Assembly: GCF_000231055.2 (NCBI RefSeq)
Contig: NZ_CM001466.1
Coordinates: forward strand, 1,956,308-2,006,670
Length of the DNA: 50,363 nucleotides
Reading direction: 5' to 3'
Origin: Saccharomonospora azurea NA-128
GTDB lineage: Bacteria > Actinomycetota > Actinomycetes > Mycobacteriales > Pseudonocardiaceae
Every line of letters begins with the position of its first letter. Positions within the stretch are counted from its first letter, which is position 1. The position numbers and the translations under genes were made by a program. The notes beneath the pieces are model-generated. The model saw only the letters and a list, made by a program, of their open reading frames with translations, was not told where the DNA came from and made no database searches. This document shows positions 1 to 50,363 of the stretch, piece by piece.

Positions 1-219
1 GTGGCGCCCCAGCGCCGACACCCCGGGCGCCACCGGAGTCGGCCCGGACGCCAGCTCGGCCAGACAGTCGTCGCACGCGGGCGCGCCCGCTCGCCCGCAC
101 GCGGCGCACACCGCGGGCAGGATCAGGTCGATCACCGCGTCACGGGTCGCGCGAGCGAGCGTGCCCGCGGAACGCAGGAGGCGGTTCGTGTGCGTGGTCG
201 CGTTCGTGGAGGTCGTCAT
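1..219 (-). CDS. ComF-family phosphoribosyltransferase-like protein, N-terminal part only
   Basis: Seen: an open frame starts at an ATG at 219 and runs off the window edge, giving 73 residues. It contains a Cys-rich stretch with the pattern CxxC...CxxC in a DLILPAVCAACGRAG context, which looks like the N-terminal zinc-binding segment of ComF/GntX proteins. The phosphoribosyltransferase domain would lie outside the window. Known: in mycobacteria a ComF-like phosphoribosyltransferase gene lies just downstream of mtrA-mtrB-lpqB, and the same order holds here, with 76 bases between lpqB and this gene. Some family members take part in DNA uptake in other bacteria; the role in actinomycetes is unclear. 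The identification rests on the Cys pattern plus context. Confidence 0.7.
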   Translation of the reverse strand, partial: MTTSTNATTHTNRLLRSAGTLARATRDAVIDLILPAVCAACGRAGAPACDDCLAELASGPTPVAPGVSALGRH

Positions 220-295
220 GCCCGCACCCTGACGGGCGAGCACGACACTTCCCCGACGGACGGCGTCGACATCCTCCGTTGGGTGTGCGAACGGG

Positions 296-2041
296 TCAGC
301 CCGGGTAGAACGGCCGGGCGCCGGGGGTACCGCGGTTGTGCGGGACCCAGACGGCCCCGATCTCCCCCGCCGTCCACAGACCCGTCTTGTCGGCCACCAC
401 GATGGGCCGCCCCGGCGCTGCCGTGATCGAACGCATCGGTGGCGTCAGGTTCGAGGTGTTGTACTGGTCGAGCTGGAACCCGTCCACCGACACCTTCGCG
501 ACCGGCACCCGATCCGACGACGTGGCCACCACGAGCGTGTCGTGGTCGATCCAGTCGACGTCGACGACCGAGGTCAACCGGTCCTCCTGGAGCACCCTGG
601 GCGCCCGCAGTGTCGCACCGGACGCGTTGCGGACCACGGCCGCGACCACGAGCCGCCCCTCGATCACCAAGGCCGCTCGCGCACCGTCGCGGGACAGGCG
701 CAACGCCGTGATCCGGCCGGCTTCGGCGAGCTCGGCCGCGTTGACCGCCTGCGTGACCCACTGGCCGTTCGCGTCCTGTTGCACGCGGGTCACCTGCTTG
801 CCGTCCACCACCGTCCACACCTCGGTGGACTTCTCGTCGGTGCCGCCCGGAGGCCGCCAGGTCGGCCGGGTCATCTGCGCCCCCGACAGGTCGACCTCCT
901 GTCCGATGGCGCCGTAGTCGCCGACCTGGAGCCGCACCCCGTCTCCGTCCGACACGACGACCGCGAGCTGGTGCCCGTTGATCGCCTGAGCGGCGCTGAC
1001 CACCTTCAGTGCGCCCGTTCCGGCGGGGCCGTCGATGGGGGCGCCCGAACCGAGCGACCGGATGCGCCCGTTCACGGTCATCAGCCCGGGAAGCTCGGCG
1101 TTCGGCGACGACAGGGTGTCGTACGCGGGGAGGTCACTCGGGCGCCACTCGGTGTGTCCGGGAACGAGCGGGGTGCCGTCGGACAGCAGCTTCACCCGGC
1201 TGGTGGTGACGTGCTGCAGCGAGCGGACAACCTGCGCGGCCATCAGTTCGCGCTCGTGCACCGCCTCGTCACCGAGTCCCGTCAACGGCACGACGAGGGC
1301 CCCGTCGTTGCTGAGGGTGACGTTGCTGTCGAGGGTCGCCGCGTCGCCGATCGGGTTGCGCACGGCCTCGGCCAGCCCGTCGGACGGCCCGGACAGCAAC
1401 AGGTCGACCACCCGCGCGGGCAGCCCCGACTGCGGGCGGGCGACGACGTAACGCAGGTCGGAGACGAGCGCCGTCGAGTCGGGCGCGAAGAAGTACACCG
1501 GCACCTGCTGGTAGGCGGTGTCGAAGTCGGTCTCCGTGATCACGATGCCGTCGGGCGGGTCGACGATGCGCCACTCGCCGTCCGCCTGCTTGCGCACCCG
1601 CACCGGCGTGCGGTACTCGTCCACGCCCGCGATGAAGGAGTTGTCGGCGGCCAGCCTGCCGACCTCGACCCCCCTGAGCGCCACCACCCGTTCGTTGGGG
1701 TCCGCCGGTTGCGCGTCCTCCGGCGCGTACACGGTGCCGAAGTCGTCCTTCACCACGCGCAGGCTCGTGTCCGGCGTCCACGTCTCGCGCAGCGGACCGC
1801 TGAGATACGCGCGGGAGGCCGCGTGGTCGTTGGCGGGCTGCACGCTGTTGCGGACGTACTCCCGCACCACCGACAGCGGATCGAGGCCGAGCTCCGGTTC
1901 CGGGATCTCCTGCGTGGGCTGCCCCGCGTTCTGCTGCGGGATGGCCTTCGGCTGCGACTCCGTGGGGATCGCCGCGCAGCCGGCCACGGTGACGAGGCAG
2001 AGGAACACGGCCAGCACCGCGGCGGTCGTCCGTCGTCTCAC
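296..2041 (-). CDS. lpqB: Lipoprotein LpqB, partner of the MtrAB two-component system
   Basis: The product has 581 residues. The start is the GTG at 2041, which overlaps the mtrB stop in a GTGA junction and follows a clear GGAGG ribosome-binding site. The N-terminus has an Arg-rich head, a hydrophobic run and a lipobox ending VAGC, so Cys22 should be lipidated and the protein anchored outside the membrane. The central part looks like a GerMN-type sporulation/germination domain and the C-terminal part like a beta-propeller, as in LpqB. Known: in mycobacteria LpqB interacts with the sensor MtrB and affects MtrA phosphorylation and cell-envelope and division phenotypes. Co-translation with mtrB here fits that role. 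Confidence 0.92.
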   Translation of the reverse strand: MRRRTTAAVLAVFLCLVTVAGCAAIPTESQPKAIPQQNAGQPTQEIPEPELGLDPLSVVREYVRNSVQPANDHAASRAYLSGPLRETWTPDTSLRVVKDDFGTVYAPEDAQPADPNERVVALRGVEVGRLAADNSFIAGVDEYRTPVRVRKQADGEWRIVDPPDGIVITETDFDTAYQQVPVYFFAPDSTALVSDLRYVVARPQSGLPARVVDLLLSGPSDGLAEAVRNPIGDAATLDSNVTLSNDGALVVPLTGLGDEAVHERELMAAQVVRSLQHVTTSRVKLLSDGTPLVPGHTEWRPSDLPAYDTLSSPNAELPGLMTVNGRIRSLGSGAPIDGPAGTGALKVVSAAQAINGHQLAVVVSDGDGVRLQVGDYGAIGQEVDLSGAQMTRPTWRPPGGTDEKSTEVWTVVDGKQVTRVQQDANGQWVTQAVNAAELAEAGRITALRLSRDGARAALVIEGRLVVAAVVRNASGATLRAPRVLQEDRLTSVVDVDWIDHDTLVVATSSDRVPVAKVSVDGFQLDQYNTSNLTPPMRSITAAPGRPIVVADKTGLWTAGEIGAVWVPHNRGTPGARPFYPG

Positions 2042-3753
2042 CGAACCTCCTCCTCTCCGGCGACCGGGTCCTCGCCGGCGCGAGTCCGGTCGACCTCGCC
2101 GTCCCCGTCGCTCTGGCTGCTCTGGCGCGCCGACTCGGCGGGCGGCGGGTCCGGGGGCAGCGGGATGGGACTGTGTTCCAGGGTGTCGCCCACGGCGCGC
2201 GGCAGGGTGAGGCGGAAGCAGGAGCCCTGCCCCGGCTCGCCCCAGGCCTCCAGCCACCCTCCGTGCAGGCGGGCGTCCTCGTGGCTGATGGCCAGCCCGA
2301 GGCCCGTACCGCCCGTGCGCCTGTTGCGCGACGGGTCGGCGCGCCAGAAGCGGTTGAACACGAGCTCCGCTTCCCCGGGGCGCAGGCCGACGCCGTAGTC
2401 GCGGACGCTGATCGCCACGGCGTGCTCGTCGGCGGCGAGCCGCAGCCGCACCGGACGCCCCTCTCCGTGGTCCACGGCGTTGGCGAGCAGATTCCGCAGG
2501 ATGCGTTCGACGCGCCGGTTGTCGAACTCCGCCGTGACCTCCTCGTCGGGCAGTTCGAGCACGATGGGGCTGCCGGTGGTGCCCGCGATGACCCTGACCT
2601 GCTCGACGGCGCGGTGCACGACGGGACGGAGGTCGGCCGACTCCGCGGCCAGCTCCTCGACGCCCGCGTCGAGGCGACTGATCTCCAGCAGGTCGCGCAG
2701 CAGGCTCTCGAACCGGTCGAGTTCGTCGACCAGGAGCTCCGACGACCGCGCGAGCCCCGACGGGAACTGCTCGCGCGAGGCGTACAGCACGTCGGCGGCC
2801 ATGCGCACCGTCGTCAGCGGCGTGCGCAGTTCGTGGGAGACGTCCGAGGTGAACCGCCGCTGGAGCGCCCCGAACTCCTCCAGCCTGCGGATCTGCTCCT
2901 GGATGCTCGCGGCCATCTCGTTGTACGACACGGCGAGCTTGGCGAGGTCGTCCTCGCCGGTCACGTCGAGTCGGCGGTCGAGGTCGCCGTCCGCGAAGCC
3001 CTCCGCGGCCGCCGCCGCCCGCCGGACGGGCAGCACGACCTGCCGCGTCACCATGTTGGTGATCACCGCGAGCAGCACGAGCAGGAACGCGCTGCCCACC
3101 AGCAGCGTGTTCTGCACGGTGGCCACGGTGTTCTGTTCCGTGGTCATCGGGAACAGCAGGTAGAGCTGGATCGGCCGGGTCGCCGTGGTCACCGGCGCAC
3201 CCGCGACGAGGTAGGTCGAACCCTGGGTGTGGTATTGGAGCGCGACCTGGTTGTTCTCGGCGTAGTTCCTCAGACCGGCGGGAACGTCCTCCACGGGACC
3301 GGCGTGGATCAGTTTGCCGTCGGTGTCACCCGGGTCGCCCGCGACGAGCACGGGTTCGAACGCACCCGCCGCCGCCGAGCTGTCGATGTTCGGCGTCGCC
3401 ACCGAGCTGCTGGTCAGGGCCTTGAGCGCGTTGGACAGCCGGTTGCGCAGCGCATCGTCCTGCCCGGCGTCGCCGACCAGTTCGCTCTCGGCGGTGCGCA
3501 CGGCCACCTGCAGCTGGGTGATCGCCGCGCGTTCCTTGGTCTGGACGAGGCGCTCGACGATCTGGTTCTGCAGCACGACGCCCAGCACGAACACGACGGC
3601 CGACGAGAGCGCGAGCGTGGACGTCGTCACCCGGAACTGCAACGACCGTTGCCACAGATCCCCGAAGGCGACCATCCGCCGTCTGCCGAACGCGGCGGCG
3701 CGTGTGGCCACCGACAGCACCGACCGGCCTATAGAAGCCAGTCGCCTGTTCAT
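2038..3753 (-). CDS. mtrB: Sensor histidine kinase MtrB
   Basis: The product has 571 residues. A first membrane segment lies at about 43-63, an extracytoplasmic region to about 210, a second membrane segment at about 214-236, a HAMP linker to about 290, then a HisKA domain with phospho-acceptor His307 in SHELRTPLT. The C-terminal ATPase shows the N box (NLLANAVDHG), G1 (DYGVGL) and G2 (GTGLGL). Known: MtrB phosphorylates MtrA and couples cell-wall state and division to gene expression in actinobacteria. The gene lies 21 bases after mtrA and overlaps lpqB by 4 bases, so the three form one operon. Nothing is missing from the catalytic motifs. Confidence 0.95.
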   Translation of the reverse strand: MNRRLASIGRSVLSVATRAAAFGRRRMVAFGDLWQRSLQFRVTTSTLALSSAVVFVLGVVLQNQIVERLVQTKERAAITQLQVAVRTAESELVGDAGQDDALRNRLSNALKALTSSSVATPNIDSSAAAGAFEPVLVAGDPGDTDGKLIHAGPVEDVPAGLRNYAENNQVALQYHTQGSTYLVAGAPVTTATRPIQLYLLFPMTTEQNTVATVQNTLLVGSAFLLVLLAVITNMVTRQVVLPVRRAAAAAEGFADGDLDRRLDVTGEDDLAKLAVSYNEMAASIQEQIRRLEEFGALQRRFTSDVSHELRTPLTTVRMAADVLYASREQFPSGLARSSELLVDELDRFESLLRDLLEISRLDAGVEELAAESADLRPVVHRAVEQVRVIAGTTGSPIVLELPDEEVTAEFDNRRVERILRNLLANAVDHGEGRPVRLRLAADEHAVAISVRDYGVGLRPGEAELVFNRFWRADPSRNRRTGGTGLGLAISHEDARLHGGWLEAWGEPGQGSCFRLTLPRAVGDTLEHSPIPLPPDPPPAESARQSSQSDGDGEVDRTRAGEDPVAGEEEVR

Positions 3754-3774
3754 ACGTTCACCTTACGAGGGCCA

Positions 3775-4461
3775 TTACGGCGGACCCGCCTTGTAACCGA
3801 CGCCACGGACGGTGAGCACGACCTCGGGGTGCTCCGGGTCCTTCTCGACCTTCGAACGCAGGCGCTGCACGTGGACGTTGACCAGCCGCGTGTCGGCGGC
3901 GTGGCGGTAGCCCCAGACCTGTTCGAGCAGCACCTCGCGCGTGAACACCTGGCGCGGCTTGCGGGCCAGGGCCACGAGGAGGTCGAACTCCAGTGGGGTC
4001 AGCGCGATCGACCGACCGTCCCGCGTCACGTCGTGCCCGGGCACGTCGATGGTGAGGTCTCCGATCGTGAGCGTCTCGGCGGGCTCGGACTCGGTCCGCC
4101 GCAACCGCGCCCGGACCCGCGCCACCAGTTCCTTCGGCTTGAACGGCTTGACCACGTAGTCGTCGGCGCCGGACTCCAGCCCCAGCACGATGTCCACCGT
4201 GTCGCTCTTGGCCGTGAGCATGACGATCGGCACGCCCGATTCCGCCCTGATCGCCTTGCAGACGTCGATGCCGTTCATGCCGGGCAGCATGAGGTCGAGC
4301 AGCACGAGATCGGGTTTCAGTTCACGCAACGCGGGCAGTGCGCGGGACCCGTCGGACACCACGGCAGTGTCGAAGCCCTCACCGCGCAGCACGATGGTGA
4401 GCATTTCAGCCAGAGCGGGGTCGTCGTCGACGACCAGCACACGCGCCTTCATGGGCCACAT
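3775..4461 (-). CDS. mtrA: Response regulator MtrA (OmpR family)
   Basis: The product has 228 residues, the same length as the mycobacterial protein. The receiver domain has the acidic pocket VDDD near the N-terminus, phospho-acceptor Asp56 in LLDLMLPG, and the Thr and Lys of MLTAKSD and KPFKPKE. A winged-helix DNA-binding domain follows from about residue 130, ending in VLTVRGVGYKAGPP. The start at 4461 is preferred over the ATG at 4452 because GGAAG sits 7 bases upstream and because it places the acceptor Asp at 56, as in M. tuberculosis. Known: MtrA controls cell-wall, division and replication genes. It is the first gene of the mtrA-mtrB-lpqB operon and is divergent from the IclR-type gene. 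Confidence 0.96.
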   Translation of the reverse strand: MWPMKARVLVVDDDPALAEMLTIVLRGEGFDTAVVSDGSRALPALRELKPDLVLLDLMLPGMNGIDVCKAIRAESGVPIVMLTAKSDTVDIVLGLESGADDYVVKPFKPKELVARVRARLRRTESEPAETLTIGDLTIDVPGHDVTRDGRSIALTPLEFDLLVALARKPRQVFTREVLLEQVWGYRHAADTRLVNVHVQRLRSKVEKDPEHPEVVLTVRGVGYKAGPP

Positions 4462-4633
4462 ATTCGCACTTCCGTCGGGTGCAATGTGCACGACCCGGGG
4501 AAGTCGGGCGAGGAAGCGACCCAGAACACCCTCCCGGAACCGTCGACCCGCCCTGTGAACCGGGTCCGCTACGCCGGACGGGGCGAACATCTTGCGCCCT
4601 TCGGAGTCTTGCGGTGCGCGTTACCGTTGTGCT

Positions 4634-5416
4634 ATGCGGAACTCCGAGGCGGAGAAGGGCGCCGGGCCCGTCCAGTCGGTCGACCGCGCGATCAGCGTGC
4701 TCGAACTGCTGGCCCGGGAGGGCGAGGCGGGCATCACCGAGATCGCCACCGAGCTGGGCGTCCACAAGTCGACGGCGTCGCGGCTCGTGGGTGCGCTGGA
4801 GGCGCGCAACCTCGTCGAGCAGCTCGGCCCGCGTGGGAAGTACGCCATCGGCTTCGGCATCGTCCGGCTCGCGGGCAGCGCGATGGGCCGGCTCGACCTC
4901 GCCCGGCTCGGCCACGACGCCTGCAGTGCCCTCGCCGACACGCTCGGGGAGACCGTCAACATCGCCGTCTCCGACGACGGGGTGGCGATCAACGTCAGTC
5001 AGGCGTTCGGTGCGGCCAGCGTCACGGCCCGCAACTGGACCGGACGTCGCACTCCCCTGCACGCCACGTCCAGCGGCAAGGTGTTGCTGGCGTACCTCCC
5101 GGAATCCGTGCGCGAGTCGCTGCTCGGCCGACCGCTGGAGCGGTACACGGCGCACACGACCGTGGAAGCCGGATCGCTGCGCGCCGAGCTCGACCGGATC
5201 CGCCGCGACGGGTACGCCGCCTCGTTCGAGGAGCTGGAGGTCGGCATGCACGCGATCGCGGTGCCCGTCTTCGGCGCCGACGGCAGGGCGATCGCCGCGA
5301 TGAGCGCGTCAGGACCGGCGTACCGGTTTCCGCGGGAGCGGGTGCCGCGGCTCGTCACACAACTGACCGACGCGGCCGCGGAGCTCTCGTCGCAGCTCGG
5401 TCACTTCCCGAGGTAG
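4634..5416 (+). CDS. IclR-family transcriptional regulator
   Basis: The product has 260 residues. An N-terminal winged HTH spans roughly residues 13-75 (SVDRAISVLELLAR, then GVHKSTASRLVGAL, typical of IclR), followed by an IclR effector-binding domain with the family's TPLHATSSGK and SFEELEVGMHAIAVPVF segments. IclR proteins respond to small carbon metabolites and regulate nearby or distant catabolic genes. No catabolic gene is adjacent, so the target cannot be read from context. It sits between tmk and mtrA, genes that are neighbours in mycobacteria, which suggests insertion or retention in this lineage. Its 3' end overlaps the convergent tmk gene by 16 bases. The ATG at 4634 fits the family start best. 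Confidence 0.9.
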   Translation: MRNSEAEKGAGPVQSVDRAISVLELLAREGEAGITEIATELGVHKSTASRLVGALEARNLVEQLGPRGKYAIGFGIVRLAGSAMGRLDLARLGHDACSALADTLGETVNIAVSDDGVAINVSQAFGAASVTARNWTGRRTPLHATSSGKVLLAYLPESVRESLLGRPLERYTAHTTVEAGSLRAELDRIRRDGYAASFEELEVGMHAIAVPVFGADGRAIAAMSASGPAYRFPRERVPRLVTQLTDAAAELSSQLGHFPR

Positions 5417-6081
5417 AGCGCCTTCGCGAGCACGGCCATCGCCTCGTTCGGCGCGGCTTTAGCCCTGAGGTCGCCGCTGCCGTCCAGGACGTGCCACTCC
5501 GACAGCCAGTGCGCCGCGGCCAGCTCGTCGTACACGCGCGCGCACCGGGTCTGCAGGGCGTCGTCCGACTCGAAGGCGTCCATGGCCCGCGACGCGTCCT
5601 CTCGCGCCCGGTTCGCCGCCCGGCTCGCCGCCACGTCCGCGGGCACCCGCAGCAGGAGTTGCCGGTCGGGCACGGGCAGGCCGAACCGGTCGATCTCCAG
5701 CTCCCGCACCCAGCGCACGACGTCGCCGTCCACACCCTGGTGGAGCCGGGCCGCCTGGTAGGCCGCGTTCGAGGCGACGTACCGGTCGAGCAGCACCACG
5801 TCGTGCTCGGCCAGCGCCGCGCGGATGCCGGGCGCGGCGTCCCGGCGGTCGAGCGCGTACAACAGCGCCATGCCGTACACGGAGTCGGCCAGATCACCGT
5901 GCTCGCCGTGCAGCGCCTCCCTGACGAGATCCGCGTGCACGTCCTCGCCGTAGCGCGGGAACGCGGCCGTGGTGACGCTCGCCCCCAGTGCGCGTAGCTC
6001 CTCGGTCAACGCGTTCGTGACCGTCCGCTTGCCCGCGCCGTCGAGTCCCTCGATGGCCACCAATCGCCCCATCGGCCGCAT
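5401..6081 (-). CDS. tmk: Thymidylate kinase
   Basis: The product has 226 residues (223 if the ATG at 6072 is used). It phosphorylates dTMP to dTDP for DNA synthesis in the cytoplasm. The P-loop is GLDGAGKRT at residues 12-20, with Arg where most families have Ser/Thr; this variant is characteristic of the mycobacterial-type TMP kinase. The FPRYGEDVHADLVREALHGE and LDRYVASNAAY segments match that branch closely. Known: tmk lies just upstream of mtrA in mycobacteria; here an IclR gene is interposed. The 3' ends of tmk and iclR overlap by 16 bases tail to tail. The exact start is uncertain because neither ATG has a strong ribosome-binding site. Confidence 0.93.
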   Translation of the reverse strand: MRPMGRLVAIEGLDGAGKRTVTNALTEELRALGASVTTAAFPRYGEDVHADLVREALHGEHGDLADSVYGMALLYALDRRDAAPGIRAALAEHDVVLLDRYVASNAAYQAARLHQGVDGDVVRWVRELEIDRFGLPVPDRQLLLRVPADVAASRAANRAREDASRAMDAFESDDALQTRCARVYDELAAAHWLSEWHVLDGSGDLRAKAAPNEAMAVLAKALYLGK

Positions 6082-6254
6082 ACGCCCATTGTGGCGTACC
6101 GGGGTTTCGCTCGGCCGGGTGCTTACTCACTGCACGCGGTAACCAGCGGAAACTCCCGATCTTCGTTACCGTGGGTGCACGATCGACTTCGATCGCGACC
6201 AGCCCGTCCGGCGGGTTCCGTGTCCCCGAAACCCAGGAGCGAGGTGTTCCGCGC

Positions 6255-8594
6255 GTGCCACTTCCCGGTCCCGACACCCACGTCGTCGAGTTGCGTGTTC
6301 CGGGACTCATCGGCACCAGTGGGGACAGCCTGCTGGACTCGATGGGCACGGTCGACGTCGCCGGGGACGGAGTCGGCCGGGTCATCCGGCCGTGCGACAG
6401 GCTGCGGCGACCCGCGCCCGGTCCGGTTCTGCAGGCTCTCGGCCGTTCGGTGTCCCGGACCCTCGAAGGGTATCTGTGGGATCGGATGACCTCGGGTGGC
6501 GCCGCCAAGGCGGCGTGGGCGCTGCTGTTCCCGTTCGCCCTGGTCAACGTGGCGCAGTGGATGCTGCCACCCGATTCCGGGACACGCACGTCGAGGGCCC
6601 TGTCGTCGGTGTGCCGCGGGCTGCTGCGGGTCGCCGGTCTCCTGCTCACCATGCTGCTGGTCGCCCAGCTCGCGGTGGTGAGCCTCGACCTGCTGGCGAC
6701 CCAGTGTCTGCGCCCGGGGTCGAGCTGTCTGGAGGACGCGCCGTCCTGGCTTCGCGAGGTCGCCGCCGTGCGCACCGGCGTCGGACTGCTCCCGCTTCTC
6801 CTGCTGGTCGGTGTGCTGTTCCTGGTCGCCTCGACGTCGTGGACGGTGCGTGCGCCCCGCCTGCGGGAGAGACGACCGGACCTGCCCGGGGGCACCGTAC
6901 TCGACGACGAGCAGGAGACGACCACACTGCGCTGCCTGCACACCGTGGCGGCGCTCGGCGTCATCGTCCTCGTGTTGCTCGGTGGCCCGTCGACCGCGCC
7001 GTCCGGCGCCGTGGACACCGTCGTGTGGGTCCTGGCGCTGGCACTCCTCGGCTTCGGTGCCGGTGCGACGGCACTGCACGCCCACCGGCTGGCGGGACCC
7101 GTCTCCCGCGCCGTGCTGATCACGTTCGCGCTCGTCCTGCTCGGCGTGGCCGCCGTGACGGCGACACCGCTGTCCGCACGGGTGTCGGTCGGGGCCAACT
7201 CCACCGTCGAGCTGCTGGCGGCGGCGCTGTTCGCGGTCTGCGTACTGTTCGCGCTGCTGCTCGTCCCCGCCGCCGTGCTGGCGCGCCGCTCGTGGGCGGC
7301 ACTGCCCAAGCGGCTCCGCCCCTGGGCGGGCGGCTGGGCGGCAGCACCCGCGCTCGCGCTGGCCGCGCTGCTGGGCGGCGGTTTCGGTGCCGGAATGGCG
7401 ATCGCGGCCCGGCACGTGATCGACCCGTCACTCGCCCTCCCGCGGGGCTACACGCTGATCACGCTGCTGTGGGGAGCCGGGCTCGGGTTCGCCGCGCTCA
7501 TCGTCATCCCCGTGCTCGCCGTGGCGGTGCCACTGCGCCGGGCACGGCGTGGGGTACCCGAGGTGCTCCACCTCATGGACACCCGCGACGAGGACGTCGA
7601 CGAGGCCGCCGACGCCTGGGCCCGCGCGGCCTGGGAACGCAAGCACCTGCATCGCATCGTGCTGGCGGTCGTCCTGGCGATGATCGTGGGCGCCGCGGCA
7701 CTCGTCGTCGTCCGGCTCGGTGCGGTCGACCTCCCGGCCTTCCTGACGCCCCTGTCCACGGTCGGCGTAGTGGCGCTCGGCGGCTTGGCCGTCGCCCTGC
7801 TGCGGGCGGTCCTCACCACGGCCACCGGCACGATGCACGTGCGCCACCTCGCCGCGTTCGCCGACCTGGTGTGCTTCTGGCCGCGCGTCGCGCACCCGGT
7901 GGTACCGCCGTCGTACGCCCTGAAGGTGGTTCCCGAGCTCGCCGAACGCGCCAAGGAACACCTGCGCGCCCCGGACAGTCGCGTCGTCCTCTCCGGCTAC
8001 CACGTCGGTGGCCTGCTCACCGTCATCACGGCAGGACGGCTCTCGGCGGACCTGTCGGCCGCCGAACTCGAACGGCTCGGCCTCCTCACCGCGGGCACTC
8101 CGCTGCAGTGGGGGTACCAGCGCGCGTTCCCCGGCGTGTTCGGACACGACTCACTCGTCCGCCTCTACAGCAAGCTCGACGGGCACTGGCGCGGGCTCTG
8201 CCGGGGCACCGACACCTTCGGCGGGGGCGCCACCACGTGGCGCCACCAGGTCACAGGCGGCGAACTACTCGGCGTCGGTTACCTGCCGGACGGCGGCGTC
8301 GGACCACTCGAACCGGCCGAGCGAGGCCCGCACGGCGCGCTCGTGCTGGGTGGCGACCACTGGCTGCCCGACCCCGCGATCGGCCCGGTCAAGGGACGCC
8401 GCTGGGCCCCCGGTGTGCGCAGGCACACCGACTACATCGCCGAGCCCGAGTGGGATCGGGCGGTGGCGTACGCGGCCGGGCTCGCCGGCCCGGCGCCCGC
8501 CATTCCGGAGCCGACGCGGCCCGTGGGCCCGATTCCCGGCGACGCCCTCGGCGGGAGGCTCGACGGCAGCGGGGTCGTCGGCAGATCCGGCTGA
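6255..8594 (+). CDS. Polytopic membrane protein with a C-terminal degenerate alpha/beta-hydrolase-like domain
   Basis: The product has 779 residues from a GTG at 6255 with GCGAGG 10 bases upstream. About ten hydrophobic segments lie between residues 122 and 520. The last 250 residues are soluble and resemble the lipase-like C-terminal domain of large actinobacterial membrane proteins: a VVLSGYHVGG turn at about 578-587, then LTAGTPLQWGY, a WRGLCRGTD segment and a late RRHTDY. In an active hydrolase the turn would read GHSQG; here the Ser position is His, so the classical nucleophile is missing. The natural substrate and role are unknown. The gene is monocistronic, between tmk (divergent) and a surface-protein gene (convergent). 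Confidence 0.8.
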   Translation: MPLPGPDTHVVELRVPGLIGTSGDSLLDSMGTVDVAGDGVGRVIRPCDRLRRPAPGPVLQALGRSVSRTLEGYLWDRMTSGGAAKAAWALLFPFALVNVAQWMLPPDSGTRTSRALSSVCRGLLRVAGLLLTMLLVAQLAVVSLDLLATQCLRPGSSCLEDAPSWLREVAAVRTGVGLLPLLLLVGVLFLVASTSWTVRAPRLRERRPDLPGGTVLDDEQETTTLRCLHTVAALGVIVLVLLGGPSTAPSGAVDTVVWVLALALLGFGAGATALHAHRLAGPVSRAVLITFALVLLGVAAVTATPLSARVSVGANSTVELLAAALFAVCVLFALLLVPAAVLARRSWAALPKRLRPWAGGWAAAPALALAALLGGGFGAGMAIAARHVIDPSLALPRGYTLITLLWGAGLGFAALIVIPVLAVAVPLRRARRGVPEVLHLMDTRDEDVDEAADAWARAAWERKHLHRIVLAVVLAMIVGAAALVVVRLGAVDLPAFLTPLSTVGVVALGGLAVALLRAVLTTATGTMHVRHLAAFADLVCFWPRVAHPVVPPSYALKVVPELAERAKEHLRAPDSRVVLSGYHVGGLLTVITAGRLSADLSAAELERLGLLTAGTPLQWGYQRAFPGVFGHDSLVRLYSKLDGHWRGLCRGTDTFGGGATTWRHQVTGGELLGVGYLPDGGVGPLEPAERGPHGALVLGGDHWLPDPAIGPVKGRRWAPGVRRHTDYIAEPEWDRAVAYAAGLAGPAPAIPEPTRPVGPIPGDALGGRLDGSGVVGRSG

Positions 8595-8621
8595 CCGACT
8601 CTCCGCAACGGCGCAGCGGGA

Positions 8622-9380
8622 TCAGGACGCCTTGCCGCGGCGGGCCCGGGTCGCGGCGAGCAGCACCCCGCCGCCCGCGAGCAACGCGACACCGAGCACG
8701 GCCAGCCACCCACTGCTGAAGCCCGTGGAGGCGAGATCGTCGTCCCCGGCCAGCGGCGGGGGCTGCTCCTCCGTCGTGGGCGTGGCAGGCGCGGCTGCCG
8801 TGTTGGACGTCGTGGTGGCGCTCTCCGCGGTGTGCGTCGGGAGGTCGGGCGTCGCGCTCGACGACGACTCCCCGATCACGTCCTCCCGTGGCGGTTCGGT
8901 GGGTACGGATCGCTTCTCGGTGGTCGCCGTCGCCGACGGCGCCTCCTCTCCGCAGGCGAACCAGTGGCTGATCGCCGGGACGACGCCGTCGGAGGTCACC
9001 GGAGCGCGCAGGTCGGTCCAGGGGTGGCTCCGGGCGAGGCCCGATCTCCCCGGGACGTACACGTGGTGGCTCGCACCGCCCTTGACGACGATCGCGGTGA
9101 CCGCGATGTCGTCGGGGACGTCCGTGATCGAGAGGAAGGCGTCCTGGACGGGCACTCCGCCGTCGTAGCTCAACGCGACGTTCTGGACCGGCTCGCCGTC
9201 CCCGACACTCACCAGGATCCCGCCGCCGAACTGCTCGCACTCCGTGACGTCGCCGTCCCGGACCTCCGCTCGCGAATCCTCCTGGGTCTCGGCCGCCGCT
9301 GCCGCCGGCGCGAGGGCGACCGTCATCCCGACACCCAACAAAGCCGCGGCGAGGACGCGTGGTCGGGAACGTGGGGGCAT
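8622..9380 (-). CDS. Secreted protein with LAxTG sortase signal
   Basis: The product has 252 residues. A signal peptide covers about residues 1-29 (hydrophobic run ending in APAAAAA). A globular part follows to about 148 with two Cys (CEQF and FACGEE) that could pair. Residues about 150-210 are a Ser/Thr/Pro linker. The end is a sorting signal: LASTG at 216-220, a hydrophobic helix and a basic tail ATRARRGKAS. LAxTG is the recognition motif of class E sortases in high-GC Gram-positives, so the protein is probably cell-wall anchored. GGAG lies 6 bases before the ATG. Its ligand or function is not recognisable. No sortase gene is in the window. Confidence 0.8.
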   Translation of the reverse strand: MPPRSRPRVLAAALLGVGMTVALAPAAAAAETQEDSRAEVRDGDVTECEQFGGGILVSVGDGEPVQNVALSYDGGVPVQDAFLSITDVPDDIAVTAIVVKGGASHHVYVPGRSGLARSHPWTDLRAPVTSDGVVPAISHWFACGEEAPSATATTEKRSVPTEPPREDVIGESSSSATPDLPTHTAESATTTSNTAAAPATPTTEEQPPPLAGDDDLASTGFSSGWLAVLGVALLAGGGVLLAATRARRGKAS

Positions 9381-9562
9381 GGGGCACTCCGGCGAGGATC
9401 AGCGGACACGAGCGGCCTGAGGAGCCAGGTAAGCGACCGAACTTTAGCGGGTCCCGGTGGAACGTCCATGTCGGATCCGCGACGGTGATCCTTTTGATTC
9501 CGATCGGTGACGAACGGCGACCCAATCGCCGTCAGTTCGCAACCTGGCGGCGGCGAATCCCG

Positions 9563-10480
9563 TCAAACCCTCACGGGACGGTAGAGATCGGGCTCCAGGT
9601 AGATCAGCCGGGCGGCAGGCACCTTCTCGCGAACCCGTTTCTCGGCCTCGTCGATCGCCCTGGCGACGTCGGCCAGCTCCAACCCGTCGCGCAGCGCGAG
9701 CTTGGCGGCCACCAGGAGTTCGTCCGGGCCGAGGTACTGCGTGCGGATGTGGATGACCCGCTCGACGTCCCCCGACGCCAGTTCGTCCGTGATCGCCGCG
9801 AGTTCGCTGTCGCTCGCGCCCTCGCCGATCAGCAGGCTCTTCATCTCGACGATGAGCGTGACGGCGATGACCCCGAGGAGCACACCGATCATCACGGTGC
9901 CGAGGCCGTCCCACACCGGATCACCGGTGACCACGGCCAGCCCGACGCCGAGCAGCGCGAACACGAGCCCGAACAGCGCCCCGGCGTCCTCGAGCAACAC
10001 GACGGGCAGCTCGGGGGTCTTCGACTGCCGGATGAACGCCCACCAGCTCTTGTCACCCTTCAACCGCCGGGACTCCACGATGGCGGTGCGGAAGCTGTAG
10101 CACTCCAGCAGGATGGCGAGCACGAGGATCACCACGGCCACCATCGGAGACGACAGCTCCTCCGGGTGCTGGATCTTGTGAATCCCCTCGTACAGCGCGA
10201 AGGCGGACCCCAGCGTGAACAGCATGAGGGCGACGATGAACGAGTAGAAGTAGCGCTCCCGCCCGTAGCCGAACGGGTGGGCCTTCGTCGCCTTGCGTTT
10301 CGACGTCTTCTGTCCGAGGAGCAGCAACCCCTGGTTGGACGTGTCGGCCACCGAGTGCACGGACTCGGCCAGCATCGACGACGACCCGGTGATCAGAAAA
10401 CCGACGAACTTCGAGACGGCGATCCCCGCGTTCGCGAACAGTGCCGCGAGGATCGCTTTGGTCCCACCTTCTGCTGCCAC
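9563..10480 (-). CDS. Cation diffusion facilitator (CDF) metal exporter, SLC30A9-like branch
   Basis: The product has 305 residues from a GTG at 10480 preceded by AAGGGGGA. It has six predicted membrane segments and a cytoplasmic C-terminal domain ending in YLEPDLYRPV. Metal-site motifs are HSVAD in the second membrane helix and LLEDAGA in the fifth; the second His/Asp pair of ordinary zinc CDFs is replaced by Glu-Asp, as in the SLC30A9/ZnT9-like branch. Family role: proton-driven efflux of divalent metal such as Zn2+, or possibly Mn2+/Fe2+; the metal cannot be assigned from sequence. It appears to be transcribed alone. The longer upstream frame lacks family similarity and was not used. Confidence 0.9.
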   Translation of the reverse strand: MAAEGGTKAILAALFANAGIAVSKFVGFLITGSSSMLAESVHSVADTSNQGLLLLGQKTSKRKATKAHPFGYGRERYFYSFIVALMLFTLGSAFALYEGIHKIQHPEELSSPMVAVVILVLAILLECYSFRTAIVESRRLKGDKSWWAFIRQSKTPELPVVLLEDAGALFGLVFALLGVGLAVVTGDPVWDGLGTVMIGVLLGVIAVTLIVEMKSLLIGEGASDSELAAITDELASGDVERVIHIRTQYLGPDELLVAAKLALRDGLELADVARAIDEAEKRVREKVPAARLIYLEPDLYRPVRV

Positions 10481-10656
10481 GGTGTGTCCCCCTTCACGTG
10501 TGCGGGCGCCACCCGGCCCGCGATCGGGGTGCAGCATAAAGCCCGGCATCGGAAGGCGCCGTGGCACCTGGTCGTCCCCTGGTCACACTCCGGAATCAAG
10601 GGGCAAAACGGGCGCCGCCGGGCGCGTCGTGGACATCGGGGACGCCCCGCGAACCC

Positions 10657-11889
10657 TCAGACGCAGGTCCCGGCCGTCGCGCGGAACACCCGAGCCGGGC
10701 CGCCGACCGTCGGTCGGATGCGCACCTCGGGGTCGCACGCGGGCAGCCACACCGACTCGCCACGCCGCAGTTCGACCTTCGTCCCGTCCTCGGAGACCAG
10801 CAGCAGCTCCCCCTCCGTGCAGAGCAGGATCTGCGGGACGGCCCCGCCGAGCGTCACCTCACCGGTGTCGCCGTCGGGCCACTCCAGGCGCGACAACTCG
10901 AACTCCGGCGCATCGGTGCGGTACACGGCCACGTGTTCGTCGAGCCCGCGTTCACCGCCCATCACCGGCATGTCGCCACTGGAGAAGTCGAGCACCCGCA
11001 GCAGCTCGGGCACGTCCACGTGCTTGGGGGTGAGCCCGCCCCGCAGGATGTTGTCGGAGTTGGCGAGGATCTCCACCGCCGTGCCGTGCAGGTAGAGGTG
11101 CAAATTCCCCGCCGCGAGGTAGAGCGCCTCCCCCGCGCGCAGGGTCAGCCGGTTGAGCAGCAACGCCGCCAGCACGCCCGCGTCGTGCGGGTGCGCCTCC
11201 CCGAGTTCGAGCACCGTCCGGCACTCGACGTCGAACTCCCCGCGCTCCTTGATGTGCCGCACGCACGCGTCGAGCACCTCGGGCAGCAACTGGTCGAGCG
11301 TCGGCTGCGGCATGGTGATCAACGACGTGAAGAGCGCTCGGAGCCCGTCCGCGTCGGGCTGCGCCGCCAGCAGCTCCGTGTACCTCGTCAGACCGGGCGT
11401 GTCGATGGCGCGGAGCAGTCGCACGGTGCGGCGAGGGTCCCGGAAACCGGCGAGCGCGTGGAACTCGCTGAGCGCGCACACCAGCTCCGGCTTCGCCGTC
11501 GGATCCGGATAGTTGCGGTTCGGCGCGTCCCTCGGGATTCCCGCCGCCTCCTCGCGGGCCCACCCCTCGGCGGCCTGTTCGGCCGACGGGTGAGCCTGCA
11601 TCGACAGCGGCTCCTCCACAGCGAGGATCTTGAGCAGGAACGGCAACCGGCCGCCCCAACGGTCGGCGCACACCTCACCCAGCTGTCCGACCGGGTCGCT
11701 CTCCACCAGTTCGAGCAGGCTCCGCTCGGTGCCGTCCGGGCTCACCACATGAGAAGGGTCCCCCGGGTGCGCCCCCATCCACAGTTCGGCCTCGGGATGC
11801 GGCGCGGGCACCGGGCGCCCCAGCAGTTCCGGGATCGTGGTCCTGGAGCCCCACGCGTAGGGCCGGACTGCGTTGCGCAGCAGTTCCAC
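10657..11889 (-). CDS. manA: Mannose-6-phosphate isomerase, class I
   Basis: The product has 410 residues. It interconverts fructose-6-phosphate and mannose-6-phosphate, feeding GDP-mannose and mannosylated glycolipids. Family landmarks are NAVRPYAWGS at the N-terminus, AELWMGAHPGDPS, the metal-site segment LSMQAHPSAEQA (Gln, His), KPELVCAL (Glu), and the late GNLHLYLHGTAVEILANSDN and RGGLTPKHVD. The GTG at 11889 aligns with the start of mycobacterial ManA; a TTG at 11895 has a better-spaced GGAG and is the alternative. It is the last gene of a cluster with the SIS protein, the Trm112-like protein and manB, in the same order as M. tuberculosis Rv3255c-Rv3257c. Confidence 0.93.
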   Translation of the reverse strand: MELLRNAVRPYAWGSRTTIPELLGRPVPAPHPEAELWMGAHPGDPSHVVSPDGTERSLLELVESDPVGQLGEVCADRWGGRLPFLLKILAVEEPLSMQAHPSAEQAAEGWAREEAAGIPRDAPNRNYPDPTAKPELVCALSEFHALAGFRDPRRTVRLLRAIDTPGLTRYTELLAAQPDADGLRALFTSLITMPQPTLDQLLPEVLDACVRHIKERGEFDVECRTVLELGEAHPHDAGVLAALLLNRLTLRAGEALYLAAGNLHLYLHGTAVEILANSDNILRGGLTPKHVDVPELLRVLDFSSGDMPVMGGERGLDEHVAVYRTDAPEFELSRLEWPDGDTGEVTLGGAVPQILLCTEGELLLVSEDGTKVELRRGESVWLPACDPEVRIRPTVGGPARVFRATAGTCV

Positions 11890-11942
11890 GGTCAACTCAA
11901 CTCCTCGCCGGCCGTTCCACCGGCCTTCCTCGTGTGCTGGCC

Positions 11943-13034
11943 CTACGCCGTTGCGGGCGCAACGCGGCCAGCTCCCCCAATCGTTCCCGCCGCGAGACCG
12001 AGGTAGAGCGCCGCCAACTCGCACCGCAGCGCCAGGACCGCCGCACGACCCGCGTCGTCGGCCACGATCTCGTCCGCCGGCGCCACGACGTCCGCCGACG
12101 GCAGCAACTCCCCTGCACGATGCCGACTACCGTCCGCTTCCCCTCCCGTGGTCACCGCGAGCAGTGTCACCCGCACCGGAGCGCTCTCCCCCGCCCGGTC
12201 CTCGGGATCCGCGAAAATCGTGTCCTCCGCCGACACCTCCGTGGCAGCTCGTCGTAGCGCAGGCCGCGACAGGGCCTGCCGATAGTGGGCGACGTCCGCG
12301 ACGACCGCCGCGTGGGCGGCCAAAGCGTACGCGGCGTGGTGAGCCACCCCGACGGCCACCGCGTCGAGTCCCCACAGCAGTGGGATGTGGTCGGCCCACC
12401 GCAACGCCAACGACTTGGCGGGGTTGACGAACGACTCGTGGCCCGGGTGACAGCGCTCGGCCTCGTGGTCCAGCCGGTCGGCCAGAGCGCCCAGATCGGT
12501 GCTCGACAGGCCCGCCGCGTTGGCGGTGAGCAGTCCCGCCGCCAACGCCCTCGGCAGCGTCAGCTCCGGGGGTACGGGCACCCGCGGAGCCAGAACGAGT
12601 CCCCGCCCCGCCACGGCCGAGGCCACCGGACCGTCCGGGGGCGCGGACAGCACCACTCCCGCGCCGTACCGCGCGGCGCGCTCCAGCGACAGCGCCAGCT
12701 CGCGATCGAAGGGGTCGTCGGTGTGCGCGAACACCGCGTCGAGCGCTCCGATCCAGCTCGGCACCACGTCGCTGAGAACGACCGGCACCGGGCTCGCCGG
12801 AGCGACGAGCGACTCCAGCAGTCTCGCCGCGGCGTGGCCGACGCCCGGGCGAGAGACGATCACCAGGGACCGGGGACGGCCCACGTCCATCCGCTCACCG
12901 AGCTGCAGCTCCTCGGCCGTCTCGACGGTGGACCGGACCTGGGCGCCCGCCATCGCGGCGGATCTCAGCAGTCCGGCACCGTCGGCGTCGGCCAACCGCG
13001 CGGGGTCGTCGAGGAGGCTGTCGTCAAGCGCCAT
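11943..13034 (-). CDS. SIS-domain, sugar-isomerase-like protein (Rv3256c-like)
   Basis: The product has 363 residues. The N-terminal half has the fold pattern of a sugar-isomerase (SIS) domain, with a phosphosugar-site-like SLVIVSRPGVGHAAARLLE; the C-terminal half resembles the end of phosphoglucose/phosphomannose isomerase-like proteins (NPAKSLALRWADHIPLLWG). Known: an uncharacterised conserved protein is encoded between manA and manB in mycobacteria, and this gene occupies that place. A role in mannose-phosphate metabolism is inferred from position only. The ATG at 13034 overlaps the 3' end of the Trm112-like gene by 11 bases, which points to translational coupling, as no clear ribosome-binding site is present. 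Confidence 0.85.
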   Translation of the reverse strand: MALDDSLLDDPARLADADGAGLLRSAAMAGAQVRSTVETAEELQLGERMDVGRPRSLVIVSRPGVGHAAARLLESLVAPASPVPVVLSDVVPSWIGALDAVFAHTDDPFDRELALSLERAARYGAGVVLSAPPDGPVASAVAGRGLVLAPRVPVPPELTLPRALAAGLLTANAAGLSSTDLGALADRLDHEAERCHPGHESFVNPAKSLALRWADHIPLLWGLDAVAVGVAHHAAYALAAHAAVVADVAHYRQALSRPALRRAATEVSAEDTIFADPEDRAGESAPVRVTLLAVTTGGEADGSRHRAGELLPSADVVAPADEIVADDAGRAAVLALRCELAALYLGLAAGTIGGAGRVAPATA

Positions 13035-13260
13035 CGGAACTGGTCTGGTCATCGGTCTCACGCCCGCCGTCGTCGGGAGGGGTCGCCTCGTCGAGCAGGA
13101 GCACGGGAATACCGTCACGGACGGGGTAGACACGACCGCACGACGTACAGGTCAGCGCATCGGCGTCGGGGTCCCCCGGCGCACCCGGCGTCAACGGAGC
13201 GTGGTCCGGCGCGGGGCACGCGAGAATTTCCAACAGCTGCGCATCAAGCGTGACGGCCAT
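13024..13260 (-). CDS. Trm112-like zinc-ribbon protein
   Basis: The product has 78 residues. It carries Cys15 in LEILACPAPDH, then CTSC at 38-41 and GRVYPVRDGIPVLLLDEA, the signature of the Trm112/UPF0434 family. In eukaryotes and archaea such proteins activate methyltransferases; bacterial members are little studied. The fourth metal ligand is not an obvious Cys and may be His20. The ATG at 13260 follows GAGGAAG at a normal distance. It is placed between manB and the SIS protein and overlaps the latter by 11 bases, so it is expressed with the mannose genes. Its partner cannot be named. Confidence 0.85.
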   Translation of the reverse strand: MAVTLDAQLLEILACPAPDHAPLTPGAPGDPDADALTCTSCGRVYPVRDGIPVLLLDEATPPDDGGRETDDQTSSDGA

Positions 13261-13323
13261 GCTTCCTCTTTACCACTAGCGAGTTCCTAGGTGACGTCTT
13301 CGCGCCGGACGGCGGGTGCCGAC

Positions 13324-14679
13324 TCAGCCGCGCACGATGGCGAGGACCTCGTCGGTCAGCGCACGCATCGCCGCCTCGTCGGGTGCCTCGACGTTCAACC
13401 GCAGCAACGGCTCCGTGTTGGACGCACGAAGATTGAACCAGCCGCGATCGCCGAGGTCGACCGTGAGCCCGTCGAGTTCGTCCAGTTCCACACCGCTGCG
13501 GCTCCCGAACGTCTCCTTCACGGCCGCGAGCCGGCCCGCCTGGTCGTCCACCGTCGAGTTGATCTCACCGGACGAGACGTAGCGGGTGTACTGCGAGGTC
13601 AGGGCCGACAGCGGCCCGTCCTGCTCGCTCAACGCCGCGAGCACGTGCAACGCGGCGAGCATGCCGGTGTCGGCACGCCAGAAGTCGCGGAAGTAGTAGT
13701 GGGCCGAGTGCTCACCGCCGAAGATGGCGCCCGTCCTGGCCATCTCCTCCTTGATGAAGGAGTGACCCACCCGGGTGCGCACCGGCCTGCCCCCGTGCTC
13801 CCGCACGATCTCGGAGACGGCCTTCGATGTGATGAGGTTGTGGATGATCGTCGCGCCGGGCTCCTTCGCGAGCTCCCGTACCGCCACGAGTGCGGTGATC
13901 GCGCTGGGTGGCACTGGGTCGCCGTTCTCGTCGACCACGAAGCAGCGGTCGGCGTCGCCGTCGAACGCGAGGCCGACGTCCGCACCCACCTCACGCACCT
14001 TGGCCTGCAGGTCGACGATGTTGGCCGGGTCGAGCGGGTTGGCCTCGTGGTTGGGGAACGAGCCGTCCAGCTCGAAGTACATCGGAACGACCTCGAAGGG
14101 CAGGCTCTCGAACACCTTCGGCACCGTGAGGCCGCCCATGCCGTTGCCCGCGTCCACGACCACCTTCAGCGGGCGGCTGGCGCTGAGGTCGACCAGCCCG
14201 TGCAGGTGCGCCGCGTAGTCGTTCAGCACGTCGCGCTCGGTGATCCGGCCTTCCTGACCCGCGAACTCGGGCACTCCCTGCTCGACGGTGTCCCGGATCT
14301 CGGCGAGGCCGGACTCCTGACCCACCGGGGCCGCGCCCGCACGGCAGAGCTTGATGCCGTTGTACTGCGCCGGATTGTGGCTGGCGGTGAACATCGCGCC
14401 GGGCATGTTGAGCAGGCCGGACGCGAAGTACAGCTCGTCGGTGCTCGCGAGACCGATCGACACGACGTCGAGCCCCTGGGAGGTCACCCCCTTGGCGAAC
14501 GCTCGAGCCAGGCCCGGCGACGACTCGCGCATGTCGTGCCCGATCACCACCGAGGGGGAGTCGGGCTTGATGAGCAACGCGAAGGCGGCGCCGAAATCGG
14601 CGACCAGCTCCTCGGTCAGCTCCTCACCGACGACACCACGAATGTCGTACGCCTTCACGATGGCCGACAGGTTCGACAC
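13324..14679 (-). CDS. manB: Phosphomannomutase/phosphoglucomutase
   Basis: The product has 451 residues. It converts mannose-6-phosphate to mannose-1-phosphate (or the glucose analogues), the step before GDP-mannose. All four alpha-phosphohexomutase motifs are present: catalytic phospho-Ser100 in FTASHNPAQYNG, metal-binding DGDADR, sugar-binding GGEHSAHYYF, and phosphate-binding RASNTEPLLR near the C-terminus. The GTG at 14679 has GGGAG upstream; a longer frame adds a non-conserved Arg-rich stretch. It heads the manB, Trm112-like, SIS, manA gene group, so one transcription unit could make both enzymes for mannose activation, used in this group for phosphatidylinositol mannosides and lipoglycans. 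Confidence 0.94.
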   Translation of the reverse strand: MSNLSAIVKAYDIRGVVGEELTEELVADFGAAFALLIKPDSPSVVIGHDMRESSPGLARAFAKGVTSQGLDVVSIGLASTDELYFASGLLNMPGAMFTASHNPAQYNGIKLCRAGAAPVGQESGLAEIRDTVEQGVPEFAGQEGRITERDVLNDYAAHLHGLVDLSASRPLKVVVDAGNGMGGLTVPKVFESLPFEVVPMYFELDGSFPNHEANPLDPANIVDLQAKVREVGADVGLAFDGDADRCFVVDENGDPVPPSAITALVAVRELAKEPGATIIHNLITSKAVSEIVREHGGRPVRTRVGHSFIKEEMARTGAIFGGEHSAHYYFRDFWRADTGMLAALHVLAALSEQDGPLSALTSQYTRYVSSGEINSTVDDQAGRLAAVKETFGSRSGVELDELDGLTVDLGDRGWFNLRASNTEPLLRLNVEAPDEAAMRALTDEVLAIVRG

Positions 14680-14757
14680 GCCTCTCCCCGATCGTCTCCG
14701 ATGTAGGCTTCGCAAGCCTCGATACCCGCGAGGGAGCCTACCGACACGTCCGGACGC

Positions 14758-15126
14758 TCAGGCGCGGCCGGGGAGTACCCGCAGGTGCCCCCGACGGATC
14801 TCACCCGTTCTGCGCGGTTCGGGCTGTTCGGGAGGGGGAGCGGTCGGGCGGTCGGACCGCCCTGCCTCGCGCACGGCCTCGGCCAACGCGGTCAGCTCGT
14901 CGCTGGACGGTTCGGGGGCAGCGAACTCCCCCTCGTGCCGGACGACCTCCCACCCCTTGGGCGCTGTGAGCCCGAGGGCGTGAGCCTCGCAAAGGTCGTA
15001 CGAATGAGGCTCCGACGCCGTGGCCAGCGGACCGACCACCGCGGTCGAGTCGCTGTAGGCGTAGGTCAGCGTCGCAACAGCGGGCTCGAGGCAACCCGTC
15101 CGCGAACACTTTCGCACGCTCCGCAC
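14758..15126 (-). CDS. DUF3499 family protein
   Basis: The product has 122 residues from a GTG at 15126. The conserved part is the first 70 residues: CSRTGC at 7-12, the YAYSDSTAVVGPL segment, and DLCEAHA with Cys46 and His49. These could make a Cys3His zinc site. The rest is a Pro/Arg-rich tail. It is a conserved actinobacterial family without known function, found beside manB in mycobacteria (Rv3258c position) and here too. It is divergent from the zincin-like gene and shares the short spacer with it. Confidence 0.85.
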   Translation of the reverse strand: MRSVRKCSRTGCLEPAVATLTYAYSDSTAVVGPLATASEPHSYDLCEAHALGLTAPKGWEVVRHEGEFAAPEPSSDELTALAEAVREAGRSDRPTAPPPEQPEPRRTGEIRRGHLRVLPGRA

Positions 15127-15219
15127 AGTTGCTCACCATAGCCTGTGCGGAGTGTCCTGTGCCGCCGACACACCGGGAATCTCACGGTGGCGCGGCAGCG
15201 TAGGCTTCTCCTCGTGGCT

Positions 15220-15681
15220 ATGGCGAGAGGCTCGCGACAGCGGCAACGGTTCCGCCGCGACCGGCATGGTCGCGGTTTGAGGGGGCCGCTGTTCCCGTCC
15301 ACGGTGCCTGCCGCGTCGAGCCGCGCGGAGAAGTTCGACGCTCTCGTCCTCGACGCGCTGGAACCGATCGAGGCCCGTTGGCGTCACGACCTCACCGAAC
15401 TGGACGTGGCTGTCGACGAGGTACCGGAAGTGCGGATGGAGATTCCGTCCACGCAGGTCGACGGCGTGTTGCTGGACGGTCGGGTGCCCCTGTCGCGGCT
15501 GGTGCCCGCCGGGGTCGACCGCGACGGCCTGCCCACCCGGGCGAGGATCGTGCTGTACCGCCGCCCGTTGGAGGCCCGGGCCAAGGACCCGACGGAGCTC
15601 TCCGAACTCGTCCACGACGTCCTCGTGGAACAGGTGGCCAACTACCTCGGGGTGGAACCGGACATCATCGACGGTGGTTGA
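15220..15681 (+). CDS. Zincin-like (minimal metallopeptidase family) protein lacking the zinc motif
   Basis: The product has 153 residues. RAEKFDALVLDALEPIEARW, VAVDEVPEV and RIVLYRRPLEARA match the small metallopeptidase family (formerly DUF1025) found next to manB in actinobacteria (Rv3259 position). Active-type members carry HExxH near the C-terminus; here the equivalent helix reads VEQVANYLGVEP, so the zinc-binding His residues are absent. It is therefore unlikely to be a peptidase and may be a structural or binding derivative. The ATG at 15220 is chosen; GTG codons at 15214 and 15187 are possible. It converges on the next gene with 8 bases between them. Confidence 0.8.
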   Translation: MARGSRQRQRFRRDRHGRGLRGPLFPSTVPAASSRAEKFDALVLDALEPIEARWRHDLTELDVAVDEVPEVRMEIPSTQVDGVLLDGRVPLSRLVPAGVDRDGLPTRARIVLYRRPLEARAKDPTELSELVHDVLVEQVANYLGVEPDIIDGG

Positions 15682-15689
15682 CGACACCG

Positions 15690-17630
15690 TCACCGCGGTC
15701 GCCGCAGCGACGGGACGGCCGTCAACACCGTGAACAACACCGCCGCGAGCTGCCCCAGCAGCAACACGTCGTGCCGACGGTCGTCGAACCGCACGCGGAC
15801 CTCGGCCGACTCCGGCGGTACGGCCACCGCCACCTGGCCTCCCCACGCCCGCACGATCGGGAATCCCACGCCGTCGACCGTGGCGCGCCAGCCCGGCTCG
15901 TGCGCCGCCGCCACCAGCAGCAACCGTCCTTCCGGACCCTCCGACACGCGAACCCCGATCTCGGGCGGAGCGGCGGCCACCGCGGCCGACGCGGGCGCCG
16001 TGAGGAGCTCGGCGTCGGGAGCCTGTCCGGTGACCGACCGGCGAGCCTGCTCGGCAGAGATCAAGGTCGCCGTGCCCGCTTCCGCGGTCAGCCGCAGCAC
16101 CGTCCGGCCGTCGCTCGTGGCCGGGGCGGGCTCGACGAGGTGTCCCGCCGCGTCGCGGAGCTCTCGACCGTCCTCACCGGGCGGGAGCACGACGTACGAC
16201 ACCCCCGCCGCCGCAGCCGAGGTCACCGCGTCGGCGACCGCGTCGGGCGTCCCGGTGAGCAGATGACGGTGCCAGTCGCGCAGGCGGGCGCCCATCCACT
16301 CCGTCGACGGCATCGCGTCGTCTCCGAAGCGTGGCGGGCGCCCCGCGGTGAGCCGGGCAGCGGCCGTGGACTCGCCCGGGTTCGCGAGCTCCAACACCCC
16401 GCGTCCGGTGGCCGCGAGGTCGTCGGCGAGCGGTGCCAGCGGTGCGACCGGTCGGTTCTCCAGAGGTCCGCTTCGTCCGCCGAGGACGGCACCGACGGCC
16501 AGCGCCAGCACCCCGCCCAGCGCGGCCGCGGTCACCACGCGCTCTCTCGGTGTCCGCCCACCCTCCCGCTCGGGCGTCGACCAGGACAGAAGGAGCGCGA
16601 GAAGCAGTCCCGCGCCCACGAACAGCAAGGGCACCCCGACGAACGCGGGCGAGGCGAGCCCGCCCGGGAACTCGGACGTCTCCACGAACGACGTCACGGC
16701 GACACCGAACGCTCCCACCGCCACCAGGCCCGCCGCCGGCCACAGGCGACGTGACGGTCGGGAGACGACCGCCAGAAGGGCGGCGATCACGACCACCACC
16801 CCGACCGGCGTTCCCCCGGGCCCGCCCGGATCGAGCGTGACGAGCTCGCCCAGGGTCGGAGCATCGGCCGCCGTGCCGTTCACCCCGCGCACCACGAGAC
16901 CGGGATGCTCCACGAGAACGGGCAACCACGGCAGCAGCAACGCCGGAGGCAGCAGAGCCACGACGGCGAACGCACCGGCCCGAGCCCTGGGCCGGTCGCG
17001 GCCCGGCGAGGCGACGAAGACGAACGACGCCACGACCAGGAGCAGGACGCACGACAGCGGCGAGAACGCCGCCACGGTCGCCACGCCGAGCGCACACAGC
17101 GCACTCGCGCTCAGCCAGCGCGCACGGACCTCCGTCCAGCCGAGTGCCGCCCCGATGCCGGCCAGCAGGAGAGGCAACAGGACGTGCACCACCACGACGT
17201 CGACTCGACCCTGCGCCGCGGCAGCAGTGGCCGGGGGCAGCAGTCCGTAGGCCGCCGCGACCGCCGCTCTGACCCACCGCCCCACCCGCAGTCGCCGGGT
17301 GGCGGCGTACGCGCTCAGCGCCGCCAGAGGAACATCGGCCAGCAGCAACAGCGCCACGGCAGCGGCGGGGCCGCCCAACGGCGCCAACGGAGCTCCGAGG
17401 ACACCCAGCACGGCGAGGGCCGGTGGCGCACCGCCGGAGGCACCACCAGCCACGCCGTGCCATGCGGCGAGGTACTCGCTCCACACCTCACCGAGATCGC
17501 CGACCGGCAGAAGCGCGCCTCCGACGAGGGAGACGCCGAGCCGACCGGCGTGCAGGACCGAGGCGACCGTCGCCAGCACGACGACCAGCACCGCAGGCGG
17601 CGCCCAACGCGATCGCGACGCTTGCCTCAT
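15690..17630 (-). CDS. Large polytopic membrane protein, GT-C/YfhO-like
   Basis: The product has 646 residues. Roughly ten membrane segments fill the first 420 residues, then an extracytoplasmic domain of about 200 residues, and a last membrane helix near 620-640 (VLLLGQLAAVLFTVLTAV). The exported domain contains HEPGWRATVDG followed by RFDDRRHD, a pattern seen at the ends of YfhO-like and other GT-C type membrane glycosyltransferases. An envelope polysaccharide or glycolipid role is therefore plausible but unproven. Related actinobacterial proteins often carry an N-terminal GT2 glycosyltransferase domain; none is encoded upstream here. The ATG at 17630 has GGTGAGG 5 bases upstream. Confidence 0.78.
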   Translation of the reverse strand: MRQASRSRWAPPAVLVVVLATVASVLHAGRLGVSLVGGALLPVGDLGEVWSEYLAAWHGVAGGASGGAPPALAVLGVLGAPLAPLGGPAAAVALLLLADVPLAALSAYAATRRLRVGRWVRAAVAAAYGLLPPATAAAAQGRVDVVVVHVLLPLLLAGIGAALGWTEVRARWLSASALCALGVATVAAFSPLSCVLLLVVASFVFVASPGRDRPRARAGAFAVVALLPPALLLPWLPVLVEHPGLVVRGVNGTAADAPTLGELVTLDPGGPGGTPVGVVVVIAALLAVVSRPSRRLWPAAGLVAVGAFGVAVTSFVETSEFPGGLASPAFVGVPLLFVGAGLLLALLLSWSTPEREGGRTPRERVVTAAALGGVLALAVGAVLGGRSGPLENRPVAPLAPLADDLAATGRGVLELANPGESTAAARLTAGRPPRFGDDAMPSTEWMGARLRDWHRHLLTGTPDAVADAVTSAAAAGVSYVVLPPGEDGRELRDAAGHLVEPAPATSDGRTVLRLTAEAGTATLISAEQARRSVTGQAPDAELLTAPASAAVAAAPPEIGVRVSEGPEGRLLLVAAAHEPGWRATVDGVGFPIVRAWGGQVAVAVPPESAEVRVRFDDRRHDVLLLGQLAAVLFTVLTAVPSLRRPR

Positions 17631-17920
17631 CCGGGCCTCACCGGACCGGTACAGCCACGCGTCCCCGGCAACACGCCGTTGATCGCGGCATGTTCGACCT
17701 CGACACGGGTATCGGCCAGAATGCTCGACGCACCAGACCGGTGACCCGCCCGAGAACCGGGTCGGCCGACCCACCGTTCAAAGCGATGACCAGCGAGCCC
17801 GGACAGCGCCGACCACAGCGCAGAAAGGATCGGTGAGGCGACGATCGTGCACGGCAAGTGCCACTCCGCGTACAGAGATGATCAAGGACGCCTACTCTAA
17901 CGAGCGCACACCGACTCGGG
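17631..17920. other. Gap of about 290 bases without a convincing gene
   Basis: The minus strand holds a 76-codon frame (17857 to 17627, TTG start) whose stop overlaps the ATG of the membrane-protein gene in an ATGA. Its third codon positions are much less G/C-biased than in the neighbouring genes and its sequence resembles nothing I know. It could be a leader peptide, a decayed gene end or chance. No promoter is clear. Confidence 0.4.
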
Positions 17921-18244
17921 TCACACGGCGCGCTTCTTCAGCTTCCTCCGCTCCCGTTCGGAGAGGCCGCCCCAGATGCCGAACCGCTCGTCGTGAGCCA
18001 GGGCGTATTCGAGGCAGTCGTCCCTGACCTCGCACACCTGACAGATCCGCTTCGCTTCCCGGGTCGAGCCCCCCTTCTCCGGGAAGAACGCCTCCGGATC
18101 GGTCTGAGCGCACAGAGCGCGCTCCTGCCAATCCTGCTCGTCTGTCACGTCGAAGAGCTCGGTGAGCACACCCAGATCGTCGTCCGGGTGTCCACCCCAC
18201 TCCATGACGTTCCCCCATTCTCTTCCAGTCGTATCCAACCGCAC
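17921..18244 (-). CDS. whiB2: WhiB-family iron-sulfur regulator (WhiB2/WhmD type)
   Basis: The product has 107 residues. Four Cys ligands for a [4Fe-4S] cluster are at 45, 68, 71 and 77 (ALCAQTDPEAFFPEKGGS, then CQVC and C), followed by the GIWGG turn and the basic tail ERRKLKKRAV used for DNA contact. The sequence from WQERALC onward is nearly identical to the WhiB2/WhmD subgroup, which is needed for septation and cell division in mycobacteria. The GTG at 18244 is preferred because GAGGAGG lies 5 bases upstream; a GTG at 18268 and an ATG at 18205 are alternatives. Position near manB-DUF3499 matches mycobacteria. Confidence 0.92.
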   Translation of the reverse strand: MRLDTTGREWGNVMEWGGHPDDDLGVLTELFDVTDEQDWQERALCAQTDPEAFFPEKGGSTREAKRICQVCEVRDDCLEYALAHDERFGIWGGLSERERRKLKKRAV

Positions 18245-18335
18245 GTCCGCCTCCTCGCTTCCACGCACTCCCAGGGCCGGCGGTACTGGATGCCCCGACT
18301 GCCCCCCTTTTAAGACAGCCGAATGACATCAATGT

Positions 18336-18365
18336 GATTACACCTGTGTAGTGCGGCCGGGTCAA
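18336..18365 (-). promoter_or_regulatory. Predicted promoter of whiB2
   Basis: On the minus strand TTGACC (18365-18360) and TGTAAT (18341-18336) are separated by 18 bases. A transcript starting about 7 bases further on would have an untranslated leader of about 85 bases. This is a good housekeeping-sigma match in an AT-richer patch of an otherwise GC-rich region. Confidence 0.5.
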
Positions 18366-18496
18366 GCGGAGTAGCAAGGTTGGGGGATACTTGGGACCGC
18401 TTGCGCAAGTGGACACGCCGAGAAGACCTCGACCGGTTTGCACCGGTTGCGCCAGACTTCGCAACCAGCCATGAACGGAGAGGACACATCGAACCC

Positions 18497-19267
18497 GTGC
18501 AACGCTCAGTCGTTCGCCCAAGCTTGCTCTTCTACGTCATCCTCGCCGTCACGGTGGCCGGAGGCGCGCTGACCACCACGCTGACGTTCGACGAAATCCT
18601 CGAACGTCCGGTCCTTCCGACCCTCGGCATGTTCCTGCTGATCATCGGCGGGTGGGCGCTGTCGCTGACCCTGCACGAGTTCGGGCACGCCTTCGTGGCC
18701 TACAAGGGCGGCGACCGCGAAGTGGCCGCCAAGGGCTACCTCTCGATGGACATCCGCCGCTACACCGACCCGGTCATGTCACTGGTGTTGCCGCTGATCA
18801 TCCTCGCGATCGGCGGTATCCCGCTGCCGGGCGGCGCGGTGTGGATCAACCGCTGGGCACTGCGATCGCGCTCGGTGTCGTCGTGGGTGTCGCTGGCGGG
18901 CCCGCTGAGCAACCTCGCGCTCGGCGTCGTCCTCACCGCGGTCGTGGCCACCGTGACGATGCCGCCAGGACTGCTCGCCGGCCTCTCCTACCTGGCGTCG
19001 CTGCAAATCCTCGCGTTCGTGATCAACATTCTGCCGGTGCCGGGCCTCGACGGGTTCGGAGCCATCGAGCCCTACCTGTCGCCGAAGGCCCGCGAGTTCG
19101 GCGCGAAGGCACGCCCGTGGGCGCCGCTCGTGCTGTTCGCACTCGTGATCGGCGTTCCCGGCGTGGGCCAGGCCCTGTGGTCGGTGACCGACACGGTGTT
19201 CGCGGCCGTCGGCGGTGACGCCTTCGCGGCGGCGGTGGGCCAGTACCTCTTCATGTTCTGGCGCTGA
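18497..19267 (+). CDS. Site-2-protease-like membrane metalloprotease (M50 family)
   Basis: The product has 256 residues. It has about six membrane segments, the zinc motif HEFGH at 60-64 inside a membrane helix, and the third-ligand segment NILPVPGLDGFG near residue 190, both typical of S2P/M50 peptidases. The KGYLSMDIRRYTDP stretch is typical of an actinobacterial subgroup. Such enzymes cut substrates within the membrane; the substrate here is unknown and there is no PDZ domain. The GTG at 18497 is chosen; the frame stays open to a TTG at 18380, but the extra 39 residues look non-conserved. It is divergent from whiB2, and the ends of it and the next gene converge. Confidence 0.85.
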   Translation: MQRSVVRPSLLFYVILAVTVAGGALTTTLTFDEILERPVLPTLGMFLLIIGGWALSLTLHEFGHAFVAYKGGDREVAAKGYLSMDIRRYTDPVMSLVLPLIILAIGGIPLPGGAVWINRWALRSRSVSSWVSLAGPLSNLALGVVLTAVVATVTMPPGLLAGLSYLASLQILAFVINILPVPGLDGFGAIEPYLSPKAREFGAKARPWAPLVLFALVIGVPGVGQALWSVTDTVFAAVGGDAFAAAVGQYLFMFWR

Positions 19268-19291
19268 CCGGGTCGGGCCGGGGCGGCGCGC

Positions 19292-20062
19292 CTACGCGAA
19301 CCACGTGGCGGCGCGTCGCGCCACCTGCCTGAGCCCTGCCCGCTCGCCGAAGTAGTTGCCCACCAGACCCACCACCGGCAACGCGCCCAACGCCTGGTGG
19401 TAGAAGCGACCGCTGGGCCGTTTCTCGAGCTCGCCGAGGATCGCGACCAGCGACCGCCCGAGCCGCCACAGTGTCCGAGCGCCCGCCTTGACCCCGAGAC
19501 GAGCACGCCTGCCGCCGCGTTCGGGCAGGTCCTCCGACAACTCGGCGGTCCGCTCGTTCTCCGCGGCGACGTCGTAGCCCCGGTACCGCCCCTCGGCGAC
19601 GTGGCGCTGGATGTCGCGTTCGAAGAGCACCCAGCCGATCAGCCGCACGCGCTCCGAGACGTCGGTGACACCGTGTTCTCCCGCGATGGCGCACAACAGC
19701 AGTCCCTGCGAGGCCACACCCATCGTGTCCTGGACGGGCAGGCGGTCGGACAGCGCACCCAGCAGGCCGGGCGCGGCGGTGAGCAGCGCGGTGACCCGGC
19801 CGACCCGGTTCACCCACCAGTCGATCCGGTCGTCGACGTCCATCGCCGTCCACGCGGCCGACCCGGGCACCTTCACCGACTTCAGGGCTTCGGCGAGCCG
19901 CGCCCGCACCGTCGCCTCGGTCTCCCCCTCCGCCGACGGCACCGCCTGAGCGGCCGACGCGAACGGATCCGCCTCGCGCAGCGCGTCCACCATCGGCCCG
20001 GCCGCCCGCACGAACGGCCGCAGGACTTTGACGACCTGCTCGTCGCTGATCGTCTCCGCCAC
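19292..20062 (-). CDS. Conserved protein of unknown function, possibly EcsC-like
   Basis: The product has 256 residues from a GTG at 20062, 2 bases after the stop of the upstream membrane-protein gene. The sequence is mostly helical and without clear membrane helices. The C-terminal GALPVVGLVGNYFGERAGL followed by VARRAATWF recalls the end of EcsC-family proteins (GALPVIG...), but the match is weak. It is the third gene after mshB in an operon-like row (mshB, small membrane protein, this gene). No catalytic motif is evident and I cannot give a function. Confidence 0.65.
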   Translation of the reverse strand: MAETISDEQVVKVLRPFVRAAGPMVDALREADPFASAAQAVPSAEGETEATVRARLAEALKSVKVPGSAAWTAMDVDDRIDWWVNRVGRVTALLTAAPGLLGALSDRLPVQDTMGVASQGLLLCAIAGEHGVTDVSERVRLIGWVLFERDIQRHVAEGRYRGYDVAAENERTAELSEDLPERGGRRARLGVKAGARTLWRLGRSLVAILGELEKRPSGRFYHQALGALPVVGLVGNYFGERAGLRQVARRAATWFA

Positions 20063-20064
20063 GG

Positions 20065-20490
20065 TTACAGCCCCGTTCCCGCTCTCGCCGACGCCCGGCC
20101 GAGCGAGCCGCCGAGCGCGATCGTGGCGGGAAGCGCGCCACCCGCCAGCAGAAGCAACGCTCTCCAGTCCACCATGAGGACGCTGTCGCCGCCGGGCCCT
20201 TCCACACCCAGCACCAGCAACGTCACGAACCACAGCAGCAACGGCACCATCGCGAGCCTGCGGGAGACGAGCCGCTCCGCCGTGGTCACCAGCAGCGGCG
20301 TCGTGAGGGCGGCCACGAGCGCACTGATCGGCACGGGCGCGTCCCCGACCTTCGGCAGCACCACACCGTCGAGCCGCAACGGGAGATAGAAGAGCTCCAG
20401 CGTGGCCAGCAGCACCGCGTCCACGCACAGCAGGCCCAGCACCACCCACCGGGACGCGGAGGACGTCTCCGACGCGATCAGCACGCTCAC
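20065..20490 (-). CDS. Small membrane protein cotranscribed with mshB
   Basis: The product has 141 residues with four hydrophobic segments (about 15-37, 52-70, 77-95 and 107-128) and short loops. The GTG start overlaps the mshB stop as GTGA (20487-20490), so translation is coupled. Known: M. tuberculosis also has a small membrane protein gene (Rv1171) next to mshB, and this gene holds the same place. Function unknown; a link to mycothiol is only contextual. Confidence 0.8.
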   Translation of the reverse strand: MSVLIASETSSASRWVVLGLLCVDAVLLATLELFYLPLRLDGVVLPKVGDAPVPISALVAALTTPLLVTTAERLVSRRLAMVPLLLWFVTLLVLGVEGPGGDSVLMVDWRALLLLAGGALPATIALGGSLGRASARAGTGL

Positions 20491-21326
20491 AGACCTCCGA
20501 ACAGGTCGGTGTCCGCGCCCTCGGCGGACCCGTGGACGAGCACGAAGTACTCGGTGTCGGGCACCGGCTGCGCGATGTCGTTCGACAACGCGAAGCAGTC
20601 GGGTCCGACGGTCACCTGGGTCCGGTGAGCACGCAGCGCGTCGAACTTGGCCGCGCGGTGCGCCGAGATGTCGATCCTCGTGGTGATGTCGGCATCGGGT
20701 GTGGTGGGCAGCTCCTCGTCCGCGGGGACGCGGAACGGGACCGCGTCGTCGTGTCGCAGGGCCGCCAGCCCGCGCGCGGTGGCCTCCGCGGACGCGACGG
20801 TGTGGAACAGGCGGCGCACCCCGTCGGCGCCGCTGCGGCGCCGCACCGCCGCGGTCGTGATCTCGTGAGCCCGGATGTGGTCGGGGTGCCCGTACCCGCC
20901 GTGCGCGTCGTAGGTCACCACCACCTCCGGGCGCAGCTCGTCGAGCACGGCCAGGAGCTGCTCCGTCTGCTCCTCCAGCTCCCCGCGGACGAACGCGCGC
21001 GGATGCTCGTTCGCCTCCGTGCCCACCATTCCCGAGTCACGCCACCGCCCGGCGCCACCGAGGAAGCGGTGCTCGGTCCAGCCCAACGCGGCACCCGCCT
21101 CGCGCAGCTCACCGATGCGGTAGCCGCCGAGCTGGTCACCCGCCCAGGCGCCCAACTGGTCGAGCTCGGCGGGAATGATCTCGCCTTCCTCGCCGAGAGT
21201 GCAGGTCACCACCGTGACGTGCGCCCCTTCGGCGGAGTAGCGGGCGATCGTGCCGCCCGTCGTGATGCTCTCGTCGTCCGGGTGTGCGTGAACGAACAGC
21301 ACCCTGCGGCCGTGTACCGGGATCAC
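20487..21326 (-). CDS. mshB: GlcNAc-inositol deacetylase of mycothiol synthesis
   Basis: The product has 279 residues. It removes the acetyl group from GlcNAc-Ins, the second step of mycothiol synthesis, the main thiol of actinobacteria. The LmbE-type zinc site is visible: FVHAHPDDES at 11-20 (His15 and Asp18 as ligands) and YGHPDHIRAHE for the third ligand. The C-terminal ALRAHRTQV segment also matches. A related enzyme, Mca, is the alternative, but length and neighbour gene favour MshB. The GTG at 21326 has no ribosome-binding site, and a TAATCT box ends 6 bases before it, so a leaderless mRNA is likely. Confidence 0.93.
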   Translation of the reverse strand: MIPVHGRRVLFVHAHPDDESITTGGTIARYSAEGAHVTVVTCTLGEEGEIIPAELDQLGAWAGDQLGGYRIGELREAGAALGWTEHRFLGGAGRWRDSGMVGTEANEHPRAFVRGELEEQTEQLLAVLDELRPEVVVTYDAHGGYGHPDHIRAHEITTAAVRRRSGADGVRRLFHTVASAEATARGLAALRHDDAVPFRVPADEELPTTPDADITTRIDISAHRAAKFDALRAHRTQVTVGPDCFALSNDIAQPVPDTEYFVLVHGSAEGADTDLFGGL

Positions 21327-21332
21327 AACTTA

Positions 21333-21338
21333 AGATTA
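21333..21338 (-). promoter_or_regulatory. Predicted -10 box for leaderless mshB mRNA
   Basis: The minus strand reads TAATCT, then six bases, then the GTG start codon. The spacing fits transcription beginning at the start codon itself, which is common in actinobacteria. No good -35 hexamer is seen. Confidence 0.35.
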
Positions 21339-21442
21339 GTTCGTTCGTAGCGTCCCCACACCGGCGCATCTGCACTATCCTCGCGCCGAGTCACAACCAC
21401 ACATCGCCGTGACACCCTAATTCCCCTCACGAAGGGCTTCTG

Positions 21443-23215
21443 GTGAGCGTAGAAGCAGTATCGCCGCAGTCGGCGAAATCGTCGGAATCCGTGCTGTCCA
21501 TTTCGGATTTGAAGATCTCGTTCTCGACCGAGGACGGCGTCGTCGAAGCGGTCAAGGGCATCGGGTTCGACGTCGCGCCGGGCGAGATTCTCGCGATCGT
21601 CGGTGAGTCGGGATCGGGCAAGTCCGTCACGTCGATGTCCGTGCCCGGTCTCCTGCCGAAGTCCGCGAAGATCAACGGAACGCGCAGGCTCGGGACCATC
21701 GACCTCAGCAACATGACGACGAAGCAGCTGCGCAAGCACCGCGGCAGCGACGTCGCCATGATCTTCCAGGAGCCGATGACGGCCCTGAACCCGATGTACA
21801 CCGTGGGCTGGCAGATCCGCGAAGCCCTGCGCGCACACCAGGACATCTCCAAGCAGGCGGCCGACAAGCGGGCCGTCGAGCTGCTGGAGATGGTCGGCAT
21901 TCCCGAGCCCGAACGGCGCTTCAAGCAGTACCCCCACCAGCTCTCGGGCGGTCTGCGCCAGCGCGTCGTCATCGCCATCGCCATCGCGTGCGACCCGAAG
22001 GTGATCATCGCCGACGAGCCGACGACCGCGCTCGACGTCACCGTGCAGGCCGAGATCCTCGCGCTCCTGCGGAAACTGCGGGACACCCTCAACACGGCGA
22101 TCGTCCTCATCACCCACGACATGGGCGTGGTCGCCGACCTCGCCGACCGCGTCGTGGTGATGTACCAGGGCGAGATCGTCGAGCAGGCGCCCGTGCACGA
22201 GCTGTTCGCCAACCCGCAGCAGGACTACACCAAGCGACTGCTCGCCGCCGTTCCCGTGCTCGGACAGCGCCCGGAAGGCCGGCGACTGCTCGAAGAGCCG
22301 CAGGTCGAGGTCGTGGAGACCCCGACGGACGAGGCGATCCGGAAGGTGCACGAGAAGCTCGCCTCGCGTCTCGACGACTCGGCTCCCGCGCTCGACATCA
22401 AGGACCTGGTCCTCGAATACCCGGGCAAGGGCCGCCAGGGCAAGAACCGCGCCGTCGACAACGTGTCGCTGCACATCGACCGCGGCGAGATCCTCGGCCT
22501 GGTGGGCGAATCCGGCTCGGGCAAGTCCACGGTGGGCCGCTGCGCCATCCGGCTGCTCAAGCCGACGGCGGGCAAGGTCTCCATCGCCGGCAACGACATC
22601 ACGACGATGTCGAACAAGGAACTGCGGCCGCTGCGGACGTACTTCTCCATCGTGTTCCAGGACCCGGCGTCCACACTGGACCCGAAAATGACGATCGGCG
22701 AGTCGATCGCGGAACCGTTGGTGCTGCACAAGATCCTCACCGGCAGGGAACTGGACAAGCGCGTCGCCGACCTGCTCGACAAGGTGCAGCTGTCCGGCCA
22801 CTACCGCAACCGGTACCCGCACGAGCTGTCCGGTGGGCAGCGGCAGCGCATCGCCATCGCGCGCGCACTGGCGCTGAACCCCAAGCTGCTCATCGCGGAC
22901 GAGCCGACGTCGGCGCTCGACGTGTCGGTGCAGGCCAAGGTTCTCGACCTGTTCCTCGACCTCCAGCAGCACCTCAAGTTCGCCTGCCTGTTCATCAGCC
23001 ACGACCTCGCCGTCGTGGACCTGCTGGCCGACCGCGTCGCCGTGATGCAGCACGGCAAGCTGGTCGAGGTGGGCACGCGTGAGCAGGTGCTGCACGCCCC
23101 GCAGCAGGAGTACACCAAGCGGCTGCTGTCCGCCGCTCCCGTCGCCAACCCGGAACTCCAGGCCGAGCGCAGGCGGGCCTGGGAGGAAGGCCGGGTCGCG
23201 CCGGTCAAGGACTGA
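21443..23215 (+). CDS. Fused dual ATPase of a peptide/nickel-type ABC transporter (DppD-DppF/OppDF fusion)
   Basis: The product has 590 residues made of two complete ABC ATPase domains. Domain 1: Walker A GESGSGKS at 54-61, Q-loop in MIFQEPMTALNP, signature LSGGLRQR, Walker B VIIADEP. Domain 2: Walker A near 354-362, Q-loop in IVFQDPASTLDP, signature LSGGQRQR, Walker B LLIADEP. Each ATPase is followed by the QxDYTKRLL/QxEYTKRLL segment typical of oligopeptide-transporter ATPases. It should energise uptake of peptides by the permeases and binding protein encoded from 27.5 to 23.6 kb. Unusually, it lies on the other strand and converges on them. It starts with GTG at 21443 and is divergent from mshB. 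Confidence 0.92.
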   Translation: MSVEAVSPQSAKSSESVLSISDLKISFSTEDGVVEAVKGIGFDVAPGEILAIVGESGSGKSVTSMSVPGLLPKSAKINGTRRLGTIDLSNMTTKQLRKHRGSDVAMIFQEPMTALNPMYTVGWQIREALRAHQDISKQAADKRAVELLEMVGIPEPERRFKQYPHQLSGGLRQRVVIAIAIACDPKVIIADEPTTALDVTVQAEILALLRKLRDTLNTAIVLITHDMGVVADLADRVVVMYQGEIVEQAPVHELFANPQQDYTKRLLAAVPVLGQRPEGRRLLEEPQVEVVETPTDEAIRKVHEKLASRLDDSAPALDIKDLVLEYPGKGRQGKNRAVDNVSLHIDRGEILGLVGESGSGKSTVGRCAIRLLKPTAGKVSIAGNDITTMSNKELRPLRTYFSIVFQDPASTLDPKMTIGESIAEPLVLHKILTGRELDKRVADLLDKVQLSGHYRNRYPHELSGGQRQRIAIARALALNPKLLIADEPTSALDVSVQAKVLDLFLDLQQHLKFACLFISHDLAVVDLLADRVAVMQHGKLVEVGTREQVLHAPQQEYTKRLLSAAPVANPELQAERRRAWEEGRVAPVKD

Positions 23216-23241
23216 CGTCCGAACGACCCAGGCTCCGAACG

Positions 23242-23277
23242 AGACGGGGGTGGCACCGGCCGGTGCCACCCCCGTCT
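23242..23277 (+). terminator. Long perfect hairpin after the ATPase gene
   Basis: Two 18-base arms (AGACGGGGGTGGCACCGG and its exact complement) abut with no spacer, 26 bases after the stop codon. No T-tract follows, which is common in high-GC terminators. The symmetry means it could also work on the opposite strand. Confidence 0.6.
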
Positions 23278-23284
23278 GTCTGTC

Positions 23285-23500
23285 GGCGTGTCCGCGCCTC
23301 AGGAACGCGTGTCCGCGTCTTGGGTACGCGTGTCCGCGCCTCACGCACGCGTGTCCGCGCCGTGCGACGCCAACACGCGTACGCAGGCCGCGGACACGAT
23401 GTCGGGGTCCCCAGGCGTACGGGAAGTGCGGACACGCGTCCCTAGCGCGCGGACACGCGTTCCTGACGTGCGGACACGCGTACGCAGGGCGCGGACACGA
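23285..23500. repeat. Inverted pair of 21-bp-period repeat arrays
   Basis: Left array: GTGTCCGCG at 23288, 23309, 23330 and 23351, each exactly 21 bases apart and mostly preceded by CGC. Right array: the reverse complement CGCGGACAC (first base C or T) at 23389, then 23427, 23448, 23469 and 23490, the last four again 21 bases apart. Between repeat cores lie 12 variable bases. A longer segment, ACGCAGG-S-CGCGGACACGA followed by TGTCGGGG and TCC, occurs twice, at about 23381 and 23481. The block fills the spacer between two convergent transport genes and is bounded by two strong hairpins. No function is known to me. Confidence 0.85.
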
Positions 23501-23518
23501 TGTCGGGGGTCCACAACG

Positions 23519-23562
23519 GCGAAGGGGAGCGGCACCGCATCAGCGGTGGCGCTCCCCTTCGC
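23519..23562 (-). terminator. Long hairpin after the permease gene
   Basis: Twenty-base arms starting GCGAAGGGGAGCG pair with one mismatch around the loop ATCA. It lies 20 bases beyond the stop of the minus-strand permease gene, so it probably terminates that operon. With the hairpin at 23242 it brackets the repeat arrays. Confidence 0.65.
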
Positions 23563-23581
23563 TTGTCCCGGGACCGGGGCC

Positions 23582-24523
23582 TTACGCCTTGACCTTGCGC
23601 TGGCGCGGGTCGAAGGCGTCCCGGAGGCCGTCACCGATGAAGTTGATCGACAGCGAGATCAACACCAGGACGACGAACGGACCGAAGAACAGCCACGGAC
23701 GACCCGTCATCTGCGCGTAGTTCTCCGAGATGACACGGCCGAGCGAGGTGTCCGGCGGCTTCACACCGAGACCGATGAACGACAGCGCCGCCTCGGCCAA
23801 CACGGCCTGCGCGACGGCCAGCGTGGCGTTCACGGTGATCGTGCCGACCATGTTGGGCACGAGGTGCTTGAACACGATCCGTCCCGTGCCGGCACCCGAC
23901 GCCCTGGAGGCCTCGATGAACTCCCGTTGCGACAGCGACATCGCCTCGGCGCGCGTGATACGGACGATCGGCATCCAGGCGAATCCGGCGAGGACCACGG
24001 CGACGACCCACCAACTGCCGCTGAACACCTTCACCAGGATCGCGGCGGCCGCGATCGCCGGGATGATCAGGAACAGGTCGGTCAGTCGCGAGATGGCCGA
24101 GTCCGCGAACCCGCCCAGGTACCCCGCGAAAGCGCCGAGGACGACACCGATGAACGTCGCCACGAGCGACACCGTGATCGCGATGAGCAGGGAGTACTGC
24201 GTTCCCCGCAGAATCTGCGACACCATGTCCTTGCCGACCTGTGTGGTGCCCAGCGGGTGCTCGGCGCTCGGGTCGGCGAATGACGCGAACGACGAGTCCG
24301 AGTAGCTGTGCGGCCACAACAACGGCATGATCAGCGCGACCAGCGTGATCAGCAGGAGCATGCCGACACTGATCATCGCGAGCTTGTGCCGCAGGAACTT
24401 GCGCAGGACGAGCGCACCCTGGCTACGCGGCTCCGGCAGCGCTTCCGCGCTCAGTGCGCCTTCGGAAATCGGAGGCTTGTCACCGGATTCGGCACCGGTC
24501 ACAAGCGAGTTCATGTCAGCCAA
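23582..24523 (-). CDS. Peptide-type ABC transporter permease (DppC/OppC-like)
   Basis: The product has 313 residues. A cytoplasmic N-terminus with LRKFLRHKLAMIS leads into six membrane segments. The coupling-helix (EAA) motif is EFIEASRASGAGTGRIVFKHLVPN, and the end DGLRDAFDPRQRK is typical of DppC/OppC. It forms the channel with the product of the next upstream gene. A TTG at 24523 with GAGGA 6 bases upstream is chosen; the ATG at 24514 is an alternative. The TTG start overlaps the upstream permease stop by 8 bases, indicating coupled translation. Confidence 0.92.
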   Translation of the reverse strand: MADMNSLVTGAESGDKPPISEGALSAEALPEPRSQGALVLRKFLRHKLAMISVGMLLLITLVALIMPLLWPHSYSDSSFASFADPSAEHPLGTTQVGKDMVSQILRGTQYSLLIAITVSLVATFIGVVLGAFAGYLGGFADSAISRLTDLFLIIPAIAAAAILVKVFSGSWWVVAVVLAGFAWMPIVRITRAEAMSLSQREFIEASRASGAGTGRIVFKHLVPNMVGTITVNATLAVAQAVLAEAALSFIGLGVKPPDTSLGRVISENYAQMTGRPWLFFGPFVVLVLISLSINFIGDGLRDAFDPRQRKVKA

Positions 24524-25532
24524 CGCGAATCCTCGGGTCCAGAATGCCGTACAACAAGTCCGCGATCAGGTTCGCGATGATCACCGCAATGGAGATCACC
24601 ACGATCCAGCCCATCATCACGTTCGGGTCGTTCTTGTTCACGGCCTCGACGAGCACAGCGCCCATGCCGTTCCAGTTGAACACCCGTTCGGTGATGACGG
24701 CACCCGTCACGACGGTCACGAAGTTCACCGAGAACAACGTGGTGGTGGGAATCAGTGCGTTGCGGAAGGCGTGCTTGAGGATCACCCGCCGCTCGGTCAA
24801 TCCCTTGGCACGCGCCGTGCGCACGTAGTCCATGTTCAGCGTCTCCAGCATCGACGAGCGCTGGAAGCGACTGTACGCCGCGAAGCTGATGAACATGATG
24901 GACAGCGTCGGCAGGAGGAAGGCACCGGTGTACTTGATGACGAAGTCCCAGAACCCGTCCGACTCCAGCGACTCCGGACTCGTCGTTCTCAGGAACGGGT
25001 TGCCGAAGATGTCGTTCAGACCGAGGTTGTTGATGACGGCGTTGAGGTCGATCGCGTAGATCTTCAGCACGATGGCGACACAGAAGATCGGCATCGAGAA
25101 GAAGAGGAACGCCAGCGTGGTAGCGGCGTAGTCGATGACGCTGTACTGCTTCACCGCGGCGAGCAGACCGACGGCAACGCCGAGGATGACGGCCAGGATC
25201 TCGGCCCCGAGGATCAGACGGATCGACACCGAGAAGGCATCCATGATCTTCGGGAACACCGGCTCCATCGCCGACCCCTGCGCGATCGAGATACCCCAGT
25301 CACCGGTGAGGAACCCGCCGAGCCAGTCGAAGTACCTGGGAATCAGCGGTTTGTCCAGGCCGAGCTCAGCAGCGATGGCGTTGATGGACTCTTGATTGAT
25401 GTTCGGCTGGGTACGCAGCTCCGCGAGAGGGTCGCCCGCTCCGGCCACCATCACGAAGACCAAGAAGCTTCCGATCAGCAGGATCGGAATCGAGATCGCC
25501 AGACGGCGAAGGATGTAGAAAACCAGGTTCAA
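24516..25532 (-). CDS. Peptide-type ABC transporter permease (DppB/OppB-like)
   Basis: The product has 338 residues. It begins LNLVFYILRRLAISIPILL, typical of DppB/OppB, with six membrane segments, the periplasmic-side GLDKPLIPRYFDWLGGFLTG segment, the EAA motif YVRTARAKGLTERRVILKHAFRN and the end YGILDPRIRVG. The start is a TTG at 25532 preceded by TAGGAG; the frame is open further to a GTG at 25589, but the extra residues are charged and not family-like. It follows the binding-protein gene after 172 bases that contain a hairpin. Confidence 0.92.
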   Translation of the reverse strand: MNLVFYILRRLAISIPILLIGSFLVFVMVAGAGDPLAELRTQPNINQESINAIAAELGLDKPLIPRYFDWLGGFLTGDWGISIAQGSAMEPVFPKIMDAFSVSIRLILGAEILAVILGVAVGLLAAVKQYSVIDYAATTLAFLFFSMPIFCVAIVLKIYAIDLNAVINNLGLNDIFGNPFLRTTSPESLESDGFWDFVIKYTGAFLLPTLSIMFISFAAYSRFQRSSMLETLNMDYVRTARAKGLTERRVILKHAFRNALIPTTTLFSVNFVTVVTGAVITERVFNWNGMGAVLVEAVNKNDPNVMMGWIVVISIAVIIANLIADLLYGILDPRIRVG

Positions 25533-25632
25533 CGACTTGCTCCTAGTCCCGGGATCGCCCGGAATTATTTCGTCACCGTCCCGCGCCACGGTAGTGGGGG
25601 TCGGGTTCGCGTGAACAGCTACTAACGTCGCC

Positions 25633-25666
25633 CGTCGGGGACCGATCTGTTGACCGGCCCCCGACG
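25633..25666 (-). terminator. Intra-operon hairpin between binding protein and permease genes
   Basis: CGTCGGGG at 25633-25640 pairs with CCCCGACG at 25659-25666; a mismatch and three further pairs extend the stem. It lies 39 bases downstream of the binding-protein stop. A partial terminator here would give more binding protein than permease, a frequent arrangement in ABC operons. Confidence 0.5.
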
Positions 25667-25704
25667 AGTTCAGACGTCAGCCGGTGACGTGTGAAAGGCG
25701 CCGA

Positions 25705-27468
25705 CTACTCGGCGGCCTCCCACTCCCCGACGTTCCACAGAGCACCGTTGTACGACTGCATGTACACGCGGTCGATACCACGGAAGGCCCACATCGACGG
25801 CGTCTCGAACAGCGGCACCGTGGCGTAGTTCGCCGCGATCGCCTCGTCGGCCGCGATGTAGTTCTTCAGCGCGTCGTCCTCGTTGGTCGCCGAGGTCGCC
25901 TTGGCGAAGGCCTCGTCGATCTTCGGGTCGTCCAGGCCCTGCCAGTTCTGGTTGCCGTCGCTGATGTAGATGGCCTTGGACTCGGCCTTGAACGGCGCGG
26001 ACGACCAGCCGAACAGGGCGATGTCGTAGTCACCCTTGTCGACGCGGCCCTTCAGGAAGTTCGGGTCGGTGTCGTCCTTGATCTCGATGCCGGCAGCCTG
26101 AGCCTGCGACTGGATGATCTCGACCGTCTGGCTGCGACGGGCGTTCTCGTTGTGCGAGATCGAGACGGAGAAGCGCACGCCGTCCTTCTCGTAGATGCCG
26201 TCGGCGCCCTTCTTCCAGCCGCCCTCCTCGAGGGTCTTCATGGCGGCCTCGGCGCCCTTGTTCATCAGGTCGCCGTAGCGGTCCTCGTAGCCTTCCTCAC
26301 CGGTGAAGAAGACGATGCTGCCCAGCGGCTCGGCGTCGGCCTGGACCGGCTTGAGCAGCTTGTTGACGATGTCCTCGCGGTTGACGACCTCGAAGAACGC
26401 CTTGCGGGCGGCCTCGTCCTTGAAGACGTCGCGCTTCATGTTGAGGTCGAGGTGCTCGTAGGTGAGCTGCGCGGCGGAGGCGTACTTGACGCCCTGCGAG
26501 GCCAGGCCCTTGAGGGTGTCGGCCGCGGTGGCGTCCGGCTGGGTCGACGCGGCGACGTCGATCTCACCGTTCTGCAGCGCGGTGGCCATGGCCTTGGTGT
26601 CCGGGATCGCGCGAACCGTGATCTCCTTGGGGCCACCCTTGGCGCCGATCCAGTTCGGGTTCTTGTCCAGGACGACCGTGTCGGAGTTCGAGTCGTACGA
26701 CTTGATCTTGTAGGGGCCGGAGCCGGGCATGATCTCGGGCTTGAAGCCCTTCCACTCGCCCGACCAGAACTCGGCCACCTTCTTGGCGTCGTCCGACTTC
26801 GGCTCGACCTCGCGGATGTCGTCGATGCCGAGTTCCTTCTCGACGATGTGCGCCGGCATGAGGCGCACGTCACCGAACATGCCCATGTAGTCCAGGTACG
26901 GCTCGCTGAACTCGGCACGGAAGGTCTGGTCGTCGGTGCACTCGGGCGTCATGAGCTCGTAGCCCGTGGTGGACGCGGAGTTGAAGCCCTTGGTCGTGCC
27001 GGAGCTGGCGAGCCACGCGAGGTAGAACTCGCGGCAGTCCCACTCGTCGCCATCGGACCACTTCACGCCGGGCTTCGTCTTCCACTCGACGACGAACGGG
27101 TCCTCGGAGACCAGCTCGACCGACTCCATCACGTCGGCGTTCACCAGGACCTTGTTGTTACCGTCGAGGACGGTGGGGCCCGTGATGACGCTCGTCAGGA
27201 TGTAGGTGTTGTACGAGCTGTTGGCGTCCGCGGTGTTGTTGTTGTACGCGGAGTAGCCCTCGTCGATGGCCACCGTAACGGGGTCCATCTCCGGGACGTC
27301 GGCGAGCTTGAAGTTGTCGCCCTCCTGAGCCTTGCCCTCCGCCATGCTCGCGGCGTCGACGGTCGAGCCGCTGTTCGCATCCGCGTCGTCGCCGCCCCCG
27401 CACGCGCTCAGCACGAGCGCTGACGCGGCGAGCATCGACCACGCGGAGATAGCCTTCGATCTCCTCAT
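25705..27468 (-). CDS. Peptide-type ABC transporter substrate-binding lipoprotein (SBP family 5)
   Basis: The product has 587 residues. The signal peptide ends in a lipobox LSAC with Cys23, so it is a membrane-anchored lipoprotein. Family 5 landmarks include WKTKPGVKWSDGDEWDCREF, the MPGSGPYKIKSYD segment, AIPDTKAMATALQNGEIDV, DPNFLKGRVDKGDYDIALFGW and the C-terminal YATVPLFETPSMWAF. It should capture a peptide or similar ligand outside the cell for the two permeases downstream. The ATG at 27468 has AGGAGGG at good spacing. It stands between lpqW and the permease genes and is preceded by an unusually long, structured leader. Confidence 0.93.
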   Translation of the reverse strand: MRRSKAISAWSMLAASALVLSACGGGDDADANSGSTVDAASMAEGKAQEGDNFKLADVPEMDPVTVAIDEGYSAYNNNTADANSSYNTYILTSVITGPTVLDGNNKVLVNADVMESVELVSEDPFVVEWKTKPGVKWSDGDEWDCREFYLAWLASSGTTKGFNSASTTGYELMTPECTDDQTFRAEFSEPYLDYMGMFGDVRLMPAHIVEKELGIDDIREVEPKSDDAKKVAEFWSGEWKGFKPEIMPGSGPYKIKSYDSNSDTVVLDKNPNWIGAKGGPKEITVRAIPDTKAMATALQNGEIDVAASTQPDATAADTLKGLASQGVKYASAAQLTYEHLDLNMKRDVFKDEAARKAFFEVVNREDIVNKLLKPVQADAEPLGSIVFFTGEEGYEDRYGDLMNKGAEAAMKTLEEGGWKKGADGIYEKDGVRFSVSISHNENARRSQTVEIIQSQAQAAGIEIKDDTDPNFLKGRVDKGDYDIALFGWSSAPFKAESKAIYISDGNQNWQGLDDPKIDEAFAKATSATNEDDALKNYIAADEAIAANYATVPLFETPSMWAFRGIDRVYMQSYNGALWNVGEWEAAE

Positions 27469-27768
27469 TAAGTGTGCCCTCCTAGCACTGGGTCCCGGAC
27501 TTCTGGTTGGGACCCAACTCTCCGGTTAGCGCCGGAGCTTATGACACGCCCATCACACTCGATTGGCGCACTGCGGGGGAACGCTAAGAAGGATGACCAC
27601 CATCGGTCAGCACTTCTCCGAGGATCGTGACCAAAGGGTGACATCTTTCCAGCGAACGCAACATACCGCAGTAACGATCCGTAAGCAGTCACTGCACTGA
27701 CCAGCGGTTGGTTACGTCGATCGCCGCGCCGCGTGCGTCCGGCGCGGTGAACGGCTCTCGACCGTTCG
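27469..27768 (-). promoter_or_regulatory. 300-base leader/promoter region of the peptide-transport operon
   Basis: No gene is visible. The minus strand holds two hairpins close to the binding-protein gene: GGGTCCC (27490-27496) with GGGACCC (27509-27515), and CTCCGG (27520-27525) with CCGGAG (27532-27537). Both would lie in the 5' leader of the mRNA. No conserved riboswitch core is recognised. No clear promoter hexamers stand out. The far end carries the lpqW terminator-like hairpin listed separately. Confidence 0.45.
27724..27747 (-). terminator. Terminator-like hairpin after lpqW
   Basis: CCGCGCC at 27724-27730 pairs perfectly with GGCGCGG at 27741-27747 around a 10-base loop, 22 bases beyond the lpqW stop. 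A second small stem GAACGG/CCGTTC lies at 27749-27767. There is no T-tract. Confidence 0.4.
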
Positions 27769-29676
27769 TCAGCGGGGGGCGCGGGTCCAGTTGACCGCAG
27801 TGGAGAACGGACCCACGAGTTCGGGCCCCGGAGTCACGCCGGACACCCCGGATCCCACCGCCAACGTGTCGGCGCGCTGGAACAGCGGCACGGACACACT
27901 CGCGTCCCACACCGTCGGCTCGACCTTGGCGAGGCTCTGCTTGAGCGGCGTCTCACCGGTCAGCGCGGCGTCCAACGCGGGCTGGAGATCGGGGTCGCAG
28001 AAGCCCGCGGGGTTGGCGGGCACCACCGGCTCGGACTCGGACTCGGCGTCGGCAGTGTCGGTTGTGGACGTTTCTTCCGAACCGTCCGTTGTGTCCTTCG
28101 GCGTCGTCGTCGAGGCCGCTGTGGACGTGGCGTTCCCGTTGCCCGCAGAGCCTTCCTCGGTGTTCTCGGTGTTCTCGGTGTTCTCGGTGTCCTCGTCCTC
28201 CTCGGACTCGGTCCCGCAGCCGAACCACGAGGCGGCGGTGGTGGCCGGGTCGGCACTCAGTGCCCTCGGGATCACGGCGATGTCGATGCCCACCTGTCCG
28301 TTGGTGGGGACCGGCTCTCCCGCCGGCCCGCCGTCGAGATCGACGGGCGCCGCCAGTGCCGAGCCGAAGAGTTCCTTCGAAGGCGGGTGGACGGGCGTGA
28401 CCTCGATCCCGTGCGCGATGAGCTGTTCGGTGAGGGCCTGCGTGATGCGCTGGTACGGCTGCTTCTGCCCCGGGGAGGCGACCACGAGCGACAGCGTCCG
28501 GCCGTCCTCGTCGACCCAGCTACCGGCCTTCCGCTCGTATCCGGCCTCGGCCAACAGCTTGTGGGCCCGCTTGGTGTCGCGCTTCAGCGGAGGTCCCGCG
28601 CCGGGGATCGTGTGCTTGTAGTCGGGGGACGACGGCGGCAACACCTGTGCACTGGCGCGCAGCGACGCCGAGTCGCCGCCCTGCGTGCCCTCGTCGATGA
28701 GCGCGTTGCGGTCGAGCAACGCGGAGACGGCCTCGCGCACCTTCTCGTCGGCCAGAGCCGGTCCCACGGGCCGCAGCACCACGTCGACGACGTACGGCTG
28801 GGCCACGCTGTGCAGGCTCACGTGGTCGCCCAGGTCGGCCAGCAGTGCTCGGGTGTCACCGTTGACGCCACCCAACGCGAACTGGGCGCTTCCGCTGCGC
28901 AGTGCCGAGACCATGCCCGGGCCGTCGGAGCGCTGGAGCACGATGCGGTCCACCGCGGCGGGCTTCTCCCAGTAACGCTCGTTGCGCTCGATCACGATCT
29001 CGCCGCGCGCGGTGTCGATCTTCTTGATGGCGAACGGTCCGCCGTAGGCCGGGAAACTCTCGCTCAGGACCTGCTGCCATCCCCCGGGCGCGTCCTTCAG
29101 GACGTGCGCGGGCAGGAGGTTGGCGAACAGCGTCTTCCAACCGGGGTACGGGTCGCTGAAGGTGACCCGGACGAGCTTGCCGCCCTCGCCGGGCTCGATC
29201 GACTCGATCAACTCGTATCCCGCGGAGTTCGCCACACCGGGCTGCGACGTCATGGCCTCCGCGAGGTACAGGAAGTCCTCGACCGCGATCGGTGCACCGT
29301 CCGACCACGATGCCTCGGGCCGGATGCGGTACTCGACCGTGAACGGCTCCTCACTCGTCACCTCGGCCGAGGTCATCAGACTGTCGTCGAGTACCGGCTC
29401 GCCCTCGGCGTCGGGCCGGAAGACGGACGGCAGCAGCAACTGCGACAGCGCCGTGGTCACCGTCGACGCGTCGGCGAGCGCGTGCGGGTTGTACCCGCCG
29501 ACGATGTCGTCCACGGTGGCCACGATCTGCGACGCCGTCTCGGTGGGCGGCGGGGCCTGCGACGACGAACTGACCACTGGGGGCGGCGGGGTGTTCGAGC
29601 ACGCGGCCAACCCGCCCGCGAGCACCAGCGCCAGCACGGCCCTCCACGGCCTGGCCCTGCCTCCGTTCGCTCGCAC
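27769..29676 (-). CDS. lpqW: LpqW-like lipoprotein, SBP family 5 derivative
   Basis: The product has 635 residues from a GTG at 29676 preceded by GGGAGGGG. The lipobox LAAC puts the lipid Cys at 26. The rest has the fold of peptide-binding proteins (YRIRPEASWSDGAPIAVEDF, AYGGPFAIKKID, then a degenerate C-terminal lobe). Known: in mycobacteria LpqW adjoins typA, is related to peptide-binding proteins and controls the branch between phosphatidylinositol mannosides and lipomannan. The gene order with typA and nearby mshB supports the name. Odd feature: residues about 486-559 contain a Glu/Thr/Ser-rich insert between two Cys, including four copies of a 9-base repeat. A transporter-linked peptide-binding role is the alternative, since an opp-type operon follows. 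Confidence 0.83.
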   Translation of the reverse strand: MRANGGRARPWRAVLALVLAGGLAACSNTPPPPVVSSSSQAPPPTETASQIVATVDDIVGGYNPHALADASTVTTALSQLLLPSVFRPDAEGEPVLDDSLMTSAEVTSEEPFTVEYRIRPEASWSDGAPIAVEDFLYLAEAMTSQPGVANSAGYELIESIEPGEGGKLVRVTFSDPYPGWKTLFANLLPAHVLKDAPGGWQQVLSESFPAYGGPFAIKKIDTARGEIVIERNERYWEKPAAVDRIVLQRSDGPGMVSALRSGSAQFALGGVNGDTRALLADLGDHVSLHSVAQPYVVDVVLRPVGPALADEKVREAVSALLDRNALIDEGTQGGDSASLRASAQVLPPSSPDYKHTIPGAGPPLKRDTKRAHKLLAEAGYERKAGSWVDEDGRTLSLVVASPGQKQPYQRITQALTEQLIAHGIEVTPVHPPSKELFGSALAAPVDLDGGPAGEPVPTNGQVGIDIAVIPRALSADPATTAASWFGCGTESEEDEDTENTENTENTEEGSAGNGNATSTAASTTTPKDTTDGSEETSTTDTADAESESEPVVPANPAGFCDPDLQPALDAALTGETPLKQSLAKVEPTVWDASVSVPLFQRADTLAVGSGVSGVTPGPELVGPFSTAVNWTRAPR

Positions 29677-29920
29677 GCCGCAGCCCCTCCCTGCTTGTTC
29701 GACACCGTTCGCCCGGTCACGTCGACCGTGCCCGCCGCTCATCCGGCACCCGACGCGCCCGTTCGGACGATTCGGTGTACCGACCGAATCGCCCGTCCTG
29801 TTCCCCTGTGTGGCTGACGCGCGAACGCACCATGCGGTTCCACAGTTTCTCAGGAGGCCACGTCGGCTCCGTGTCAAGGGCCCGATGACGCGTTCACCGA
29901 GCGTGGCACACCGTGGACCG

Positions 29921-31834
29921 TCAGGCGTTTCGGTCGCGGCTACGGGCCCGGGAACGCTCCTTGGCGCGCTGGGTGCTGTCCAGCACCACCTTGCGCACGC
30001 GGATGGTCTTGGGCGTCACCTCGACGCACTCGTCGACGGAGCAGAACTCCAGTGCCTCCTCCAGGTTGAGGGTGCGGGGACGGGCGAGGCGCTCCAGCTC
30101 GTCACCCGTCGACGAACGCATGTTGGTGAGCTTCTTCTCCTTCGTCGCGTTGATGTCGAGGTCCTCCGCACGGGGGTTCTCGCCGACGACCATGCCCTCG
30201 TAGACCTCGGTGCCGGGTTCGACGAAGAAGGTGCCACGATCGGCGAGCTGCAACAGCGCGTACGTGGTGACCGGGCCGGAGCGGTCGGCGACCAGCGAGC
30301 CGCTCTGCCGCGTGCGGATCTCGCCCGCCCACGGGAAGTAGCCCTCGAAGATGTGGTTGGCGATGCCGGTGCCCCGCGTCTCGGTGAGGAAGTCGGTGCG
30401 GAACCCGATGAGCCCGCGCGACGGCAGGACGTACTCCAGCTTGATGCGGCCGGTGCCGTGGCCGTCCATCTGCTCCATGCGGGCCTTCCGCGCGGCGAGC
30501 AGCTGCGTGATGGCGCCGAGGTGCTCCTCGGGCGCGTCGATGTACAGGCGCTCGAACGGCTCGTGCAGTGTGCCGTCGATCGTGCGCGTGACCACCTGGG
30601 GCTTGCCGACGGTCAGCTCGAAACCCTCCCGGCGCATGGTCTCGACGAGGATGGCCAGCGCCAGTTCACCCCGGCCCTGGACCTCCCACGTGTCGGGCCG
30701 TTCGGTGGGCAGGACACGCACGCTGACGTTGCCGATGAGCTCGGCGTCGAGCCGGGCCTTCAGCAGTCGCGCGGTGAGCTTGTCGCCGCCGCCGCGTCCC
30801 GCGAGGGGTGAGGTGTTGACCCCGAACGTCATCGAGATGGCGGGCTCGTCCACCGTGATGCGCGGCAACGGCTCCGGGTGGTCCGGATCGGCGAGCGTGT
30901 CGCCGATCGTGATGTCGGGAATACCCGCGATGGCCACGAGGTCGCCCGCTTCGGCCTCCTCCGCGGGTACCCGGGTGAGCGCCTCGGTGACCAGCAGTTC
31001 GGAGATACGCACGTTCCGCGCCGAGCCGTCCTCGCGCAACCACGCCACCGTCTGTCCCTTGCGCAGCCGGCCGGAGTGGATGCGGATGAGGGCGATGCGG
31101 CCGAGGAAACTCGACGCGTCGAGGTTGGTGACCAGCGCACGCAGAGTCGCGTCCGGGTCGGCCTGCGGAGCCGGGATGCGGTCGAGCAGCACCTCGAACA
31201 GCGGGTCGAGGTTGTCGCTGTCGGGCAGCTGACCGTCGGCCGGGCGGTCGAGACTCGCCAGGCCCGAGCGGGCGGAAGCGTAGACGACCGGCATCGACAG
31301 CACGGCGTCGAGCGCGTCGTCGTCCATGCCCTCGATCTCGCCGGCCAGTTCGAGCAGCAGGTCCTGGGTCTCCTCGACGACCTCCGCGATGCGGGCGTCG
31401 GGCCGGTCGACCTTGTTGACCACGAGGATGACAGGCATGTGCGCCGCGAGTGCCTTGCGCAGCACGAAACGGGTCTGCGGCAGAGGCCCCTCGCTGGCGT
31501 CGACGAGCAGCACGACCCCGTCGACCATGGAGAGGCCGCGCTCGACCTCACCGCCGAAGTCGGCGTGGCCCGGGGTGTCGATCACGTTGATCGTCACCGA
31601 GCCGTCCGCCGTGGCCCGGCGGATGGCGGTGTTCTTCGCGAGGATCGTGATGCCCTTCTCGCGTTCCAACTCGCCGGAGTCCATGACTCGCTCGACCGGT
31701 TCGGAACGTTCGGCGAAGGCGCCGGACTGCCGCAGCATGGCGTCGACCAGAGTGGTCTTGCCGTGGTCGACGTGCGCCACGATGGCGACGTTGCGGAGGT
31801 CGGTGCGGACTTTCTGAGCGGCGGCTGTGGGCAC
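29921..31834 (-). CDS. typA: Ribosome-associated GTPase TypA/BipA
   Basis: The product has 637 residues, the usual length. G-domain motifs: AHVDHGKTTL at 20-29, the switch I Thr in EKGITILAKNTAI, DTPGHADFGGEVER, and NKVDRPDAR. Elongation-factor-like domains follow, with the TypA-specific C-terminal domain (GRGELALAILVETMRREGFEL, then PSRGLIGFRTDFLTETRGTG). TypA binds the 70S ribosome and helps assembly and translation under stress. The GTG at 31834 follows GGGAG by 7 bases. A typA-lpqW pair occurs in mycobacteria as well. A basic tail (RAKERSRARSRDRNA) ends the protein. Confidence 0.96.
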   Translation of the reverse strand: MPTAAAQKVRTDLRNVAIVAHVDHGKTTLVDAMLRQSGAFAERSEPVERVMDSGELEREKGITILAKNTAIRRATADGSVTINVIDTPGHADFGGEVERGLSMVDGVVLLVDASEGPLPQTRFVLRKALAAHMPVILVVNKVDRPDARIAEVVEETQDLLLELAGEIEGMDDDALDAVLSMPVVYASARSGLASLDRPADGQLPDSDNLDPLFEVLLDRIPAPQADPDATLRALVTNLDASSFLGRIALIRIHSGRLRKGQTVAWLREDGSARNVRISELLVTEALTRVPAEEAEAGDLVAIAGIPDITIGDTLADPDHPEPLPRITVDEPAISMTFGVNTSPLAGRGGGDKLTARLLKARLDAELIGNVSVRVLPTERPDTWEVQGRGELALAILVETMRREGFELTVGKPQVVTRTIDGTLHEPFERLYIDAPEEHLGAITQLLAARKARMEQMDGHGTGRIKLEYVLPSRGLIGFRTDFLTETRGTGIANHIFEGYFPWAGEIRTRQSGSLVADRSGPVTTYALLQLADRGTFFVEPGTEVYEGMVVGENPRAEDLDINATKEKKLTNMRSSTGDELERLARPRTLNLEEALEFCSVDECVEVTPKTIRVRKVVLDSTQRAKERSRARSRDRNA

Positions 31835-31976
31835 GCGGGAGCTCCCTGGTAATCAGAAATGATGGTCGACCAAACGGACTCGACGGCCCCGGCGTGGTCG
31901 GTGACCAGCATAGTCACAGTCCGATGGCGCTCCGTCCCACCTGCCTTTCCGGCCCCCGCCGCCTAACCTCGGCACC

Positions 31977-32279
31977 GTGGGCAAGAAGAAGCAACCCAGC
32001 CCCGACGACCCGAAGGCCGTCGTCCGCAACCTCATGAAAGCGGGCAAGGTCAAGAAGAAGTGCTGCCGGTCGAAACCCCGCTGCGACAGGTGTCCGGTGC
32101 GGGCGCTCAAGAAGGCGGAGAAGAAGGCGCGAAAGAAGGCGGAGAAGGACCTGCTGAAGGCCCACGAGAAGGACAGGAAGAAGGCCCGCAAGAAGGCCGA
32201 CAAGGCCGACAAGAACGCCCTGGCGAAGACGCGCGAGCAGGCTCTGCGGACGCCGGAGCCGACGCACTCGACGGCCTGA
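31977..32279 (+). CDS. Small Lys-rich protein with a CC-C-C cluster
   Basis: The product has 100 residues from a GTG at 31977. About a third of the residues are Lys or Arg. Near residue 29 is KKCCRSKPRCDRCPVRAL, giving four Cys that could bind a metal; after it comes a long basic helix with repeated KKA units. Similar short proteins with a CC...CxRCP core occur in actinobacteria, without known function. Nucleic-acid or ribosome binding is a guess from charge. It is divergent from typA with a 142-base spacer. Codon use fits the neighbours. Confidence 0.7.
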   Translation: MGKKKQPSPDDPKAVVRNLMKAGKVKKKCCRSKPRCDRCPVRALKKAEKKARKKAEKDLLKAHEKDRKKARKKADKADKNALAKTREQALRTPEPTHSTA

Positions 32280-32301
32280 CCTGCACCGACGCGTGCGGAC
32301 G

Positions 32302-32601
32302 CTAGCGGGTGAGTGCCTCGTTCAGGGACCGCAGTTCGGGCCCCGTGCGGGTGGCCGAGAACTCGATGACCTCGTGGTGCGCCAGATGCCGGAGGAGCAG
32401 CGGATCGCCCGCGAGCACCGCCTCCAGCTTGCCGAGCGACATGGGTCTCGCGAGCAGCACCTCACCGCGGTGGTCCGCCCGGCGTCCGGACGCGAGGAAG
32501 TTGCCGCGGTCGTATTGCTTGGCGAGCCATTCCGCGTGGTCGGGGATCGCGTAGTCGATCTCGGGCGGTGGCGCCGTGTAGGTGAGCAGAACGACGAACA
32601 T
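32302..32601 (-). CDS. YCII-related (dimeric alpha-beta barrel) protein
   Basis: The product has 99 residues: MFVVLLTYTAPPPEIDYAIP, then the HAEWL segment, then FLASGRRADHRGEVLLARP, which is the YciI/YCII pattern of a small ferredoxin-like fold. The His of DHAEWL and the following acidic residue are the usual active-site candidates. The real reaction of most members is unknown. GGAGG is almost adjacent to the ATG at 32601, closer than usual, so initiation may be weak. The gene stands alone between two convergent/divergent neighbours. Confidence 0.8.
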   Translation of the reverse strand: MFVVLLTYTAPPPEIDYAIPDHAEWLAKQYDRGNFLASGRRADHRGEVLLARPMSLGKLEAVLAGDPLLLRHLAHHEVIEFSATRTGPELRSLNEALTR

Positions 32602-32665
32602 ACCTCCACGGTAGGTCGATGAGTCTTACATCACACGATGGAGTGGTCCGCCATCGATCCATCGC

Positions 32666-33100
32666 CTATTCGGGACTGATCCGCGCCAGCAGGTCGGGCA
32701 GGAACGCCTGGTCCGCGGGCAACCAGTCGAGCTCCACGAGCTCGGACGCCGTCACCCACCGCAACGCCCGGTGCTCCACCGCTCGGGGCTCGACGGCGCC
32801 GTCCAGCGTCACGGCGTAGACGCGGAACAGCATGCCGTTCGGCAGGGTCACCTCGGCGCCCACCCGGTCGCCCACGACGACGTCGACGCCGAGCTCCTCC
32901 CGGCACTCGCGTCGCAGGCCCTCGACGTCGGTCTCCCCGGGTTCGACCCGACCGCCCGGGATCTCCCAGAGGCCCGCCACGTCCTCCGGAAACGCCCGCT
33001 GCTGCACGAGCAGCCGACCGTCACGCACCAGGGCCGCGCCCACCACCACCGTCGCGCTCGGTCCCGTCGCGGGTCCGGCGGATCGCTCGTCAGTCGTCAC
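32666..33100 (-). CDS. Nudix hydrolase (MutT-like)
   Basis: The product has 144 residues. A full Nudix box is present: GGRVEPGETDVEGLRRECRE followed by ELGV, residues about 49-72, with the Mg2+-binding REcrEE Glu residues. LVQQRAFPEDVAGLWEIPGG before it is typical of MutT/CTP-pyrophosphohydrolase types. It cleaves a nucleoside diphosphate-linked substrate; sanitising oxidised nucleotides is one option, but the substrate is not set by sequence. The start is a GTG at 33100 with a weak ribosome-binding site. It lies 49 bases after the thiamine operon on the same strand. Confidence 0.85.
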   Translation of the reverse strand: MTTDERSAGPATGPSATVVVGAALVRDGRLLVQQRAFPEDVAGLWEIPGGRVEPGETDVEGLRRECREELGVDVVVGDRVGAEVTLPNGMLFRVYAVTLDGAVEPRAVEHRALRWVTASELVELDWLPADQAFLPDLLARISPE

Positions 33101-33149
33101 AACTCGGACAACCTACCCGCGACGGTGACGCCGCGGCCGCCCGACCGGG

Positions 33150-34205
33150 TCACGGCTCGACGGTGGCGATGCCGTCCGCGTCGAGGGACAACGCCACCCG
33201 GTCGCCGGGCACCGCCCTGCTCGTCATCGCGGCGACCGCGTTCACCTCGGCCGCCCCGGGGAGATCGACCTCCGGCCGCACCAGCAACCGGACGTGGTCT
33301 CGCCGGTGCACCCGGGTGAGCACCTCGCCGCACAACGGGCCGCCTGCCTCGGTGGAGTCGGTGGTCCGGTCGAGTTCGACCGCCCGCACCGCGTTCGGCC
33401 GCAGGCCCACCACCACGTCGCCGGTACCGCACCACGGCAGCGACACCTCACCGAGCGCACACCGCACGCGCCCGTGCTCCGCACGCCCGGGCAGGAACGT
33501 CGTCACGCCGAGGAACCGGGCGATCCGTTCGTCGACGGGCCTGCGCCACACGTCGAGGACGTCGCCCACCTGCCGGATCGCTCCCCGGTCGAGCACCGCG
33601 ATCCGGTCGGCGAGCGTGAACGCCTCCTCCTGGTCGTGCGTGACGAGCAGAGTCGTCGTCTTCGTCCGCCGCAACAGCTCGGTCACCTCGATCGCGAGCT
33701 GCTCGCGCAGCTCCGCGTCGAGGCCCGACAGCGGTTCGTCGAGAAGCAGCAACCGGGGCCGGGGTGCCAGCGCCCTCGCCAGGGCCACGCGCTGGGCCTC
33801 ACCCCCGGACAGGGCCGTGATCTTGCGCCGCTCGTAGCCGGAGAGGCCGACCAGGTCGAGCAGCGTGCGCACGCGCTCGCTCTGGGCCGCCCGGTCCATG
33901 CCGCGCATCCGCAGGCCGAACGCGATGTTGCCCGCGACGTCGCGGTGCGGGAAGAGCTGCCCGTCCTGGAAGACCAGACCGAAGTTGCGCCGGTGGACGG
34001 GCACCCCGGCGAGGTCCTCGCCGTCCCAGCACACACGCCCGCTCACGGCGGGTTCGAGTCCCGCGATCGCCCGCAACAGGGTGGACTTGCCCGACCCCGA
34101 CGGGCCGAGCAGGGCGAGCACCTCGCCGTCCGCGATCTCCAGGTCGGCGTCGCGCACCGCGACCACCTCGCCGTAGGAGACGGAGACACCCGTGACCGTC
34201 AACAT
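33150..34205 (-). CDS. Thiamine-type ABC transporter ATPase
   Basis: The product has 351 residues. It is an ABC ATPase of the iron/thiamine/spermidine class: Walker A LLGPSGSGKSTLL near 33-45, Q-loop LVFQDGQLFPH, signature LSGGEAQR, Walker B LLLLDEPLSGLD, and switch His in LLVTHDQEEAFTLADR, followed by a TOBE-like regulatory domain of about 110 residues. That makes it longer than E. coli ThiQ. The ATG at 34205 overlaps the permease stop by one base (TGATG), so expression is coupled. Thiamine as substrate follows from the binding protein and TPP riboswitch at the head of the operon. Confidence 0.9.
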   Translation of the reverse strand: MLTVTGVSVSYGEVVAVRDADLEIADGEVLALLGPSGSGKSTLLRAIAGLEPAVSGRVCWDGEDLAGVPVHRRNFGLVFQDGQLFPHRDVAGNIAFGLRMRGMDRAAQSERVRTLLDLVGLSGYERRKITALSGGEAQRVALARALAPRPRLLLLDEPLSGLDAELREQLAIEVTELLRRTKTTTLLVTHDQEEAFTLADRIAVLDRGAIRQVGDVLDVWRRPVDERIARFLGVTTFLPGRAEHGRVRCALGEVSLPWCGTGDVVVGLRPNAVRAVELDRTTDSTEAGGPLCGEVLTRVHRRDHVRLLVRPEVDLPGAAEVNAVAAMTSRAVPGDRVALSLDADGIATVEP

Positions 34206-35848
34206 CAGAACTCTCCCAGCCGCGCGTGCGGGGCACGCACGCTCTCGATCAGCGCCGCGACGAGCACCGTCACCGCCATCAGCAACGCGCATCCCGCGTA
34301 CGCCATCAGGTGGTTCAGCTCGCCGGGCCGGTTGATGAGGTCCGCGACGGCGACCGGCAGGGTGGGCGCGTCGGGCCGCGCGAGGAAACTCGTGGCGCCG
34401 AACTCCCCGAGCGCGACGACGTACCCGAAGGCCGCCGCCGCGATGAGGGAACGGGCGACGAGCGGGAAGTCGACCTCCCGCCACACCCTCGCGGGGCTCG
34501 CGCCGAGCGTCGCGGCGGCCTGGCGCAGCCGCTCGTCCACCGAACGCAGCACCGGCAGCACGAGCCGCACCACCATGGGGATGATCACCAGCGCTTGGGC
34601 GAACGGCACCAGCAGCGGCGACGTCCGCAGATCCCACGGCAGATCGCCCAGAGTCACCAGGTACCCGAAGCCCACGGTCACCGCCGACACGCCGAGGGGC
34701 AGCATCAGCGCCGCATCGGTGAGCTCCCCGGTCGTCCTGGCGGCCCGGCTCGGCGAGCGGCGCAACACCACCACCGTGACGGCCGCCAGCACGCCCACGA
34801 CGAGCGCGAGCATCGTGGCGTCGGACGCGGTGCGCAGCGAGTTCAGCGCCGCGTCCCACCCGGTGACGTTCAGCGCCCCGTTCTCCCCGGCCCCGGACAG
34901 GGCGCGGTAGCCGTCGAGCGTCCACCCGTCCCGACCCGACAGCGAGCGGACCAGCAGCGCGACGATCGGCGTCAGCAGCAGAGCCAGCACCACCGCCGCG
35001 GCCGCCACCACTCCCCACTCGCCGCCCTCCGGTCTGCGGGCGGTGTGCCGGGCCGCACGGAGTTGGGCCGCGGCCTCGTTGCGGCGGCGGGCCACCGCGC
35101 CGACCACCAGCGCGGCGACGACGGCGACGAGTTGCACCAGCGACAGCGCCGCCGCCCCGGAGAGGTCGAGGAGGTTCACCGTGCGCAGGTAGATCTCGGT
35201 CTCCAGCGTGCGGTACCGGTTGCCGCCCAACATGAGCACCACGCCGAAGCTCGTGGCGCAGAACAGGAAGACGACGGCGGCGGACGCCGACACCGCGGGC
35301 AGCAGGGCCGGCAACGTCACGGTCCGGAACGCCCGGAACCGCGACGCGCCCAGGGAACGGGCCGCGTCCTCGACCCGCCGGTCGAGATGCGACCACAACC
35401 CGCCGACGGTGCGGGCGACGACGGCGACGTTGAAGAACGCGTTCGCGACGACGATGCCGAGCACACCGCTGTCGGGCCACAGCGCGCGGAACGCCAGGCC
35501 CACGACCACGGTCGGCAGCACGAACGGCACCAGCACGAGGGTGCGGACGACGGCGATGCCGGGCAGGCGGACCCGCGCCAGCAGGAACGCCAACGGGAAC
35601 CCGGCGACCAGCGCGACGACCGTGGCTCCCAGCGCCTGCACCACGGTGAACGCCGCGAGTCGCCACGTCGACGCGTCGGCGAGCGTCTCGGCGACCCCGC
35701 CGTCGCTGAAGCCGAGCCGGATGATGGCGACGACCGGCCAGGCGAAGAAGAGCCCCAGGAACACGACGGGCAGCACGCCCAGCGCACCGACCGCCGTCGC
35801 CCTCCGCAGCCCGGGCCGGGATGTCAGCCCTCCAGCAACCCGCGCCAT
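34205..35848 (-). CDS. thiP: Thiamine-type ABC transporter permease, two fused permease domains (ThiP-like)
   Basis: The product has 547 residues with about twelve membrane segments in two homologous halves. Each half has a coupling motif: VEDAARSLGASRFRAFRTV in the first and RQAAATLGASPARVWREVDF in the second. This single-chain double permease is the ThiP form. The ATG at 35848 lies inside the end of the binding-protein gene (25-base overlap) and has no strong ribosome-binding site; a GTG at 35860 in the same frame is the alternative. Reading is probably coupled to thiB. Confidence 0.9.
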   Translation of the reverse strand: MARVAGGLTSRPGLRRATAVGALGVLPVVFLGLFFAWPVVAIIRLGFSDGGVAETLADASTWRLAAFTVVQALGATVVALVAGFPLAFLLARVRLPGIAVVRTLVLVPFVLPTVVVGLAFRALWPDSGVLGIVVANAFFNVAVVARTVGGLWSHLDRRVEDAARSLGASRFRAFRTVTLPALLPAVSASAAVVFLFCATSFGVVLMLGGNRYRTLETEIYLRTVNLLDLSGAAALSLVQLVAVVAALVVGAVARRRNEAAAQLRAARHTARRPEGGEWGVVAAAAVVLALLLTPIVALLVRSLSGRDGWTLDGYRALSGAGENGALNVTGWDAALNSLRTASDATMLALVVGVLAAVTVVVLRRSPSRAARTTGELTDAALMLPLGVSAVTVGFGYLVTLGDLPWDLRTSPLLVPFAQALVIIPMVVRLVLPVLRSVDERLRQAAATLGASPARVWREVDFPLVARSLIAAAAFGYVVALGEFGATSFLARPDAPTLPVAVADLINRPGELNHLMAYAGCALLMAVTVLVAALIESVRAPHARLGEF

Positions 35849-36900
35849 TGCTTGATCCACTGTTCGCGGTTGGCCTGCACCTGCTCACCCGACAGCGAGA
35901 TCGGCTCGCGAGGCAGCGGCGCGGCCTGGGCCCAGCCCTCCGGCAGGGCGACGCCCTCCCGGGTCGGGTAGACGAACATGTTCTCGGCGACGGTCGACTG
36001 GAACTCGTGCGACAGCAGGAAGTCGATCACCTTGCCCGCCTCGTCGGGATGCTGCGTGCCCTCCAGCACGCCCGCGTACTCGACCTGCCGGTAGCAGGTG
36101 TCGAGCAACGCCTTGGTGCGCGGCGTGCCGTCGGGACCGATCTCGGCGGCGGGCGACGACGCGTACGACAGCACGATCGGCCGGTCGCCCTCGCCGGAGG
36201 ATCCCGAGAAGTCCTGCGTGTAGGCCTCGGTCCACCCGCTGACGACCTTCACGCCGTTGTCCTTGAGCTCACCCCAGTACTCGCGCCAGCCGCCGTCCTC
36301 ACCGAACTCCGACACGGTGGCGAACAGGAACGCCAGCCCGGGCGACGACGTCGCCGGGCTCGGGACCACGAACAGGTCCTCGTACTCCGGCTCGGTCAGG
36401 TCTTCGAGGCTGGTCGGCTCGGGCACGTCGTTCTCGGCGAACCACTCGGTGTCGATGTTGACGCACACGTCACCGACGTCCACCGCCGACAGCCGCTGCT
36501 GCGGGTCGACGGCGTAGCGCTGCGGGCCGCGATCGGCCTCCGGCGACGTGTACGGCTGGAAGACGCCTTCCGAGAGCGCCCGCGACGCGAACGTCGAGTC
36601 GATGCCGAACGCGACGTCGGCGATGGGATTGTCCTTGGTGAGCACCAGCTTGTTGGTGAGCTCGCCCGCGTCGCCTTCCTTGCGCACCTCGATCCGGACT
36701 CCGGCCCGCTGCTCGAACGCGTCGACGACCTCCTGCGGGACGGCCCACGACTGGTGCGTGACGAGGGTCACCGTGACCGGCCCGGTCTCCTGTTCCTCCT
36801 CGCCGCCGATGACCGTGCACCCGGCCGTCAGTGCTCCGGCCGAGAGCAGCGCGAGCGCCGCGCGCAACGACGTTGACCACTGGCCCGACCTCTGGCCCAT
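35824..36900 (-). CDS. thiB: Thiamine-binding lipoprotein
   Basis: The product has 358 residues. The signal peptide ends in a lipobox LTAGC with Cys28. The mature part begins VTVTLVTHQSWAVPQEVVDAF and contains NPIADVAFGIDSTFASRAL, both close to ThiB thiamine/TMP/TPP-binding proteins, and ends with a YPTREGVALPEGW segment that in this family lies at the ligand cleft. GAGGAGG lies 4 bases before the ATG at 36900. It is the first gene of thiB-thiP-ATPase, and a TPP riboswitch stands upstream, so the operon should be turned off when thiamine pyrophosphate is plentiful. Confidence 0.92.
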   Translation of the reverse strand: MGQRSGQWSTSLRAALALLSAGALTAGCTVIGGEEEQETGPVTVTLVTHQSWAVPQEVVDAFEQRAGVRIEVRKEGDAGELTNKLVLTKDNPIADVAFGIDSTFASRALSEGVFQPYTSPEADRGPQRYAVDPQQRLSAVDVGDVCVNIDTEWFAENDVPEPTSLEDLTEPEYEDLFVVPSPATSSPGLAFLFATVSEFGEDGGWREYWGELKDNGVKVVSGWTEAYTQDFSGSSGEGDRPIVLSYASSPAAEIGPDGTPRTKALLDTCYRQVEYAGVLEGTQHPDEAGKVIDFLLSHEFQSTVAENMFVYPTREGVALPEGWAQAAPLPREPISLSGEQVQANREQWIKQWRGLLEG

Positions 36901-36904
36901 CAAG

Positions 36905-36929
36905 CCTCCTCGCGTGGCCGCGCAGGAGG
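36905..36929 (-). promoter_or_regulatory. Hairpin that can sequester the thiB ribosome-binding site
   Basis: In the mRNA, CCTCCT-G-CGCG is followed by the loop GCCA and then CGCG-AGGAGG. The AGGAGG strand is the thiB ribosome-binding site itself. Ten base pairs with one bulged G would hide it. The element lies between the TPP aptamer and the start codon, so it is the likely output of the riboswitch at the level of translation. Confidence 0.55.
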
Positions 36930-36940
36930 TTGTGTGAAGC

Positions 36941-37029
36941 GACCTTCCTGCGTCGGCATGATCCGAATCAGGTGCGGACGGTCGTGGGCCGCGTGCCCAC
37001 CTCTCAGCCCGGCGCGCCGAACTCCCGTG
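36941..37029 (-). promoter_or_regulatory. TPP riboswitch (THI element)
   Basis: The minus strand carries the conserved TPP aptamer blocks in order: GGGCTGAGAGG, then a GTGGGC...GCCCAC stem, then ACCTGATTCGGATCATGCCG followed by ACGCAGGAAG. Spacing and order match known THI elements of actinobacteria. Binding of thiamine pyrophosphate normally represses the downstream genes; here these are the thiamine-uptake genes. Confidence 0.92.
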
Positions 37030-37069
37030 GCAGCGTGCAGCGTACCCGGCCGCGTACCACGATTGGCCC

Positions 37070-37360
37070 ATGACGGAGTTGTTGAGTGACGAGAGCATCG
37101 ACGAGGCCCTGCGCACGCTGCCGGAGTGGCGACGTGCGGGCGACGCGATCGAGCGCACCACCGAGCTGGCGAGCTTCCCCGCCGCCATCGATGCGGTGAA
37201 CCGCGTCGCCGAGCGCGCCGAGGCCGCGAATCACCATCCGGACATCGATATCCGTTGGCGCACAGTGACTTTCCGCCTCAGCACCCACTCCCACGGCGGG
37301 ATCACCGACAAGGACGTCGCGTTCGCCAGGGAGGTCGACGAGGTGATATCGAGCGTGTGA
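37070..37360 (+). CDS. 4a-hydroxytetrahydrobiopterin dehydratase (PCD/DCoH)
   Basis: The product has 96 residues, the usual size. The family signature is NHHPDIDIRWRTVTFRLSTH with His55-His56-Pro57, plus SHGGITDKDVAFAREVD at the end. The enzyme regenerates pterin cofactor after aromatic amino-acid hydroxylation by dehydrating the 4a-carbinolamine. No hydroxylase gene is nearby; in many bacteria the protein is encoded alone and may act on related pterins. The ATG at 37070 fits the family start. It is divergent from the riboswitch-controlled thiamine operon. Confidence 0.9.
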   Translation: MTELLSDESIDEALRTLPEWRRAGDAIERTTELASFPAAIDAVNRVAERAEAANHHPDIDIRWRTVTFRLSTHSHGGITDKDVAFAREVDEVISSV

Positions 37361-37448
37361 TTCGTACCGATTCGGGCAACTCTCGCGGGGACGCCGAACG
37401 TTAGGCGTGGTGAGGACCGATCACCTGGAACACCGAGGGGAGTGCGCG

Positions 37449-37703
37449 ATGATTCGCTTTGTCCGGCGTGTGCCGATCGCGTCGGCGCTGGCTCTGCTGA
37501 TGGTTCTGACGGTGGGTGCGGCGCACCCCGCAGGCGCGGAGCCGACGGAGACAAAGCGACCTCCCGAGAGCGCCGCCACCGCGCCGTCCGACGAGGTGAT
37601 CCAGGCACTCGTCGTCGGCGGTACGGCCTTCGCACTGATGATCGCCGCCGCGGCGGCGGTGCTGTTCTACACGGCTCGCCGTCGGGCGGACGACCCGATG
37701 TGA
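37449..37703 (+). CDS. Small exported single-pass membrane protein
   Basis: The product has 84 residues. A signal peptide spans about residues 1-29 (RFVRRVPIASALALLMVLTV, ending HPAGA). A short polar exported part of about 25 residues follows, then a membrane helix (ALVVGGTAFALMIAAAAAVL) and a positive tail YTARRRADD, giving an outside-N, inside-C topology. GGGGAG lies 6 bases before the ATG. The function is not recognised; such proteins often assist larger membrane complexes. A 35-residue membrane protein follows 124 bases downstream. Confidence 0.65.
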   Translation: MIRFVRRVPIASALALLMVLTVGAAHPAGAEPTETKRPPESAATAPSDEVIQALVVGGTAFALMIAAAAAVLFYTARRRADDPM

Positions 37704-37827
37704 TCACGTCGCCCTCGGAAGGCCCACCGCGGTCTTCCGAGGGCACCATGCTCCGTTCGTGGTCGCGCGTAACGAAATGCTTGATCAGAGCGGTGAGCAG
37801 GGTGTCGAGGCACACCGGAGGACAGCC

Positions 37828-37935
37828 ATGCACCGCAACGCTCCTGCGCTCACCCCGAACCAGCGCACCGTGGTCGTCGCAGTCGCCACCGCGATCACGT
37901 TCCTGCTCCTTCTCGTGCTGGGTGCGCTGGGATGA
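37828..37935 (+). CDS. Tiny (35-residue) membrane protein
   Basis: The frame starts with ATG at 37828, six bases after GGAGG, and ends at a TGA at 37935. The peptide begins MHRNAPALTPNQRT and continues as one hydrophobic helix ending LLLLVLGALG. The strong ribosome-binding site, good codon use and clean membrane helix argue that it is translated. Many such mini-proteins in actinobacteria have no assigned role. It ends 11 bases before the first ATGAG-N6-CTCAT site. Confidence 0.5.
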   Translation: MHRNAPALTPNQRTVVVAVATAITFLLLLVLGALG

Positions 37936-37945
37936 CACTCGCGCG

Positions 37946-37961
37946 ATGAGAGAACTCTCAT
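37946..37961. promoter_or_regulatory. Operator-like inverted repeat, site A
   Basis: The sequence is ATGAG-AGAACT-CTCAT; the arms extend to a 7-base perfect palindrome around AA. Its centre is 53 bases upstream of the phosphotransferase-like start. The same ATGAG-N6-CTCAT pattern recurs at 39197 and 42263. Confidence 0.55.
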
Positions 37962-38006
37962 GACGGGTTCATCGAGGTCCCACGGGCGCGTTCCACCCTG
38001 TACGGA

Positions 38007-39200
38007 ATGACCCCGATCTCCCCCTCGCCCCGCGCTCGTGACCTGAACCTGTTGCTCGGTGAGTCCGCGAGGGACCTCGTGGGCACCGTCGTCGAGGCCA
38101 CCGCCGAGGGCGTCGCCGACTCGGTGCGACCGACGTCGGTGACCGTGCGGCCCTCGGGAGACACGCTCGTGCGCTACGCCGTCGCCGTCCGCCGGCGCGA
38201 CCCCCCGATCGTCCGCGAGACGCTCGTCGCCGCGACCGGAGGGCTCGTGCCCGAGGGTGCCGCGGTCGTGGCGGGTGACGTCCACGGCGAGTCCGTCGAG
38301 GTCGGTCTGTGGCGCTGGCCGCACGACCCGGCCCTGCCCGCGCTCGCCCGCGCCGTCGACGGTGAGGGTGTGCGTGCGGTGCTGGCGCGGGCCGGTGTGC
38401 CGTCGGCGCGGTCGGCGAGCGTCGCCGTGCAGACCTACCGGCCCGGGCGGCGCGCGGTGCTGGCCATCACGACCGGGTCCGAGCGGCTGTTCGCCAAAGT
38501 GGTCCCGCCGGGGGAACTGGCGGGCCTGCGCGAGCGCCACGAGCTGCTCGCGGATCACCTCCCGGTTCCCCGGCTGCTGGCCACCACCGACGACGGGCTC
38601 GCGCTCATGCCCGCCCTGCGCGGAACGTCGGGCCGGACCGCCCTGCGGCAGGGGCAGCCGATGCCCGACGCGGCGGCGCTGGAGGCGCTGCTCGATCGCC
38701 TCCCCGGCGACCTCGTCGCGATGGGGAAGACGTCCGATCACCGTCGGCGGGCTCGGCACTACGGGGCCGTGCTCGCGCTCACCGCGGGCAACGACGGCGT
38801 GCGGGCGACCGAGATCGCCGACCGGATCGCCGACGCCGACGTCGGGGAGTATCCCGTCGTCGCCGTGCACGGCGACTTCTACGAGCACCAGCTCCTCCTC
38901 GACCACGGGACCGTGACGGGGTTGCTCGACGTCGACACGGCCGGGCCGGGACGACGGATCGACGACTGGGCGAACCTCCTGGCGCATCTCGCGATCACCG
39001 ACACGCCGCACGCTCGCTCCTGGGCCGACCACGTCCTGCACCACGTGCGGGAACGCGTCGACGTCGCCCATCTGCGGCCCCGGGTCGCCTCGGCGGTGCT
39101 GGGTCTCGCCACGGGGCCGTTCCGCACCCAGCGCAGCGACTGGCGCGAGCGCACCCGTCGGCGCATCGCCCTGGCCGAAGAGTGGCTCACCGGTTCATGA
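38007..39200 (+). CDS. Phosphotransferase-family protein (aminoglycoside-phosphotransferase/kinase-like fold)
   Basis: The product has 397 residues. The C-terminal 200 residues have the APH-like kinase pattern: a glycine-poor N-lobe with LFAKVV (the Lys for ATP), then VVAVHGDFYEHQLLLDHG with the catalytic HGD, and the metal-binding segment GLLDVDTAGPGRRIDDWANLL. Members phosphorylate small molecules such as sugars, choline or aminoglycosides; the substrate is not fixed by sequence and resistance should not be assumed. The N-terminal 130 residues look like a separate domain I do not recognise. An operator-like repeat shared with the nearby two-component locus precedes it. Confidence 0.75.
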   Translation: MTPISPSPRARDLNLLLGESARDLVGTVVEATAEGVADSVRPTSVTVRPSGDTLVRYAVAVRRRDPPIVRETLVAATGGLVPEGAAVVAGDVHGESVEVGLWRWPHDPALPALARAVDGEGVRAVLARAGVPSARSASVAVQTYRPGRRAVLAITTGSERLFAKVVPPGELAGLRERHELLADHLPVPRLLATTDDGLALMPALRGTSGRTALRQGQPMPDAAALEALLDRLPGDLVAMGKTSDHRRRARHYGAVLALTAGNDGVRATEIADRIADADVGEYPVVAVHGDFYEHQLLLDHGTVTGLLDVDTAGPGRRIDDWANLLAHLAITDTPHARSWADHVLHHVRERVDVAHLRPRVASAVLGLATGPFRTQRSDWRERTRRRIALAEEWLTGS

Positions 39201-39212
39201 GAAGCCCCTCAT
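39197..39212. promoter_or_regulatory. Operator-like inverted repeat, site B
   Basis: The sequence is ATGAG-AAGCCC-CTCAT followed by CCGG. Its centre lies 91 bases before the start of the Asp-rich exported protein; it begins within the stop codon of the phosphotransferase-like gene. It matches sites A and C in half-sites and spacing and shares CTCATCCGGC with site C. Confidence 0.6.
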
Positions 39213-39295
39213 CCGGCTCTCCGGATCTTCTCACCGCCGTTCGCGAATCTGGATCACGTCAGAGACGAACACCTCCACGAGGAAGGGACAACACC

Positions 39296-39667
39296 ATGGC
39301 TGCACGTCCGAACTGGAAGATCCTGACCGTCGGCGCCGCGCTGGCGGGCCTGGGAATCACCGGCACCGGCATCGCGATGGCCGACGGCAACGGTGACGAC
39401 GCCGCGCGCGTCCAGCCGATCGAGGTCACCGCGGCACCGTCGCAGGCCGCGGACGCGGCTCCGGCACCGAACGCGGGCGACGCCGAGGGCAAGACCGGGG
39501 CGGCCGATCAGGACAGCCCCGACAACACGCCCGACGACAACTCGCCCGACGACAACTCGCCCGACAACACGCCCGACGACAACTCGCCGGACAACACCCC
39601 GGACGACGGCAGTGCCGACGACACTGCCGACGACACTGCCGACGACGACACCCCGGACAACGGCTGA
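39296..39667 (+). CDS. Exported Asp-rich repeat protein
   Basis: The product has 123 residues from an ATG at 39296 with GGAAGGGA upstream. A signal peptide covers about residues 1-29 (hydrophobic run ending GIAMA). After an Ala/Pro linker the last 55 residues consist of short repeats of the type DNSPD and DNTPD with ADDTADD at the end, encoded by imperfect 12- and 15-base tandem units. The mature protein is very acidic and has no anchor or sortase motif. Binding of divalent cations or cell-wall polymers is a reasonable guess. Site B lies upstream. It converges on the response regulator gene across a strong hairpin. Confidence 0.8.
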   Translation: MAARPNWKILTVGAALAGLGITGTGIAMADGNGDDAARVQPIEVTAAPSQAADAAPAPNAGDAEGKTGAADQDSPDNTPDDNSPDDNSPDNTPDDNSPDNTPDDGSADDTADDTADDDTPDNG

Positions 39668-39677
39668 CCTGCCTCGC

Positions 39678-39718
39678 CCCGCCTGCCGGACTCACCTCCC
39701 GCGAACCCGGCAGGCGGG
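39678..39718. terminator. Bidirectional terminator-like hairpin
   Basis: CCCGCCTGCCGG (39678-39689) pairs perfectly with CCGGCAGGCGGG (39707-39718) around a 17-base loop. It fills the 52-base gap between the convergent Asp-rich gene and the response regulator gene and can serve both. Confidence 0.65.
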
Positions 39719-39719
39719 C

Positions 39720-40385
39720 TCAGTCGCGGTCCTCCAACCGGTAGCCCATGCCCCGCACCGTGGTGATCCGGTCGCTGCCGAGCTTGCGTCGCAGATACCG
39801 CACGTACACGTCGACCACGTTGGAGCCGGGGTCGAAGTCGTAGCCCCAGACCTGGCTGAGCAGCTGCTCGCGCGAGAGCACCTGGCCGGGATGGCGCAGG
39901 AACGTCTCGGCGAGCGCGAACTCGCGGGCCGACAGGTCCACCGTCTCGGTCCCCACGTGCGCCCGTCGGGTCCGGAGGTCCAGTTGCAACCCGCCGTACG
40001 ACAACACGGTCGGCTCGCTGGCGCGGTCGGACACCAGCCGCAGCCGGACCCGTGCGAGCAGCTCCTCGAACCGGAACGGCTTGGGCATGTAGTCGTCGGC
40101 GCCGCCTTCCAGACCCGCGACGGTGTCCTGCACCGAGTCCCGCGCCGTCAGGATGATCACCGGGATGGCACAGCGCTCCGACCGGAGCTTGCGCAGCACG
40201 GTGAACCCGTCCATCCCCGGCAACCCGATGTCGAGCACCATCAGGTCGAACGACCCGGTGAGCGCGTACTCGTACGCGGCCGGGCCGTCCTCGACGACGG
40301 TGACCGCGAATCCGTTGGCCGTCAGGCCCTTGTTGACGAACGCGGCGATTCGGGGCTCGTCCTCCGCGACCAGGATGCGGCTCAT
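39720..40385 (-). CDS. OmpR-family response regulator
   Basis: The product has 221 residues. The receiver domain shows LVAEDE near the N-terminus, phospho-acceptor Asp52 in MVLDIGLPG, ILTARDS and KPFRFEELLAR. The winged-helix output domain runs from about residue 125 and ends TVRGMGYRLEDRD, with QVWGYDFDPGSNVVDVYVRYL typical of the OmpR/PhoB class. It should act on DNA when phosphorylated by the kinase encoded directly upstream; the two genes overlap as ATGA. The repeated ATGAG-N6-CTCAT sites nearby are its most likely targets, by inference. It is the last gene of the poly-Asp protein, kinase, regulator operon. Confidence 0.93.
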   Translation of the reverse strand: MSRILVAEDEPRIAAFVNKGLTANGFAVTVVEDGPAAYEYALTGSFDLMVLDIGLPGMDGFTVLRKLRSERCAIPVIILTARDSVQDTVAGLEGGADDYMPKPFRFEELLARVRLRLVSDRASEPTVLSYGGLQLDLRTRRAHVGTETVDLSAREFALAETFLRHPGQVLSREQLLSQVWGYDFDPGSNVVDVYVRYLRRKLGSDRITTVRGMGYRLEDRD

Positions 40386-41881
40386 CGTCCTCCCTCCGTG
40401 TGCCTGCCGGGGTGCGGCGGCGCCGCCACCACGGGCACCTCGACCGTGAACATGGCTCCCTGCCCGGGTTCGCTGTCCAGCGTCACCCGGCCCCCGTGGG
40501 CGGCGGCGATGGCCCGCACGATCGACAGGCCCAGCCCCGCGCCCTCGGACCGGCGGCCCGAGCCGCCGCGCGCGAACCGCTCGAAGATCCGTTCGCGGTC
40601 CTCCGCCGAGACTCCGGGTCCGGAATCCTTCACGCTGAACCGCACCATCCCGCCGCTGCTGTGGGACGAGAACGCGATGCGCCCACCCACCTCGGTGTGG
40701 CGGGCGGCGTTGTCCGCGAGCGCGACGACCGCCTGGGTGATGCGCTGCGGGTCCAGCACCGCCTCGGTGTCGGCGACGTGGTCGAGCACCCACTCACGCT
40801 CACCGAGGCCGGTGATCTTGTCGAAGACGGACGACGTGAGCGCGGCGACGTCCACGGGCTCCGCGCGCAGGAACTCCGGCTGCTCCGATTTCGCGAGCAG
40901 CAGCAGGTCCGACACCATGCGGTTCATCCGCATCAGCTCGTCCTCCACGAGCGCGAGCGTGCCCGCCACGTCGTCGGGGTCGCTGGTGTCGAGCACCTCC
41001 AGATGTCCCCGCACGATGGTGATCGGGGTGCGCAGCTCGTGCCCGGCGTCGTCGACGAACCGGCGCTGCACGGCGACGGCGTTCTCCACGCGGTCGAGCA
41101 TCGCGTTGACCGTGTCGACGAGCTCGCCGATCTCGTCACCGGGACGACGGGAGGCTTGGGGGATGCGCCGGGAGAGGTCGGTGTCGGTGATCGATCGGGC
41201 CGTCGCCGTGATGTCCCGCAACGGCCTCAGGATCCGCCCCGCGACCACCCAGGCGCCCGCGGCGACGAGGAGGATCGTGGCCGCACCGGCTCCGGCCATC
41301 AGGCGGGCGATGTCGTTGACGTCCTCGCGCTCCTGGTCGGCGAAGTAGGCGGCGACGATCACGCCCCGGCGAGGGTCCTGCGCGAGGCTCACCGGCACCG
41401 CGATGTAGCGCACCTCACCGGCCGCGCTCTCGTAGAACCCCTCCTTCGGCCGATCGACGGTCGCCACCAGGTCGGTGAAGGCCCGATCGTTGGCCAGCAA
41501 CACCGGCGCCTGCTGGCGGCTCTGGTAGGCGAACGTGCCGTCGATGTAGCCGAGGAACTTCTCGTTGGGTCGCGCGAGGTTGTAGGTGATCGCGACTTCG
41601 AGCACCTGGTCCACCCCGGAGAAGGCCTGCCCCGTGGACGGGTCGATTCCGCTCTGGGTGAGGTTGGTGAACTCCTCGATCTCACTGCGGAGCGCTTCGT
41701 CCATGCGCGCGTCGACGTCGTCCACCGACAACCGCCACGTCACGAGTGTCAGGACGGCCAGTGCCACGAACACCAGCAGCAGCATCCAGGCGATGATCCG
41801 GGCCCGCGCGGTGGACAGCGCGCGACGTCGGGGCGCGGAGGCGGGCTCGGCCTGACGCCGCCGCGAACGGGAGAGCGTCAT
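40382..41881 (-). CDS. Sensor histidine kinase
   Basis: The product has 499 residues. Membrane helix 1 is at about 29-50, an extracytoplasmic sensor region of about 140 residues follows, and helix 2 is at about 195-217, then HAMP, HisKA with His281 in DDAGHELRTPITIV, and an ATPase with NAARH, DSGPGVS and GAGLGLSIV. The outside region contains GYIDGTFAYQSRQQAPVL, as in other actinobacterial kinases; its ligand is unknown. The ATG at 41881 overlaps the stop of the poly-Asp gene by one base (TGATG), so kinase synthesis is coupled to that of the acidic protein. It pairs with the following OmpR-type regulator. Confidence 0.93.
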   Translation of the reverse strand: MTLSRSRRRQAEPASAPRRRALSTARARIIAWMLLLVFVALAVLTLVTWRLSVDDVDARMDEALRSEIEEFTNLTQSGIDPSTGQAFSGVDQVLEVAITYNLARPNEKFLGYIDGTFAYQSRQQAPVLLANDRAFTDLVATVDRPKEGFYESAAGEVRYIAVPVSLAQDPRRGVIVAAYFADQEREDVNDIARLMAGAGAATILLVAAGAWVVAGRILRPLRDITATARSITDTDLSRRIPQASRRPGDEIGELVDTVNAMLDRVENAVAVQRRFVDDAGHELRTPITIVRGHLEVLDTSDPDDVAGTLALVEDELMRMNRMVSDLLLLAKSEQPEFLRAEPVDVAALTSSVFDKITGLGEREWVLDHVADTEAVLDPQRITQAVVALADNAARHTEVGGRIAFSSHSSGGMVRFSVKDSGPGVSAEDRERIFERFARGGSGRRSEGAGLGLSIVRAIAAAHGGRVTLDSEPGQGAMFTVEVPVVAAPPHPGRHTEGGR

Positions 41882-42216
41882 CAGTCGTCGTCCGCGTCGT
41901 CATCGTCGTCGTCATCATCGTCGTCGTCGCCGAAGTCGTCACGATCGTCGACGTCGTCCAGCGCAGGCGGCGGAGCCACCATGCCGTCGTCATCGTCATC
42001 GTCATCATCGTCATCGTCGTCGGCGTCGTCCTCGTCGTCGCCAGGAGCCGGAGACGGGGACGTCGACGCCTCACCGCCGGGCGGCACTTCGGGAGTACTG
42101 ACGGTGATCGGCTGGGGCAGCGGCGGCGGGGGCTCGGACCGCGTCAACAGCAACACCACCGCGAGCACCGCACCGACCGCGAGCAGGGCCGACCCGATGA
42201 CCAGCGGACGTTTCAC
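41881..42216 (-). CDS. Membrane-anchored poly-aspartate protein, first gene of the kinase operon
   Basis: The product has 111 residues when started at the GTG at 42216. Residues 4-25 form one hydrophobic helix with no obvious cleavage site, followed by a Pro-rich linker (about 28-58) and an acidic tail containing runs of 12 (residues 66-77) and 11 (residues 97-107) consecutive Asp. The tail would sit outside the cell. A TAGAAT box 7 bases before this GTG and no ribosome-binding site suggest a leaderless mRNA; a GTG at 42240 is possible but lies upstream of that box. Translational coupling to the kinase suggests the acidic protein is a sensor partner, perhaps for cations, though this is inference. 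Confidence 0.8.
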   Translation of the reverse strand: MKRPLVIGSALLAVGAVLAVVLLLTRSEPPPPLPQPITVSTPEVPPGGEASTSPSPAPGDDEDDADDDDDDDDDDDDGMVAPPPALDDVDDRDDFGDDDDDDDDDDDADDD

Positions 42217-42223
42217 GCGGCCG

Positions 42224-42278
42224 ATTCTAGGTTCGGCCACATGGAACAGTCGTGAGACGACGATGAGAGCCCTCTCAT
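42224..42278 (-). promoter_or_regulatory. Promoter with operator-like inverted repeat, site C
   Basis: Site C, ATGAG-AGCCCT-CTCAT, lies at 42263-42278. On the minus strand a -10 box TAGAAT follows at 42229-42224, and the GTG start begins 7 bases later. The repeat centre is about 54 bases from the putative transcription start, a position typical for activation or autoregulation. Flanking CCGG is shared with site B. The -35 region is weak, consistent with a need for an activator. Confidence 0.6.
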
Positions 42279-42287
42279 CCGGCGACG

Positions 42288-43013
42288 TCAGGCCCGGGTG
42301 GCGACGAACACGAACTCCCGTCCCGGCCGGTCGGGCGCGTCACGCACGTCGTCGACGCGGTAGCCGGTCGCGCGCAGCGACTCCTCCACCTCGGCCCGCT
42401 CCCGGAACCGGAGGGTGGAGTCGGACGTGAGCGTCGTGCCGTCGGCGTCAAGCACATAGGTCCAGCGAAACGACACCAGCGGCTCGGCCACGTCGAGCAC
42501 CTCGCACCAGGAGCGCACCCCGCCCACTCCGGGCACGTGGGCCTGGTCAAGCGTGCGCTCCGGTGTCCAGTTCTCCCAGGCCCGGCGAGCGGGGTCGCGC
42601 GTCTCGAAGACCAACCGTCCACCGGGCCGCAGCGCCGCGTGGATGGCGAGAAGCGTCTCGCGCCACGCATCCTCGGTCAGGAACACCTGCGCCACGTTCG
42701 CCGTCATCGTCGCGAGGTCGGCGTCGACCCGCGGCACGGTGGTGGCGTCGCCGAGCAGCCACCGCACCCGGTCGGCGAACGGTTTGGCCGCCGCGACCTT
42801 CAACGAGGCCGCCGCCGGATCGACGCCGACGACCTCGTGACCGCGCTCGGCGAGCAGACACGCGAACGTCCCCGTGCCGCATCCGACGTCCAGGACCCGG
42901 CGGGCGCCGAACTCCTCGACCATGGCGAGGTACGGCTCCAGATCGCTCCGATCGGGGTCGAGCGGGTCGTAGAGCGGGGCGAGCCGCGGGTCCGCGTAGA
43001 GGGCGTCGGGCAT
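42288..43013 (-). CDS. Class I SAM-dependent methyltransferase
   Basis: The product has 241 residues. Motif I is VLDVGCGTGTFACLLAERG at about 40-58, followed by VVGVDPAAASL and an acidic GDATT segment, then LRPGGRLVFETRDP, all typical of small-molecule methyltransferases. SAM is the donor; the acceptor is unknown. The C-terminal region has the SFRWTYVLDADG beta-strand insert often seen in this subgroup. The ATG at 43013 is the natural start. It is divergent from the ArsR gene. Its stop is about 10 bases from site C, so that repeat is also close to its 3' end. Confidence 0.85.
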   Translation of the reverse strand: MPDALYADPRLAPLYDPLDPDRSDLEPYLAMVEEFGARRVLDVGCGTGTFACLLAERGHEVVGVDPAAASLKVAAAKPFADRVRWLLGDATTVPRVDADLATMTANVAQVFLTEDAWRETLLAIHAALRPGGRLVFETRDPARRAWENWTPERTLDQAHVPGVGGVRSWCEVLDVAEPLVSFRWTYVLDADGTTLTSDSTLRFRERAEVEESLRATGYRVDDVRDAPDRPGREFVFVATRA

Positions 43014-43071
43014 GCGGCGACGCTAACGCGGCACGGCAGCCCGCGGCGATCGGTTTTCCGGCAGCCCGCAC

Positions 43072-43102
43072 TTGACGACCTACAACCGAGTGGTTGTACG
43101 AT
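43072..43102 (+). promoter_or_regulatory. Promoter with palindromic operator of the arsR-type gene
   Basis: TTGACG (43072-43077) and TACGAT (43097-43102) form a promoter with a 19-base spacer. Within it lies TACAACC-GAGT-GGTTGTA (43081-43098), a perfect 7-base inverted repeat overlapping the -10 box. The GTG start follows 6 bases later, so the mRNA is probably leaderless and the ArsR protein probably represses its own gene. Confidence 0.65.
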
Positions 43103-43108
43103 CGAGGG

Positions 43109-43468
43109 GTGACCGGGATCGACGACGACGAGGACAGGGCCGACGCCCTCTTCCACGCACTCGCCGACCGGACCCGCCGCGACATCATGCGCAGGGTGCT
43201 GGCCGGAGAACATTCGGTCTCGGCACTCGCGGCGAAGTACGACATGAGCTTCGCCGCGGTGCAGAAGCACGTCGCCGTCCTGGAGAAGGCGGGGCTGCTC
43301 GTCAAGCGGCGCAGCGGCCGCGAGCAGCTGGCCAGCGGCGACGTGGCGGCGGTGCGATCGGTGGCGTCCATGCTCACCGAGTTGGAGCAGATCTGGCGTG
43401 GCCGCATCGCACGCATCGACGAACTGATCGCATCCGAGACCACGACAGGCCTCAACGAGGAGGACTAG
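43109..43468 (+). CDS. ArsR-family repressor of the SRPBCC-partner type
   Basis: The product has 119 residues from a GTG at 43109. It is a winged helix: FHALADRTRRDIMRRVLAGE, recognition region SVSALAAKYDMSFAAVQKHVAVLEKAGLL, wing KRRSGREQ. There is no metal-binding Cys pair; this class is usually found before an SRPBCC gene, as here, and forms a two-gene operon that represses itself. The next gene starts 4 bases after the stop. The inducing ligand is unknown, possibly a lipid or aromatic compound bound by the SRPBCC protein. Confidence 0.9.
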   Translation: MTGIDDDEDRADALFHALADRTRRDIMRRVLAGEHSVSALAAKYDMSFAAVQKHVAVLEKAGLLVKRRSGREQLASGDVAAVRSVASMLTELEQIWRGRIARIDELIASETTTGLNEED

Positions 43469-43472
43469 CACG

Positions 43473-43958
43473 ATGCCCGTTATCGACACCCAGCACGACC
43501 TGGACACCCGGACCCTCACCATCACCGCCGAGTTCGACGCGCCCGTGCAGCGGATCTGGCGGATCTACGCCGACCCGCGTCAGCTCGAGAAGATCTGGGG
43601 TCCGCCGACCTACCCGGCCACCGTCGTCGAGCACGACCTCACCCCCGGCGGACGGGTGCACTACTTCATGACCAGCCCGGAGGGCGAGAAGTTCGCCGGG
43701 TACTGGAAGGTCACGGCCGTCGACGAACCGCGCAGCTTCTCGTTCGAGGACGGATTCGCCGACCTGGACTTCAACCCGAACCCGGACCTGCCTGTCTCCC
43801 GCAACGTCTACACGTTCACCGAGCACGAGGGCCGCACGCGCGTCACCTACGTGTCCACCTTCGAAACCGCCGAAGGACTGCAGAAGGTGCTCGAGATGGG
43901 CATCGTCGAGGGCGCGACCGGCGCGATCAACCAGATCGACGAGCTGCTCACCTCGTAA
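43473..43958 (+). CDS. SRPBCC-domain protein (AHSA1-like)
   Basis: The product has 161 residues. It begins with ITAEFDAPVQRIWRIYADP and contains RLEKIWGPP-like and EHDLTPGGRVHYFMTSPEG segments typical of the activator of Hsp90 ATPase 1-like branch of START/SRPBCC proteins, which enclose a hydrophobic ligand in a deep cavity. GAGGAGGAC precedes the ATG at a good distance. It is the second gene of the arsR operon. The ligand and role are unknown. Confidence 0.9.
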   Translation: MPVIDTQHDLDTRTLTITAEFDAPVQRIWRIYADPRQLEKIWGPPTYPATVVEHDLTPGGRVHYFMTSPEGEKFAGYWKVTAVDEPRSFSFEDGFADLDFNPNPDLPVSRNVYTFTEHEGRTRVTYVSTFETAEGLQKVLEMGIVEGATGAINQIDELLTS

Positions 43959-44068
43959 GACACCGCAGGATCGACGGGACACGACCGGCCGTACGGCGCG
44001 GGCCGTGCCCCGTCGATTGATCGGCCGCGTGGGTCGCACCTCTATCGTGTGCGGGGAGGTGACGACCG

Positions 44069-44348
44069 ATGTCGCTGCATGGGTCCACGCTCGCCGGGGG
44101 CAGGCGCCATTCGATCGGTCTGCGTTCGGACGGCACGGTCGTCGCCACCGGAGACGGTTTCGCCGGCGAGTGCGACGTCCTCGCGTGGCAGAACGTCGTC
44201 GCGGTCGCCGCCGGGAACGTCCACGCGGCACGGAACACCGGCAAGTCCCACACCGTCGGGCTGCGCGCCGACGGCACCGTGGTGGCGACGGGCTGGAACG
44301 GCCATGGACAGTGCGAGGTGGACGACTGGCGAGAGATCGTCGCCATCG
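44069..44348 (+). pseudogene. 5' fragment of an RCC1-repeat protein gene
   Basis: From an ATG at 44069 with GGGGAGGTGAC upstream, the frame encodes two RCC1/BLIP-II-type beta-propeller units: HSIGLRSDGTVVATGDG with a following GECDV..W.NVVAVAAG, and HTVGLRADGTVVATGWN with GQCEV.DW.EIVAIAC. A propeller needs about seven units. After EIVAIAC the frame turns into unrelated Ser/Arg/Pro-rich residues that overlap a TetR coding frame, so the gene is truncated by recombination. The remaining start and ribosome-binding site look intact, so a chimeric peptide could still be made. Confidence 0.65.
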
Positions 44349-44868
44349 CGTGCTCTACGCGCACTTCGAGAACAAGCAGGCCGTCTTCGACGCAGCCATG
44401 GCCCGATACGGACCACAGAACTCGACAGGTGCGGTCAACGCCGTCGCCCCCGCCCTGGCCGAGACCGACCCCCCTCGATTCCTCACCGAGCTGGTGGGCG
44501 CCTTCCTCGAAGACTGGGACCGTGAAGAAGCACGATTGTTGATCAGCCTCGTGACACGGGACGGGCTGTTGCACAGCGACGCACTCCGCGCCCCCTTGAC
44601 CGGCATGCGTGACTATGCCGTCGACCTGTTCGCCAGGTGGCTCGCTGCCGAGCGGATACCTCGGCACCTCGGCCCGGCCGAGAGGCTCGCGTTCTCCTTC
44701 ACCGGCCCGATCGGCCTCGCGCGGGTGTTGCACCTCCACGCGGAGGCAAGCCCAGAGGAACGAGCCCAGGCACGCGCCGACGTCCTGCGACACGTCGAGT
44801 TCTTCACCGAAGTCGTCTTCCACGCCGAGAGCGAGCGGTACACAGGAGAGCCAAGGCCGCAGCCTTGA
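44347..44868 (+). pseudogene. 3' fragment of a TetR-family regulator gene, DNA-binding part missing
   Basis: The frame encodes VLYAHFENKQAVFDAAMARYG, which is the end of a TetR HTH, followed by an intact-looking ligand domain (FLTELVGAFLEDWDREEARLL ... EFFTEVVFHAES) to the TGA at 44868. The first 30-40 residues with the HTH are replaced by RCC1-coding sequence in another frame. The junction is near 44345-44350. A GTG at 44350 could start a protein without DNA-binding ability. Codon use matches the genome, so the fusion may be recent. Confidence 0.7.
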
Positions 44869-44924
44869 TCGTCATCCCGCCGCAAGGAGTCCGAGCGTCA
44901 CTCGCGGCCTCCCGGCGAGGGAAC

Positions 44925-44959
44925 CGGAACGCGCCTACACGTTGAAGCAGAACTCCACC
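44925..44959. repeat. Copy of the ychF 3' end at the doc gene end
   Basis: CTACACGTTGAAGC-A-GAACTCCACC at 44935-44959 matches 46141-46165 in 24 of 25 bases. Similarity continues for the bases just before it (CCGGAAC in both). In both places the minus-strand stop codon TAG lies at the repeat edge. The two copies are 1206 bases apart and in direct orientation. Confidence 0.75.
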
Positions 44960-45351
44960 GGTTCCCGAGGCCCCGCAACGTCGGGGCGCGTCCATCCGGC
45001 GAGGCGCGTCGCAGCGTCGGCGTAACCGAGCGATCCGGTCGAGACCCCGATGACCAGGTCGTAGGCCTCGTCCTCCGGCGCGTCCAGGTCGACTCCGTTG
45101 AGTCCGTAGAACGTGAACGTGGCCATCCAACCCAGCCGCTTGTTGCCGTCGACCAACGGCTGGTTCCGGACGATCGACTCCAGGAGCACGGCGGCCTTCT
45201 CGTGCACCGTCGGATAGGCGTCCTGCGCCATCACCGACGACTTCGGTCGATGGGCCGCCGAGTCGAGCAGACCGACGTCTCGAACCTCCAGCACACCCAG
45301 GTCGCCCGCGAGAACCAGCAGATCCTCCAGGGTGAGGTACTCGACTCTCAC
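44935..45351 (-). CDS. doc: Doc/Fic-type toxin of a toxin-antitoxin pair
   Basis: The product has 138 residues from a GTG at 45351 that overlaps the antitoxin stop (GTGA). It starts VRVEYLTLEDLLVLAGDLG and contains the Doc landmark LESIVRNQPLVDGNKRLGW. The Fic motif of Doc proteins is HxFxDANKR-like; here the His position is Gln64, while Asp68, Gly69, Asn70, Lys71 and Arg72 remain. Doc in phage P1 phosphorylates EF-Tu. Activity of this variant is uncertain. The last residues PVEFCFNV are nearly the same as the C-terminus of YchF (VVEFRFNV), a sign of sequence acquired from ychF. Confidence 0.85.
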   Translation of the reverse strand: MRVEYLTLEDLLVLAGDLGVLEVRDVGLLDSAAHRPKSSVMAQDAYPTVHEKAAVLLESIVRNQPLVDGNKRLGWMATFTFYGLNGVDLDAPEDEAYDLVIGVSTGSLGYADAATRLAGWTRPDVAGPREPVEFCFNV

Positions 45352-45551
45352 TGAGCGAGCCGGTCGAGCAGCGCGGCATAGCGAGCGCGGCCTTCTCGCG
45401 ACAGCGCACGTACCCGGTCGTCGCGAACACGCCGGGCCGCGGCCTCGGTGATCGCACGCGCGACCGCCTCCTGCTTGCTGACGCCTTCCGCTTCGGCGAG
45501 CAGGGCGAGGGCCCGCTCCTGTTCTTCGGTCAACCGCAGTGTCATCGCCAC
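45348..45551 (-). CDS. Ribbon-helix-helix antitoxin partner of Doc
   Basis: The product has 67 residues. MTLRLTEEQERALALLAEAE followed by GVSKQEAVARAITEAAARR is a CopG-like ribbon-helix-helix DNA-binding domain; the C-terminal helix would bind and block the toxin. The GTG at 45551 lies 7 bases after a TATCAT box and lacks a ribosome-binding site, so a leaderless mRNA is likely; an ATG at 45545 is the alternative. The gene precedes and overlaps doc. A palindrome upstream is its probable operator. Confidence 0.8.
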   Translation of the reverse strand: MAMTLRLTEEQERALALLAEAEGVSKQEAVARAITEAAARRVRDDRVRALSREGRARYAALLDRLAQ

Positions 45552-45559
45552 AGCCGCGA

Positions 45560-45578
45560 TGATACCGCCTTGGTATCA
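45560..45578 (-). promoter_or_regulatory. Operator palindrome of the toxin-antitoxin operon
   Basis: TGATACC-GCCTT-GGTATCA is a perfect 7-base inverted repeat overlapping a TATCAT -10 box (45564-45559), 9 bases before the antitoxin start. Such sites are used for autorepression by ribbon-helix-helix antitoxins. Confidence 0.6.
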
Positions 45579-45717
45579 AGCGGTGAGCGAGGATGTCGGT
45601 GCCGGTCGCGGCCGGGGCGCCCGGCTTCAGCGCACCAATCGGGCACATACGAACCTGTGGCCACAGTACGATCCGACGCCCCCCTACCCGCCACGCCGAC
45701 TCGACTAGAGTCTCCCC

Positions 45718-46086
45718 ATGTCGGTCTCCAAAAACACCATCGTCGCCGTTGCCGCCGATGGTGTCGGGGTGGTTTCCGTTTGCCTCGGCGGTTTCCTCAC
45801 CGTCGCACCACACGTGGGTGGGCGACGACTCGGCCTGTCGGACACAGACAGCAAACGTAGACGTGCGCTGGGCGCCGCCGACCTCGTCCTCGGCATCGCG
45901 ATCATCGCCAGTCGGTCGTCACCTCGTCGGTGGCGTGCCGTGGCGGCACGAGCCCTGTTCCACCTGCTGTTCGCGCGCGAGTACATGCGAAGCCATCGCC
46001 GACATAACGCCGTCGCGATGTGCGGACTATTCGTCCTCGACGCGGGGATCGCCGTCGGGCTCCGCCAAGAGCGTCATTCGGTCTGA
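45718..46086 (+). CDS. Small membrane protein inside the toxin-antitoxin segment
   Basis: The product has 122 residues with hydrophobic stretches at about 8-30, 50-65 and 98-115, separated by Arg-rich loops (SDTDSKRRRALGAADL, SSPRRWRAVAARAL, SHRRHNA). No family is recognised. The ATG at 45718 has no ribosome-binding site; TAGAGT ends 6 bases before it, so a leaderless mRNA is likely. It is divergent from the antitoxin gene and lies between the two ychF-end repeats, so it may travel with the toxin-antitoxin pair. Confidence 0.65.
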   Translation: MSVSKNTIVAVAADGVGVVSVCLGGFLTVAPHVGGRRLGLSDTDSKRRRALGAADLVLGIAIIASRSSPRRWRAVAARALFHLLFAREYMRSHRRHNAVAMCGLFVLDAGIAVGLRQERHSV

Positions 46087-46140
46087 GCAGACCGCCGGGT
46101 GCTGGCCAATGCATGCACGCCACGTTGAACCGGAACCCGA

Positions 46141-47223
<1,083 letters not shown>

Positions 47224-47259
47224 GACTCGCCAGTGTACGGGTCCGGTTCGCGGCGCGGG

Positions 47260-47529
47260 TCAGCCGTCGTCGTCCCGGTCGTCTCCGCTGTCGTCGCCGC
47301 CACCGTCGTCGCCCTCGCCGCCCTGGCCGTCCTCGTCGTCACCGACGTCGTTGCCCGGGCCGTTGTCCTCCTGCTGCTGTTGTTCCTGCTGCTGTTCCGG
47401 CTGGTAGCCGCCGCCGTCCCGGGTGTCGTCACACGCGGTGGCGGCGAAGCCGGAGGCGGCCACGGCGGCCAGCACCGCCGTACCGGCCAGCATTCTGCGG
47501 AGCGGACGTCGACGCGTGCCTTGTGTCAT
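47260..47529 (-). CDS. Small Gln- and Asp-rich lipoprotein
   Basis: The product has 89 residues from an ATG at 47529. An Arg-rich head, a hydrophobic run and TAC give a lipobox-like Cys33 (FAATAC, slightly non-standard). The mature part has a Gln-rich stretch (QPEQQQEQQQQED) and then a Gly/Asp/Glu-rich tail ending DDRDDDG. It lacks any recognised domain. It is another acidic exported protein of this locus but has no ATGAG-N6-CTCAT site in front. A longer in-frame extension is unlikely to be coding. It ends 36 bases from the ychF start and may be upstream of it in one transcript. Confidence 0.7.
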   Translation of the reverse strand: MTQGTRRRPLRRMLAGTAVLAAVAASGFAATACDDTRDGGGYQPEQQQEQQQQEDNGPGNDVGDDEDGQGGEGDDGGGDDSGDDRDDDG

Positions 47530-47625
47530 GTTCTCGACCGTAGGCGCGCGAACGTCACCATGCATGCCGGCCACCGTGTCCGATTTCCGCCAGTGGCCAC
47601 CCGGGCACGGTGGCACCATCGCACT

Positions 47626-49167
47626 ATGACCCAGGTCGAGGCGCTGTGTTCCGGTCTCTGGCGCGACACGGAACGCTGCTACCGCGCCGTGAGCTCGCGC
47701 GACGCGCGGTTCGACGGCCAGTTCGTGACGGCCGTGCGCACGACACGGATCTACTGCAGGCCGTCCTGCCCCGCCCTGACCCCGAAACCGCAGAACGTCG
47801 AGTTCTTCCCGACCGCGGCCGCGGCCCAGTCTCGGGGTTACCGCGCGTGCAAGCGCTGCCTACCGGACGCGGTGCCCGGCTCCCCCGAGTGGGACGTGCG
47901 CGCCGACCTCGCCGCGCGCGCCATGCGCCTCATCGCCGAGGGCACGGTCGAACGCGAAGGCGTGTCCGGGCTCTCCCGCAGACTCGGGTACTCGGAACGG
48001 CATCTCGGTCGCGTCCTGGGTGCCGAACTCGGCGCGGGCCCGCTCGCACTCGCCCGCGCCCACCGCTCCCACTCGGCCCGGGTTCTGATCGAGATGTCGG
48101 ACCTCCCGATCACCGACGTCGCCTTCGCGTCCGGTTTCTCCAGCGTCCGGCAGTTCAACGACACGATCCGCGAGGTGTTCGCCGCCACTCCGTCCGAGCT
48201 CAGAGCGAGCGCGGTGCGCCGCGGACATCACCGGTCGCAGACGGGGGATACAGCCCCGACCACCGGCGTCCGGTTGTGCCTGCGGCTGCCGTTCCGCCCG
48301 CCGTTCGACGCCTCCGGCGTCCTCGAATACCTGGCAGTCCGCGCGGTTCCCGGCGTCGAGAGCGCGAACGCCCGCGACCACGAGTACCGCAGGACATTCC
48401 GGCTCCCCCACGGCCCGGCGGTCGTGCGCGTGCTGCCGCAGCCGACGCATGTCGAATGCGTCGTCAGGCTCACCGACGTCCGCGATCTCGCCACGGCCGT
48501 CTCGCGGGTCCGTCGGCTCTGGGACCTCAATGCCGATCCCCAGGCCGTACTGGACTGCCTCTCGCGCGATCCCGTGCTGGAGCCGTGGGTCGCCAAGGCG
48601 CCGGGCATTCGCGTGCCGGGTGCGGTCGACGGTGCGGAGATCGTACTGCGCGCCATGCTCGGGCAGCAGGTGTCAGTCGCCGCGGCCCGCACGGCGACCA
48701 CGCGCCTCGCCGCCGAGCTCGGCGAACCGGTGGCGATCGCCTCACCCGACGACCCGGCTCGGCTGTTCCCGTCCCCGGCAGCGGTGGCGGACCACGCGGG
48801 CGACGTGCTCACCGGTCCCCGGCGGCGTATCGCCGCGATCCGCGAGGTCGCCGCCTCACTCGCCTCCGGCGACCTCGACGTCCACATCGGGCGTGACGCG
48901 GACGAACTCCGGCACGACCTGCTCTCCCTGCCAGGCATCGGCCCCTGGACGGCCGACTACGTTCTGCTGCGCCTGCTCGGCCGGACCGACCTGCTGCTCG
49001 ACACCGATCGCGCACTCCAGCGCGGAGCCCAGGTGGTGGGCCTCGACCGCGCCCGGCTGAGCGACCACGCCCGACGGTGGAGGCCGTGGCGCTCGTACGC
49101 GGGCATGTATCTCTGGCTCGCGAGCAACGCGCCGAGCCCCGCCATGACGAGGAAGGAAGACCCATGA
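47626..49167 (+). CDS. alkA: Ada-AlkA fusion: methyl-sensing regulator plus 3-methyladenine DNA glycosylase
   Basis: The product has 513 residues. Residues about 10-80 are the Ada zinc domain with four Cys: CRPSC at 44-48 and CKRC at 75-78; Cys44 should take the methyl group from DNA phosphotriesters. An AraC-type HTH follows to about 200 (RRLGYSERHLGRVL, then DVAFASGFSSVRQFND). The C-terminal 300 residues are AlkA: the glycosylase HhH motif LPGIGPWTADYVLLRLLGR and the catalytic Asp in LLLDTDRAL. Mycobacteria have the same Ada-AlkA fusion. The protein both senses alkylation and removes 3-methyladenine. Its stop overlaps ogt by 4 bases. Confidence 0.92.
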   Translation: MTQVEALCSGLWRDTERCYRAVSSRDARFDGQFVTAVRTTRIYCRPSCPALTPKPQNVEFFPTAAAAQSRGYRACKRCLPDAVPGSPEWDVRADLAARAMRLIAEGTVEREGVSGLSRRLGYSERHLGRVLGAELGAGPLALARAHRSHSARVLIEMSDLPITDVAFASGFSSVRQFNDTIREVFAATPSELRASAVRRGHHRSQTGDTAPTTGVRLCLRLPFRPPFDASGVLEYLAVRAVPGVESANARDHEYRRTFRLPHGPAVVRVLPQPTHVECVVRLTDVRDLATAVSRVRRLWDLNADPQAVLDCLSRDPVLEPWVAKAPGIRVPGAVDGAEIVLRAMLGQQVSVAAARTATTRLAAELGEPVAIASPDDPARLFPSPAAVADHAGDVLTGPRRRIAAIREVAASLASGDLDVHIGRDADELRHDLLSLPGIGPWTADYVLLRLLGRTDLLLDTDRALQRGAQVVGLDRARLSDHARRWRPWRSYAGMYLWLASNAPSPAMTRKEDP

Positions 49168-49676
49168 CAGCTTACTGGTCCACACAGGACACTCCGATCG
49201 GCGCGTTCACCGCCGTGGTCGACGCTGACGGGGCCGTGTTGGCCTCCGGCTGGACCGCAGACGCCACGGAGCTGGCGAGCCTCGTCGCCGCGCCCCTCCG
49301 GCCCGGCGACCTGAAACACCACACCGACCTGGGCGCGGTGACCAAGGCCGTCCGCCGATACCACGACGGCGAACTCGACGCCGTCGACGAGGTCGCCGTC
49401 CGGCAGCGATCCGGCGCTTTCCTGCAACACGCGTGGGATGTGCTTCGCACCGTGCCCGCGGGACGACCTGTGACGTACTCCGAGTTCGCGGCTCTCGCCG
49501 GTCGCCCCGCCGCGATCCGTGCAGCAGCGTCGGCGTGCGCGCGCAACGCCGCCGCGTTGTTCGTGCCGTGCCACCGCGTGTTGCGCACCGGTGGCGCGCT
49601 GGGAGGCTTCCGGTGGGGGCTGGACGTGAAACGCTGGCTGCTGACTCACGAATCAGCCTCCGGCCACGAGTTCTGA
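49164..49676 (+). CDS. ogt: O6-methylguanine-DNA methyltransferase
   Basis: The product has 170 residues. The suicide active site is VPCHRVLRTGG with Cys136, preceded by VTYSEFAALAGRPAAIRAAA (the HTH of the MGMT fold) and followed by GGFRWGLDVKRWLL. It transfers the O6-methyl group from guanine to itself. The ATG at 49164 overlaps the alkA stop (ATGA) and has GGAAGGAAG upstream, so an alkylation-repair operon is formed; the Ada half of AlkA probably regulates it. The gene tail overlaps sbcC convergently by 24 bases. Confidence 0.93.
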   Translation: MTAYWSTQDTPIGAFTAVVDADGAVLASGWTADATELASLVAAPLRPGDLKHHTDLGAVTKAVRRYHDGELDAVDEVAVRQRSGAFLQHAWDVLRTVPAGRPVTYSEFAALAGRPAAIRAAASACARNAAALFVPCHRVLRTGGALGGFRWGLDVKRWLLTHESASGHEF

Positions 49677-50363
49677 CCCCGTACGCGACTTCCGCACCCG
49701 CAGCCGTGTGGGAATCCGCTGCCGGAGTTCGTCCACGTGGGACACAAGACCGACGACCCGGCCACCGGCGCGGAGCTCGTCGAGCACGCCCATCACCACG
49801 TCCAGCGTCTCGTTGTCGAGCGTTCCGAAACCCTCGTCGACGAAGAGCGTGTCGAGCAGCGCACCACCGGTCTCGGCCGCGACCACGTCGGCCAACCCCA
49901 GGGCGAGCGACAGCGAGGCGATGAACGACTCCCCACCCGAGAGCGTCTTGGAGGAGCGGACCTGTCCCGAGTAGTCGTCGAGTACGTCGAGACCGAGGCC
50001 GTGTCCACCGCGCGTCCGCACCCGATCCTCCTGGTCCGAGTGCACGAACGAGTAGCGTCCCTGACTCATCGAACGCAGTCGCGCGGTGGCGGCCACGGCC
50101 ACCTCCTCCAACCGCGCCGCGAGAACGTACGACCGCAATGACATCCGCCGGCTGTTCTGCCCCTGGCCGTTGAACACGTCCGTCAGAGCAGTCAGCTCGG
50201 CGAACTCCTGTTCCGCCGGTTCGAGTTCGGCGAGCGCGGTGCCCAGCTCACGCAACAGGCTTCGCACGTCCTCGGCCGTGCGTTCGCTGGCCCGCAGCGT
50301 GGCGACCGCGGCCTCCGCCCGCTCGCGCGCCTCGCGCTCCGCCGCCTCGGCCGACGCGACGTC
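49653..50363 (-). CDS. sbcC: SbcC exonuclease subunit, C-terminal part only
   Basis: The frame enters from the window edge; 236 codons are visible. The first 100 residues form a coiled coil (rich in Ala, Glu and Arg), followed by the ABC/SMC-type signature TLSGGESFIASLSLALGLAD and Walker B LDTLFVDEGFGTLD, then SHVDELRQRIPTRLRV. This is the ATPase C-lobe of SbcC, which with SbcD cuts DNA hairpins and double-strand ends. The N-lobe, most of the coiled coil and any sbcD lie outside. The 24-base tail-to-tail overlap with ogt is in opposite orientation. Confidence 0.9.
   Translation of the reverse strand, partial: DVASAEAAEREARERAEAAVATLRASERTAEDVRSLLRELGTALAELEPAEQEFAELTALTDVFNGQGQNSRRMSLRSYVLAARLEEVAVAATARLRSMSQGRYSFVHSDQEDRVRTRGGHGLGLDVLDDYSGQVRSSKTLSGGESFIASLSLALGLADVVAAETGGALLDTLFVDEGFGTLDNETLDVVMGVLDELRAGGRVVGLVSHVDELRQRIPTRLRVRKSRTGSELVAGG

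Follow-up and report, generated by a model that had tools for sequence, protein, structure and literature searches.

Three copies of ATGAG-N6-CTCAT in the chromosome of Saccharomonospora azurea NA-128 very probably serve, judging from sequence comparison, as operators of the adjacent OmpR/PhoB-type response regulator, which would activate its targets from them, and the most likely reading of the locus is an OmpR-type system that regulates its own expression and includes a poly-Asp envelope protein. The stretch of DNA analysed (the window; 50,363 nucleotides, RefSeq assembly GCF_000231055.2, contig NZ_CM001466.1, positions 1,956,308 to 2,006,670 of the forward strand) carries the following features.

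37946-37983, + strand: operator A, upstream of the maltokinase-like gene; half-sites ATGAG (37946-37950), CTCAT (37957-37961), TTCAT (37968-37972) and CCCAC (37979-37983)
37994-37999, + strand: predicted -10 of A (CACCCT); CANNNT at the same offset in 8/8 genus loci, ATG 7 nt on
38007-39200, + strand: maltokinase/aminoglycoside-phosphotransferase-like kinase, 397 aa, assigned from motifs and predicted fold
39197-39234, + strand: operator B, upstream of the Asp-rich exported protein gene; ATGAG, CTCAT, CTCCG and CTCAC in 11-bp register
39245-39250, + strand: predicted -10 of B (GAATCT); nAnnnT in 8/8 genus loci, offset as at A
39296-39667, + strand: Asp/Pro/Asn-rich protein, 123 aa, with an N-terminal hydrophobic segment (WKILTVGAALAGLG)
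39720-40385, - strand: OmpR/PhoB-type response regulator, Response_reg and Trans_reg_C
40382-41881, - strand: sensor histidine kinase; N-terminal membrane/sensor part, HAMP, HisKA, HATPase_c
41881-42216, - strand: short poly-Asp protein; N-terminal hydrophobic segment, Pro-rich linker, poly-Asp C-terminal tail
42224-42229, - strand: predicted -10 of C (TAGAAT); TAGACT/TAGAAT in 8/8 genus loci, GTG 7 nt on
42241-42278, - strand: operator C, upstream of the poly-Asp/kinase/regulator operon; half-sites ATGAG (42278-42274), CTCAT (42267-42263), CTCAC (42256-42252) and TCCAT (42245-42241)

The original prediction had placed three copies of the inverted repeat at this locus, and a recount in the window returned exactly these, at 37946-37961, 39197-39212 and 42263-42278, with 0.02 copies expected and three copies reached in 0/100 dinucleotide shuffles. 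It had also called for a genome scan and a comparison of orthologous loci. In the scan of the whole 4.76 Mb chromosome, ATGAG-N6-CTCAT occurred solely as the three window copies and the reversed control pattern was absent; a 27-base extended pattern with up to three mismatches recovered the same three sites and two weak, distant three-mismatch places. In the comparison, all three sites were kept in the 8/8 genus loci that hold the kinase, site A of one locus (L056) with one mismatch. The distance from site start to start codon, 61 nt for A and 62 nt for C, agrees with the predicted 53-54 bases or so from the site centres, while B, which overlaps the stop codon of the maltokinase-like gene, starts 99 nt before its ATG.

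The prediction of a local regulon gains support from comparison across relatives, but the conserved element is not the 16-bp inverted repeat first described; it is a ladder of about 38 bp, ATGAG-N6-CTCAT-N6-[C/T]TCA[C/T]-N6-(degenerate fourth half-site). The half-sites stand in 11-bp register and are direct repeats from the second onward, with the first inverted relative to the others. In the third half-site, which lies outside the search anchor, TCA is found at offset 23, 11 bp after that of CTCAT, in 94/96 promoters, compared with 0.75 on average for other offsets. The reservation that OmpR-family sites are usually direct rather than inverted repeats is thus eased from the second half-site on, and it stands for the distal one. 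The regulator would accordingly meet a series of half-sites that follow each other every helical turn (11 bp): ATGAR at the distal end, CTCAT, [C/T]TCA[C/T] (CTCCG at B) and a weaker fourth. An inverted first half-site is out of the ordinary for a regulator of the OmpR type.

All three promoters have a -10-like hexamer equally far from the operator, and in 8/8 genus loci for each of A, B and C the hexamer nAnnnT keeps this offset. From the position of the predicted -10, promoters A and C are probably leaderless, and mRNA from predicted promoter B would carry a leader of about 38 nt. In relatives, a poly-Asp start was looked for 52-75 nt past the first half-site and lay 60-62 nt past it in 79/91 promoters. 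Because the ladder is at a fixed distance from the -10, its proximal half-sites should lie on or next to the -35 region; such an arrangement is that of class II activators and therefore points to activation by the phosphorylated regulator. The phosphorylated regulator would activate its own operon (poly-Asp protein, kinase, regulator) and also the maltokinase-like gene and the gene of the second Asp-rich exported protein, and it is from position only that we infer activation over repression. The fourth half-site falls in the interval from -35 to -10, where a bound protein can also block polymerase, and a regulator that binds the ladder but represses, or combines activation with repression, so that the poly-Asp gene is expressed without signal, is an unlikely yet appreciable alternative; the fixed ladder-to--10 spacing, again a matter of position only, suits an activator better.

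The operator is linked to the kinase far beyond the genus. From 140 kinase loci, L117, L136, L148 and L164 were excluded for short upstream sequence, the rest were reduced by shared 14-mers to 116, and L146, whose upstream part runs off the contig, was then removed; of the resulting 115 nonredundant relatives, which include Streptomyces and Rhodococcus, 99 have a strict operator in the 600 bp before the kinase. The three-half pattern precedes the kinase in 85/115 (2/1008 control windows; shuffle mean 0) and the two-half pattern in 96/115 (6/1008 control windows; shuffle mean 0.1), and on the reverse strand the three-half pattern occurs in 4/115 upstream regions. In a named set chosen on kinase similarity alone, the operator was present in 51/60; this set is the cleaner test because the motif places were already known when an earlier batch of 60 regions was taken, comprising 59 kinase places (not all of those listed) and L089, a motif place without a kinase relative, which was dropped. 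A class-wide scan found the three-half pattern in 76/296 genomes, and none for the reversed control among the rows listed. In 94/99 operator loci, a gene between operator and kinase encodes a short poly-Asp-tailed protein that is anchored in the membrane or exported. In addition, the maltokinase-like gene has its own site in 24/28 loci (nonredundant 21/25) and no site before it in the other 4, and the site stays with it even in L081 and L091, where the gene is on the opposite strand; the second Asp-rich exported gene has its own site in 24/24 loci where the gene was recognised (nonredundant 22/22). These counts, of which 24/28 and 24/24 include near-duplicate genomes, were made with a less strict pattern, sought within 300 bp for the maltokinase-like gene and 250 bp for the second Asp-rich gene, with a background of 10/1994 control windows of 320 bp.

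No strict operator was found within 600 bp of the kinase in 16/115 relatives; one of them, L189, has a three-half site 842 bp upstream. The poly-Asp gene is present in 4 of the 16, and those 4 have near-matches to the operator; 10 others showed no operator and no poly-Asp gene. In 7 of these 10, all Pseudonocardia-type loci, the loop before the regulator's recognition helix (DFDPG) is degenerate, while P186 is retained in 98/98 operator loci and the recognition helix itself is unchanged in the operator-less ones. The 7 loop-degenerate loci are probably one clade and so represent few independent events, and L134 and L140 have no operator before the kinase, yet their regulator loop is intact.

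This distribution bears on whether a true 16-bp palindrome is recognised by another transcription factor, encoded elsewhere or by the ArsR-type neighbour, with the two-component genes no more than targets of that factor. ATGAGAG-N2-CTCTCAT at A and C does resemble the site of a dimeric repressor, and the perfect palindrome ATGAGAGCGCTCTCAT occurs elsewhere in several genomes of the family, among the matches listed; however, the third half-site, beyond the palindrome, is nearly invariant, and the site tracks the kinase/regulator pair and the neighbouring genes across many actinobacterial families, which makes a foreign binder improbable. The ArsR-type gene, the only other DNA-binding gene beside site C, was rejected as the binder because it is present in just 2/8 genus loci. 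That the sites are transcription terminators or mobile repeats lying by chance after stop codons (the upstream ORF ends about 10 bp before A and C, and a stop codon overlaps B) can be dismissed given three genome copies only, no T-run after the sites, a constant distance to the downstream -10 and upstream genes that differ in the relatives examined.

The protein features fit the assignment of an OmpR/PhoB-type system. The regulator matches PF00072 and PF00486 above cut-off, with D9, D52, T80 and K102 invariant in 14 aligned homologues, and its closest solved relatives by sequence are PrrA, PhoP and RegX3 of M. tuberculosis. Among the best 25 of 98 matched NCBIfam models, no named subfamily (MtrA, CseB, PhoB, KdpE, CzcR/CopR and others) reached its cut-off, the best score among the matches listed being that of TIGR01387 (208.8 bits; cut-off 279.2). 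The sensor histidine kinase, whose start overlaps the poly-Asp gene stop, carries PF00672, PF00512 and PF02518, and its phospho-acceptor H281 is invariant in 14 aligned homologues; since its structure model has a low pTM (0.40) and the top matches examined are mostly cytoplasmic kinase parts, no sensor-domain relative is named. In the maltokinase-like protein, the HGD and DxD motifs are invariant in 17 aligned homologues; no Pfam match was obtained at E 0.01 and none to PDB sequences up to E 1. Its predicted fold (pLDDT 91) has as best Foldseek match the mycobacterial maltokinase 4u94 (E 1.5e-10, at a TM-score of only about 0.4). The profile search returned no Pfam or NCBIfam family for the poly-Asp protein. 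The 123-aa protein, probably exported, has no Pfam family, and its NCBIfam matches are all sub-threshold, the one of most interest being PepSY_MTB (17.2 bits; cut-off 60).

The signal of the kinase is probably a cue in the envelope or outside the cell. The poly-Asp protein, genetically linked to the kinase under a shared promoter, would be held in the membrane by an anchor, its acidic tail facing outward; probably it either assists the kinase or takes part in feedback on it, or else traps a cation or cationic ligand. A more speculative extension, which we hold only tentatively, is an undescribed envelope-signalling module shared by actinobacteria: the tail would capture its cation or cationic ligand, such as a metal ion or cationic peptide, outside the cell, the phosphorylated regulator would act through the stepped 11-bp operator to raise the poly-Asp proteins until the ligand is buffered, and lineages would exchange the outputs as the core stays. 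The outputs seen are the maltokinase-like kinase, an anion transporter with a glycerate kinase, and others.

In CpxA-CpxR with CpxP, and likewise in systems with QseG-QseE, LiaF, CseA or HbpS, a small extracytoplasmic protein may tune the kinase. The present locus would resemble them in pairing a kinase and regulator with such a protein, a possible likeness of role; an acidic tail is not known as a feature of CpxP, QseG, LiaF, CseA or HbpS. From gene order, SCO2142/SCO2143 of Streptomyces coelicolor is presumably the orthologous pair; the family search with named control genomes had no Streptomyces among those named in which to find this counterpart. SCO2142/SCO2143 is listed as a histidine kinase-response regulator pair with an OmpR-type regulator, unnamed in that table (PMC9739842), and a point mutation in SCO2142 is given as one of four in a S. 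coelicolor mutant (PMC11272600). It has been stated, as data not shown, that SCO2142/2143 expression did not change when S. lividans oversynthesised amylase (PMC3498368), which argues against plain secretion stress as the signal if the pair is orthologous.

Among characterised operators, the PhoP box of Mycobacterium tuberculosis is described as 7-bp direct-repeat motifs with a 4-bp spacer (PMC4832192). By that description, PhoP is alike as an actinobacterial OmpR/PhoB regulator on direct repeats in 11-bp register, whereas here the half-site is CTCAT, the ladder is longer, the distal half-site is inverted and the sites of this genome are confined to one locus. Similarly, CutRS of Streptomyces and MprAB of Corynebacterium glutamicum are actinobacterial envelope/secretion two-component systems, but the motifs published for them, TAWATAAA (PMC12802291) and TKTTAAGAAM (PMC12113857), are unlike the operator here; with ATGAR/CTCAT as its conserved element, the locus does not belong to a CutR regulon defined by TAWATAAA. 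Searches of an open-access library by sequence, topic and locus tag found no paper on the operator or on kinase-tied poly-Asp proteins among those listed, and an exported protein ending in an aspartate run that recurs across actinobacteria with a sensing circuit appears undescribed there. Two kinds of Asp-rich exported proteins without Pfam match are brought out, and their steady linkage to one kinase offers a way into both their role and the kinase's signal. The regulon prediction now has an exact operator, a promoter geometry and a target list, and, with the module also present in Streptomyces and Rhodococcus, it can be tested in widely used laboratory actinomycetes. In the Streptomyces loci examined, the second site lies before a DASS-type anion transporter and glycerate kinase, not before a maltokinase-like gene.

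The motif ATGAG-N6-CTCAT occurs three times in the window against 0.02 copies expected, and a pattern count reproduces each copy where the original prediction had placed it:

37946, plus strand: putative operator A, ahead of a maltokinase-like gene
39197, plus strand: putative operator B, ahead of the second Asp-rich exported protein
42263, read on the minus strand: putative operator C, ahead of the operon for a poly-Asp protein, a sensor histidine kinase (40382..41881, minus strand) and an OmpR/PhoB-type response regulator (39720..40385, minus strand)

An exact scan showed that the motif is rare, these being the only three copies in the 4.76 Mb chromosome; the reversed control pattern had 0 matches chromosome-wide, and a 27-base pattern allowing up to 3 mismatches returned the same three sites and two weak, distant places. 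The proposal of a local regulon around the two-component pair appears right in its main claim, as all three sites accompany the kinase/regulator pair in 8 of 8 loci of the genus and an operator precedes the kinase in 99 of 115 relatives. The kinase was found in 8 of 12 Saccharomonospora genomes, S. azurea NA-128 included, the four genomes without a match being 82–91% complete; when these orthologous loci were compared, all three sites recurred in 8 of 8, with the order kept and similar spacing, and site A of one locus (L056) has one mismatch.

Relatives were fetched by the kinase, as regions of the family genomes and 80 named loci (the best 80 of 562 relatives), and 600 bp upstream of each of 115 nonredundant loci was examined. 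The first three half-sites of the operator (three-half pattern) were present in 85, the first two (two-half pattern) in 96, and either in 99, while the three-half pattern lay on the reverse strand in 4 of the 115. Control windows from the same loci outside the module contained 2 (three-half) and 6 (two-half) matches among 1008, and dinucleotide shuffles of a set with one extra locus gave means of 0 and 0.1, with a maximum of 2. The operator precedes the kinase in 51 of 60 loci of the named set alone and in 91 of 107 loci outside the genus. In a class-wide scan, the three-half pattern was found in 76 of 296 genomes, some places not being at this kinase, and the reversed control had no match among the rows listed. 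Named carriers include Streptomyces, Kitasatospora, Rhodococcus, Mycolicibacterium, Geodermatophilus, Blastococcus, Pseudonocardia, Nonomuraea, Parafrankia and an acidimicrobial metagenome assembly. Judged by sequence comparison, operator, poly-Asp protein, kinase and regulator form a module that is widespread in actinobacteria, and no name for it was found in the open-access literature searched. Among the matches listed for the family genomes, the perfect palindrome ATGAGAGCGCTCTCAT occurs in several genera away from the listed kinase matches (for example at G041:C50:171150, G122:C7:143514 and G246:C4:118002, as genome, contig and position), where a different regulator may bind it.

On the transcribed strand, CTCAC, CTCAT or TTCAT comes 11 bp after the palindrome, and often a weaker copy another 11 bp on. 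TCA at positions 23–25 is invariant in 33 nonredundant family promoters, which were picked by an anchor spanning the first 16 bases only; of 96 promoters in a larger set, 94 have TCA at offset 23, where the mean for other offsets is 0.75, and 17 have it at offset 34. At site B of the window the third half-site reads CTCCG and the fourth CTCAC. From its second half-site onward the putative operator is thus an 11-bp direct repeat, to which the distal ATGAR half-site is inverted; conservation of ATGAR is no independent evidence, because it belonged to the search anchor. According to PMC3960148, direct repeats are the binding sites of most OmpR/PhoB regulators, and HP1043 is among the few that bind inverted repeats. 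The 16-bp inverted repeat originally taken as the site is present as a palindrome, but the element is longer, and a ladder of half-sites phased by 11 bp describes it better.

Between operator and kinase, 94 of the 99 operator loci encode a short protein whose N-terminus has a hydrophobic segment and whose tail is rich in Asp (8 or more Asp per 20 residues; lowering the threshold to 6 gives 96 loci, raising it to 10 gives 81). The control windows gave 2 of 984. Sixteen of the 115 loci have no strict operator within 600 bp of the kinase: four (L103, L121, L181 and L182) have a poly-Asp protein and operator near-matches with 0–2 mismatches to a relaxed pattern, L155 shows one place with 2 mismatches and no poly-Asp protein, L189 has its operator 842 bp upstream, and in the remaining 10 neither operator nor poly-Asp protein was found. 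Of 28 loci with the maltokinase-like gene, 24 have a site ahead of its start, and one additional locus was not assessable; in L081 and L091 the gene lies on the opposite strand and the site is retained. All 24 loci in which the gene for the predicted second Asp-rich exported protein was recognised have a site, by a looser pattern that matched 10 of 1994 control windows. In 24 named loci, nearly all Streptomyces, a second three-half site lies directly past the regulator gene; in both Streptomyces loci with ORFs read (L157 and L180) it is 61 bp ahead of a transporter gene, which in L180 encodes a DASS-type anion transporter and is followed by glycerate kinase. Gene content across the compared loci, that is, the poly-Asp, maltokinase-like, Asp-rich and transporter genes, thus points to a constant core of operator, poly-Asp protein, kinase and regulator with outputs that vary by locus. 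At 41881 of the window the stop codon of the poly-Asp gene overlaps the start of the kinase gene. The poly-Asp ORF of many relatives extends 30–60 nt into the kinase reading-frame region, so that GAC repeats read in another frame give the kinase a Thr/Met-rich N-terminus.

Pfam searches assign HAMP, HisKA and HATPase_c domains to the kinase and receiver and winged-helix domains to the regulator, and match neither Asp-rich protein to any family. The regulator resembles PrrA, PhoP and RegX3 among solved structures, and none of the best 25 of the 98 NCBIfam families matched reaches its cut-off. The maltokinase-like enzyme has a high-confidence predicted fold. Its structural matches are maltokinase and aminoglycoside phosphotransferases, the TM-scores over the length of the enzyme itself being about 0.4–0.5, and its HGD and DxD motifs do not vary across 17 aligned homologues.

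Among the 98 operator loci in which a regulator was matched, all keep P186 and 96 keep F184; both residues sit in the YDFDPG stretch preceding the recognition helix. This stretch is degenerate, with the recognition helix unchanged, in seven loci (L059, L060, L062, L064, L066, L132 and L143), which have neither operator nor poly-Asp gene and of which both named ones are Pseudonocardia; L134 and L140 have no operator before the kinase, yet the stretch is intact. Since the stretch before the recognition helix is the transactivation loop region in OmpR/PhoB proteins, its change may reflect lost contact with polymerase. The seven loci are probably one clade, so the tie between regulator loop and operator presence is a hint, not proof.

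In 8 of 8 genus loci, a hexamer fitting the loose pattern nAnnnT starts 48–49 nt past the operator start at all three sites:

Site C: TAGACT or TAGAAT
Site A: CANNNT
Site B: GAATCT-like

The start codons downstream of A and C lie about 7 nt past this predicted -10 hexamer, so their mRNAs are probably leaderless. The mRNA from B would carry a leader of some 38 nt, which explains why the distance of 53–54 bases between site centre and start codon first noticed fits A and C and not B. In the wider set, the poly-Asp start codon, sought 52–75 nt past the operator start in 91 promoters, lies 60, 61 or 62 nt from it in 79.

Two further features of the window are:

36928-37038, minus strand: TPP riboswitch (RF00059, 58.6 bits)
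37829-37936, plus strand: 35-residue ORF with one hydrophobic span, directly upstream of operator A

Judged by eye, the genes downstream of the riboswitch are thiamine-type ABC transporter-like. The 35-residue ORF is also present in L050, L053 and L056. At 44069-44868, a short repeat-protein-like ORF continues into a second ORF, similar by eye to the C-terminal portion of a TetR-type regulator, and the place has the look of a disrupted junction; in L050 the ORF for the repeat-protein-like first part is longer.
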